39,024 nt of DNA from Gluconobacter sphaericus NBRC 12467 (GTDB lineage Bacteria > Pseudomonadota > Alphaproteobacteria > Acetobacterales > Acetobacteraceae), in assembly GCF_006539125.1 (NCBI RefSeq), contig NZ_BJMK01000019.1, positions 1 through 39,024 on the forward strand, written 5' to 3'. The translations under genes were made by a program, and so were the position numbers. Under the pieces are notes generated by a model. That model did no database searches. It saw only the letters and a program-made list of their open reading frames with translations, and had not been told where the DNA came from. Positions 1 to 39,024 of the stretch are shown here, piece after piece (positions within the stretch are counted from its first letter, which is position 1; each line of letters begins with the position of its first letter).

Positions 1-89
1 CGTAGCGGAGGGAGGCGCCGGACTTCTTCCTGTCTGGAACCTCCAGTAGCAGAGCAGCGCTCGTTCTCTGATTTTTCGTCCGTACCCTC

Positions 90-118
90 TTGCAGGGAAG
101 CGTTAACCCCTGTAGGAG
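90..118 (+). promoter_or_regulatory. Candidate promoter of tRNA-Pro
   Basis: TTGCAG at 90-95 and TAGGAG at 113-118 are separated by 17 bases, and the tRNA begins 13 bases after the -10 box. Both boxes match the sigma-70 consensus only partly. Bases 1-89 show no gene; a short CTGGA/TCCAG inverted repeat lies at 34-46. Confidence 0.35.
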
Positions 119-131
119 AAGCGCCGTCGGC

Positions 132-208
132 CGGAGTGTAGCTCAGCCTGGTAGAGCACTGTGTTCGGGACGCAGGGGCCGGAGGTTCGAATCCTCTCAC
201 TCCGACCA
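132..208 (+). tRNA. tRNA-Pro(CGG)
   Basis: A full cloverleaf can be drawn. The acceptor CGGAGTG (132-138) pairs with CACTCCG (198-204), followed by discriminator A and an encoded CCA (206-208). The anticodon arm CTGTG-TTCGGGA-CGCAG gives anticodon CGG, which reads CCG proline codons. The T arm GGAGG-TTCGAAT-CCTCT is standard. The gene closely resembles E. coli tRNA-Pro in its D, anticodon and T arms. A short T-run (217-221) follows. The interval 209-294 holds only short inverted repeats (259-281) and no gene. Confidence 0.97.
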
Positions 209-294
209 GCCGATAATTTTTCTAGAAATCGTCAAAACTGTTTCAGGCTAACAGGCCAGCGCATTTCTGCGTCTGATGCGCAGGATCTAAAACG

Positions 295-328
295 CAAAAA
301 ATGCCCTCCCCCTTTCGGGAGAGGGCAC
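295..328 (-). terminator. Intrinsic terminator of levansucrase
   Basis: A GC-rich hairpin at 302-327 (TGCCCTC paired with GAGGGCA, plus an inner CCC/GGG after a one-base bulge) lies just downstream of the levansucrase stop. Read on the minus strand it is followed by TTTTTTGCGTTTT, the expected U tract. Confidence 0.75.
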
Positions 329-335
329 AACGGCT

Positions 336-1646
336 TCAGGAGCGCTTGTCAAAGGCCGAAGAAGTCGGCCAGACACCTTGGGCATAAACCTGCCCGTAAG
401 CATGGACTTCCGTCAGATAGGTCCGCTCACCTTCAAGGACAATCTTCACGGTCGGTGCGAGCGTGCCACCGATGCGATAGGTCGTCGGGTCCTGCGGGTC
501 AGCCGAACCGGGCTGCGGCAGGGTATCAATGAAGGACTGCACATAACCGGCAGGATCGACGAAGTGCGAGTAGGTCTCGTACGGCGCCGAGGACGGATTG
601 CCGAGCACGAGGCCCGAACCGTTCAGCGGTGCATACGGACCGAAAATACCGTTCCGGGACACGAAACCATACACACCATCCGGGCCCGTGCTATTGCCGG
701 TGAAAGTGGAATGATGGGAGATCGTGAACAGATAGGTCAGGCCGTCCTGGAACACGACATGGGGACGTTCCGTCTGGTCATTGACACCCAGCGCAGTCAC
801 GAGAGCCGGCAGCATTTCCCACTCCGAGAAATCACCCTTTGTGGCGTCGGACGTCAGGCGGGCAATGCCGATGGCCGCAGCGCCATACTGCGCACCAGCA
901 GGAACAGTCGTAGCTGGCGGCACAAGGCCCATCTCGTCAGAACCGATGGTGAAGTCACCACGCATGCCCGGAACATTGCCTTCGAACAGGGCGTAGATCT
1001 GATTATCATCCGGATTACGGAAGATATGCGGATCGCGGAAGTCCCAGTACTCGTCCTCGACGATGTTGGCGTAGTTCACGCCGTCCGCCTGGAACATGTC
1101 CGTGCAGACATCGAAGCCCTCGAACCAGACGCCGGTGGCATCTGCCAGAATGCGGCCCGTCGTGTAGGACGGAACAGACTCAGACGGCGTATCGTTGACG
1201 GAGGTGTAGAACAGATCGACCGTATTGGCGCTGTTCTCGCGCATGACGGCACAACCGGACCATTCCCAGCTGCGGGAGTTGGCACCTTCCTTGATGACGC
1301 GACCACCGAACTTCCAGTCCGCGCCATTGCCGGTGCGGCTGTAGTAGTAGCCGATGTAGGAATAGTTGTTGCGGCTGTGCCAGCCCTCAGTCGTATCGCC
1401 CGTGGCAGCACGATCGGCAACGAGGGCGAACATGACGTACCAGCCCTTGAAGGTCACGGTCTTGCCGTGAATGTCGCGCAGCAGCCAAGTGTCCCACTGC
1501 CAGACATCGGAATCGATGACGGGGAACGCGTAGTCGATGACCGGCATGGTCGTGGTCGGATCATCGGTACGGATCTTCATCGCATCAGCGATCGTCCAGC
1601 GCGAACCCGACTGGACTGCGCTCTGCGTGCTGGAAACAGCGTTCAT
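336..1646 (-). CDS. Levansucrase (GH68), no signal peptide
   Basis: Glycoside hydrolase family 68 enzyme that splits sucrose and transfers fructose to growing levan or to water. The three family catalytic residues are visible: nucleophile Asp52 in WQWDTWLLRD, transition-state stabiliser Asp205 in DFRDPHIF, and acid/base Glu293 in NDQTERPHVV. The protein is 436 aa, close to the Zymomonas type. The ATG at 1646 was chosen because an AGGAAA Shine-Dalgarno sits just upstream; a longer reading from a GTG at 1685 lacks one. No signal peptide is visible at either start, unlike the secreted levansucrase of Gluconacetobacter diazotrophicus, so export, if it occurs, would need another route. It is transcribed alone, between a terminator at 295-328 and a structured 5' region that carries a promoter and terminator (1808-1940). 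An accessory sugar-polymer gene beside a tRNA is compatible with acquisition, but its base composition is not obviously foreign. Confidence 0.95.
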   Translation of the reverse strand: MNAVSSTQSAVQSGSRWTIADAMKIRTDDPTTTMPVIDYAFPVIDSDVWQWDTWLLRDIHGKTVTFKGWYVMFALVADRAATGDTTEGWHSRNNYSYIGYYYSRTGNGADWKFGGRVIKEGANSRSWEWSGCAVMRENSANTVDLFYTSVNDTPSESVPSYTTGRILADATGVWFEGFDVCTDMFQADGVNYANIVEDEYWDFRDPHIFRNPDDNQIYALFEGNVPGMRGDFTIGSDEMGLVPPATTVPAGAQYGAAAIGIARLTSDATKGDFSEWEMLPALVTALGVNDQTERPHVVFQDGLTYLFTISHHSTFTGNSTGPDGVYGFVSRNGIFGPYAPLNGSGLVLGNPSSAPYETYSHFVDPAGYVQSFIDTLPQPGSADPQDPTTYRIGGTLAPTVKIVLEGERTYLTEVHAYGQVYAQGVWPTSSAFDKRS

Positions 1647-1806
1647 GAGTTTTCCTGTAGCTGAAAAAGAAAAAACCAGACGCACGTCAGAATCCGAGAT
1701 AATGTTTCAGGTCCGGATGCTGACGTACAATCTGAATAAAGAAATCAGGTCCCGTACTGAGCCGTAATTTTTACGAAGAAAAACATGTCTTGCTTCTAAA
1801 ATGCGC

Positions 1807-1905
1807 AACAAAAAAAGGCTGCTTCTTGCGAAAGCAGCCTTTTCAAAATTCTTTAACCTGAAATTAAGTTTTTAACGAGCAATCAATTACGTTTCATGGC
1901 TCAGT
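1807..1905 (-). ncRNA. Candidate small RNA or attenuated leader upstream of levansucrase
   Basis: A well-formed promoter (1912-1940) on the minus strand is followed about 100 nt later by a strong intrinsic terminator (1808-1843). No open frame of note lies between. Transcription from about 1905 would give a ~99-nt RNA ending in a U tract. It lies between hemH (already terminated at 1980-2012) and levansucrase. Two readings are possible: an independent small RNA, or a levansucrase leader in which read-through past the terminator is regulated, by analogy with B. subtilis sacB. No RNA family was recognised. Confidence 0.45.
1808..1843 (-). terminator. Strong intrinsic terminator (12-bp stem)
   Basis: AAAAGGCTGCTT (1813-1824) pairs perfectly with AAGCAGCCTTTT (1832-1843) around a 7-nt loop. 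On the minus strand it is followed by seven U residues (1810-1816). The flanking A and T runs would also let it act weakly on the plus strand. Confidence 0.75.
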
Positions 1906-1911
1906 GCCACA

Positions 1912-1940
1912 GTTATAGAAAAAAGCTGCGCGCAATGCAA
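1912..1940 (-). promoter_or_regulatory. Sigma-70-like promoter upstream of levansucrase
   Basis: On the minus strand TTGCAT (1935-1940) and TATAAC (1912-1917) are separated by exactly 17 bases. Expected start of transcription is near 1905. It is the best promoter match in the 1647-2035 gap; closer to levansucrase only a weak CATTAT box was seen. Confidence 0.55.
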
Positions 1941-1979
1941 GCAGAAAACTTCCATCTGCCCTTGCAGGCTCCGATTCAT

Positions 1980-2012
1980 AAAAAAACCCACCTGCTACTA
2001 GGTGGGTTTTTA
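1980..2012 (-). terminator. Intrinsic terminator of hemH
   Basis: AAAAACCCACCT (1982-1993) pairs with AGGTGGGTTTTT (2000-2011) around loop GCTACT. It starts 24 bases after the hemH stop and is followed on the minus strand by T-rich sequence. Confidence 0.75.
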
Positions 2013-2035
2013 AAGGAACCTGAAGGCCGCAGAAG

Positions 2036-3067
2036 TTAGCCGCGCTGAAAACCGGCCAGCGCGGATCGCGAAAGCTCTTCCAGAAGATCAATCGCGCCTT
2101 TCGAGTCGTTCAAGCAGGGCACGAGCGCAAACTCCTCTCCCCCTGCTTCCATGAATTCTTCCCGAAGCTCGTTCCCGATTTCATCCAGCGTTTCGATGCA
2201 ATCCGTCATGAAACCAGGCATGATGACGGCAATCTTCGTAATTCCCTGTGCCGGAAGGGCTTTGACGAAAGGCGCCGTATAAGGCTGGATCCATTCAAGC
2301 GGCCCGAAGCGGGACTGAAACGTCAGAGGCATCTGCGCCTCACTCAGCCCAAGAGCCTTGCGCAGTCCGGCGATCGTCCGCTCACATTCATCCCGATACG
2401 TATCGCCCTTTTCGATGCAGGTTTTGGGAAGACCATGAAACGACGCAACAATCTGCTGCGGCTTGAAGGACAGTTCCGCCAGCGTGTCCTGGACAGACGT
2501 CTCAAGTGCGCGGATGAAAGCCGGATGATCCGGAAAGGACGGAACCGTCAGAACGGCTGGTTGACGTCGCAGACGCATGAGCGCACGGAAAAGCTGATCG
2601 TTGGCCGTAGCGGTCGTGGTTGCGGAATACTGCGGATAAAGCGCAATGCTGACGATCCGGTCGCAGCCCTGATCCATCAAACTTTCCAGCGCCTTTGCAA
2701 CGGAAGGACGGCCGTAACGCATCCCCCATTCCACCGGCACACCATCGGCTTTAAGGCGCGCAGCAAGCCCTTCAGCCTGCCGACGGGTATAGACCCGCAA
2801 GGGAGATGCATTCTCGTCCCGATCCCAGATCCGCGCATAATTGGCGCCGCTAGCAAAAGGACGTTTTGTCAGGATGATGCCCTGAAGAATGGGCTGCCAG
2901 ATCAGGGGAGGACTCTCGATGACGCGACGGTCAGAGAGAAACTCGCTCAGATATCTTCTGACTGAGAAATAGCCTGTATCGTCAGGCGTACCCAGATTGA
3001 TCAGAAGAACACCCGTCCTGCCTTCCGGCGGAGGAGTAGTGCGGGGGGTTTTATGTAAGAAAGCCAT
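2036..3067 (-). CDS. hemH: Ferrochelatase
   Basis: Inserts ferrous iron into protoporphyrin IX, the last step of protoheme synthesis, at the inner face of the cytoplasmic membrane. The 343-residue protein is full length for bacterial HemH. Family marks are the N-terminal LLINLGTPDD, the catalytic His211 in SFHGLPKTC, and Glu292 in DCIETLDEIGNEL, equivalent to the conserved His/Glu pair of the active site. The ATG at 3067 is preceded by GAGGG at a normal distance. A small membrane peptide gene lies 78 bases upstream on the same strand and may share its transcript. A terminator follows at 1980-2012. Acetic acid bacteria carry heme-rich membrane oxidase chains, so this is a core gene. Confidence 0.97.
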   Translation of the reverse strand: MAFLHKTPRTTPPPEGRTGVLLINLGTPDDTGYFSVRRYLSEFLSDRRVIESPPLIWQPILQGIILTKRPFASGANYARIWDRDENASPLRVYTRRQAEGLAARLKADGVPVEWGMRYGRPSVAKALESLMDQGCDRIVSIALYPQYSATTTATANDQLFRALMRLRRQPAVLTVPSFPDHPAFIRALETSVQDTLAELSFKPQQIVASFHGLPKTCIEKGDTYRDECERTIAGLRKALGLSEAQMPLTFQSRFGPLEWIQPYTAPFVKALPAQGITKIAVIMPGFMTDCIETLDEIGNELREEFMEAGGEEFALVPCLNDSKGAIDLLEELSRSALAGFQRG

Positions 3068-3128
3068 GGTGCCCTCACTGTGGAACCGGGCACGCAGTCA
3101 GGTAAAGAGGGAAAACGTCCGGGGATAC

Positions 3129-3146
3129 GCGTCCCTTGCGGGACGC
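3129..3146 (-). other. GNRA-capped hairpin at the stop of the small ORF
   Basis: GCGTCCC and GGGACGC pair perfectly; on the minus strand the loop is GCAA, a stable GNRA tetraloop. It starts at the last base of the small ORF stop codon and lacks a U tract, so it may be an mRNA-stabilising or processing element between the small ORF and hemH rather than a terminator. Confidence 0.35.
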
Positions 3147-3277
3147 TATCGTCGGTGCCTTACTTTCGCATAGGAAACATCCGGTTTCCGCATCCCTTGC
3201 AGGAGAGTATAGGCACACACCGCAACTGCGGCAGCCATCGGACCAACATACGGCAGAAGAGTATTCGTCAGAGCCAT
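3146..3277 (-). CDS. Small single-pass membrane protein (43 aa), unknown function
   Basis: A 43-codon frame begins with an ATG preceded by a near-perfect AAGGAGG Shine-Dalgarno, the best ribosome site in this part of the window. The product starts MALTNTLLPYVGPMAAAV, has one probable membrane helix at about residues 7-27, and ends in a basic tail (KVRHRR). This pattern suggests an N-out, C-in single-pass membrane protein. A longer overlapping frame (3075-3341) in another register has no such ribosome site. The gene lies just upstream of hemH on the same strand, so a link to heme or respiratory membrane function is conceivable but unproven. No family was recognised. Confidence 0.6.
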   Translation of the reverse strand: MALTNTLLPYVGPMAAAVAVCAYTLLQGMRKPDVSYAKVRHRR

Positions 3278-3290
3278 ACTTGCCTCCTTT

Positions 3291-3337
3291 GAGCTTTTGG
3301 AAAAGATTTTCCGGTAAGCTCAATTCAGAGATTGAGC
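3291..3337 (-). promoter_or_regulatory. Overlapping, mutually exclusive hairpins in the leader of the small ORF
   Basis: Two inverted repeats share bases. GCTCAAT-TCAGAG-ATTGAGC spans 3318-3337 with perfect 7-bp arms. GAGCTT (3291-3296) can instead pair with AAGCTC (3316-3321) around the inner GGAAAA-GA-TTTTCC repeat (3299-3312). Both need 3318-3321, so they cannot form together. The second ends a few bases upstream of the AAGGAGG ribosome site. The rest of the 3278-3525 gap is AT-rich and must hold the divergent promoters, but no convincing -35/-10 pair was found. Confidence 0.35.
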
Positions 3338-3525
3338 ACATCTCTTCTGCATTTCAAGAAAAAAATCGAAATTCTTCAAAAAACATTCAAAAAAAATGAA
3401 ATAATATCATTTTTTCAATATCTTAAACGCATACAACTCTGCATCACCTTGGCAGCTTTACGCAACCATCCCATCTCAGAGAGGTTACAGACGCATCATT
3501 CGATTTTGATTAAGGATTTCCAGAC

Positions 3526-3948
3526 ATGGCTACACAGGACCCCGTCATTTACGTTGTCGCTGACGGCGAAAAAGCCCGTTTCCTGCGCCTTGAAGGCTCA
3601 CAACTCCGCACCATCGAAGCCTTCGACCTGCACAAAGGCTCCAGCGCGGAAAAGGACGTCTCGTCCATCAAAGCTCCTCACGAAAGCCCGCGTGATCAGC
3701 TCAAGGTGCATTTCACTCGCGATCTGGCCGCCCATATCAACAAGGCAGCACAGGACCACAACGTCGAAGGCATTCTGCTTGTCGCTCCACCGCAGGCTTC
3801 ACACGAGATCCGCGAACACCTCGACAAGCCGACCACGAAAAAGCTCTTCAAAACGCTGGTCAAGGATCTGGTCAATACGCCGGACCACGATCTGCTGAAG
3901 CATCTCGACCGTCCAGAAACAGGCTGGTCCGAACTCGGCCCTGTCTGA
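3526..3948 (+). CDS. Host attachment family protein (eRF1-like fold)
   Basis: The 140-residue protein resembles the alphaproteobacterial host-attachment family (Pfam Host_attach), which has an archaeal eRF1/Pelota-like domain. Typical parts are the N-terminal strand IYVVADGEKARFLRL, the central HFTRDLAAHINKAAQ helix, the strand GILLVAPPQ, and the C-terminal DLLKHL segment. The family name comes from an early report on attachment to plants; its biochemical role is not settled, and related proteins are often stress-linked. The ATG at 3526 is preceded by AAGGA. It is a single-gene unit, divergent from the small ORF/hemH group and convergent with anmK, 26 bases apart. Confidence 0.8.
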   Translation: MATQDPVIYVVADGEKARFLRLEGSQLRTIEAFDLHKGSSAEKDVSSIKAPHESPRDQLKVHFTRDLAAHINKAAQDHNVEGILLVAPPQASHEIREHLDKPTTKKLFKTLVKDLVNTPDHDLLKHLDRPETGWSELGPV

Positions 3949-3974
3949 TTACCATCAGACCGTAGAGAGGATCG

Positions 3975-5060
3975 TCAGACAGTCCTTCCCGCACGACAGG
4001 GCTGCCTGACTCCGGTCGTTCCCGGCCAGGAGGACGGCAGCCCGCGCAGACAGCGCACGGCCAGAAGCCCGAAACATTGCGCTTCCAGAGCATCCCCATC
4101 CCATCCCAGGTTGTCCACAGATGCCACAGGCCCTAGCCGCCGGTTCAGTCCATCCATCAGGACCGGATTGTGACGCCCGCCTCCCGCCACAAACCACAGT
4201 TCCGGCCTCACTGGAAACACCGTTCGGGCCACGGATTCAACCGTAAAAGCCGCCAGAGTCGCTGCACCATCTGCCGCAGACAAATCCCGCACAAGCGCCA
4301 TGGCTTCAGGATGGAAACTCAGTCTGTCGAGTGATTTGGGCATAGGGCGTGCAAAATACGGCATCGCCAGAAGCGCCTCCAGAACATCCTGACAGACCGT
4401 TCCCGCAGCCGCCAGTGCGCCACCGAAATCGCAGGGCTGACCCGTATGCTGGAGCGCCCAGTCATCCAGAAGTGCATTTCCCGGCCCGGTATCACAGGCC
4501 CACACGCCGCGCTCCCCGGCCAGATCCTGAGCTCCCAGAACCGTCACATTGGCGACACCTCCAATGTTGAGAACCGCAACAGGACGCCGTTCCTGCTCAA
4601 GCAGAGCAGCGTGAAACACCGGTACCAGCGGCGCGCCTTCCCCGCCATTTTCCAGATCCCGCGTCCGGAAATCATGCACGACCGGCACGTTGCACCGTTC
4701 CTGAAGAAGCCCAGCATCCCCAATCTGCCAGCTTCGGCCCAGTTCTGGCTGATGCAGGATGGTCTGACCATGAAACCCGATCACCGCAGGTTCAAGATCC
4801 GGCACCTGCTCCCGCAACAGACGTACTGCCTCCACATGCTGCAAGGTCAGATCCCAGGCGATCGCCAGAACGTCAGTATCATCCGCCGACAGGCCCGCTG
4901 CACGATCCAGCAGGGACCGCGTTTTGGCCCGGAGTTCCGGACTGTAGGGCAACGTCAAGGACGGCCCGATGCGCCCGATTCGGACGCCATCCGTTTCGAT
5001 CAGAGCGGCATCCACCCCGTCCAAAGACGTCCCGCTCATCAGTCCAAGCGCCCAGATCAT
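3975..5060 (-). CDS. anmK: Anhydro-N-acetylmuramic acid kinase
   Basis: Cytoplasmic murein-recycling enzyme that hydrolyses and phosphorylates 1,6-anhydro-MurNAc to MurNAc-6-phosphate, the substrate of MurQ encoded directly upstream. Sugar-kinase-fold motifs are present: GLMSGTSLDGVD (residues 7-18) at the ATP site, GFHGQT (95-100), Asp130 in DFRTRD, DTGPGN (Asp190 is the probable catalytic base), and the adenosine-loop-like FVAGGGRHNPV. From the ATG at 5060 the product is 361 aa, like E. coli AnmK. A longer frame to 5129 would overlap murQ and adds residues not typical of the family, so the internal start is preferred although its ribosome site is weak. It is the last gene of the 7703-to-3975 operon. 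Confidence 0.92.
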   Translation of the reverse strand: MIWALGLMSGTSLDGVDAALIETDGVRIGRIGPSLTLPYSPELRAKTRSLLDRAAGLSADDTDVLAIAWDLTLQHVEAVRLLREQVPDLEPAVIGFHGQTILHQPELGRSWQIGDAGLLQERCNVPVVHDFRTRDLENGGEGAPLVPVFHAALLEQERRPVAVLNIGGVANVTVLGAQDLAGERGVWACDTGPGNALLDDWALQHTGQPCDFGGALAAAGTVCQDVLEALLAMPYFARPMPKSLDRLSFHPEAMALVRDLSAADGAATLAAFTVESVARTVFPVRPELWFVAGGGRHNPVLMDGLNRRLGPVASVDNLGWDGDALEAQCFGLLAVRCLRGLPSSWPGTTGVRQPCRAGRTV

Positions 5061-5089
5061 TCCGGTCGCACCCGCATTGGCCGCGGCAT

Positions 5090-5977
5090 TCAAAGCCCGG
5101 CGAGCGCCAGATGCAGATTGCCCTGACACCGCTCCAGAAGCGGCTCGATCTCCGCCAGAGCCACACCATGCCGCAGCAGAACGGCCCGTTTCGTGTTCCC
5201 ACGCACGCGTTTCAGAGCCTCACGCGCCTCTTCGGCTGTCCCTCCAGCCAGTTCCATGACCATGCGTTCCGCACGCGCCTGAAGCTTGTCGTTGCTGATG
5301 CGCATGTCCACCATGCGCCCACGATAAACATGCCCCAGACGCGTCATCAGCGCGGTGGAAAACAGGTTCAGCGTGACTTTCTGCGCTGTCCCGGCAGCCA
5401 TCCGCGTTGAGCCCGCCAGAACTTCCGCTCCAGTCGGAATACAGATCCCAAACTCCGCTTCCCGCAACAGGCGCGAGTCCGGATTGCCACTCACGCCGAT
5501 CGTCAGGGCTCCAACTTCCCGTCCAAGCTGAACAACCGCACAAGTGTAAGGCGTGTTGCCGCTAGCCGCGACGCCGATCACTACGTCACGTTCGGTCGGA
5601 TGATGGTCCAGCAGATCAAGCCGCGCCTGATCTTCCCGGTCTTCCGCACCTTCTGCAGCCTGCGTCGTCGCCCCGGCGCCACCGGCCAGCAACAGAACCA
5701 GCTTTTCGGGCGCGACCCCAAAGGTCGGCGTCAGCTCCACGCCATCCTGCAAGCCGATCCGCCCCGACGTCCCGGCCCCCGCATAGACCAGCCGCCCCCC
5801 GGCCTGAAGCCGGGGCACAGCCGCCTCAACGGCGCGTTCAATGGACGGCAACGCCTCACCAACCTGATCCAGAGCCGCTTTCTGCGATGTCAGAAGCCGC
5901 TCCAGAAGAGCATCGAGCGGCAGGTGCTCGATATCTTCATTGGCCGCGAGAACCGTCTCCGTGCGGGAGTTTGTCAT
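5090..5977 (-). CDS. murQ: N-acetylmuramic acid 6-phosphate etherase
   Basis: Lyase of the SIS-domain family that cleaves D-lactate from MurNAc-6-phosphate to give GlcNAc-6-phosphate, feeding recovered cell wall sugar into amino sugar metabolism. The SIS signature YAGAGTSGR is at 65-73. Glu81 (DGVELTPTFG) and Glu112 (EGAEDRED) match the two catalytic glutamates of E. coli MurQ (83 and 114). The 295-residue length is normal. Its ATG overlaps the asd stop by four bases (ATGA at 5974-5977), so translation is probably coupled. anmK, which makes its substrate, follows 29 bases downstream. Confidence 0.95.
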   Translation of the reverse strand: MTNSRTETVLAANEDIEHLPLDALLERLLTSQKAALDQVGEALPSIERAVEAAVPRLQAGGRLVYAGAGTSGRIGLQDGVELTPTFGVAPEKLVLLLAGGAGATTQAAEGAEDREDQARLDLLDHHPTERDVVIGVAASGNTPYTCAVVQLGREVGALTIGVSGNPDSRLLREAEFGICIPTGAEVLAGSTRMAAGTAQKVTLNLFSTALMTRLGHVYRGRMVDMRISNDKLQARAERMVMELAGGTAEEAREALKRVRGNTKRAVLLRHGVALAEIEPLLERCQGNLHLALAGL

Positions 5978-7041
5978 TCAGCCTCGTCTTCGTCCGGAAC
6001 TTCATTGCGACGGAAAAGCTGCCCGTCCTTCAAAAGCCCCTGCTCGACAACGCTTTCCGCAATCTGAACCGCATTGAGGGCTGCGCCCTTGCGCAGATTG
6101 TCGGACACACACCACAGCGCCAGACCGCTCTCGACAGACGGATCAATTCGCAGACGAGACACATACGTCGCATCCTCGCCCACACATTCGATCGGCGTGA
6201 CATAGCCGCCGTCTTCGCGTTCATCGCGCAGAATCACACCCGGCGCCTTGCGCAGCGCCTCGCGTGCCTTCTTCAGATCGACAGGCTTTTCGCACTCGAT
6301 GCTGATGGCTTCCGAATGCCCGATGAACACCGGAACGCGCACGCAGGTCGCCAGAACCTTGATGTCCGGGTCCATGATCTTGCGGGTTTCGACGGCCATC
6401 TTCCATTCTTCCTTGGTCGCACCGTCGTCCATGAAACGGTCGATATGGGGAATGACGTTGAAGGCGATCTGCTTTGTGAACTGCGCGACCGTCGGCGGAT
6501 CATTGACGAAGGTGCCCTTGGTCTGGGCGAACAGCTCGTCCATCCCGTCCTTGCCCGCACCTGAAACGGCCTGATAGGTCGAAACCACGATCCGCTTGAT
6601 GCGGAACAGGTCATGCAACGGCTTGAGCGCCACGAGCATCTGCGCGGTGGAGCAATTCGGGTTGGCGATGATGCCTCGGCTGGCTTTGCCGATGGCGGCG
6701 GCATTCACTTCCGGCACGATCAGGGGGATCCCCGGCTCCATGCGGAAATGCGACGTGTTGTCGATCACCACACATCCCGCAGCCGCAGCCTTGGGCGCAT
6801 AAACGGCTGAAATCGCGCCCCCCGGCGAGAACAGCGCAATATCCCAGCCTTTGAAATCGAACGTCTCGAGGTTCTGAACCTTCAGGACCATCTTGTCCCC
6901 GAAAGAAATCTCGCGCCCAGCCGACCGCGGTGAGGCCAGCGCCACAACCTCATCGACCGGAAACTCCCGCTCCGCCAGAATTCGCAGAAGTTCACGCCCC
7001 ACCGCACCCGTGGCGCCAACAACCGCAACCCGATAACCCAT
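5974..7041 (-). CDS. asd: Aspartate-semialdehyde dehydrogenase
   Basis: NADPH-dependent reduction of aspartyl-phosphate to aspartate semialdehyde, the branch point to lysine/diaminopimelate, threonine and methionine. The Rossmann motif VVGATGAVG is at residues 7-15, the catalytic cysteine is Cys130 in NPNCSTAQ, and the acid/base His242 lies in PVFIGHSEA. The 355-residue length suits the bacterial family, with a short acidic tail (PDEDEAE). The gene sits between a 2-oxoglutarate oxygenase (23 bases upstream, with CAGGAAAAG as ribosome site) and murQ (4-base overlap). Grouping diaminopimelate supply with murein recycling makes sense for cell wall economy. Confidence 0.97.
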   Translation of the reverse strand: MGYRVAVVGATGAVGRELLRILAEREFPVDEVVALASPRSAGREISFGDKMVLKVQNLETFDFKGWDIALFSPGGAISAVYAPKAAAAGCVVIDNTSHFRMEPGIPLIVPEVNAAAIGKASRGIIANPNCSTAQMLVALKPLHDLFRIKRIVVSTYQAVSGAGKDGMDELFAQTKGTFVNDPPTVAQFTKQIAFNVIPHIDRFMDDGATKEEWKMAVETRKIMDPDIKVLATCVRVPVFIGHSEAISIECEKPVDLKKAREALRKAPGVILRDEREDGGYVTPIECVGEDATYVSRLRIDPSVESGLALWCVSDNLRKGAALNAVQIAESVVEQGLLKDGQLFRRNEVPDEDEAE

Positions 7042-7064
7042 GATCTTTTCCTGTTCCCTGAAAA

Positions 7065-7703
7065 TCAGCCCAAAAAAGGCAGACGCTTTACAAGCGACGA
7101 CAGACGGTGCCGACGCAGTTCGTAGCGAGCCTTGCGCCCCGTCGCCATGTAGTTGAGCTGGATCGCATATCGCGTTCCCACAAACTGCCGGTGCCCGTGC
7201 CAGGTTGTCAGACCGTTCGGAAACACCAGAAGCGTCCCTTCCGCAGGTGTCACCTCGACGCCGAAATCCTCGACATCATCCGGCCCGTTCAACAGCCGCA
7301 GACAGCCATCGCGTGACGCCCAGTCCTCACCGCGCGGATTGAGATACAGCAGGATCGTGACCAGCTTGGCCTCCGAATCCCGATGGATCCGCCCGTCCTT
7401 TTCCCGCGTGCGCCCACGCATTGTCAGCATGGTCGGCGCATCCTCCAAATCCAGCCCGAATTTCTCAGAAACCAGAGCCTTAAGCTTCGGCCCCTGCAAT
7501 TCCGCAATCATGCCTGCGACACGCGGCGTCAGCTTCAACGCTTCCGGCGGAAAGGAGCCGCCGGATTTCATTGCCGGCAGGTCCGAAACAACTGCCTTCA
7601 GATCATCGTTGCCGATGAAATGCGGCACCACCAGATGCGGAAACGGTTTTCCCGCAACGGGCGTGCTCTCGAACGCATTATAATCAAGAGAAATCCTGCT
7701 CAT
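7065..7703 (-). CDS. 2-oxoglutarate/Fe(II)-dependent oxygenase family protein
   Basis: The metal triad and co-substrate residues of the 2OG-Fe(II) oxygenase family (2OG-FeII_Oxy_3 type) are visible: His107 and Asp109 in RIHRDSEAK, distal His169 in TTWHGHRQF, and Arg178 (GTRYAIQLNY) for 2-oxoglutarate. The protein is 212 aa from the ATG at 7703; a longer frame to 7754 begins in a basic stretch with no family likeness. The substrate is unknown. Members near cell envelope genes often hydroxylate proteins or small molecules. It is the first gene of an operon with asd, murQ and anmK. The upstream interval 7704-7783 holds no gene. Confidence 0.85.
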   Translation of the reverse strand: MSRISLDYNAFESTPVAGKPFPHLVVPHFIGNDDLKAVVSDLPAMKSGGSFPPEALKLTPRVAGMIAELQGPKLKALVSEKFGLDLEDAPTMLTMRGRTREKDGRIHRDSEAKLVTILLYLNPRGEDWASRDGCLRLLNGPDDVEDFGVEVTPAEGTLLVFPNGLTTWHGHRQFVGTRYAIQLNYMATGRKARYELRRHRLSSLVKRLPFLG

Positions 7704-7783
7704 GGCGCGGAAGGCTAGACGCGGCCCACGTCGGCGACAAGGCCTATTCCACACATGTGAGACCTGCCTTTTACGAAAGAATA

Positions 7784-8107
7784 TTACCCCCGTAGCGGCT
7801 TATGCGCCCGGACCATCCGGTTCGTCGCCAGATAACGGACATATCCTGCCCCCAGACGGTTCGCGCCACCCATGCAGACATGCGGCCCCGGCTGCAAAGA
7901 ATCGCGCCCGCCCCAGACCGTATGAAGAAGGCGCGGATCGGTCCGGCATTCCAGCATTCGATGATCCACACCTGACTGACTGACTTCATCCGTCAGAACC
8001 GCATGCGCGGACAGACCGTCCCGACGCAACTCTTGCGCTCCTGCTGACACAGCCGTCAGCGCAAAACCACTTCCCGTCAGAACTGCAAGAAACAGCAGAG
8101 CACGCAT
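7784..8107 (-). CDS. Small secreted protein, unknown
   Basis: From the ATG at 8107 (GGGAG Shine-Dalgarno) the product is 107 aa with a clear signal peptide (MRALLFLAVLTGSGFALTAV) and a likely cut after SAGA at residue 24. The mature part is small and basic, with two cysteines (Cys54, Cys78) that could form a disulfide in the periplasm. A start five codons earlier is possible. No family was recognised. The gene is divergent from the esterase at 8300 and lies upstream of the oxygenase operon, separated by about 80 bases with no clear terminator. Confidence 0.55.
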   Translation of the reverse strand: MRALLFLAVLTGSGFALTAVSAGAQELRRDGLSAHAVLTDEVSQSGVDHRMLECRTDPRLLHTVWGGRDSLQPGPHVCMGGANRLGAGYVRYLATNRMVRAHKPLRG

Positions 8108-8176
8108 CAGCGAAACTCCCATCCCAACAAGGCCGGCTCAGGACCGGTCACCAAACTAGACGACTCTCAGCCATGA

Positions 8177-8193
8177 AAAGTTGCGGCAACTTT
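8177..8193. promoter_or_regulatory. Perfect 17-bp palindrome between divergent genes
   Basis: AAAGTTGC-G-GCAACTTT has perfect 8-bp arms around one base. An overlapping TTGTG-G-CACAA repeat follows at 8192-8202. The site lies in the 8108-8299 gap between the secreted-protein gene and the esterase, a typical place for an operator. No matching regulator gene is in the window. Confidence 0.4.
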
Positions 8194-8299
8194 GTGGCAC
8201 AATGAACAGATTTTTGCCTTCAAACGGTCAGAGCACTGGAATTCTTCTCGATTTTCCTGCCTCATTTTTTACCCCTTCCCCGACTCAAGGCGTCCTTTC

Positions 8300-9262
8300 A
8301 TGAACACACGTTCCCTCGTCCTTCCCGAACTGCTTCCCTTTCTTGAAGAAATTCCGACAGTCGATCTTTCGCCTGAATCTCTACCCGCCTTTCGCGATGG
8401 GCTGGAACATCTCGCCGGACAGTCCTTCCTTCAGGCTGAGGACTATCCCGTCACCCTTGAACGCCTGACAATCCCCGCCACGGACACATCGCCCGCCATC
8501 CGCCTCCTGAGTGTCCGCCCCCGCAAGGAAGCCACAGCGCCACGTCCGGCCCTTCTGCACCTGCATGGAGGCGGCTATTTCTCAGGCCAACCAGAACTGA
8601 CGGCTACACAGCTCTGCCAGTTTGCACAGGATCTGGACTGCGTCGTCCTCTCCCCAGATTACCGACTTGCCCCCGAACATCCTTTCCCCGCGGCGATCGA
8701 AGATGCCTATACGACGCTTTGCTGGATCACACGGAATGCCGAAACCCTTGGCATCGATGCCTCCCGCATTGGCCTCACAGGAGAAAGCGCTGGTGGCGGC
8801 CTAGCAGCCGGACTGGCTCTCCTGACCCGCGACCGCGAAGGCCCAACGCTCCTGTTCCAGAACCTCATTTACCCCATGCTGGATGACCGGACGATTGCGG
8901 ATCAGCTAAACTCTTCCCCCGTTGGAGGGGAGTTCCTGTGGACCCGCACCAGCAATACTTTTGCATGGACCTCCCTTCTGAATCCTGTAACGCCCGGATC
9001 AGAGGACGTCTCACCGTACGCCGCGCCTGCGCGCGCCACTGATCTGTCCGATCTGCCGCCGGTCTATCTGTCCGTCGGCGCTCTTGACCTATTTCTGGAC
9101 GAGAACCTCGTCTACGCTCAGCGCCTCATCCATCAGGGCGTTTCAGTCGAGCTAGAGATCGTACCCGGTGCCTGCCATGTCTTCGACCAGACAGACACCC
9201 AGGTCGCCACCCGCTCCATCGCACGCAGAATCGACGCCATGAAACGCGGATTCGGCCTGTGA
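8300..9262 (+). CDS. Alpha/beta hydrolase, hormone-sensitive-lipase-type esterase
   Basis: Cytoplasmic carboxylesterase of the HSL (family IV) type, 320 aa. The oxyanion motif HGGGY is at 89-93, the nucleophile Ser163 sits in GESAGGG, the probable acid is Asp263 in SVGALDLFLDE, and the base is His293 in GACHVFD. All catalytic residues are present. The ATG at 8300 is preceded by AAGG; a longer frame from 8192 would run through the palindrome-bearing leader and adds a non-conserved, Phe-rich stretch, so it was rejected. The natural substrate cannot be read from the sequence. Confidence 0.9.
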   Translation: MNTRSLVLPELLPFLEEIPTVDLSPESLPAFRDGLEHLAGQSFLQAEDYPVTLERLTIPATDTSPAIRLLSVRPRKEATAPRPALLHLHGGGYFSGQPELTATQLCQFAQDLDCVVLSPDYRLAPEHPFPAAIEDAYTTLCWITRNAETLGIDASRIGLTGESAGGGLAAGLALLTRDREGPTLLFQNLIYPMLDDRTIADQLNSSPVGGEFLWTRTSNTFAWTSLLNPVTPGSEDVSPYAAPARATDLSDLPPVYLSVGALDLFLDENLVYAQRLIHQGVSVELEIVPGACHVFDQTDTQVATRSIARRIDAMKRGFGL

Positions 9263-9289
9263 ATAGATAAAACACTGAACAGACGGAGA

Positions 9290-9318
9290 TTGGCCCTGTT
9301 CCGCCAATCCGCTAAAGT
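9290..9318 (+). promoter_or_regulatory. Candidate sucA promoter with overlapping operator-like repeat
   Basis: TTGGCC (9290-9295) and TAAAGT (9313-9318) are spaced by 17 bases. An inverted repeat ATTGGC-N8-GCCAAT (9289-9308) covers the -35 box and spacer, so a protein bound there would block this promoter. Confidence 0.4.
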
Positions 9319-9336
9319 GCGCGGCCAAAAGACAGG

Positions 9337-9368
9337 CCCCGGTTCCCATCACGTCACAGGGGCCGGGG
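9337..9368 (+). promoter_or_regulatory. Stable hairpin in the sucA leader
   Basis: CCCCGGTTCC (9337-9346) can pair with GGGGCCGGGG (9359-9368), ten pairs counting two G-U, around a 12-nt loop. It ends six bases before the AGGAGA ribosome site of sucA. It may be an attenuator-like, protein-binding or stabilising element; no U tract follows. Confidence 0.4.
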
Positions 9369-9386
9369 ACACAGGAGAACGAGTTC

Positions 9387-12041
9387 ATGGGCGACCATCG
9401 CGATGACCTGGACGCCATCAACGGCGAGAACACCGTCTATTTGGCGGAGCTGCACACACGCTGGCAGCACGACCCGTCATCCGTGGACATGGCTTTCGCC
9501 TCCCTGTTTGAAACCCTTGGCGCCGACCGCCTGCCTCCGGAAATAGCGACGCAGACCGACGCCAGCGCGGAAAGCCTGAAATTCGCCTATCGCCTGCGCG
9601 GCCATGCCACCGCAAAGCTGGACCCACTCGGCCTGGCACCCGTTCCCGACATTGCCGAACTGAACCCGCCCGGAGCCGACCGGGACCTGATCGCCCGCCT
9701 GCGCCGCGCCTATTGCGGCACCACGGCCGCCGAGTTCATGCATCTTCAGGACCCCGCCCAGCGCCAGTGGTGGATCGACCGCCTGGAAAACCCGGCTCCC
9801 GCCCCATCGCTGGACCAGAAGCGCATTCTCCTCGCCTTGACCCGCGCCGAAGGCTTCGAACAATTCTGCCAAAAGCGCTTCATGGGCATGCGCCGCTTCG
9901 GCCTCGAAGGCGGTGAGAGCGTCATCGTCGCCCTGCGTACCCTGATTGATGCCGCCGCACAGGACGACGTGCGCTCTGTCTCGCTCGGCATGCCCCATCG
10001 CGGCCGTCTGAACGTGATGGCCAACATCCTGCGTAAGCCGTTTGCCGCCATTTTCAGCGAATTCGCAGGCACCGCCTTCAAGCCCGACACCATTCAGGGC
10101 TCGGGCGATGTCAAATACCATCTCGGCACCGCCACAACGCTCGAACATGCGGGCCACACTGTCCGCATTTCGCTCCTGCCCAACCCCTCTCATCTGGAAG
10201 CGGTGGACCCCGTCGTGCTCGGCCGTGTCCGCGCCGATCAGGACCGCGAAAAGGACCACGACCGTCAGCATCATCTGGGCATTCTCGTCCACGGCGACGC
10301 CGCCTTCGCCGGTCAGGGCGTCGTGTACGAAACCCTTAGCCTCTCGAAACTGGAAGGCTACCGGACGGGCGGTACGGTTCACGTCATCATCAACAACCAG
10401 ATCGGCTTCACCACCGTCCAGTCCGATGCCCATTCTGGCATCCACAACACCGACATCGCAAAATCCGTTCAAGCCCCGATCCTACACGTCAATGGCGACG
10501 ATCCCGAAGCCGTCTCCCGCTGTGCCTTTCTGGCGCATGAATGGCGCTGCACCTTCCAGTCCGACATCGTGCTGGATGTCGTCTGCTATCGCCGTCACGG
10601 CCATAACGAAGCCGATGAACCCGCCTTCACGCAACCCGCGATGGTCCACGCCATCCAGTCCCGCGCCACGACACGCAGTCTCTATGCTCAGCATCTGATC
10701 CACACTGGCGTTATGACGGAGGCCGAAGTCGAAGAGATGTGGACGCATTTCCAGCGCCGGCTGGAAGAGCAGTTCGAGAAATCCAAAACCTATCAGCCCA
10801 ACAGCACGGACTGGCTCGACGGCCCCGAAGATCCGACCCGCCTTCAGGACGAACAGGACCGCATCCAGCCCATGACCGGCGTACCGCTCCGGCGCCTTCA
10901 GGAAGTCGGAGACGCCATCGGTACGATCCCCGAAGGTCTGGCCGTTCACCCCCGTCTGGCCCGGCAGATCACCGCGCGCGGCAAAGCCGTGACCGATGGC
11001 GGTCCGATCGACTGGGCCACGGCCGAGGCCCTAGCCTTCGGCACCCTGTCGATGGATGGACATCCCGTGCGCCTCTCCGGGCAGGACAGCCGCCGCGGCA
11101 CGTTCAGTCAGCGTCATGCCGTGCTGTTCGATCAGGGCACAGGCCGCGAAGACACCCCCCTGACCCATATCGCGCCCCATCAGGCCCCACTGAACATCTG
11201 GAATTCACCGCTCTCGGAATACGCTGTCCTCGGCTTCGAATACGGCTATTCCCTCGGCGACCCAGAAGCGCTGGTCCTGTGGGAAGCGCAGTTCGGCGAT
11301 TTCGCGAATGGCGCACAGATCATTCTCGATCAGTTCATCGCTTCGGGCGAAACCAAATGGCTGCGAACATCCGGCCTGACCCTGCTTCTGCCCCACGGCT
11401 ATGAAGGTGGTGGCCCGGAACATTCTTCCGCCCGCCCCGAACGCATCCTTCAGCTCTGCGCAGAAAACAACATGCGCGTGTGCAACATCACCACGCCCGC
11501 CAACTACTTCCACGCCCTGCGCCGCCAGATCGCGCGACGCTGCCGCAAGCCGTTGGTCGTCTTCACGCCCAAATCACTGCTCCGCAACAAGGACGCAGTA
11601 TCCATGCTGGACGCGATAGGACCGCATACACGTTTCCAGCCCGTCCTGCCCGATCCGGCGAAAGAAGACGGCGCACGCCGGATCATCCTGTGCACCGGGA
11701 AGGTCTATTATGATCTCATCGCCGAACGGACGCGCCAGAGCCGCGACGATGTCGCCATCATCCGCATCGAACAGCTCTACCCGTTCCCGCACCATGCCTT
11801 GATGGAACAACTTGTCCGCCACCCGGATGCAGAACAGGTCCTATGGTGTCAGGAAGAGCCGCAAAATAACGGAGCCTGGATTTTCGTGGACCGTCGCATC
11901 GAACGCGCCTTGCGTGGCTGCAACCATCGTGCGCAGCGGCCGGACTATGCCGGCCGCGAAAGCACAGCTTCTCCCGCAACGGGGCTACCAGGCGTCCACG
12001 CCGCCCAGCAGGAAAAACTGGTTCAGGATGCCCTATCCTGA
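9387..12041 (+). CDS. sucA: 2-oxoglutarate dehydrogenase E1 component
   Basis: Thiamine-diphosphate decarboxylase subunit of the 2-oxoglutarate dehydrogenase complex. The N-terminal E2-binding helix (NTVYLAELHTRW) is present. The active-site GMPHRGRLNV lies near 201-210, the ThDP/Mg motif runs from GDA (303-305) to NNQ (336-338), and HNEADEPAFTQP follows. At 884 aa it is slightly shorter than E. coli SucA (933) but complete. The ATG has a good AGGAGA site. sucB and lpd, which usually follow, are not here: a convergent lipoprotein gene begins 22 bases on. Gluconobacter is known for an incomplete TCA cycle (no succinyl-CoA synthetase or succinate dehydrogenase), so the enzyme may mainly serve biosynthesis there. 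Confidence 0.95.
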   Translation: MGDHRDDLDAINGENTVYLAELHTRWQHDPSSVDMAFASLFETLGADRLPPEIATQTDASAESLKFAYRLRGHATAKLDPLGLAPVPDIAELNPPGADRDLIARLRRAYCGTTAAEFMHLQDPAQRQWWIDRLENPAPAPSLDQKRILLALTRAEGFEQFCQKRFMGMRRFGLEGGESVIVALRTLIDAAAQDDVRSVSLGMPHRGRLNVMANILRKPFAAIFSEFAGTAFKPDTIQGSGDVKYHLGTATTLEHAGHTVRISLLPNPSHLEAVDPVVLGRVRADQDREKDHDRQHHLGILVHGDAAFAGQGVVYETLSLSKLEGYRTGGTVHVIINNQIGFTTVQSDAHSGIHNTDIAKSVQAPILHVNGDDPEAVSRCAFLAHEWRCTFQSDIVLDVVCYRRHGHNEADEPAFTQPAMVHAIQSRATTRSLYAQHLIHTGVMTEAEVEEMWTHFQRRLEEQFEKSKTYQPNSTDWLDGPEDPTRLQDEQDRIQPMTGVPLRRLQEVGDAIGTIPEGLAVHPRLARQITARGKAVTDGGPIDWATAEALAFGTLSMDGHPVRLSGQDSRRGTFSQRHAVLFDQGTGREDTPLTHIAPHQAPLNIWNSPLSEYAVLGFEYGYSLGDPEALVLWEAQFGDFANGAQIILDQFIASGETKWLRTSGLTLLLPHGYEGGGPEHSSARPERILQLCAENNMRVCNITTPANYFHALRRQIARRCRKPLVVFTPKSLLRNKDAVSMLDAIGPHTRFQPVLPDPAKEDGARRIILCTGKVYYDLIAERTRQSRDDVAIIRIEQLYPFPHHALMEQLVRHPDAEQVLWCQEEPQNNGAWIFVDRRIERALRGCNHRAQRPDYAGRESTASPATGLPGVHAAQQEKLVQDALS

Positions 12042-12042
12042 A
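12022..12042 (+). terminator. Perfect hairpin over the sucA stop codon
   Basis: TTCAGGAT (12022-12029) pairs perfectly with ATCCTGAA (12035-12042) around GCCCT; the TGA stop (12039-12041) is inside the stem. No U tract follows, so it may be a stabiliser or Rho-associated 3' end. Confidence 0.35.
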
Positions 12043-12047
12043 CCTCC

Positions 12048-12072
12048 CCGGCCTGATTAAAACTCAGGTCGG
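12048..12072. terminator. Hairpin between convergent sucA and lipoprotein gene
   Basis: CCGGCCTGA (12048-12056) pairs with TCAGGTCGG (12064-12072), nine pairs with one G-U, around TTAAAAC. It overlaps the lipoprotein stop (12064-12066) and lies just after sucA, so it could serve both convergent transcripts. Confidence 0.4.
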
Positions 12073-12225
12073 ACCACCCTGATAGCCATAGCTGCTCTGG
12101 CCCGCCCCGACATTTCCGTAGCCATCGCCACGGAACTGCCGCGATCCCTGGCCACCATAATCCGGGCCACAGGCCGCAAGAGCCGTCAGCAGTGCAAGCG
12201 CCACCCCAATCCGAACGCGCGTCAT
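12064..12225 (-). CDS. Small Gly/Tyr/Gln-rich lipoprotein (53 aa)
   Basis: The frame begins at an ATG preceded by AGAGGAAA. It encodes MTRVRIGVALALLTALAAC, a classic short lipoprotein signal with lipobox LAAC (lipidated Cys19). The mature part has only about 35 residues and is rich in Gly, Tyr, Gln and Ser (for example GDGYGNVGAGQSSYGYQ), which suggests an unstructured, surface-tethered peptide. It is too short for most gene callers; the longer overlapping frame (12023-12244) is in the wrong register and lacks a signal. Function unknown. It is convergent with sucA. Confidence 0.65.
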   Translation of the reverse strand: MTRVRIGVALALLTALAACGPDYGGQGSRQFRGDGYGNVGAGQSSYGYQGGPT

Positions 12226-12548
12226 CAACGTTTCCTCTTATCATCGTTTTCTCGCGTCACACTACGCCGCCAGACCGACACGCGCCACAAGCTGTCCTGC
12301 CAGAGACAGAATGGTATTTTTCAGAATTTATAGGAAATAGTGAACCAACTAGGAGTAGTTAAAACAATGATTTAAACTGTCTATATTTCTTTTTTTATCG
12401 AAAAATCAAACACTTAGAAGTAATTTGTCAGATTTACTTCTTCCTCAAAAAAGGTGCGTGTTAGTAAAAAAGTACGCGAAGTCAAACCAAATCGGAAAAG
12501 TGTCAAACCGGCCTAAAAGATGGCCGTTTTCTAGAATTTTTAAAGGAT
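12226..12548. other. AT-rich gap with no gene, downstream of tRNA-Lys
   Basis: From about 12310 to 12548 the sequence is much richer in A and T than the neighbours and holds no credible gene. A segment at 12340-12357 (GTGAACCAACTAGGAGTA) imperfectly resembles the tRNA-Lys 3' end at 12551-12568 (GTGAACCGGCTGGGACTC), with an exact 7-base start. Such a partial copy beside a tRNA 3' end could be an old attachment-site remnant, but may be chance. Confidence 0.35.
12506..12530 (-). terminator. Weak candidate terminator of tRNA-Lys
   Basis: CGGCC (12509-12513) pairs with GGCCG (12522-12526), extended by AAA/TTT after one mismatch. It lies about 20 bases beyond the tRNA 3' end in the direction of transcription; the U tract is short. 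Confidence 0.3.
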
Positions 12549-12836
12549 TGGTGAACCGGCTGGGACTCGAACCCAGGACCATTCGATTACATACCACTTC
12601 GGTTTTCACCGCCCCCGTTTAGGGTTCGTGGTCTGGACTTTATCTTCACCATAGGCCGGAGCCGTTAGGTGGACCCTGTCAAGTCTCTACACCTTCCATC
12701 TTACGATGGCTTGGCTCGGTATTGGCACGATCTAGAAGATCAGAGCGTTCACCGAGTTTAAGGTCTTTTCAACAGCCAGTTTCCCGACTGTGCTCCCATT
12801 GAAAGTCGAATGCTCTACCAACTGAGCTACCGGTTC
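12549..12836 (-). tRNA. tRNA-Lys(UUU), split by a group I intron
   Basis: The two halves form one cloverleaf. The 5' half (12836 to 12802) carries acceptor GAACCGG, D arm GCTC...GAGC, and anticodon stem TTCGA with C32 U33 U34 U35. The 3' half (12589 to 12549) carries U36 A37 A38, stem TCGAA, T arm CTGGG-TTCGAGT-CCCAG, acceptor CCGGTTC, discriminator A and encoded CCA. Joining them gives the loop CTTTTAA, the usual tRNA-Lys(UUU) loop, and the D, variable and T regions match E. coli tRNA-Lys well. The intron therefore falls between anticodon bases 35 and 36. Without splicing, no functional tRNA can form. A strong promoter lies upstream (12851-12879). Confidence 0.92.
12590..12801 (-). ncRNA. 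Group I intron (Azoarcus-like, subgroup IC3 type), 212 nt, no ORF
   Basis: Self-splicing-type intron inside tRNA-Lys. The 5' exon ends in U and the intron ends in G, the group I rule. Core stretches shared with the Azoarcus tRNA-Ile intron as I remember it are CCGAGCCAAGC, GAAGGTGTAGAGACT, CCACCTAA, CTATGGTGAAG and AGTCCAG, in the same order. P7 can be drawn as GACTT with AAGTC, where Azoarcus has GACTA with TAGTC, a compensated change. GNRA-type loops close CCATC-GTAA-GATGG and CGGT-GAAA-ACCG (P9 region), and ACCAC/GTGGT closes the P9 extension. A short P1 with a terminal U-G pair (exon CUUU with GGAG) is possible. It is near the minimum size for the class and encodes no endonuclease. Confidence 0.92.
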
Positions 12837-12850
12837 CAACCAATGTCGCC

Positions 12851-12879
12851 CCTATACACAGGGTCAGACTCCGGTGCAA
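12851..12879 (-). promoter_or_regulatory. Promoter of tRNA-Lys
   Basis: On the minus strand TTGCAC (12874-12879) and TATAGG (12851-12856) are separated by exactly 17 bases, and the -10 box ends 14 bases before the tRNA. The gap beyond it (12880-12939) contains a small ATAGGC-TTTTT-GCCTAT hairpin near 12901-12917. Confidence 0.6.
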
Positions 12880-12939
12880 CCCCTCGTTTCGTTCACATCA
12901 TAGGCTTTTTGCCTATAAAAATGGCCGGAGTCGAAAGGT

Positions 12940-13342
12940 TTGGACCATTCCCTACTGTTTTATTTACCGGAAGAAGAAAGTCAGGCATCTGTCATGGCGT
13001 ATTGCGACACGCCGCCAGTCCTTGAGCCTTCCAAACCTGATCTCGATGCAGTTGCAGCGTTTGTATTTCCGCCTGTCGTATTTGAGAGGTTTTCCGCGAG
13101 ATTTTCGTTCTGGAATGCAGAGTTTGATACTCTTCTTTTCCAGGACGTCTCTGAATCAGTCGGCCTGACCAGAAACTATGTCCACTATCTCAGAAACACC
13201 TATCTGCTGACCGACACGACGGCTCGCTCAACGACAACTCACGCTTAACGCGAACTATATCCAGGGTCCGTTCACCCTTCAGTGGCAGACCCGCTGGTTC
13301 GTCCCTCTACCCGGTTCAGGTTCCTGCTTTTCCGATAAATAA
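12940..13342 (+). pseudogene. Possible decayed outer-membrane receptor (TonB-dependent) remnant
   Basis: An open frame from a TTG at 12940 (or ATG at 12994) runs to 13248 and gives 102 residues without a recognised family or signal peptide. Its second half (FSARFSFWNAEFDTLLFQ) and a frame-shifted continuation at 13211-13342 (LTLNANYIQGPFTLQWQTRW) alternate residues like beta strands and resemble the last barrel strands of TonB-dependent receptors. The reading would need one frameshift near 13211-13248 and lacks the plug and terminal aromatic strand. The likeness is my own pattern reading. The alternative is a short orphan gene at 12994-13248. Confidence 0.3.
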
Positions 13343-13349
13343 AAAAAGA

Positions 13350-14585
13350 TCAACCCGTCTCTATGGGCATATGCTTGACCTTGATGTTGTAGCCTTTAAG
13401 CATTCCATACCAGTACAGACGGGGGAAGACTTCCGTCTTTAGGCACCAGGCAAAGCGGCTGGGTTTACGCTGGTCATAGGAGAAGCTAGGCGCAACCTTG
13501 CCGCCATACAGGAACTCGGCCAGCACGACCTTACCGTAGGATACGGTTAGCGGGCAGGCGCCGTAACCGTCATAGCTGCCCATCTGCGGGCGGCCATCAA
13601 GCGAGGCCAGCAAGTTTTCTACGACAACCGGAGCTTGTTCGCGGACAGCAGCGGCTGTCTTGGCGTTGCTGGTACCCAGAACATCCCCGGCGCCGAAGAT
13701 GTTGTCATAGGTCTTGTGACGCAGGACGGTCGGATCGACATCCAGCCAGCCAGCTTCATTGGCAAGCGGGCTTTTCTTGACGAAATCTGGAGCGCTCTGC
13801 GGCGGAACGACATGCAGCATGTCGAACTGGCGTACCACGATCTGATCCGTTCCGACGATCTGGAACGTGGCTTCGCGCTTCTCACCGTCCACCTTGATCA
13901 GGTTTTCCTTCAGATGAAGGTTCACGCCGTAATAGTCGATCTCGCGCTGGAGCGAAGGGACGAAATACGGCACACCGAACAGGGCGTTTCCGGCCAGCGA
14001 GAAATTGACTTCCGTACGATGCAGCGAGCCTTCTCGGCGCCAGTGATCACAGGCCAGATAGACAATCTTCTGTGGCGCGCCGGCGCATTTGATGGGCATG
14101 GGTGGCTGTGTGAACAGAGCCTTGCCGCCATCGAGATGCCGGATGCATTCCCAAGTATAGGCGGCCGTCTCACGCGAATAATTCGACGTCACACCATTGC
14201 GGCCCAGTGTCTCAGGCAGGCCTTCGATCTTGTCCCAGTCAAGCTGAAGGCCGGGGCAGACAATCAGACGGCGATACTCAACAGCACGGCCGCTTTTCAG
14301 TGTCACGCTGTTGGCTTCAGGCTGGAAGCTCTCAACGGTATCGCGCAGCCAAGTGACATTGCGCGGGATCAGCCCGCCTTCCTGCCGCAACGTTTCGGGC
14401 AGCGTCATCACTCCCGCACCGACAAGGGTCCAGCCCGGCTGGTAAGCATGCGTCGTGGACGGTTCGATAATGGCGATCGACAGGTTGGCGCGTTCACGCC
14501 TGAGCTGTGCTGCAATGGTGATGCCGGCGGCACCACCGCCGACGATGACGACTGAGAAACGGTCCTGTTGGGTCGGGTCTGCCAT
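13350..14585 (-). CDS. sqr: Sulfide:quinone oxidoreductase, type II (SQOR-like) flavoprotein
   Basis: FAD-dependent membrane-associated enzyme that oxidises sulfide and passes electrons to ubiquinone. The FAD-binding VVIVGGGAAG is at 12-21, a second dinucleotide signature is NIFGAGDV (295-302), and the protein is 411 aa. The two redox cysteines of the mitochondrial/type II enzymes are present: Cys167 in PIKCAGAPQK and Cys344 in GYGACPLT. The hydrophobic, aromatic C-terminus (residues ~380-405) fits membrane docking. GGAG precedes the ATG. It appears to be a single gene; no persulfide dioxygenase or rhodanese partner is next to it. A T-run follows its stop. Confidence 0.87.
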   Translation of the reverse strand: MADPTQQDRFSVVIVGGGAAGITIAAQLRRERANLSIAIIEPSTTHAYQPGWTLVGAGVMTLPETLRQEGGLIPRNVTWLRDTVESFQPEANSVTLKSGRAVEYRRLIVCPGLQLDWDKIEGLPETLGRNGVTSNYSRETAAYTWECIRHLDGGKALFTQPPMPIKCAGAPQKIVYLACDHWRREGSLHRTEVNFSLAGNALFGVPYFVPSLQREIDYYGVNLHLKENLIKVDGEKREATFQIVGTDQIVVRQFDMLHVVPPQSAPDFVKKSPLANEAGWLDVDPTVLRHKTYDNIFGAGDVLGTSNAKTAAAVREQAPVVVENLLASLDGRPQMGSYDGYGACPLTVSYGKVVLAEFLYGGKVAPSFSYDQRKPSRFAWCLKTEVFPRLYWYGMLKGYNIKVKHMPIETG

Positions 14586-14623
14586 GTTCGGTTACTCCAA
14601 CGTCATTATGCGACGGAAAGAGT

Positions 14624-15592
14624 CTAGTCCAAAAGAGCAAGTCTTTCCGTCAGAAGCGAATAGAAGGCATCTGAATCAACGTCATTGATCCATAATGCGT
14701 TCGGAACGCGATTGGTTACGTTCCACAGATCAACAACACTCTGACCCACACATAGCGGCGCGTCGACCTCGATTTCTACATTGCAGTCCCGCCCTGAGAA
14801 AAGCTCAGGCCACAAAAGAAAACCGATGGTAAGCGGATCGTGCAGCGCGCCACCTTCCCAGCCGTATTTCTGCTTTTCGAACCGATCTTCCGCACCCAGC
14901 ATCCGCACTACCATGTCCGTGACTGGCGAGCCGATCGCAGCAATTGGCGCCAGCCGGGCTGGTGTCGCAATGGCGCGATGCGTCACATCCAACGGCAGAA
15001 GCGTGATGGGAATGCCAGAATGCATGACAATCCGGGCCGCATGCGGGTCCACGAAAAAATTAAATTCCGCGGTCGGCGTGATGTTGCCGCCTTCGCGCTG
15101 CGCTCCGCCCATAGCCACGACTCCCGCAATCCGGGCCGCGATATCCGGCGCATGGCTCAACGCCAAAGCGAGATTCGTCATCGGCCCGAGGCAGACGAGC
15201 GTGATCGCGCCCTCGGGTTCACGACGCAGCAAATCCACGAGCCAGGTCGCAGCATCAATCGCTTGCGAACGTAATGTCGGCTCCGGAAGATCAGCGCCGG
15301 CCATGCCCGTTTCACCATGGACGTGCTCAGCGCTTATGGGCGCACGATGCAGAGGACGTGCCGCGCCCCCGAAAACGGGAATATCGGTGCGCCCTGCAAG
15401 TTCGAGCAGGGCGCAGGCATTCTTCGTCGTCAGGGCAACGGGCACATTGCCGGCAACGGTCGTGATGGCCTCGACCGTCAGTTCCGGCGAGGCCAGCGCC
15501 AGCAGAATGGCAACCGCATCGTCCTGACCCGGATCGGTGTCGATAACGATGCGGCGGGGTATGATCGATGCGGATCCGGCCTGTGTCATCAT
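14624..15592 (-). CDS. Nucleoside hydrolase (IU-nucleoside hydrolase family)
   Basis: Ca-dependent hydrolase that cleaves the N-glycosidic bond of ribonucleosides to base and ribose. The signature DTDPGQDDA (18-26) supplies the calcium and ribose ligands; TTVAGN, the NFFVDPHAAR segment, and the C-terminal ALHDPLTI with its metal Asp and catalytic His complete the active site. Length 322 aa is normal. Its ATG overlaps the stop of the DUF3297 gene by four bases (15589-15592), so it is translationally coupled to it. Substrate preference (inosine-uridine or purine) cannot be decided. Confidence 0.92.
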   Translation of the reverse strand: MMTQAGSASIIPRRIVIDTDPGQDDAVAILLALASPELTVEAITTVAGNVPVALTTKNACALLELAGRTDIPVFGGAARPLHRAPISAEHVHGETGMAGADLPEPTLRSQAIDAATWLVDLLRREPEGAITLVCLGPMTNLALALSHAPDIAARIAGVVAMGGAQREGGNITPTAEFNFFVDPHAARIVMHSGIPITLLPLDVTHRAIATPARLAPIAAIGSPVTDMVVRMLGAEDRFEKQKYGWEGGALHDPLTIGFLLWPELFSGRDCNVEIEVDAPLCVGQSVVDLWNVTNRVPNALWINDVDSDAFYSLLTERLALLD

Positions 15593-15840
15593 GCTTCTTC
15601 TTCGGAGTCCTTGATCCAGACCTCAACCGGGCCCGTAACCTTGATCGTCATCGGACGGCCACGCCGATCCAGCGTCTTGCCGACGGCCAGACGGACCCAG
15701 CCTTCGCTGATGCAGTATTCCTCGACAGTGGTACGCTCTTCGCCCTTGAAACGGACACCGATGCCGCGCGAAAGCAGCTCTTCGTTGTAATACGGGCTGT
15801 CCGGGCTGGCGGAGAGACGATCGGGAATGGTGTCGGTCAT
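15589..15840 (-). CDS. DUF3297 family protein (83 aa)
   Basis: A small, compact protein with the family-typical core SPYYNEELLSRGIGVRFKG, a Trp-containing middle (ISEGWVRLAVG) and the end RRGRPMTIKVTGPVEVW. It has no signal or membrane segment, so it is cytosolic. The ATG at 15840 (GAGGAT upstream) fits the family; an upstream extension to 15876 does not. Function is unknown. Its 4-base overlap with the nucleoside hydrolase gene means both are made from one message, which hints at a shared role in nucleoside use, unproven. Confidence 0.85.
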   Translation of the reverse strand: MTDTIPDRLSASPDSPYYNEELLSRGIGVRFKGEERTTVEEYCISEGWVRLAVGKTLDRRGRPMTIKVTGPVEVWIKDSEEEA

Positions 15841-15983
15841 GGCAGGGCTATCCTCGTTTGTATCAGATCCGATCATGTTGGACCGGCGCGTCAGAGGTTT
15901 TCTCTGTAGCGCCGGATGGGCGGCTCTCCAAGTCTAGCTATGCAAAAGGACATGGCTGCTCCCACAGGACGCACAGCGCTGCT

Positions 15984-16020
15984 ATGAGAGACACTCCTCG
16001 TCGGAGACAGACCTCTCATG
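15984..16020 (+). promoter_or_regulatory. Hairpin that buries the ribosome site and start codon of the 16018 gene
   Basis: ATGAGAG (15984-15990) pairs perfectly with CTCTCAT (16013-16019), which includes the first two bases of the ATG at 16018. Inside it, CTCC (15994-15997) pairs with GGAG (16003-16006), the Shine-Dalgarno, around a 5-nt loop. Formed in mRNA, this nested structure would hide both initiation signals, as in RNA thermometers or other translational switches. Confidence 0.5.
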
Positions 16021-17223
16021 CCGTACTGCTCTTTTCGCTGCAAACCGGAGCGCCGCCTTCCCGGACTGACCGCCTTCGCATCGCTTCTGGTGCTGCTGAC
16101 GGCAGGAGCCGTCCTGTCCGGCTGCGCCTCGGATGACGATGGCGACAACTGGTCCGTTAGTGCACCTGTTTCGGCCGGGCAGGCCATCCGACTGGATTCC
16201 GTGCCGTCCCATGAGCCGGCCTCGGTCTATCGTCTGACCTATCGCAGTACCGATGCCCGCAATCCACAGCAGCTTGTCCGCGTCTCCGCACAGGTTCTGA
16301 TTCCTCACGGTCATGCACCGGCAGGCGGCTGGCCCGTTCTGGCCTGGGCGCATGGGGAAAGCGGTCTACACTTGACCTGCGCGCCCTCCGTCATGGGGAT
16401 CGGGACCGTGCAGGCACATTTCTATGACGGCTGGCTGCGTCAGGGCTTTGCGATCGTCGCGACCGACTATCCGGGCATGGGCGAGCCCGGCGCGCCGCTT
16501 CTGTTGAATGCACGCTCGGAAGGCATGAGCGTGCTCGATTCCGTCCGTGCGGCTCGCGAACGCCTGCCAGATCTGTCGGAGAACGTTGTGTTGAATGGCC
16601 ATGCACAGGGTGGTCAGGCAACCCTAGCCGCTGCGGCCATGGCTTCAACCTATGCGCCCCATCTGCGGATTCTGGGCACAATCGCCGCTGCCCCTCCCTA
16701 TCTCGACGAGCAGACGGCGCAGGAACTTCTGCATCCCGCCAACCCGCGCAGTTTCTCGCCCGCCGTGCCGGAACTTCTGACGCTCGGGCAGTCGCTGGTC
16801 GAAGCCGATCCGTCCACGGATATCAACGAGGCCTTCACGCCCCGGGGACAGCGCCTTCTGCATGAAGCCGGATCCATGTGCGCCTCGGATTTCTTTCCAA
16901 TCGCCAAACGCTCCGGCCTGACGCCCGCCACCCTGCTCGAACCCGAGGCCAGCCGTGTTCTGGCACCGGTGTTCGACTGGGCGAAATATCCCAGCTTCTC
17001 CCTACCCTCACCCGTACTCATCGAGTCCGGCGCGCAGGATCTGCATACCTCCAGCAACCAGCAGAAGCGTCTCGTCACCCGTCTCTGCTCCGCCGGAACC
17101 GCTGTGACGCACCGGATTCATAACGCCAGCCATAACGGCACCCTCGCCGCCATGACTATCGAGGCCCACAGCTTTGCAGGGCAACTTCTACAAGGCACGA
17201 AGCCACGTTCGGACTGCAATTAA
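16018..17223 (+). CDS. Lipase-like lipoprotein with Ala in place of the nucleophile Ser
   Basis: Alpha/beta-hydrolase of the secretory lipase (LIP) type, 401 aa, exported as a lipoprotein: lipobox LSGC with Cys36 after a long hydrophobic stretch. Family landmarks are WAHGESG (110-116, oxyanion region), ATDYPGMG (148-155), and the acid and base residues Asp341 (SGAQDLHTS) and His372 (NASHNGT). The nucleophile elbow reads NGHAQGG with Ala196 (codon GCA at 16603-16605), where the family has Ser. The protein is therefore likely inactive by the standard mechanism; it may be a binding or scaffold protein, or use another residue. Its start lies in a sequestering hairpin (15984-16020). The coding sequence is otherwise intact, which argues against simple decay. 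Confidence 0.82.
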   Translation: MPYCSFRCKPERRLPGLTAFASLLVLLTAGAVLSGCASDDDGDNWSVSAPVSAGQAIRLDSVPSHEPASVYRLTYRSTDARNPQQLVRVSAQVLIPHGHAPAGGWPVLAWAHGESGLHLTCAPSVMGIGTVQAHFYDGWLRQGFAIVATDYPGMGEPGAPLLLNARSEGMSVLDSVRAARERLPDLSENVVLNGHAQGGQATLAAAAMASTYAPHLRILGTIAAAPPYLDEQTAQELLHPANPRSFSPAVPELLTLGQSLVEADPSTDINEAFTPRGQRLLHEAGSMCASDFFPIAKRSGLTPATLLEPEASRVLAPVFDWAKYPSFSLPSPVLIESGAQDLHTSSNQQKRLVTRLCSAGTAVTHRIHNASHNGTLAAMTIEAHSFAGQLLQGTKPRSDCN

Positions 17224-17313
17224 CCGGACTGCGCCGTTCTGCAGCGCCAGGGTAGAAATGTTTTCACCCCGGCGGGGGTCGCATCCCGGAAACACTCTGT
17301 TAGACTTCGCCGG

Positions 17314-18117
17314 ATGAATATCCTGATTACAGGGGCTGCATCCGGTATCGGACGCGGTCTTGCCCTGAAGCTGGCCCGCCCCGGCGTTTCCCTGCAACTA
17401 TGCGATCATGCGGCCGATGGCCTGATGGAAACGGCCCGGCAATGTGATGAACAGGGCGCCAGCGCTGTCCCGGCCGTTCTGGATACCCGAAACCGGCAGG
17501 GCATGGCAGATTGGATTGCAACCGCTTCCGGCGAGAGGCTCGACATGGCATTTCTCTGCGCAGGCATCACGGGCGGTCTGCCTCCGGAGACCGATGACGG
17601 TCTGGTGCTGGAGCGTGAAGAGCGTGTGTGGGAGATGCTCGATATCAACCTGACTGGAACGCTCAACACTTTTTTCCCGGTCGTGGCGGCTATGCGCAGG
17701 CAGCAGCGGAAAGGCGAGAACCTTCGGGGCCGAATTTGCGTGATGGCGTCCGTCGCGGGATTCGTCTGCTATCCCGGTACACCCTCCTATTCCGCGTCCA
17801 AAGCCGCGCTAGACCGCTTCATCGTGGCCAATGCGGTTCATTTGCAGCGTTTTGGCATCAGCCTGACCAGCGTATGCTGCGGATTTGTCGATACGGCCAT
17901 GGTGAAGCAAAACCGTTTTCCGATGCCGGGTCTGGTGTCCACGGAAGAGGCCGTCCGTCGGATCCTGCATGGCACGCTGCGCCAGACGCGACGGGTGACC
18001 TTCCCGTCCTGGCTGCTCATGGGTTCCCGACTGATGGACCTGCTTCCGCCTCGGCTGTCCGAGCGATATTATATGACGCAGCCCTCCGCCCAGCCCGCGG
18101 GAATGCCCGATTTCTGA
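17314..18117 (+). CDS. Short-chain dehydrogenase/reductase
   Basis: NAD(P)-dependent oxidoreductase with Rossmann motif TGAASGIG (6-13), the CAGITGG segment replacing the usual NAG, and the catalytic triad Ser146, Tyr159 and Lys163 (YSASK). Length 267 aa. The hydrophobic C-terminal helix (SWLLMGSRLMDLLPPRL) suggests membrane contact, as in SDRs acting on lipids or retinoid-like substrates. The ribosome site before the ATG is weak. The upstream gap 17224-17313 has a GC-rich CCCCGGCGGGG element but no gene. Substrate unknown. Confidence 0.88.
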   Translation: MNILITGAASGIGRGLALKLARPGVSLQLCDHAADGLMETARQCDEQGASAVPAVLDTRNRQGMADWIATASGERLDMAFLCAGITGGLPPETDDGLVLEREERVWEMLDINLTGTLNTFFPVVAAMRRQQRKGENLRGRICVMASVAGFVCYPGTPSYSASKAALDRFIVANAVHLQRFGISLTSVCCGFVDTAMVKQNRFPMPGLVSTEEAVRRILHGTLRQTRRVTFPSWLLMGSRLMDLLPPRLSERYYMTQPSAQPAGMPDF

Positions 18118-18197
18118 CTCCCTGCACGGCGGATAACTGACATTTTGTGTCCTATCAGTAATGACCCCCGGCGCGGTTTTGTGGATAAACTGGCCGC

Positions 18198-21100
18198 ATG
18201 AATTTCTGCCGCCTGTTCATAGACCGTCCGGTCGCGACGACACTGATGTCCATCGCCATCTTTATGGCGGGGTTCATCTGCTACCCCCTCCTGCCAGTCG
18301 CCACGATGCCGGACATGACCACAACCTCCATCATGGTCGTCGCTACCCAGCCGGGTGCTGATCCGCAGCAGATGGCGACCTCCGTGACTACGCCTCTGGA
18401 ACGCAGGCTCGGATCGATTGCGGATCTGGAGAGCATCGAATCCGACACCAATGCCGGACAGGCCCAGATTTTTCTTGAATTCTCGTCGTCACGGAATATC
18501 GACGGCGCCCTGCGGGACACACAGGCCGCACTGCGTGCAGCGAGAGCCGATCTGCCGACCGGAACGATGGATGCCGACCCGCAGGCGTTCAAAATGGATG
18601 GAGGTGGCTTTCCGGTCTATCTGATGAGCCTGACCGGCGACCAGAAAACCCAGGCAGAACTCTACGATATCGCCAATATCCGTATCAAACCGCTTCTCGC
18701 CGAGGTCAAGGGGGTGGGCCGTGTGGAAGTCGTCGGGTCAACGAATCCTGCTGTCCGCGTCGAGCTTAATCCCGGTCCGCTCTACAAATGGGGTATCGGC
18801 TTCGAGGACGTACGTACCGCCCTTGCCTCGGCCAATGCCTTCACGCCCAAAGGCTTCATCGATAGCAACGGCCAGCGGATGATGCTGTCCACCAATGACC
18901 AGGCCATCAACGCAGCCCAGTACCGAGACCTGATCGTCGGCTATCGCAACAATTTTTACCCCGTCCGGCTGAGCGACATCGCCACCATCAGCAACAGCGT
19001 GCAGGACGTCTACCAGACCAGCTACATCAACGGACATCGCGCCGTCACCCTGGTCGTGACCGCCCAGCCACACGCCAACACCGTGGCGATCGTGAACGGT
19101 ATCAACGCCAATTTGACCCATCTGCGCGACGCGCTACCGGCGGATGTCAATCTGGTTGTAGGCCTCGATACGTCCCGATCCATCCGTGCCTCTCTCGCGG
19201 ATGCACGCCTGACGCTGATCCTGTCCGTTGTTCTGGTCGTGCTCGTTATCCTGCTGTTCTTCCGCAAGCTAATCACGACGCTCATCCCGGCCGTAACGGT
19301 TCCCATTGCCCTGTCCGGCACGCTCGCCGCCATGGCTGCATTCAACTTCACACTCGACGTCCTGTCGCTCATGTCCCTGACCATCGCGGTGGGTTTCGTG
19401 GTCGATGACGCCATCGTCGTGCTGGAAAACATCGCCCGCCACATGGAAGAGGGGAAAGACCGCTACGAGGCCAGTCTGGTAGGCGCTTCGGAAATCGGCT
19501 TCACGGTCCTGTCCATCAGCGCCTCGCTGGTCGCGGTGTTCATCCCGCTGCTGTTCCTGCCCGGCGGGGCTGGCTCGATCATGTTCGAATTCTGCATGAC
19601 AATGATTTCCGCCATTGTCATCTCAATGTGGCTCTCCCTGACGCTGACGCCGATGATGTGCGCGCGTTTGCTGGAAATTGACCACGGCGAGGAATCCCGG
19701 AAAGGCATTCTCGGCCACATCGCCTTCATCACGGAAACCTCGCTGGACTGGACGCTCAAACAGTATGGCCGCTCCATGCACTGGTGCCTGCGCCACCCGA
19801 TTTTGATGGGTCTGACCCTGCCGCTGAGTTTCGTAGTATTGGTGGGTTCGGTCGTGTTAATGCCCAAGGAATTCATTCCCTCGCAGGACATGTCGCTTTT
19901 GGCAGGGCGCATCAAGGGCGACGCCACCATGTCGTTCCAGGAAATTGATCGGCGTCTGCGGGAAGTCGGGGCTATTGCCCAGACGGATCCAGATGTCACC
20001 TCAACAACCATCTTTAGCGACGACAAGAACAGCGGCGAACTCTACATCCATCTGAAGGAGAAGGAAGAACGCGCCTCCGCCGATGTCATTCTGGACCGGC
20101 TCCGCAAGCGTCTGCCCAATGAGCCAGGCGCCGATATTTCGTTCTGGAGCGTTGGCGGGAGCAGCCAGGGCGGCAGCAGTTCCAAAAATACCGGCAGCTA
20201 TCGTTACGTTTTGCGGGGAGACAACGTCGCCGACCTGTTCGGATATCTCCCGACCCTGCTGAGCGCCCTGCGCGCCTCGGGCAAGCTGGTTAACGTGTCT
20301 TCCACGACCGAGGGACAGTCGGTTGCGGCCTACATCACTGTCCACCGCGACACGGAAGCACGCTATGGCATCACGCCGCAGCTGATCCAGAACGTGCTGT
20401 ATGATTCCTACGGCCAAGCCATCGTTTCTACGATCCATCTGCCCACGACCGAGCATCGCGTCGTCATGGTGCTGGCGCCGCAATACCGCCTGGATCCCGA
20501 AATGCTCCGACAGGTCTGGATTTCCACAGCCGCAGGCACGGCGGCTGGTGGCGTGGCCTCCAACCTGATCCGGGTCCGCAGTGATGCGAGCACGTCCACG
20601 AACAGCTTCACGTCTCTGGCCACGGCATCTATTCAAAACTCGCTGGCCAACCAGATTTCGGGCAATTCCTCCAACGGCTCCGCTGTCTCGTCTTCGACCG
20701 AAACCATGATCCCGCTGACCAACGTGGCTTCCATCCTGTGGAAGCCGCAGCCCCTCGATATCACCCATCGCGGCAGCTATTATTCCGCCAATATCTCTTT
20801 CGATCTAGCGACCGGCGTGAGCTACAACGATGCGGTCGATCTGATCAAACAGACCCTGCAGACCACTCATGCCCCCGATGGTGTTCTGGGTGACTTTACC
20901 GGGACGGCCGGTGATACCCGCAAGCTCATGATCAACGGCGGCTTGGCGTTCCTCGCCGCGATTGCCGTGATGTATATCGTGCTGGGTATTCTCTATGAGA
21001 GCCTGATCCATCCCATCACGATCCTCTCCACTCTGCCGTCCGCCGGTATTGGCGCGGTTCTGGGGCTGTGGATCGCAGGAGAATCCTTCAGCATCATCGC

Positions 21101-21503
21101 CATGATCGGCATTATCCTGCTGACGGGTATCGTCAAGAAGAACGCCATTCTCGTCATTGATTTTGCAATCCACGCTGAACGGATCGAAAAATTGTCTCCG
21201 AAAGATGCCATCTTCAAGGCATCCATCACGCGCTTCCGCCCCATCCTGATGACGTCCCTCGCCGCCGCGCTGGGCGCAATTCCACTCATCATCAGCAACG
21301 GATATGGCGCGGAAATGCGCCGACCGCTGGGCGTTTCAATCCTTGGCGGCATGGTCGTCAGCCAGCTTCTAACACTATACACGACGCCGATTGTCTATTT
21401 GTGGATGGATGCCATCGGCATGAGCAGCAAACGTTTATGCTACTGGCTGCTCGGCCTTGTGCGTCGACATAGCGGCACCGAGCCCCCTGCCAGACAGGCC
21501 TGA
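18198..21503 (+). CDS. RND efflux pump inner-membrane permease (HAE1-like)
   Basis: Proton-driven tripartite drug exporter subunit, 1101 aa, with the two-fold RND layout: an N-terminal helix (MNFCRLFIDRPVATTLMSIA), a large periplasmic loop, six helices, and a repeat of the same. The proton relay pair Asp403-Asp404 in TM4 (AVGFVVDDAIVVLENI) and the TM10 Lys in GIVKKNAILVIDF are present. It looks closest to MdtB/MdtC-like pumps. A Ser/Thr/Asn-rich, low-complexity insertion of about 40 residues (around 792-832) lies in the second periplasmic half. No adaptor or outer-membrane channel gene is adjacent: an SDR precedes and flgA is convergent after it, so it must borrow partners from elsewhere. Confidence 0.92.
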   Translation: MNFCRLFIDRPVATTLMSIAIFMAGFICYPLLPVATMPDMTTTSIMVVATQPGADPQQMATSVTTPLERRLGSIADLESIESDTNAGQAQIFLEFSSSRNIDGALRDTQAALRAARADLPTGTMDADPQAFKMDGGGFPVYLMSLTGDQKTQAELYDIANIRIKPLLAEVKGVGRVEVVGSTNPAVRVELNPGPLYKWGIGFEDVRTALASANAFTPKGFIDSNGQRMMLSTNDQAINAAQYRDLIVGYRNNFYPVRLSDIATISNSVQDVYQTSYINGHRAVTLVVTAQPHANTVAIVNGINANLTHLRDALPADVNLVVGLDTSRSIRASLADARLTLILSVVLVVLVILLFFRKLITTLIPAVTVPIALSGTLAAMAAFNFTLDVLSLMSLTIAVGFVVDDAIVVLENIARHMEEGKDRYEASLVGASEIGFTVLSISASLVAVFIPLLFLPGGAGSIMFEFCMTMISAIVISMWLSLTLTPMMCARLLEIDHGEESRKGILGHIAFITETSLDWTLKQYGRSMHWCLRHPILMGLTLPLSFVVLVGSVVLMPKEFIPSQDMSLLAGRIKGDATMSFQEIDRRLREVGAIAQTDPDVTSTTIFSDDKNSGELYIHLKEKEERASADVILDRLRKRLPNEPGADISFWSVGGSSQGGSSSKNTGSYRYVLRGDNVADLFGYLPTLLSALRASGKLVNVSSTTEGQSVAAYITVHRDTEARYGITPQLIQNVLYDSYGQAIVSTIHLPTTEHRVVMVLAPQYRLDPEMLRQVWISTAAGTAAGGVASNLIRVRSDASTSTNSFTSLATASIQNSLANQISGNSSNGSAVSSSTETMIPLTNVASILWKPQPLDITHRGSYYSANISFDLATGVSYNDAVDLIKQTLQTTHAPDGVLGDFTGTAGDTRKLMINGGLAFLAAIAVMYIVLGILYESLIHPITILSTLPSAGIGAVLGLWIAGESFSIIAMIGIILLTGIVKKNAILVIDFAIHAERIEKLSPKDAIFKASITRFRPILMTSLAAALGAIPLIISNGYGAEMRRPLGVSILGGMVVSQLLTLYTTPIVYLWMDAIGMSSKRLCYWLLGLVRRHSGTEPPARQA

Positions 21504-21537
21504 ATCAAGAAAGCGGCAATTCACGCAGAGGACAGAG

Positions 21538-22530
21538 TCAGAAGGACGGGAGGGACGTTGTCTGCTGATGCGTCCGGTTGTCGGCGGAAAGCGGCATGAT
21601 GCCGGGGATGACTTCCACTTCTGTCCGACCCACCACACGTCCTGTCAAAACCATGCGGCTGCTGGCATTGTAGACATGCACGGTGTCACCTTTGCCACCT
21701 GCTTCGAGAACTGTTCCTGAGACGGTCAGGTGCAGGCTCGGGCCGGAAAATGTTGCGACAACTGGTGATCCGCGATGCACGAGTTGCGGATGTGCGAGTT
21801 CGGATACGCTAAGGACCTGCCCTGCGGCAAGTACACCCCGCGCCTCAAGACCGATAGCATCTTCAGGAGACTGAAGAGCGTCATCTGGAATCAGGCCGAT
21901 GCGAATAAAGGTTATGGTGACGTCTTCCGGCAGGATAGGCTGCCCTAGATGCATGGCGTGACGCAGGGTTACAGCCCGAATTTCCATAGTCACCGTTCCG
22001 CTCACGTTGAAGGCCGTCCGTTGGCCGCCGCTTGCAGAAGAGACCTCAAGGCGTGCGGTAAAATGCTCGCTGCCATGAGAGGGACGATCGATATGCAAGA
22101 TTGTCGGTGCCGCTTGGTCCGCAACGGGAACCGCAACAGGCTTGAACCCGGTCAGGGCTATCTCAACCCGGGCCTCGGACGGAAGTTCCAGACCCTGCCG
22201 GATGACGGGAAGCACGTCATCCACCGTGATCATGCGCGCCGCATGTGTCACGGTGGTGGACACCAGCGGAGAAGCATCGGGCCAGTCCACGCCGAACTGT
22301 GCGGCGATGGCTGTCAGTTGCGGACCACCGACCACATAGCTGGCCCCCAATGCCGGGGCATCGCCAATCTCGGTATCCTGTCCCTTGCCCAGATCGGCAA
22401 ACAGGTCGGACAGGCGTACACGCGGATGATCGACATTGACGTTTGTTCGCAGGGTTGCGGCAGAGGTGGACGACAGTATTGTGCATCCTGCCAGTAGCAG
22501 GATGCCACCTTTCAGCAGGATACGGCTCAT
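21538..22530 (-). CDS. flgA: Flagellar P-ring assembly chaperone
   Basis: Periplasmic chaperone that helps FlgI form the P ring. The 330-residue protein has an N-terminal export signal and the C-terminal SAF-type beta-clip (about residues 190-310: HLGQPILPEDVT, ARGVLAAGQVLS, GSPVVATFSG, GKGDTVHVYNASSRMVLTGRV). The signal contains LLAGC at 12-16, a lipobox-like string, so lipidation is possible, although the family normally uses signal peptidase I; a cut after STSA is the alternative. It starts two bases after flgG. flgH, the usual next gene, is absent; the RND gene converges 34 bases away. Confidence 0.9.
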   Translation of the reverse strand: MSRILLKGGILLLAGCTILSSTSAATLRTNVNVDHPRVRLSDLFADLGKGQDTEIGDAPALGASYVVGGPQLTAIAAQFGVDWPDASPLVSTTVTHAARMITVDDVLPVIRQGLELPSEARVEIALTGFKPVAVPVADQAAPTILHIDRPSHGSEHFTARLEVSSASGGQRTAFNVSGTVTMEIRAVTLRHAMHLGQPILPEDVTITFIRIGLIPDDALQSPEDAIGLEARGVLAAGQVLSVSELAHPQLVHRGSPVVATFSGPSLHLTVSGTVLEAGGKGDTVHVYNASSRMVLTGRVVGRTEVEVIPGIMPLSADNRTHQQTTSLPSF

Positions 22531-22532
22531 AC

Positions 22533-23324
22533 TTAGCTACCACCCAGATTGGTCACGGTCTTCATCATATCGTCCGACGCTGTGATAACCTTGCTGTTCA
22601 TCTCATAGGCACGCTGCGCCGTAATCAGATCGGTGATCTCGGTCACGACGTTGACGTTCGAGTTTTCGACGTAGCCCTGCATGATACTACCGTAGCCGAC
22701 GGCTTCAGGATTACCCATCATGGCGTCGCCCGACGCTGTCGTCTGGGTGAACAGGTTCTGTCCCATCGCGGCCAGACCATTCTCATTGGTAAAGATGCCA
22801 AGCTGAAGCTGCCCGACGAGTGTTGTGTTGTTTTGCCCGGCGATCTGCACACTGACCTGTCCCGACTGATCGATGGAGATACTTTGGGCGTTGTTGGGAA
22901 TCGTGATCGTGGGGCTGATAAGATAGCCATCCGCCGTCACGAGCGAACCATTGTTGTCCATCGAGAACGTGCCGTCACGGGTATAGGCAAGCTGCCCGGA
23001 TGGAAGCTGGACCTGAAAATAACCGCGCCCCTGAACCGCCAGATCCAGGGAGTTGCTGGTCTGCTCAAGGCTGCCCTGATCGTTGATGCGGTAGATCGCC
23101 GCCGTCTTCACCCCAAGGCCGACCTGCGCGCCAGCCGGAATGGTCGTTCCGGTATCGGACGAACTTGCACCCACGCGACGGAGATTCTGATAGATCAGAT
23201 CCTGGAACTCTGCGCGGGAGCGTTTATATCCCGTGGTGCTCATATTCGCGATATTGTTGGAAATGGTTTCGACGTTGGTCTGCTGGGCCTGCATGCCCGT
23301 TCCAGCGATGTCGAGTGCGCGCAT
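22533..23324 (-). CDS. flgG: Flagellar distal rod protein
   Basis: Forms the distal rod of the flagellar basal body. The N-terminal rod motif (QTNVETISNNIANMSTTGYKR), the central LDLAVQGRGYFQVQLPSG, and the C-terminal ENSNVNVVTEITDLITAQRAYEMN coiled-coil helix are all diagnostic of FlgG. Length 263 aa is standard. It sits between flgF (33 bases upstream) and flgA (2 bases downstream) in the usual order. Confidence 0.97.
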   Translation of the reverse strand: MRALDIAGTGMQAQQTNVETISNNIANMSTTGYKRSRAEFQDLIYQNLRRVGASSSDTGTTIPAGAQVGLGVKTAAIYRINDQGSLEQTSNSLDLAVQGRGYFQVQLPSGQLAYTRDGTFSMDNNGSLVTADGYLISPTITIPNNAQSISIDQSGQVSVQIAGQNNTTLVGQLQLGIFTNENGLAAMGQNLFTQTTASGDAMMGNPEAVGYGSIMQGYVENSNVNVVTEITDLITAQRAYEMNSKVITASDDMMKTVTNLGGS

Positions 23325-23357
23325 GGAAAATTATCCTTGTCCCGTCAGGGGAAATAA

Positions 23358-24098
23358 TCAGGCCGAGACCTGAACGATCTTGTCGATGGCGTTTTTCTGG
23401 CGCGTGGCTTCGGCATCCACGAACTGCGCCATGAACTGGAAATTCCGCTGTATTTCCATCATCTTCGTCACTTCGGTCATCATCTGGACGTTGCTGCCTT
23501 CCACCATGCCCTGCACGATGTTGGGCCGCTCCACAGCGGTTGTGGGCTGATCCGTCCGCAGAAGCCTGCTGCCTTCGGCCTGAAGCCTGTTGTCGTCCTG
23601 TGCCGTCACGATGCCGATCTGACCCTGTTCGCCGGTTTCGGTCGAGATCACGCCATCGGCGGAAATGGTGATGCGGTGGTCGGTCTGGGGAATAACGATC
23701 GGCTGACCATCCCGGTCCAGCAGGGCATTGCCACTTTCATCGACGACAGCGCCGTCCTGCTGTTCCTCGAAGCGTCCTGCCCGCGTCAGGCGCACACCAT
23801 TGGCGGTGCGGACCTGAAAATACCCTTCACCTCCGAGCGCGAGGTCCAGCGGGTTGCCGGTGGACTGCATATCGCCCTGCTGAAAGTCCCGGTATGTCGC
23901 ACGGTCCTGCGTGTAGGATTCCGTATCCGCACCCTCGGCCTGTTTGGAGCCGTGCTGATGGGACAGGAAGTCACTGAAAAGGACATTTTCGCGTTTGTAG
24001 CCCACGGTCGATGCATTCGACATGTTGTCCGCAACCACGGACATGGCGCGCTGCTGGGCATCCATGCGCGAAAGCGCGATATAGGTACTGTTCTCCAT
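23358..24098 (-). CDS. flgF: Flagellar proximal rod protein
   Basis: Proximal rod subunit of the flagellum, 246 aa. It shows the shared rod architecture: N-terminal NMSNASTVGYKRENVLF, central NPLDLALGGEGYFQV, and C-terminal EGSNVQMMTEVTKMMEIQRNFQFMAQ. GGAG lies upstream of the ATG at 24098. It is the first gene of the flgF-flgG-flgA run; the upstream gap 24099-24180 has no clear sigma-28 or sigma-54 promoter that I can defend. Confidence 0.96.
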   Translation of the reverse strand: MENSTYIALSRMDAQQRAMSVVADNMSNASTVGYKRENVLFSDFLSHQHGSKQAEGADTESYTQDRATYRDFQQGDMQSTGNPLDLALGGEGYFQVRTANGVRLTRAGRFEEQQDGAVVDESGNALLDRDGQPIVIPQTDHRITISADGVISTETGEQGQIGIVTAQDDNRLQAEGSRLLRTDQPTTAVERPNIVQGMVEGSNVQMMTEVTKMMEIQRNFQFMAQFVDAEATRQKNAIDKIVQVSA

Positions 24099-24180
24099 GG
24101 GCGTTACAGGCTCCGGTCAATCCCGATTTCGGAGCACAGCGTAGCGGCACAAAGCTTTCCTAATCGTTAAACGAACACCT

Positions 24181-25362
24181 TCAACCCGACTCGCCGTGAC
24201 GATATGGTGAAAGAGTCAGCAGCTCCGCCGCCTCTGTCTGCAGGGCTGTCCGTTCCTCTTCCACGAAGGCTGCGACAGCCTGTCGCAGACCGGGATCGAG
24301 TATGGCATGGGCCGAATGGGTGAAGCTTGGGAGATAGCCACGCTGGATCTTGTGTTCGCCCTGCGCCCCGGCTTCAACACGGGAGAGGCCGTGTTCGATG
24401 GCGAAAGCAATCGCACGATAATAGCACAGCTCGAAATGCAGGAAGGGCCAGTCGCCCTCACAGCCCCAGTTCCGCCCGAACAGCGCGTCGGTCCCCATGA
24501 GATTCAGGGCGCCTGCAACGGCTTTTCCATCATGATGGGCCATCATCAGGACCACGCGGTCTCCGAGGCGCTCGGACAGCATGGGAAAGAAGCGCTCCGT
24601 CAGATAAGCGCTGCCCCATTTGCGGTCGATCGTGGACTGGTAGAAGCGGTAGAACGCTTTCCAGTCTTCCGGCGTGATGTCGTCTCCGCGGAGCGTGCTG
24701 AAGGTCAGACCACAGGACTGGGCAGCGCTGCGTTCCTTACGGATGGACTTGCGTTTGCGGGAGGACAGCGCGGCCAGAAAATCGTCAAACGTCGTGTAGC
24801 CGTTATTCTGCCAGTGATACTGAAGGCCTGTGCGTGGCAGATAGCCAGCCCCGGTGAAGGCATCGAGCGAAGCCGCGTCGCAGAAATTGGCGTGCAGGGA
24901 GGACAGGCCGAGTTGCGCCGTCGCCTGAATCAGCGCGGCGGCAAGGGCCTGCGCCACGGCCTGCGGATCCGGCAGATCCGGACGCAGCAGAAGCCTCGGG
25001 CCGGGCACCGGAGAGAACGGAACGGCGCAGACGAATTTGGGATAGTAGCGGCCGCCCGCGGCTTCATAGGCGCGGGCCCAGTTCTGGTCGAAGACGTACT
25101 CGCCCCAGGAATGGGATTTTCCATAAAGCGGGGCGAGGGCCGCGATGGAGCCGTCCGGCGCGCGCAAGGCGGCATGACGGACCAGCCAGCCGGAGCGGTC
25201 CGCGACGGAACCGCTGTCTTCAAGGGCGGACAGGAAACCGAAGGAGACGAACGGATTGTCCGCTCCCGCACAGGCGTCCCAGGCTTCGGCCCCGATCTCG
25301 TGGATCGAGGCATGAAGGCTCAGGCTCCAGTCGGGGGACGGCATGGTCTCCGCTTCTCCCAT
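24181..25362 (-). CDS. FemAB-like/GNAT-fold acyltransferase family protein (DUF482)
   Basis: A 393-residue cytosolic protein of the DUF482 (peptidogalycan biosynthesis-like, FemAB-related) family. Recognisable parts are NPFVSFGFLSALEDSGS near the N-terminus, the SRKRKSIRKER basic helix, FYRFYQSTIDRKWGSAYLTERFF, and the C-terminal GAQGEHKIQRGYLP. The fold is a double GNAT domain, so acyl or aminoacyl transfer is expected, but the substrate is unknown. The first ATG (25362) has GGGAGA at a good distance; a second ATG six codons later is also possible. It follows ridA by 15 bases and is probably co-transcribed with it. Confidence 0.87.
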   Translation of the reverse strand: MGEAETMPSPDWSLSLHASIHEIGAEAWDACAGADNPFVSFGFLSALEDSGSVADRSGWLVRHAALRAPDGSIAALAPLYGKSHSWGEYVFDQNWARAYEAAGGRYYPKFVCAVPFSPVPGPRLLLRPDLPDPQAVAQALAAALIQATAQLGLSSLHANFCDAASLDAFTGAGYLPRTGLQYHWQNNGYTTFDDFLAALSSRKRKSIRKERSAAQSCGLTFSTLRGDDITPEDWKAFYRFYQSTIDRKWGSAYLTERFFPMLSERLGDRVVLMMAHHDGKAVAGALNLMGTDALFGRNWGCEGDWPFLHFELCYYRAIAFAIEHGLSRVEAGAQGEHKIQRGYLPSFTHSAHAILDPGLRQAVAAFVEEERTALQTEAAELLTLSPYRHGESG

Positions 25363-25377
25363 TCGGTTTCTCCCGTA

Positions 25378-25845
25378 TCAGGCGATTTCGAACAGCGCCT
25401 CGACCTCGACCGGCGCATTCACGGGCAGGCTCGGCACGCCGATCGTGGAGCGTGCATGGCGTCCGGCGTCACCGAACACGTCCACAGCCAGATCGGACGC
25501 GCCGTTCATGATGGTGGCGTGGTCGGTGAATTCCGGCGTGCAGGCAATGAAGCCGCCCAGACGGACAACGCGCGTGATACGGGAAAGATCGCCGTCGAGC
25601 GCGGCCTTGGCCTGCGCCAGAACATTGATGAGGCAGGCGCGGGCACAGGCCACACCGGCATGGGCCGAAACTTCGTCACCCAGCTTGCCGGTGATAAACA
25701 GCTTGCCGTCCACCAGCGGGAGCTGGCCGGACACGACGAGCAGGTTTCCCGTCCGTACGGTCGTGACGTAGTTCGCAACTGGAGCGGCTGCGACCGGCAG
25801 CATGATGTCGAGGGCGGCGAGGCGGGATTCGGGGGTCGCGGTCAT
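25378..25845 (-). CDS. RidA family protein
   Basis: RidA/YjgF proteins hydrolyse reactive enamine/imine intermediates released by PLP enzymes. The product is 155 aa from the ATG at 25845 (GGAGA upstream). Typical features are LLVVSGQLPLVDGKLFITGKLG, the QAKAALDG helix, and the C-terminal RSTIGVPSLPVNAPVEVE with the conserved Arg of the active site. It belongs to the longer 150-residue subgroup rather than the 128-residue canonical RidA. The frame is open further upstream to 26004, but that part overlaps the ClC gene end and lacks family likeness. Confidence 0.9.
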   Translation of the reverse strand: MTATPESRLAALDIMLPVAAAPVANYVTTVRTGNLLVVSGQLPLVDGKLFITGKLGDEVSAHAGVACARACLINVLAQAKAALDGDLSRITRVVRLGGFIACTPEFTDHATIMNGASDLAVDVFGDAGRHARSTIGVPSLPVNAPVEVEALFEIA

Positions 25846-25942
25846 GGGAAAATCTCCGGTTGGGGCGCCCGGAACGGGCATCTGATAGGGCCATATGTTG
25901 AAGCGGGAACGGCCCGATGCCAAGGGGGCAAGCCGAGGCGGG

Positions 25943-27808
25943 TCAGGTTGGCAGGCTGTCGTCACCCGCAAGGCTTCTGCGGCTGCGTTCGAGTTCTTCG
26001 GCATAGCGGCGCAGGGCGTGCTGTTCGGTCAGGGTTCCGATCACCTGCCGGGACTGCGGGTCCTCGACGACGACAAGCGCATCGGCCTCTGCTTTTTCGA
26101 ACAGTTCGATCGCCTCGCGGATGTTCATAAGCGGTGTGAGCATGGCGTTACGGAACAGGGCCAGCGTTCTGATGGATGTCTGGTCGGCGGGGGCGGCATG
26201 CAGTTCCGCCAGATGAACAATACCGTCATAGTGTCCCGCCTCATCAAGCAGCACGATCCGCTGGGCCGAGCCGAGCGGAAAGAGGGTTTGTGCCCGGTTC
26301 ACGGACGTCTCCGCCGGAAGGGTCCGGACCTGTCCGCGCATCATGCGGCGTACATTGAGTGAGCGCATCCAGCCGATATCGACAGCGGAACGGATGGATT
26401 CGCCCCGCAGATGGAAGCGCCATGTTGCGAAGCTGTAGCCGAACAGGCGACGCACGGTCAGAAGAGACAGGACCGCAGCCACCAGCGTGGCACCGCTCAT
26501 GGACACGCTACCGGTCAGTTCCAGCATCAGGCACACCATTGTCATGGGGCTGCCGATGACGGCCACGGCCATCGCGCTCATGCCGATCAGCGCGCAGGCT
26601 GTGACGGAATCCGGCGCAATGCCCAACGGTGCCAGAAGTGTGCCGTAGATCGTCCCTGCCAGAGATCCGAGATATAATGACGCGAAAAACAGCCCCCCGC
26701 GGAATCCGGACCCAATGCACAGGCAGGACGCCAGAGCCTTTAGAAGCAGCAGGATGACGGCCATCTGCGCGGTGACGTTTCCGGCAAAAACGGCCCGCAT
26801 CGCCTCATGTCCGGCGGACAGGACGGATGGATGCAGCGTTGCCAGCCCGCCCACGATCAGACCGCCAACTGTAGGCCGCAGCCAGACCGGACCGGGCATC
26901 CGGCGGAACAGCGCCTCGGTCTGGGTGACGCAGAACATTAGGCCGATTGCGGTCAGGGCCGTCAGAACGCTGATGATGACCGCCCCGGCGGTTCCTTCCC
27001 AGGATAAGGTGCCCGGCGATGAAATAACGATGCCTGGCGGGACACTTCCCAACGAACGCGTCACGCCCACGCCCGCCAGCGCAGCGACCGCCACGGGAGA
27101 CAGGCTCCCCAAAGAATAAGATCCGATCACCAGTTCGAACGCATAGAACGCGCCCGCTACTGGAGCATCGAACGCGGCCCCGATCGCAGCCCCCGCTCCG
27201 GCCCCTACCAGCACACGCAGATCCTCGCGTCGCACCCGGAAAGAACGCCCGATCCGGGAACCGAAAGCCGCAGCAATCTGGGTAAAACCGGCTTCCAGCC
27301 CGATGGAACCACCCACTCCGTTGGACAGGACTGTCTGGCAGACGATGACCAGACTATCCCGAACAGACATGCGTCCGCCATGCAGCGCATTGGCCTCAAT
27401 GGGGTCCACAGGACTACGAGGCGTAATTTTCGCAATCATGATGCCGAACAGTCCGATCACCAGCCCACCACCGGTCAGCACGGTCACTGTTCGCAGCGGT
27501 GGCAGGGCGGTCAGCCCGGACAGATGACCACCTGACACGCCGGATACCCCAAACAACAGCCGATGCATGAAGAAGGTCAGATGGGTGACTACAAAAACGC
27601 AGAGACCCGATAGGATCCCGACGAATCCCGCCAAAACACTCAACCAGATCTCGTTTCCACGGACCAAGGTTCGCAGATTCGACGGCGCATGGGGAAACAG
27701 ACGTGCCTGAAAGCGGTTCATCCGCTGGCGCAGGACGCGGGATATGTCCTGAAAACGGCCGAAAGAGCTGTCAGGAGATGTGGGCGGAGGGGCGGAACTG
27801 GTGGACAA
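25943..27808 (-). CDS. ClC-family chloride channel/transporter with C-terminal CBS domains
   Basis: Multi-spanning membrane protein with about ten helices followed by a CBS pair (approximately the last 120 residues, including NIREAIELFEKAEADALVVVED). The gating glutamate is kept in GLEAGFTQ, which replaces the usual GREGPTVQ; the later pore motif reads GSGFRGGLFFAS rather than GxxGGIFxP. The prolines of both canonical pore motifs are therefore missing, so ion selectivity or coupling may differ. The start is uncertain: TTG at 27808 has GGGAG five bases upstream; ATG at 27721 and TTG at 27865 are alternatives. It is divergent from the hydrolase at 27889. Confidence 0.87.
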   Translation of the reverse strand: MSTSSAPPPTSPDSSFGRFQDISRVLRQRMNRFQARLFPHAPSNLRTLVRGNEIWLSVLAGFVGILSGLCVFVVTHLTFFMHRLLFGVSGVSGGHLSGLTALPPLRTVTVLTGGGLVIGLFGIMIAKITPRSPVDPIEANALHGGRMSVRDSLVIVCQTVLSNGVGGSIGLEAGFTQIAAAFGSRIGRSFRVRREDLRVLVGAGAGAAIGAAFDAPVAGAFYAFELVIGSYSLGSLSPVAVAALAGVGVTRSLGSVPPGIVISSPGTLSWEGTAGAVIISVLTALTAIGLMFCVTQTEALFRRMPGPVWLRPTVGGLIVGGLATLHPSVLSAGHEAMRAVFAGNVTAQMAVILLLLKALASCLCIGSGFRGGLFFASLYLGSLAGTIYGTLLAPLGIAPDSVTACALIGMSAMAVAVIGSPMTMVCLMLELTGSVSMSGATLVAAVLSLLTVRRLFGYSFATWRFHLRGESIRSAVDIGWMRSLNVRRMMRGQVRTLPAETSVNRAQTLFPLGSAQRIVLLDEAGHYDGIVHLAELHAAPADQTSIRTLALFRNAMLTPLMNIREAIELFEKAEADALVVVEDPQSRQVIGTLTEQHALRRYAEELERSRRSLAGDDSLPT

Positions 27809-27888
27809 GCGGGCTCCCGGGCGGCAGGTGTGATCCTGTTTGACGACAAGCGCGTCGCCGATCAACAGCCGTCATGGAAGGATCATTG

Positions 27889-28656
27889 ATGAAACTACAT
27901 GTCATCGAACGCGGCGAAGGCCCAGAAACCGTCGTCTTTCTGCACGGGCTGTTCGGACGGGGCCGGAACCTCGGCTTCCTCCAGCGCGGTGCGGCTGCGG
28001 ATTTCCGGACCCTTGCACTGGATCTGCGTAACCATGGACACAGTCCGCATGGCCCCGTCAGCTATGCGCTTATGGCGCAGGACGTGCTGGAAACGCTGGA
28101 TGATCTGGGGATCGAGCGTTTCGCCATCGTTGGTCACTCCATGGGCGGGAAGGTCGGGATGATGTTGGCCCTGGCAGCCCCTGAACGCGTCACGAAGCTG
28201 CTTGTCGCGGATATTGCCCCTGCCCGGACGGGTCACGGGCATGGCGAGATGATCGCCCGACTGGCTGCCATCACATTTCCCGCATCGCTCGAACGGCGGG
28301 AAGGACTGGATCTTCTGGAGCCCGTGGCAGGCAGCCGACCTGTTGCCGAACTCCTTCTGCAAAACGTCCGGCTCGGCGATTCGCCGGGGTGGAGCATCGG
28401 TTTTGACGATCTCGTCCGTGACATTCACGAAATCGAAAACTGGCCTGATTTGCAGATTGCCCCCTATGAAGGTCCTGTTCTTTTCCTGCGGGGTGGGGCG
28501 TCTCCCTATGTCCGCCCCGAGCATCACGATCAGATCCGGACTCTTTTTCCTCACGCGTTGATCGACTCTTTGCCCGACGCCGGACACTGGCTGCATGCTG
28601 AACGGCCACGTGCGTTCCTCCAGGAAATGATGGAATTCCTGCTCAAACTGACCTGA
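27889..28656 (+). CDS. Alpha/beta hydrolase (YbfF-like esterase)
   Basis: A 255-residue cytosolic esterase with FLHGLFGRGRN (17-27, oxyanion loop), nucleophile Ser84 in GHSMGGK, and base His233 in DAGHWLHAERP; LALDLRNHGHS is typical of the YbfF group. GGAAGGATC precedes the ATG at 27889; an in-frame start five codons upstream is less likely. It is divergent from the ClC gene, and its leader overlaps the longest reading of that gene. Natural substrate unknown; E. coli YbfF acts on acyl-CoA and short esters in vitro. Confidence 0.9.
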   Translation: MKLHVIERGEGPETVVFLHGLFGRGRNLGFLQRGAAADFRTLALDLRNHGHSPHGPVSYALMAQDVLETLDDLGIERFAIVGHSMGGKVGMMLALAAPERVTKLLVADIAPARTGHGHGEMIARLAAITFPASLERREGLDLLEPVAGSRPVAELLLQNVRLGDSPGWSIGFDDLVRDIHEIENWPDLQIAPYEGPVLFLRGGASPYVRPEHHDQIRTLFPHALIDSLPDAGHWLHAERPRAFLQEMMEFLLKLT

Positions 28657-28660
28657 AACA

Positions 28661-28711
28661 AAATATTACGATATCAAACCAGATTAACATGCGTGGTTTG
28701 TGTGAATATTT
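28661..28711 (+). terminator. Nested stem-loop after the hydrolase
   Basis: CAAACCA (28675-28681) pairs perfectly with TGGTTTG (28694-28700), nested within AAATATT (28661-28667) and AATATTT (28705-28711). T-rich sequence (TGTTTTGATT) follows, so it is a plausible terminator. Confidence 0.4.
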
Positions 28712-28719
28712 GTTTTGAT

Positions 28720-28748
28720 TAAGCAACATAAATAAATTCCAATATACT
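28720..28748 (+). promoter_or_regulatory. Candidate promoter of the heme-oxygenase-like gene
   Basis: A good -10 box TATACT (28743-28748) has only a weak -35 (TAAGCA, 28720-28725) at 17 bases. The whole 28657-28873 gap is strikingly AT-rich compared with flanking genes and contains no other gene; the message would have a long, about 120-nt leader. Confidence 0.3.
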
Positions 28749-28873
28749 AATTTTCTAATTTTTTAATAAAACTCAATTAAAATTAAAGTAAAAAACTTAT
28801 TTTTCCGAAAAATTAACGACTAAAACAGAAGTGCCGGAATGGCTCATACAATAATTTTATCAGGATTACGCGG

Positions 28874-29602
28874 ATGTACGCCCTACTGTTCTCCGATACT
28901 TTGGTAAATCGTGCCGAAATGCGCGTCTTTACACGAGAGAAAATCTATTCCTCCGCACTGGCCCGGGGCGCAGCTAATGGCGATAAAGACACTATTCGAG
29001 CCATGATGATCGGATGGTGGCCTTTTATTCAGGCTTTTGAGCGCGCTATTGATGTGCGCGTCGGCCATCTTCCCATCAAACCGCTCGTCCAGCGCTTCGG
29101 ACAAACCCGGATCAAGACCTTCTTTTCAGAAGCTCGTGAAGCCGTGCGGGAAATGAAGGAAGAGGAGGGCTCACACGCCATTCTCTGGGCTGATGGCGCA
29201 AAAGAATTCGGCCTCGACCTGTTCGGGACCCACTATGACACGCTTCCGAGCGTCCAGAAGCTGATTGCTAATGCCGACAGCGAAGATCCTGTGATATTTT
29301 TCTCCTGGTTGGCCGCTGTGGAATACATCGCCGAAGAACTCGCCGCCTATTTGTGCCACGCGCCGAAGTTCACCGGCCTGTTCGCCAAGAATTACTGGAC
29401 CTGGGGTCTGGCCCATGACGAGCATGAGCATGACGGACCGTCCCATCTGGAAATCGACGAGGATCTGGCTCGCGCTTACTACCCATCTAAAGATCCGGAC
29501 ATCACACGTGCAGCCCTGACCGCCAACATGCGTGAATGCATTGAAATGTTTGAAAAAGCGAGCTTCGAGATTTACGCTACCACGCCTGAAATGGCGCACT
29601 AA
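28874..29602 (+). CDS. Heme-oxygenase-like helical protein, putative diiron enzyme
   Basis: The 242-residue, mostly helical protein recalls the TENA/PqqC/heme-oxygenase-like fold. Candidate metal ligands follow the spacing of UndA-type diiron oxidases: Glu56, then Glu98-x2-His101 (EEGSHAILW), Glu150 or Glu154 (AAVEYIAEEL), and Asp187-x3-His191 within the His-rich HDEHEHDGPSH. It could therefore be an iron-dependent oxidase or oxygenase, with unknown substrate. This is an inference from motif spacing only. It is a single gene between AT-rich flanks; the coding part itself has a normal base composition. Confidence 0.6.
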   Translation: MYALLFSDTLVNRAEMRVFTREKIYSSALARGAANGDKDTIRAMMIGWWPFIQAFERAIDVRVGHLPIKPLVQRFGQTRIKTFFSEAREAVREMKEEEGSHAILWADGAKEFGLDLFGTHYDTLPSVQKLIANADSEDPVIFFSWLAAVEYIAEELAAYLCHAPKFTGLFAKNYWTWGLAHDEHEHDGPSHLEIDEDLARAYYPSKDPDITRAALTANMRECIEMFEKASFEIYATTPEMAH

Positions 29603-29627
29603 CGCAATCTATAAGCCCTTATCGGCT

Positions 29628-29652
29628 ATCTCCGTGCCCGGCGTGCGGAGAT
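29628..29652 (+). terminator. Hairpin after the heme-oxygenase-like gene
   Basis: ATCTCCG (29628-29634) pairs perfectly with CGGAGAT (29646-29652) around an 11-nt GC-rich loop. The U tract is lacking, so termination is uncertain. Confidence 0.4.
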
Positions 29653-29739
29653 GTTGCCATCGACAGATTCGTCCACCGCAAAGAAAAACTTCATAAATCC
29701 CTGTCATCGTGGCCCCCTCCTCCTCTATTGGGAAGGTTC

Positions 29740-29802
29740 ATGATGCTTCTGCCTGTCTCATCGAATCTTGCTGTCTCGTCCCAGTCAGACGCAGCGCAAT
29801 GA
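29740..29802 (+). CDS. 20-aa leader peptide coupled to the GGDEF-EAL gene
   Basis: The frame ATG-ATG-CTT-CTG begins after a good GGGAAGG ribosome site and ends at a TGA (29800-29802) that overlaps the ATG (29799-29801) of the GGDEF-EAL gene. The product is MMLLPVSSNLAVSSQSDAAQ. The downstream gene has no clear ribosome site of its own, so ribosomes finishing this peptide probably start it. The peptide has no recognised function; its role is likely translational coupling. Confidence 0.45.
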   Translation: MMLLPVSSNLAVSSQSDAAQ

Positions 29803-32162
29803 CCGCCCTGCTGACCCTGATGAAACAGGTGCGGCTTGCCCGACTTTTCTCTTTCCGGACGGAAATCCCGGAGGGAGCGGAAGAAGACATCCGGCTGTCA
29901 CGCTGCCGCGTCCTGCGGGGGCTGAACTTCTTTCATTTCCTTCCTCAGATCAGCTGTGGCCCCATCGCCGGCCTCTGCTTGATGCGGAACTACCCGACCT
30001 ACGGCATGATTCTCTGCGGGTCCGTCCTGTTCCTGCTGCTGGTCTACAATATCTGCTTCTATGCAATCCCGACCGAGAAGCTGGTCGATACCAAGCAGTC
30101 GTGGATCCTCAAGGGGCTCAATTTCGCATTTGCGCTCTGCTGGATCACACTTCCGGTCATGGTGTTCCCCTATGGCGATGCCAATGACAGGGTCCTGGTC
30201 GCCGGCATTATGGTTGGCCTGACAGCGACGACCATCACACTGATGCCCTTGGCCGGCATGGGAGAAATCATTGCGCTCATGCTGGTCCTGTCGTGCTGCC
30301 TCGCCCTTTTCCAGTCATGGGAAATCGATCACGGCTCGTTCTATTTCTATACCGCCATCGAACTGGCCATTTACCTGTTTTTTGTCCTGTCCCTGACCAT
30401 GGCGGTCCGGACACTGTTCGTAGCGTTTCTGGTCAACCGGTATTCGCTGGAACAGCGCAACAGCATTGTCCAACTCCTGTTGCGGAATGCGGATGATGAT
30501 ACCGGCGACTGGCTGTGGGAGACCTCCACGTCCGGAACGTTGAAGAATGTCTCGGCCAGCCTGGCCTCTGCGTTCGGCAACAGCCGGGAATGGCTGGAAA
30601 ACCGGAACTTCTTTGACATCCTGTCCGATCTGGCAGGCCCCGCGGCTTTCGACAGAGACGAACGGACAGGCTTTGGACGCCTGCGGCAGTGCTTCGACAA
30701 CCGAATCTTCTTCCGGGACATCGTGGTGTCGGGAGCACTCCATGGCCAACAGCGCTTCTGGTCGCTGAGTGGGCGCCCCATTTTTCAGGATCGGAATTTC
30801 ATCGGTTATCGCGGCGTCGGAACCGACGTAACCCAGACACACTGGGCCCAGGAAAGCGCCTCTTTCCGGGCAAGGCATGATCTGCTGACCGGTCTGCCCA
30901 ACCGCGGCGCCTTCCTCGACGACATGGAAACCTATCTCATCGAGGCCGAGCGCACGGGCGAAGCCTTCGCACTGCTCAATCTCGATCTGGACGGCTTCAA
31001 GCAGATCAACGATCGGTATGGCCACTCCGCCGGCGACGAGATGCTCCGGAAAGTCACAGTCGTGCTGAGCAGGACGCTCAACGAGCGCCACAGGCTTTAT
31101 CGGTTTGGCGGCGACGAGTTCATGTTGCTGGAACGTCAGACAACGCCTGCCCAAGCGGCCAACACGGCTACGGGACTGATCAACGCGCTGACGAATGTTC
31201 CCATCCGCATCGGGGAAGGTGTGCGCTGCGCGGTCGGCCTCAGCGTGGGAATCGTTCTCTCGATCGGAGGAACGGAACGGGTGGGAAGCCTGCTGGAGGC
31301 CAGCGACCTTGCGCTTTACGAAGCCAAAAGTCTGGGTGGTCACACACACCGTTTCTACAATCCTGAACTGCGCACCGTGGCCAAGCGCAACCGTGACCTG
31401 ATCCGCGCGCTTCCCGAGGCGCTGGACGAGGGGATACTGGGCATTGTCTATCAGCCCTTCTTTAACACACAGAGCCAGAAACTCTGTGGATTCGAGGCGC
31501 TGATCCGCTGGTCACATCCAGAATATGGCCGTGTCCCGCCCGAACGGATCATCCAATTGGCGGAAGAAGCCGGGCTGATCCATCGCCTTGGCGTCTATGT
31601 CATGGAGAAAGCCTGCGTTTTCGCCCGCGAATGGGATGAGGGACTGGTGTTGTCGATCAACGTTTCGGTCGGCCAGCTCGAGGCCCCTGCTTTCCTGAAG
31701 GACACGTTCCGTATCCTTGAAAAGACCGGCTTCCCGGCTCGCTACCTGCAGATCGAGATGACCGAAAACATCTTCATGGAGCCGGATGCCGCGACCTTCA
31801 CCCTGCTGAGCCGTCTTCAGAGTGCCGGGATTTCCATCGCGCTCGATGATTTCGGCAAGGGATTCTCATCACTCGGATATCTGCGCTTTTTCCCGTTTTC
31901 GAAAATCAAGTTGGACGGCCTTTTTGTACGGGACATGCTACGCGAATCCCGCGCGGCCTCTATTGTGCGAGCTGTGGTTGATCTGTCCATTGATCTGGGC
32001 GTGGCGGTTACGGCGGAAGGTGTGGAACGCCAGGAACAGCTATCCTATCTCAGGCGCCTCGGCTGCACAGAAGTCCAGGGATATCTGCTGTCACGTCCGC
32101 TTTCCCCGGAAGATACCAAGCGGTTCATGGCCACGACCCCAGCCATACTGGAATCCTCGTAA
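29799..32162 (+). CDS. Membrane-bound c-di-GMP diguanylate cyclase/phosphodiesterase (GGDEF-EAL)
   Basis: Both domains look catalytically intact. The order is: about five to six membrane helices (roughly residues 45-215), a PAS-like sensor region (about 230-350), GGDEF (motif RFGGDEF at 435-441), then EAL (GFEALIRW, 563-570). EAL residues in EMTEN, DDFGKGFSSL, KIKLD and EGVE are all kept. No RxxD inhibitory site precedes GGDEF, so product inhibition of the cyclase is not expected. The start at 29799 overlaps the leader-peptide stop; a GTG at 29709 has no ribosome site. c-di-GMP in acetic acid bacteria controls cellulose, motility and biofilm. Length 787 aa. Confidence 0.92.
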   Translation: MTALLTLMKQVRLARLFSFRTEIPEGAEEDIRLSRCRVLRGLNFFHFLPQISCGPIAGLCLMRNYPTYGMILCGSVLFLLLVYNICFYAIPTEKLVDTKQSWILKGLNFAFALCWITLPVMVFPYGDANDRVLVAGIMVGLTATTITLMPLAGMGEIIALMLVLSCCLALFQSWEIDHGSFYFYTAIELAIYLFFVLSLTMAVRTLFVAFLVNRYSLEQRNSIVQLLLRNADDDTGDWLWETSTSGTLKNVSASLASAFGNSREWLENRNFFDILSDLAGPAAFDRDERTGFGRLRQCFDNRIFFRDIVVSGALHGQQRFWSLSGRPIFQDRNFIGYRGVGTDVTQTHWAQESASFRARHDLLTGLPNRGAFLDDMETYLIEAERTGEAFALLNLDLDGFKQINDRYGHSAGDEMLRKVTVVLSRTLNERHRLYRFGGDEFMLLERQTTPAQAANTATGLINALTNVPIRIGEGVRCAVGLSVGIVLSIGGTERVGSLLEASDLALYEAKSLGGHTHRFYNPELRTVAKRNRDLIRALPEALDEGILGIVYQPFFNTQSQKLCGFEALIRWSHPEYGRVPPERIIQLAEEAGLIHRLGVYVMEKACVFAREWDEGLVLSINVSVGQLEAPAFLKDTFRILEKTGFPARYLQIEMTENIFMEPDAATFTLLSRLQSAGISIALDDFGKGFSSLGYLRFFPFSKIKLDGLFVRDMLRESRAASIVRAVVDLSIDLGVAVTAEGVERQEQLSYLRRLGCTEVQGYLLSRPLSPEDTKRFMATTPAILESS

Positions 32163-32177
32163 CTCCCAAGGCGGCCC

Positions 32178-32828
32178 TCACGAGGTCAGCGGATTAGGCG
32201 CCGTTTTTTTTCCTTCCTCGGACACACGCCAGCAATACCAAGCCAACGTCGAGCGATGGGGAGCGAAACGTTCCGTTTCCTCTTTCAATATTTTCGGTTT
32301 GGGAGGCAAATCCATTTTCCGGATCCGTCTCCATCCCTCCCGCACGCCGAAATCATCAACCGGCATCACGTCAGGCCGATTTAGCGTGAACATCAGGAGC
32401 ATCTCGACCGTCCATCGACCAATGCCACGCAGGGTGACAAGACGATCGATCAGCTCTTCATCCGTCATGGCAGATGCCTCGGCGCGACTGGGGACGAGAC
32501 CATCAAGCCGGGCCTGCGCAAGGCCTTTCATGGCCAGAAGTTTGTTTCCCGAAAGACCACAGGCCCACAGTTTTTCTTCGGAAAGAGACAGAATCCGCCC
32601 GGGCGCAGGTGGCGGTCCGTCAACGCTCTCCTGCGCGCCCAGAAGACAGAGGCGGCCGAATATTTTTCGGGCCGCCGCGCCATGTAGCTGCTGGCCGGCG
32701 ATGGCCCGCAGAAGAGCATCATAGGGTTCCTGCCCGTCATCCCCGCGCAGCGTGCATGGCCCGATACGGGCGATGACAGCGGCAAGATCGGGATCCGCGC
32801 CTAGAAACAGCGTGGCAGAATCAGCCAT
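32178..32828 (-). CDS. DNA-3-methyladenine glycosylase II (AlkA-type, HhH-GPD)
   Basis: Base-excision repair enzyme that removes alkylated purines. The 216-residue protein has the helix-hairpin-helix LVTLRGIGRWTVEMLLMF (130-147) and the catalytic Asp in MPVDDFGVREG (Asp158/159). AIAGQQLHGAAARKI is the conserved first helix. It is the short AlkA form without the N-terminal TBP-like domain. The ATG at 32828 has GGAAAGG about ten bases upstream; an ATG three codons earlier is too close to it. The frame stays open to 33941, but that part is the antisense of tonB and is not coding. It converges with the GGDEF-EAL gene, 15 bases apart. Confidence 0.92.
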   Translation of the reverse strand: MADSATLFLGADPDLAAVIARIGPCTLRGDDGQEPYDALLRAIAGQQLHGAAARKIFGRLCLLGAQESVDGPPPAPGRILSLSEEKLWACGLSGNKLLAMKGLAQARLDGLVPSRAEASAMTDEELIDRLVTLRGIGRWTVEMLLMFTLNRPDVMPVDDFGVREGWRRIRKMDLPPKPKILKEETERFAPHRSTLAWYCWRVSEEGKKTAPNPLTS

Positions 32829-33065
32829 CAGGAGCATGCCTTTCCAGAAGTTAAGGTTTGCGTGACTCTTTGTGTCTTTCTTGGGTCTCGCATTACTGTC
32901 ATGATACGCTAATACAGACGCCCACCCCCAGCCCCGGATAACCAGCCTGCCGGATGACAACCCCGACCGCCCTGGTGCAAAAGGTCTGGCGATGATGCGA
33001 CGCCACCTTCTCTTCGCCGACCGGCTGTTTTCTGCCAGGTCCTTTTCAGACGGGCTGTGCCGCGT

Positions 33066-34184
33066 ATGAGCGGAACGGTTATTGTCACATCTGAAAAGCC
33101 GCAGAAGCGCGAACCCCAGCTCTTCGCCCCCTCGGCGCGGACCGCTCCTGCACGCCCGCAACACGCCCCCGCCGGAACTCGGGAGCGGCTGAGGGATTAC
33201 GTTCCGCCATCGGTTCCGGTGCGCCCGGTCCTGACGCCGATGATGCGGCCGCAGACCATCGTCGAGAACGGGCCGACGGTTCCGTTCATTTTCTCGGCGG
33301 GACTGCACGTGGCCATTCTGGCGTTCCTTCTGATGCAGCATCATGGCATGCACGGCTCGCCTGCTGGGCAGGAACAGCCGCAGGTTGAAATGGTTTTCGA
33401 TACGCCGCCGTCGAAAAGCAGCATGCGCGGCCCTCGTGCGCGCGACGAAGGTGGCGCTCCGCCACCTTCGTCTGCACAGAGCCCCGAAGAAACTCAGGAA
33501 AACCAGCAGCAGCCACAGAAGGAACAATCCACGCCCACACCGGCCGTCCCGACCCCCGAGACACCCGCCGCGCCTGATGTCCCGCAGGAACCTTCGGCCG
33601 AATTGCCCAAAACAGCGCCAACCCCGGCCCCCGTCACACCGGGCGCGGCCCCGAACCAGCGCAGCCAGCAAACATCGCCGCATGCCCATCACTCGCAGCG
33701 TTCTGTTCGCTCCGACCGGAACAACCCGTTCGCGCATCCGATGGATCTTTCGTTCGGCGAGCAGCCCTCGCCCTATCGCCACCGTCGTGGACGTGCGTCC
33801 GGTTCCGGTGGCCCGATCGATATGTCCCTGGGGCCACTCAGCATGAATGGTGCCATCAACGCGCCGTATCAGACCCGCACGAGCGTCAAGGGCGTCAGCG
33901 AGGATTACGGCGGGGAAATCGACCGCTGGATCCGGGCTCATATGTACTATCCGGAAGAAGCTGCCCGCGCCGGCGAGGATGGTCCGTCGTCAGTGCATGT
34001 CGTGTTGGACCGTTCGGGACATGTGAAATCCGTCCGGCTGGTGAGTCAGTCCGGATCGTACTCGCTGGATGCCGCGACGACCGGCATGTTCCAGGGGGCG
34101 CATCTGCCGCCGGTTCCGCCGGACATGAAGGGTGACCATTTCGACATCGACGTGACGATCAACTACATCCTGATCCGCCGGTAA
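33066..34184 (+). CDS. tonB: TonB family energy transducer
   Basis: Couples the proton motive force to outer-membrane receptors. The 372-residue protein has an unusually long cytoplasmic tail (about 70 residues), one membrane anchor (TVPFIFSAGLHVAILAFLLM, 71-90), a Pro/Gln/Thr-rich periplasmic spacer (about 110-205), a His/Arg-rich stretch, and a C-terminal TonB fold (about 285-372: YYPEEAARAGEDGPSSVHVV, DRSGHVKSVRLVSQSG). ExbB/ExbD are not adjacent. The gap 32829-33065, shared with divergent alkA, holds no gene and no clear promoter. ATG at 33066 is preferred over a GTG three codons earlier. Confidence 0.88.
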   Translation: MSGTVIVTSEKPQKREPQLFAPSARTAPARPQHAPAGTRERLRDYVPPSVPVRPVLTPMMRPQTIVENGPTVPFIFSAGLHVAILAFLLMQHHGMHGSPAGQEQPQVEMVFDTPPSKSSMRGPRARDEGGAPPPSSAQSPEETQENQQQPQKEQSTPTPAVPTPETPAAPDVPQEPSAELPKTAPTPAPVTPGAAPNQRSQQTSPHAHHSQRSVRSDRNNPFAHPMDLSFGEQPSPYRHRRGRASGSGGPIDMSLGPLSMNGAINAPYQTRTSVKGVSEDYGGEIDRWIRAHMYYPEEAARAGEDGPSSVHVVLDRSGHVKSVRLVSQSGSYSLDAATTGMFQGAHLPPVPPDMKGDHFDIDVTINYILIRR

Positions 34185-34194
34185 GAAAGGCGCA

Positions 34195-34214
34195 CGGCTT
34201 CGACAACGGAGCCG
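34195..34214 (+). other. Hairpin between tonB and the lipoprotein gene
   Basis: CGGCTTCG (34195-34202) pairs with CGGAGCCG (34207-34214), eight pairs with one G-U, around ACAA. It lacks a U tract; it may reduce read-through or stabilise the tonB message. Confidence 0.35.
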
Positions 34215-34261
34215 CAATCCCATACAGTCCACCGGGTCACTGCCCTGTTACCGGAGCCCCG

Positions 34262-35197
34262 ATGCGCCGCTTCTGTTTTGTTCTGCTGCCTCTCTGCTTT
34301 CCCCTTGTTCTGGGAGGATGTTTCAGCCTTTCGCGACCTTTCGCCGATCCCGGGCAGCAGGCCAGATATTTGACGGCGGCCAATCTGCCTCCGGCCCGGC
34401 TGGCCGTCCCAACCCCCACGGAGTCCCTGCTGTCTGACGATGCTGCCGCCCTCTGGGCCCATGACATGGCGCAGGCGATGGTCGGCCAGTCCGTCCCGGC
34501 CATCGCACAACCTCGCAAAAAGGGAGACTGGTGGCTGAAAATGAGCGCGGCCACACGGAACGGGGCCATAGTACCCCATTACGTCATCATGACACCGGAA
34601 GGAAAAATCCGTGCGGAAACGGATGGTCCTGCCGTTGATATGGCAGGCTGGAGCGCTGGAGACAGGCTGGCACTTCAGGGCGCCGCTGTTCAGGAAGCTC
34701 CGCAACTGGCGAACCTGCTGACGGGCATCCAGGCCAACATGATGCAGCAGGACCCGCACAGTCTCATGAACCGGCCGGCAAAGATCTGTTTCAAGGGTGT
34801 CACTGGCGCCCCCGGAGACGGAAACATATCCCTGGCCCGCGCCTTCTATGCGTCTCTCCCGGACAAGACCAACACGGTGACGACGACCGAAAAAGGCGCG
34901 GATTTCGTCGTCCGCGGCACGGTCGGTCTCAAAACGGGCGCGCCAGGCAGCACCGGACACGCAGTCGATCATATCGAAATCGTCTGGCATGTCCTGACCC
35001 CGGACGGGAAGGAAGCCGGGGCCGCAACCCAGCTTCACGACATCGCACCTCATTCGCTGGACGGGGCCTGGGGCGATGCCGCTGACATGGCCGCCGATGA
35101 AGCCGCACAGGGCGTACGCACCATCGTCACCAACTATTCAGGCCGTAACCACGCCCCCCTGCCGGAAACAAAACCCGCACCGAAAAAAGCAGCCTGA
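34262..35197 (+). CDS. Predicted lipoprotein, unknown
   Basis: The 311-residue product has a clear lipoprotein signal (MRRFCFVLLPLCFPLVLGGC; lipobox LGGC, Cys20). The mature part lacks a recognised domain; it contains a WWLKMSAATRNG strand, an EGKIRAETDGP strand, a mid-region DFVVRGTVGLKTG, and the segment HIEIVWHVLTPDGKEAG, which together suggest a mostly beta, two-repeat fold. The C-terminus is Lys/Pro/Ala-rich (ETKPAPKKAA). It follows tonB by 77 bases, so it might share a transcript. The gene is probably conserved in acetic acid bacteria, but I recognise no name. Confidence 0.75.
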   Translation: MRRFCFVLLPLCFPLVLGGCFSLSRPFADPGQQARYLTAANLPPARLAVPTPTESLLSDDAAALWAHDMAQAMVGQSVPAIAQPRKKGDWWLKMSAATRNGAIVPHYVIMTPEGKIRAETDGPAVDMAGWSAGDRLALQGAAVQEAPQLANLLTGIQANMMQQDPHSLMNRPAKICFKGVTGAPGDGNISLARAFYASLPDKTNTVTTTEKGADFVVRGTVGLKTGAPGSTGHAVDHIEIVWHVLTPDGKEAGAATQLHDIAPHSLDGAWGDAADMAADEAAQGVRTIVTNYSGRNHAPLPETKPAPKKAA

Positions 35198-35337
35198 GAC
35201 TTTTGCCCTCCGACAGCCATGCTTTCTTTTGCAGGACTGGTACGCACAAACAATGAGACTGGATGGATGACAGGGCGCTCCTGCACTGTTAGAAGGCCCA
35301 CAACTTCCCTGTCGGACACCGGACGAGGCCGTTTTTC

Positions 35338-36270
35338 ATGAAGATCGTAGCCTGCAACAGTAACCTGCCGCTGGCCCGTGCGGTCGCACATGAGCTGCGG
35401 ATGCCGCTGTGCAAGACCGTGGTAAAACGCTTCGCCGATGGCGAGGTGTTCGTCGAGATTCAGGAAAACGTTCGCGGTGAAGATGTCTTCGTCGTGCAGA
35501 GCACCTGCATGCCGACGAATGACCATCTCATGGAACTGCTGGTCATGCTCGATGCGCTGCGTCGCGGGTCGGCCAAGCGCGTCACAGCCGTCATGCCGTA
35601 TTTCGGCTACGCCCGGCAGGACCGTAAATCCGGCCCCCGGACGCCCATCAGCGCCAAGCTGGTGGCAAACCTCCTGACCGAAGCCGGCGCCAACCGCATC
35701 CTGACGATGGATTTGCACGCCATGCAGATCCAAGGCTTCTTCGACATCCCTACGGACAACCTCTATGCCGCGCCGCTTTTCGTGCGCGACCTCAAGACAC
35801 GTCTGCCGGACCGTGAACTCATCATTGTATCCCCGGATGTCGGTGGTGTGGTCCGTGCCCGCCAACTCGCACAGCGCCTGAATGTGGATCTCGCCATCAT
35901 CGACAAGCGCCGTGAGCGTGCCGGAGTGTCGGAAGTCATGAACGTCATCGGTGACGTCGCCGGCCGCTACTGCGTGCTGGTAGACGATATCATCGACAGT
36001 GGCGGATCGCTGTGCAACGCTGCCAATGCCCTCATGAGCCGTGGCGCAGAAGGCGTTGAAGCTTATGTCACTCACGGCGTTCTGACTGGCAATGCCTGCC
36101 TGCGCGTGAAAGACAGTCCTTTGAACATGCTAACACTGACTGACAGTATTCCGGCAACCGAGGCTCTTCTCGAAACCCCGAACATCCGTCAGATCACCAC
36201 AGCCAACCTGCTGGCCCGGGCCATGAGCGCCGTTGCCGATGAAAGCTCGGTCTCTTCTCTCTTCGACTGA
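35338..36270 (+). CDS. prs: Ribose-phosphate pyrophosphokinase
   Basis: Makes PRPP from ribose-5-phosphate and ATP for nucleotide, histidine and tryptophan synthesis. The 310-residue protein carries [16 protein letters not shown] (32-47), the ATP-site region [11 protein letters not shown], catalytic His127 in [13 protein letters not shown], and the PRPP loop [10 protein letters not shown] (215-224). GAGG lies at normal distance before the ATG. It belongs to the class I enzymes regulated by phosphate and ADP. The upstream gap (35198-35337) shows only a weak promoter candidate (TTGCAG-N17-AATGAG). Confidence 0.97.
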
Positions 36271-36307
36271 TTTTTCACCGGCCTGCTTCATGGTCCAGCC
36301 TTCGTGA

Positions 36308-36979
36308 ATGGACTTCCCTATGTCGCAGATTGCCTCCAAGCCATATTGGTATCTCCGTCACGGTGAGACCGACTGGAATTGTCAGGGACTGGCACAAGGT
36401 CGGACTGATATTCCGCTCAATGAAACCGGCCGACAACAGGCTCTGCAGGCTGGCAGGGCTCTTGCTCGCCTTTTCGACAATGAGCAAAAACCTTTTGCCC
36501 GTATCGTATCCTCTCCTCTGACACGTGCTTTCGTCACGGCAGAAACTGTTCAGAAAACAATTCAGGACTACACGGGTATCACCCTTCCGCTGCATGTGGA
36601 TGATAATTTACAGGAAGTCTGCTTCGGAATTCAGGAAGGCACCCCCATGGGGGATTGGTACAGACCATGGATTGAAGACGGCCTTACCCCCGAAGATGCT
36701 GAAAGCTTTGCATCATTGACCGAGAGAGCTCGTCTGGCCGTTAATGATGCACTGAAAAAACCCGATATTCCCCTGATTGTTGCGCATGGTGCCCTGTTCA
36801 GAGGGCTGCGACATGCGATGAAGCTTCCGGTCGACATACGCCTTCCCAATGCAGTACCGGTCGCGTTGAAATTCACGCAAGCAGGTTGGCAGACTGAGAT
36901 GCTGGATACATCAGTCTCCGCGACAAATTGCGCTCCAATACACCCCACTGCCCCTCTTGAATATAAAAGTAAACAATGA
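36308..36979 (+). CDS. Histidine phosphatase family protein
   Basis: Phosphoglycerate-mutase-like phosphatase, 223 aa. The phospho-histidine is His18 in the RHGETDWN signature, Arg73 lies in SSPLTRA, and the second active-site His160 is in IVAHGALFRGL. The C-terminal tail after residue 205 is extra for the family. Substrate not readable; members remove phosphate from small metabolites. A start at Met5 (36320) is an alternative, since neither has a strong ribosome site. It follows prs by 37 bases. Base composition falls toward AT over its length. Confidence 0.88.
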   Translation: MDFPMSQIASKPYWYLRHGETDWNCQGLAQGRTDIPLNETGRQQALQAGRALARLFDNEQKPFARIVSSPLTRAFVTAETVQKTIQDYTGITLPLHVDDNLQEVCFGIQEGTPMGDWYRPWIEDGLTPEDAESFASLTERARLAVNDALKKPDIPLIVAHGALFRGLRHAMKLPVDIRLPNAVPVALKFTQAGWQTEMLDTSVSATNCAPIHPTAPLEYKSKQ

Positions 36980-37013
36980 TCTTATAAAAGATCTTCTAGA
37001 GGAGAATAATGGA

Positions 37014-38861
37014 ATGGAATTCTTCCATTTAAAAACATTTCATGGAACCACTCTATTTTTCTGTTCGGAAGATCGTATCTTAAAACATTCAAATGAAAAG
37101 CAGGCGTCGTACATTGACGTCGTCATTGCCCAATCTTCGGAAAATCCAGCTTTCTTTATTGTCGCACCCGTCAATATCGGGGAGGACGTGGAAAAAATTC
37201 ATCCTGAAGAAAACACCCTTTTCAAGGATAGGTTTTTCGTTTTTGAAACCGGATTTCAAAACAATAATAAATTGTCCCTTCTTTCCCTTGAAGAAAAAAA
37301 GTTTTTTTCAGCAGATCCCTTTGGAAATCTTGCCTTCAATCGAGATGAAAGCCGAGAATGGGAATTTTTTTTCTTATCTCCCAACCAGGTTACAATAGAC
37401 GAAAAATCTACAGAAATATTTAATGAAATAAATAAGTTTATTTCAAATAAAAATAATATAGAAAAATCCATTTTTGAAATAAGTCAATCGAACAAAAATA
37501 TCAGGGTTGAGATTTTTAATATATTTATCCGATCCCTGAACGCAACACGTCGTAAAATTTTTTCCAAGATCCTTATAACTGCTTTTTTCAATCTCCCCGA
37601 TGAAAATTATTTCAATATTCTTGAAATAATCAACTATATCCCTCACGCAGAATGGGTCCACAGGACACTCCTAGAACTAGCACAGTGGAATATGCGTAGA
37701 AATGGCTGTTCCATCAGAAAAGCCGCAGGCGAATATGATTTCCTAGGGTATGGACATATCAGAGATCGCGGAAACGGAATTTACTGGGGATCTATAATTC
37801 TTGGTATCGCCCGGGAAGCGATCGAAAGCAGACAAGACATTGCTCTTCTGGCGACAGCCCGAGATGAAGGGATTTACTTTCTGGAATGGATAGCACATCA
37901 CCGCGTCATCGGAATAAAAGATTTCTTTATTTATACCAATGACAATACAGATGGTTCTGATGCCCTCCTGCAAGTTCTTGCGAAAAATGGAGAAATTACC
38001 TGGATCAACAATACCGGAAACCATATCCCGGGCATCAACATGCAGTACAAAGCCTACAATCACGCTTTGACAACACTTCCTGAAATTCTTGATTTCCGCT
38101 GGTGTGCAGTTGTCGATATCGATGAAGCCATTCTTCCGTCACAAGGAAGTAAAAATAGTATACTCCCTATTATTTCCGCCCGAGATGAACAGGGCGTAGA
38201 CTGCTTTTTCTTGAACTGGAGAGTGTATTATCCCAACAACCATTTGACATGGTCAAACGGATTGTCTGCAGACCGCTTCATAGAAGGCGATAAACATCCT
38301 CTTGTTAAGTCCATTTTTAAAACAAATCTATTTAATTATTCCTACGCACATCATCCGGAATGCTCATACTCTGGACGAATATATGCGACGGTAGATGGAA
38401 ATATTTATTCCCAGAATCAGACGACAAATGAAGATTTGAACTTTACGCAAACCCCGACGGAATGGGCTCATGTCTGTCATTACCACCTACGTTCCTTCGA
38501 AGAATATATCTGGAAATTTTCTCGTGGCGAAAATGACGGAAAAGGTGTCATTAAAAACAAACATTTCAGATACAATAACCCTGCGATTTTTGATTTATTC
38601 GCGCAGACTTTTAAGGTTGAAGGAGTATCTACTGCTTCCCGTCTATCTGAAGATATATATGCCGAAGTGCGTCGTCTTCTAAAAATCCCTGGCGTCTCAG
38701 ACGCGATACAAGAAATAATTTCAAAATACCACAAGGCATCTGCAGTCTTCGTTGAGGAAAGTCTTCAGATCATGTTACTGGATGATCGAATTGACTCACA
38801 TACCAAGCAGACATGGGAAAATTTATGTTCTTTATGGAGACAGGAAAGACTTCAAAAATAA
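37014..38861 (+). CDS. Fascin-like beta-trefoil plus family 2-type glycosyltransferase fusion
   Basis: The C-terminal part (about residues 275-480) is a glycosyl transferase family 2-like domain (Glyco_tranf_2_4 type): LLATARDEGIYFLEWIAHHRVIG, YTNDNTDGSD, and the metal DxD motif VVDIDEAI near residue 368. The first ~125 residues (FHLKTFHGTTLFFCSE; FFSADPFGNLAFNR; REWEFFFL) recall a fascin/beta-trefoil domain, where a similar FSAD...NR...WE.F pattern repeats. A helical linker lies between. The ATG at 37014 is preferred (GAGGAG nine bases upstream) over a TTG at 36957 that overlaps the phosphatase. Codons are strongly AT-rich, unlike the window, so recent transfer is likely. It may modify surface polysaccharide or protein; acceptor unknown. 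A GATCTT-ATAA-AAGATC hairpin (36978-36993) precedes the ribosome site. Confidence 0.75.
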   Translation: MEFFHLKTFHGTTLFFCSEDRILKHSNEKQASYIDVVIAQSSENPAFFIVAPVNIGEDVEKIHPEENTLFKDRFFVFETGFQNNNKLSLLSLEEKKFFSADPFGNLAFNRDESREWEFFFLSPNQVTIDEKSTEIFNEINKFISNKNNIEKSIFEISQSNKNIRVEIFNIFIRSLNATRRKIFSKILITAFFNLPDENYFNILEIINYIPHAEWVHRTLLELAQWNMRRNGCSIRKAAGEYDFLGYGHIRDRGNGIYWGSIILGIAREAIESRQDIALLATARDEGIYFLEWIAHHRVIGIKDFFIYTNDNTDGSDALLQVLAKNGEITWINNTGNHIPGINMQYKAYNHALTTLPEILDFRWCAVVDIDEAILPSQGSKNSILPIISARDEQGVDCFFLNWRVYYPNNHLTWSNGLSADRFIEGDKHPLVKSIFKTNLFNYSYAHHPECSYSGRIYATVDGNIYSQNQTTNEDLNFTQTPTEWAHVCHYHLRSFEEYIWKFSRGENDGKGVIKNKHFRYNNPAIFDLFAQTFKVEGVSTASRLSEDIYAEVRRLLKIPGVSDAIQEIISKYHKASAVFVEESLQIMLLDDRIDSHTKQTWENLCSLWRQERLQK

Positions 38862-38867
38862 TATAAT

Positions 38868-38902
38868 ATTTAAGAAAAATATACCATAAATATTTCTTAA
38901 AT
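38868..38902 (+). terminator. AT-rich hairpin after the glycosyltransferase
   Basis: ATTTAAGAAA (38868-38877) pairs perfectly with TTTCTTAAAT (38893-38902) around a 15-nt loop, seven bases after the stop codon. The stem has few GC pairs, so it would be a weak terminator. Confidence 0.35.
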
Positions 38903-38944
38903 CTATAAAGCATTGATATTTACTGCACACTATTTTTTCGTATA

Positions 38945-38978
38945 TTCTCAGGTGGCGGTGTGCTGTCCAACCTGAGAA
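38945..38978. promoter_or_regulatory. Perfect 9-bp inverted repeat just before a new reading frame
   Basis: TTCTCAGGT (38945-38953) and ACCTGAGAA (38970-38978) are perfect partners around 16 bases, with GG/CC extending the stem past a bulge. It is GC-richer than its surroundings and lies nine bases before an ATG. It may be a terminator, an operator, or the boundary of an inserted segment. Confidence 0.35.
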
Positions 38979-38987
38979 ATTCGAACA

Positions 38988-39024
38988 ATGAAGAGCATTC
39001 AATTTTTATTGGAGAAGAGGCTTT
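38988..39024 (+). CDS. Start of a possible gene, cut by the window end
   Basis: An ATG at 38988 opens a frame MKSIQFLLEKRL that continues to the last base. A weak GAGAAA lies upstream. GGAGAAGAGG near the end could instead be the ribosome site of a start beyond the window. Too little is visible to name it. Confidence 0.25.
   Translation, partial: MKSIQFLLEKRL

Follow-up and report, generated by a model that had tools for sequence, protein, structure and literature searches.

The 39,024-nt stretch of the Gluconobacter sphaericus NBRC 12467 genome analyzed here (contig NZ_BJMK01000019.1; hereafter, the window) contains a tRNA-Lys(UUU) gene that is broken inside its anticodon, which raises the question of what interrupts it and whether the gene can still supply the tRNA that reads AAA codons. 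The gene occupies 12836..12549 on the minus strand and consists of a 35-nt 5′ exon, a 212-nt insert, and a 41-nt 3′ exon, giving a precursor of 288 nt (Table 1). A first-pass annotation of the DNA had described two halves that join to a perfect tRNA-Lys, a cut between anticodon bases 35 and 36, and an insert following group I rules (a 5′ exon with terminal U, an intron with terminal G), and all three descriptions held. Once joined, the exons form a 76-nt cloverleaf tRNA-Lys(ttt) with every stem paired and the anticodon UUU, and they match the uninterrupted tRNA-Lys(UUU) of 14 congeners letter for letter (76/76 bases; 15 loci, one congener being represented twice). CUUU closes the 5′ exon, G closes the intron, and UAA opens the 3′ exon, which fixes the insertion point between bases 35 and 36. 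The insert has room for no protein gene of more than 70 codons. At a probability of roughly 0.9, the reading that we favor from these and the following comparisons is that of a functional tRNA-Lys(UUU) gene carrying a putatively self-splicing group IC3 intron at 35/36, recently acquired from another acetic acid bacterium.

Table 1. Features at and around the split tRNA-Lys(UUU) gene (window coordinates)
Feature	Positions	Strand	Remarks
sucA (2-oxoglutarate dehydrogenase E1)	9387..12041	+	No more than about 1.1 kb from tRNA-Lys in 11 of 25 congeners
3′ exon of tRNA-Lys(UUU), bases 36-76, CCA encoded	12549..12589	-	UAAUCGAA...CCA; native sequence
Group I intron, IC3 (tRNA) type, 212 nt	12590..12801	-	Starts CAAUGGGAGC, ends GGUAUG; from RF00028, alignment and pair counts, tree
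Internal guide GGAG, can pair with exon CUUU (P1)	12793..12796	-	U-G pair at 5′ splice site
5′ exon of tRNA-Lys(UUU), bases 1-35	12802..12836	-	GAACCGG...GACUUU, ends CUUU; same in intact genes of 14 congeners
Upstream region, non-native, presumed promoter	12837..12969	-	Flank likeness judged by eye
IS4/IS5-type transposase gene fragment	12970..13164		Repeat dispersed in the family; edge of non-native segment
Sulfide:quinone-reductase-like oxidoreductase	13350..14585	-	Lacks a neighboring tRNA at all 10 loci compared in congeners

The Rfam group I model (RF00028), proposed earlier as a check on the minus strand, recognized the insert with a significant E value (4.3e-7 when 501 bases were scanned, 6.1e-7 genome-wide), although its 34.2 bits lie under the Rfam gathering score of 50, a threshold that serves for searching and does not define group I introns; a default Rfam scan therefore misses it. 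The Arg(CCU) intron of the same genome is likewise under the cut-off, at 48.7 bits. At an E value of 0.01, RF00028 detected the intron at 12 of the 26 split tRNA-Lys loci of bacterial genomes described below (1 above the cut-off) and missed even close Gluconacetobacter relatives of the window intron. RF00028 thus performs poorly on this branch of introns, and it is the alignment that places the insert in group I. Thirty-nine introns, chosen from 57 extracted and comprising the window intron with Lys, Thr, Arg, and Leu introns of bacteria and phages, were aligned, and their pairing was scored against a group I structure that had been drawn on the sequence of the window intron (55 pairs, 2068 cells). 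Paired cells made up 90.4%, compared with a shuffled mean of 71.3% (0 of 500 shuffles as high), and sliding the partners by 1-3 columns left 27.5-43.1% paired, a control that flatters the structure because it was drawn on one member. Double-sided changes occurred at 43 of the 55 pairs (shuffled mean, 31.2) and covariation was 0.486 (shuffled mean, 0.157); the double changes, seen in up to 26 of 39 sequences in P3 and in 24 of 39 at the last pair of P7, are unaffected by that bias. At the last pair of P7, 15 introns have U-A, 12 have A-U, and 12 have G-C, and the compensated P7 change reported in the first-pass annotation is real within this intron family. P3, P6, P7, the base of P8, and the P9 hairpin are paired in 39/39 introns and P4 in 94.9%; the weakest pairing was found at one P6a-closing pair (50%), in the loosely aligned P2 (68.6%), and in P5 (75.6-83.4%). 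RNAalifold, which draws no pseudoknot, recovered P3, P4, P6, P8, and P9 from the same alignment. The window precursor folds more stably than its shuffles (z -2.72), and the minimum-energy fold of the single sequence is only partly native.

The window intron has the catalytic core P3, P4, P6, P7, and P8 with the P3/P7 pseudoknot, a U at the end of the 5′ exon that pairs with a G of the internal guide, and an intron-terminal G. By eye, the alignment places GAAA loops on its P2 and P9 and a short P5; GNRA loops on P2 and P9 are a mark of IC3 introns. Absence of the P5(a-d) domain is given as a further IC3 character in a passage of PMC11835236. An Rfam scan of 12450-12950 at E values up to 1 returned RF00028 and no group II or other intron family, and an archaeal-type bulge-helix-bulge intron is unlikely here because of the group I core. 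At the level of sequence comparison, the insert is confirmed as a small group I intron of the tRNA (IC3) type, its group I membership following from the alignment, and the proposal of a tRNA-Lys(UUU) gene split by a minimal group I intron agrees with the comparison of relatives.

Splice sites were tabulated for 35 introns (the window, 26 genomic, and 8 viral). Eighteen lie at 35/36 (the window, 16 genomic, and 1 viral) and 17 at 34/35 (10 genomic and 7 viral). A junction with a preceding U, a final G, and a restored 7-base loop is possible in 35/35 introns; the U and G are partly built into this count, since the search pattern demanded CUU in the 5′ exon and the script sought a G, but the existence of the junction is not. 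The guide table covers 34 introns, one (L118) being left out for want of a 5′ exon. At 35/36, the guide opposite CUUU (17/17) is GGAG in 14 introns and GAAG in 3. At 34/35 (n = 17), 8 introns have 4-6 pairs (GAGU or longer) and 9 have GAG opposite CUU only; many carry an extra G ahead of GAG, making a guide compatible with both registers. The two branches differ in exon and site, and in part only in guide, and such natural pairs of 34/35 and 35/36 introns in one tRNA offer a means of testing how the splice site is set by guide and exon. In the favored reading, the split precursor would be transcribed and the intron would fold into a P3-P8/P4-P6/P7 ribozyme; guanosine would then attack on the 3′ side of U35, which the guide GGAG keeps in place by pairing with CUUU, and the freed U35 would attack after the intron-terminal G, joining the exons into a standard tRNA-Lys. 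If the gene is spliced as predicted, AAA decoding in G. sphaericus depends on a ribozyme.

Whether the organism has another source of this tRNA was addressed in its assembly, where 41 tRNA matches include Lys(CUU) and no Lys(UUU). A separate intact tRNA-Lys(UUU) gene, the search for which had been suggested along with the initial description, was found in none of the 97 contigs with the Rfam tRNA model, ARAGORN, a sequence pattern, or BLAST, in an assembly that lacks some tRNA genes. The pattern for an uninterrupted anticodon arm, allowing up to 2 mismatches, matched Lys(CUU), Asn, and three other places in the genome. BLAST gave five matches in this genome; beyond the four listed, the fifth is weaker than E 2e-4 as against about 1e-14 for intact genes. 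Neither Ile(GAU) nor Ala(UGC) is on the tRNA list; the assembly is therefore missing part of the tRNA set, and a Lys(UUU) gene may be among the missing ones. AAA accounts for 70 of the 143 lysine codons in 14 window ORFs, and Lys(CUU) does not read AAA. The split gene thus appears to be the sole AAA-reading tRNA found in the assembly; it is predicted to be spliced and is presumably essential.

The closest relatives found for the intron lie outside the genus. BLAST of the window against the 26 genomic loci showed two from Gluconacetobacter to be 90.6 and 91.0% identical to it across 299 bases, and seven from Acetobacter and Brytella to be 83-87% identical; there were no other matches, and hence none to flanking genes. 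The 91% identity to Gluconacetobacter spans the whole gene plus 9 nt upstream, and the intron itself is 93% identical to that of Gluconacetobacter dulcium (L126). An IQ-TREE phylogeny of 55 introns (57 less 2 duplicates) grouped the window intron with eight other Acetobacteraceae Lys35/36 introns (9 in total; 100/99) and set it beside Gluconacetobacter (98/76). The genome's own Arg(CCU) intron fell in a separate clade holding 14 of the 15 Arg introns (96/96). In all 25 congeners, the tRNA-Lys halves abut by BLAST and the gene is uninterrupted. The window intron was probably acquired laterally, given its kinship to the Gluconacetobacter intron, its absence from 25/25 congener Lys genes, and its not being a copy of the resident Arg(CCU) intron.

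The surroundings of the gene are a mosaic. The sucA side and the 3′ exon are native (e.g., 84.7% identity over 12360-12589 to one congener, G014), and the DNA from about 13160 onward is homologous to the congeners' oxidoreductase locus; given the absence of a tRNA next to the oxidoreductase at the 10 loci compared in congeners, that gene marks a rearranged junction. Between these parts, 12590-13160 holds the intron, the 5′ exon, a foreign-like upstream region, and the transposase fragment. By eye, the last ~50 bases of the upstream region resemble the DNA that flanks Lys-intron genes in Acetobacter and Gluconacetobacter, including CATTGGT adjoining the tRNA, and are unlike the flanks of intact congener tRNA-Lys genes. 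A consensus scan for sigma-70 promoters gave no site in the region upstream of the tRNA, and a candidate picked out by eye (TTGCAC-17-TATAGG) was dropped on that result. Another contig of the same assembly (C12:48010-48051) retains the native 5′ flank with bases 1-39 of an uninterrupted tRNA-Lys; this fragment leads into a disrupted IS5-family sequence, beyond which comes a transporter locus. Because it ends at base 39 in an IS5 remnant, it was rejected as a second functional copy. In the five congeners with both genes on one contig, about 90-130 kb separate the oxidoreductase from the transporter. We read these features as the import of an intron-bearing gene start together with, or followed by, an IS-associated rearrangement. 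The intron would have come recently from another acetic acid bacterium, bringing upstream DNA along, and the imported copy would have replaced the uninterrupted gene during the rearrangement; this route and order we infer from the flanks, and the 5′ exon of the window, being identical to the native one, marks no exact crossover point. An integrative element using the tRNA as its att site was also considered and set aside as less likely, as 0 of 17 window ORFs scanned is an integrase; several ORFs on that side of the tRNA are chromosomal genes, flagellar ones among them. The locus may record a recent gain in which the replaced gene is still visible as a fragment.

A functional gene is not the only way to read such a locus. 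Placement at a rearranged, IS-marked junction, the lack of a consensus promoter, and an assembly in 97 contigs from which some tRNA genes are missing would all suit a decaying copy, whose intron no longer splices and whose task has passed to a tRNA-Lys(UUU) absent from the assembly. Against this, the exons are unchanged and the intron retains all 42 columns that are invariant across the 39 aligned introns. Moreover, the uninterrupted gene that every congener keeps survives here as the 39-nt fragment, and we regard decay as improbable.

The recent arrival of a working intron from another acetic acid bacterium has itself to be set against two other histories. The intron could have arisen inside the genome by transposition (reverse splicing) of the Arg(CCU) intron, which is present in G. 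sphaericus and 25/25 congeners (26 genomes) and is 75% alike to the Lys intron over the matched part; the separate clades of the two introns led to the rejection of a copying event, and the identity to Gluconacetobacter across the whole gene and 9 nt upstream leaves this origin very improbable. Somewhat less so, though still unlikely, is an older intron in the family followed by losses. Acetobacter, Gluconacetobacter, and Brytella species do carry an intron at the same site, but only 8 of 395 genomes in the order survey and 1 of 26 in the genus match (by an exact pattern, which undercounts), and the native 3′ side beside an upstream side unlike that of congeners weighs against it.

The split tRNA-Lys pattern was found at 26 loci in contigs representing one genome per species: 9 in Acetobacteraceae, 6 in sphingomonads, 6 in Nesterenkonia (two in one species), and 5 in others. 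By alignment or tree, 25 of the 26 are kin of the window intron. The remaining locus, in the metagenome-assembled bacterium RI_361 (L127), has a 223-nt insert at 34/35 of tRNA-Lys(UUU); this insert is missing some of the core motif seen in the others, matches no Rfam intron model, and forms the longest branch in the tree, being too divergent for its kinship to be decided. The pattern requires exact exon bases and a gap of 200-230 and therefore undercounts; a similar pattern matched 8 of 395 genomes in the order and 5 of 385 in the class, the window being counted in both, and a reversed-pattern control gave 0 among the matches listed in these two surveys, which, with the kinship of 25 of the 26 loci, puts the pattern above chance. 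The Lys(UUU) host had been called unusual in the first-pass annotation, which stands in that it is little described, but it is not unique and recurs in other alphaproteobacteria, Nesterenkonia, and phages.

Viral contigs yielded 8 split loci, 5 in Lys(UUU) genes (two near-identical) and 3 in Thr(UGU) genes. RF00028 reached or passed its cut-off at the split tRNA in 7/7 tested (L139 lay outside the test), and each contig carries 2-23 further tRNA genes. Six of 10 ORFs from 7 contigs matched a PHROG family, none of them from L140 or L142; a phage origin of these contigs is likely, though not proven contig by contig. In Gordonia phage Daredevil (NC_048021.1, 1340-1651), an unannotated tRNA-Lys(UUU)-like gene about 0.6 kb from an integrase gene has a 238-nt intron at 34/35 that groups with Nesterenkonia introns in the tree (100/98); RF00028 did not reach E 0.01 there, and the T-loop of the gene looks atypical. 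The core pattern was present at no fewer than 120 loci in viral contigs, 80 of which were taken. A split-tRNA finder, right on 7 of 8 known loci and wrong on Daredevil, returned a good model (score ≥20) for 34 of them, a poor one for 4, and none for 42. With near-identical contigs counted separately, the hosts were Leu(UAA) in 21 cases (5 doubtful, without the long variable arm expected of tRNA-Leu), Arg(UCU) in 3 (near-identical), Arg(CCU), Lys(UUU), and CAU in 2 each, and Gln(UUG), Glu(UUC), Lys(CUU), and Asn(GUU) in one each.

These collections held further intron-like sequences. Group I introns were seen in tRNA genes of IMG/VR contigs L139, L140, L144, L250, L257, L292, L299, and others, with hosts read as Thr(UGU), Arg(UCU), Gln(UUG), Glu(UUC), Asn(GUU), and Leu(UAA). 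Contig L146 has a second group I intron at 12747-12981 (56.1 bits), and permuted tmRNA matches above the cut-off (82.7 bits) lie in L143 (160-391) and L146 (1997-2228). In the uncultured phage L210 (LR756511.1), an apparent tRNA-Leu 3′ half follows the intron core and an HNH-like frame precedes it (by eye), which suggests a homing endonuclease inside a tRNA intron. A tRNA-Thr(UGU)-like gene of the Tritonibacter mobilis megaplasmid NZ_CP015231.1 (L213) has an intron at 36/37 by its junction reading. In the plasmid collection, 1266 records include a segment with 60-80% similarity to a portion of the query, one example being NC_004464.2 61936-62068 (L214), near a resistance gene. In a pelagiphage and a marine phage (L212, L215), a short intron-core match lies between two capsid-annotated features, as for an intron in a capsid gene.

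Default ARAGORN and the Rfam tRNA model did not report the split tRNA-Lys of the window, and ARAGORN with introns allowed labeled it tRNA-Tyr, which bears out the warning that standard tRNA finders may miss the gene; default tRNA annotation can thus leave out an apparently essential gene. ARAGORN calls of tRNA-Ser(UGA), -His, and -SeC as further intron hosts were rejected, as junctions placed by the U/G rule give Leu, Arg, and Lys.

A broader account can be put forward only tentatively, and we consider it less probable than its negation: tiny IC3 introns may roam among U34 tRNAs by means of a guide GAG that reads C32-U33-U34, the beginning of the anticodon loop common to these tRNAs, and not any single tRNA, with tRNA-rich phages as reservoir and carrier, and an imported split copy may here have become the only gene of an essential tRNA. 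Its U34 hosts at 34/35 would be Leu UAA, Lys UUU, Thr UGU, Arg UCU, Gln UUG, and Glu UUC, and the 35/36 Lys branch would read the loop one base further, as CUUU. Introns in Arg(CCU), Lys(CUU), Asn(GUU), and CAU tRNAs fall outside the U34 rule and need another account. Phage tRNA genes are indicated as a home for such introns.

The best-known bacterial tRNA hosts of group I introns are Leu(UAA), Ile(CAU), Arg(CCU), and fMet. The window intron resembles the introns of these hosts in its small IC3 type, its place in the anticodon loop, the preceding U, the last G, and the core, and differs in host and in site, the Leu and Arg introns compared lying at 34/35 and 36/37, respectively. Comparison gives good support to a familiar type of ribozyme intron, predicted to splice, in a host tRNA and at a position that are new for it, which would add one tRNA and one insertion point to a short list. 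The full texts searched, a coverage outside which most subscription journals and preprints lie, contained no description of bacterial Lys(UUU) group I introns, and the term Lys does not occur in the main text of PMC11835236. Passages of Hausner et al. 2014 (PMC3984707) place all phage introns observed up to then in protein-coding genes. Passages of PMC5733544 claim that cyanobacterial tRNA-Arg, -Gly, and -Lys contain "group I introns" with lengths of 22-49 nt; the Lys host is shared with the window, but these inserts, judged too short at 49 nt for a group I core, are a different thing. A table footnote in PMC4596401 records a group I-split tRNA-Arg in acetic acid bacteria. That intron, also present in the G. 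sphaericus genome (L001), shares bacterial family and intron type with the window intron and differs from it in tRNA, site, and clade. The nearest counterparts are the Lys(UUU) introns of Gluconacetobacter, Acetobacter, and Brytella, which have the same host, 35/36 site, and guide at 83-91% DNA identity, the two Gluconacetobacter tRNA bodies differing from that of the window, by eye, by 2 changes in the 5′ half and by 3 or 5 in the 3′ half.
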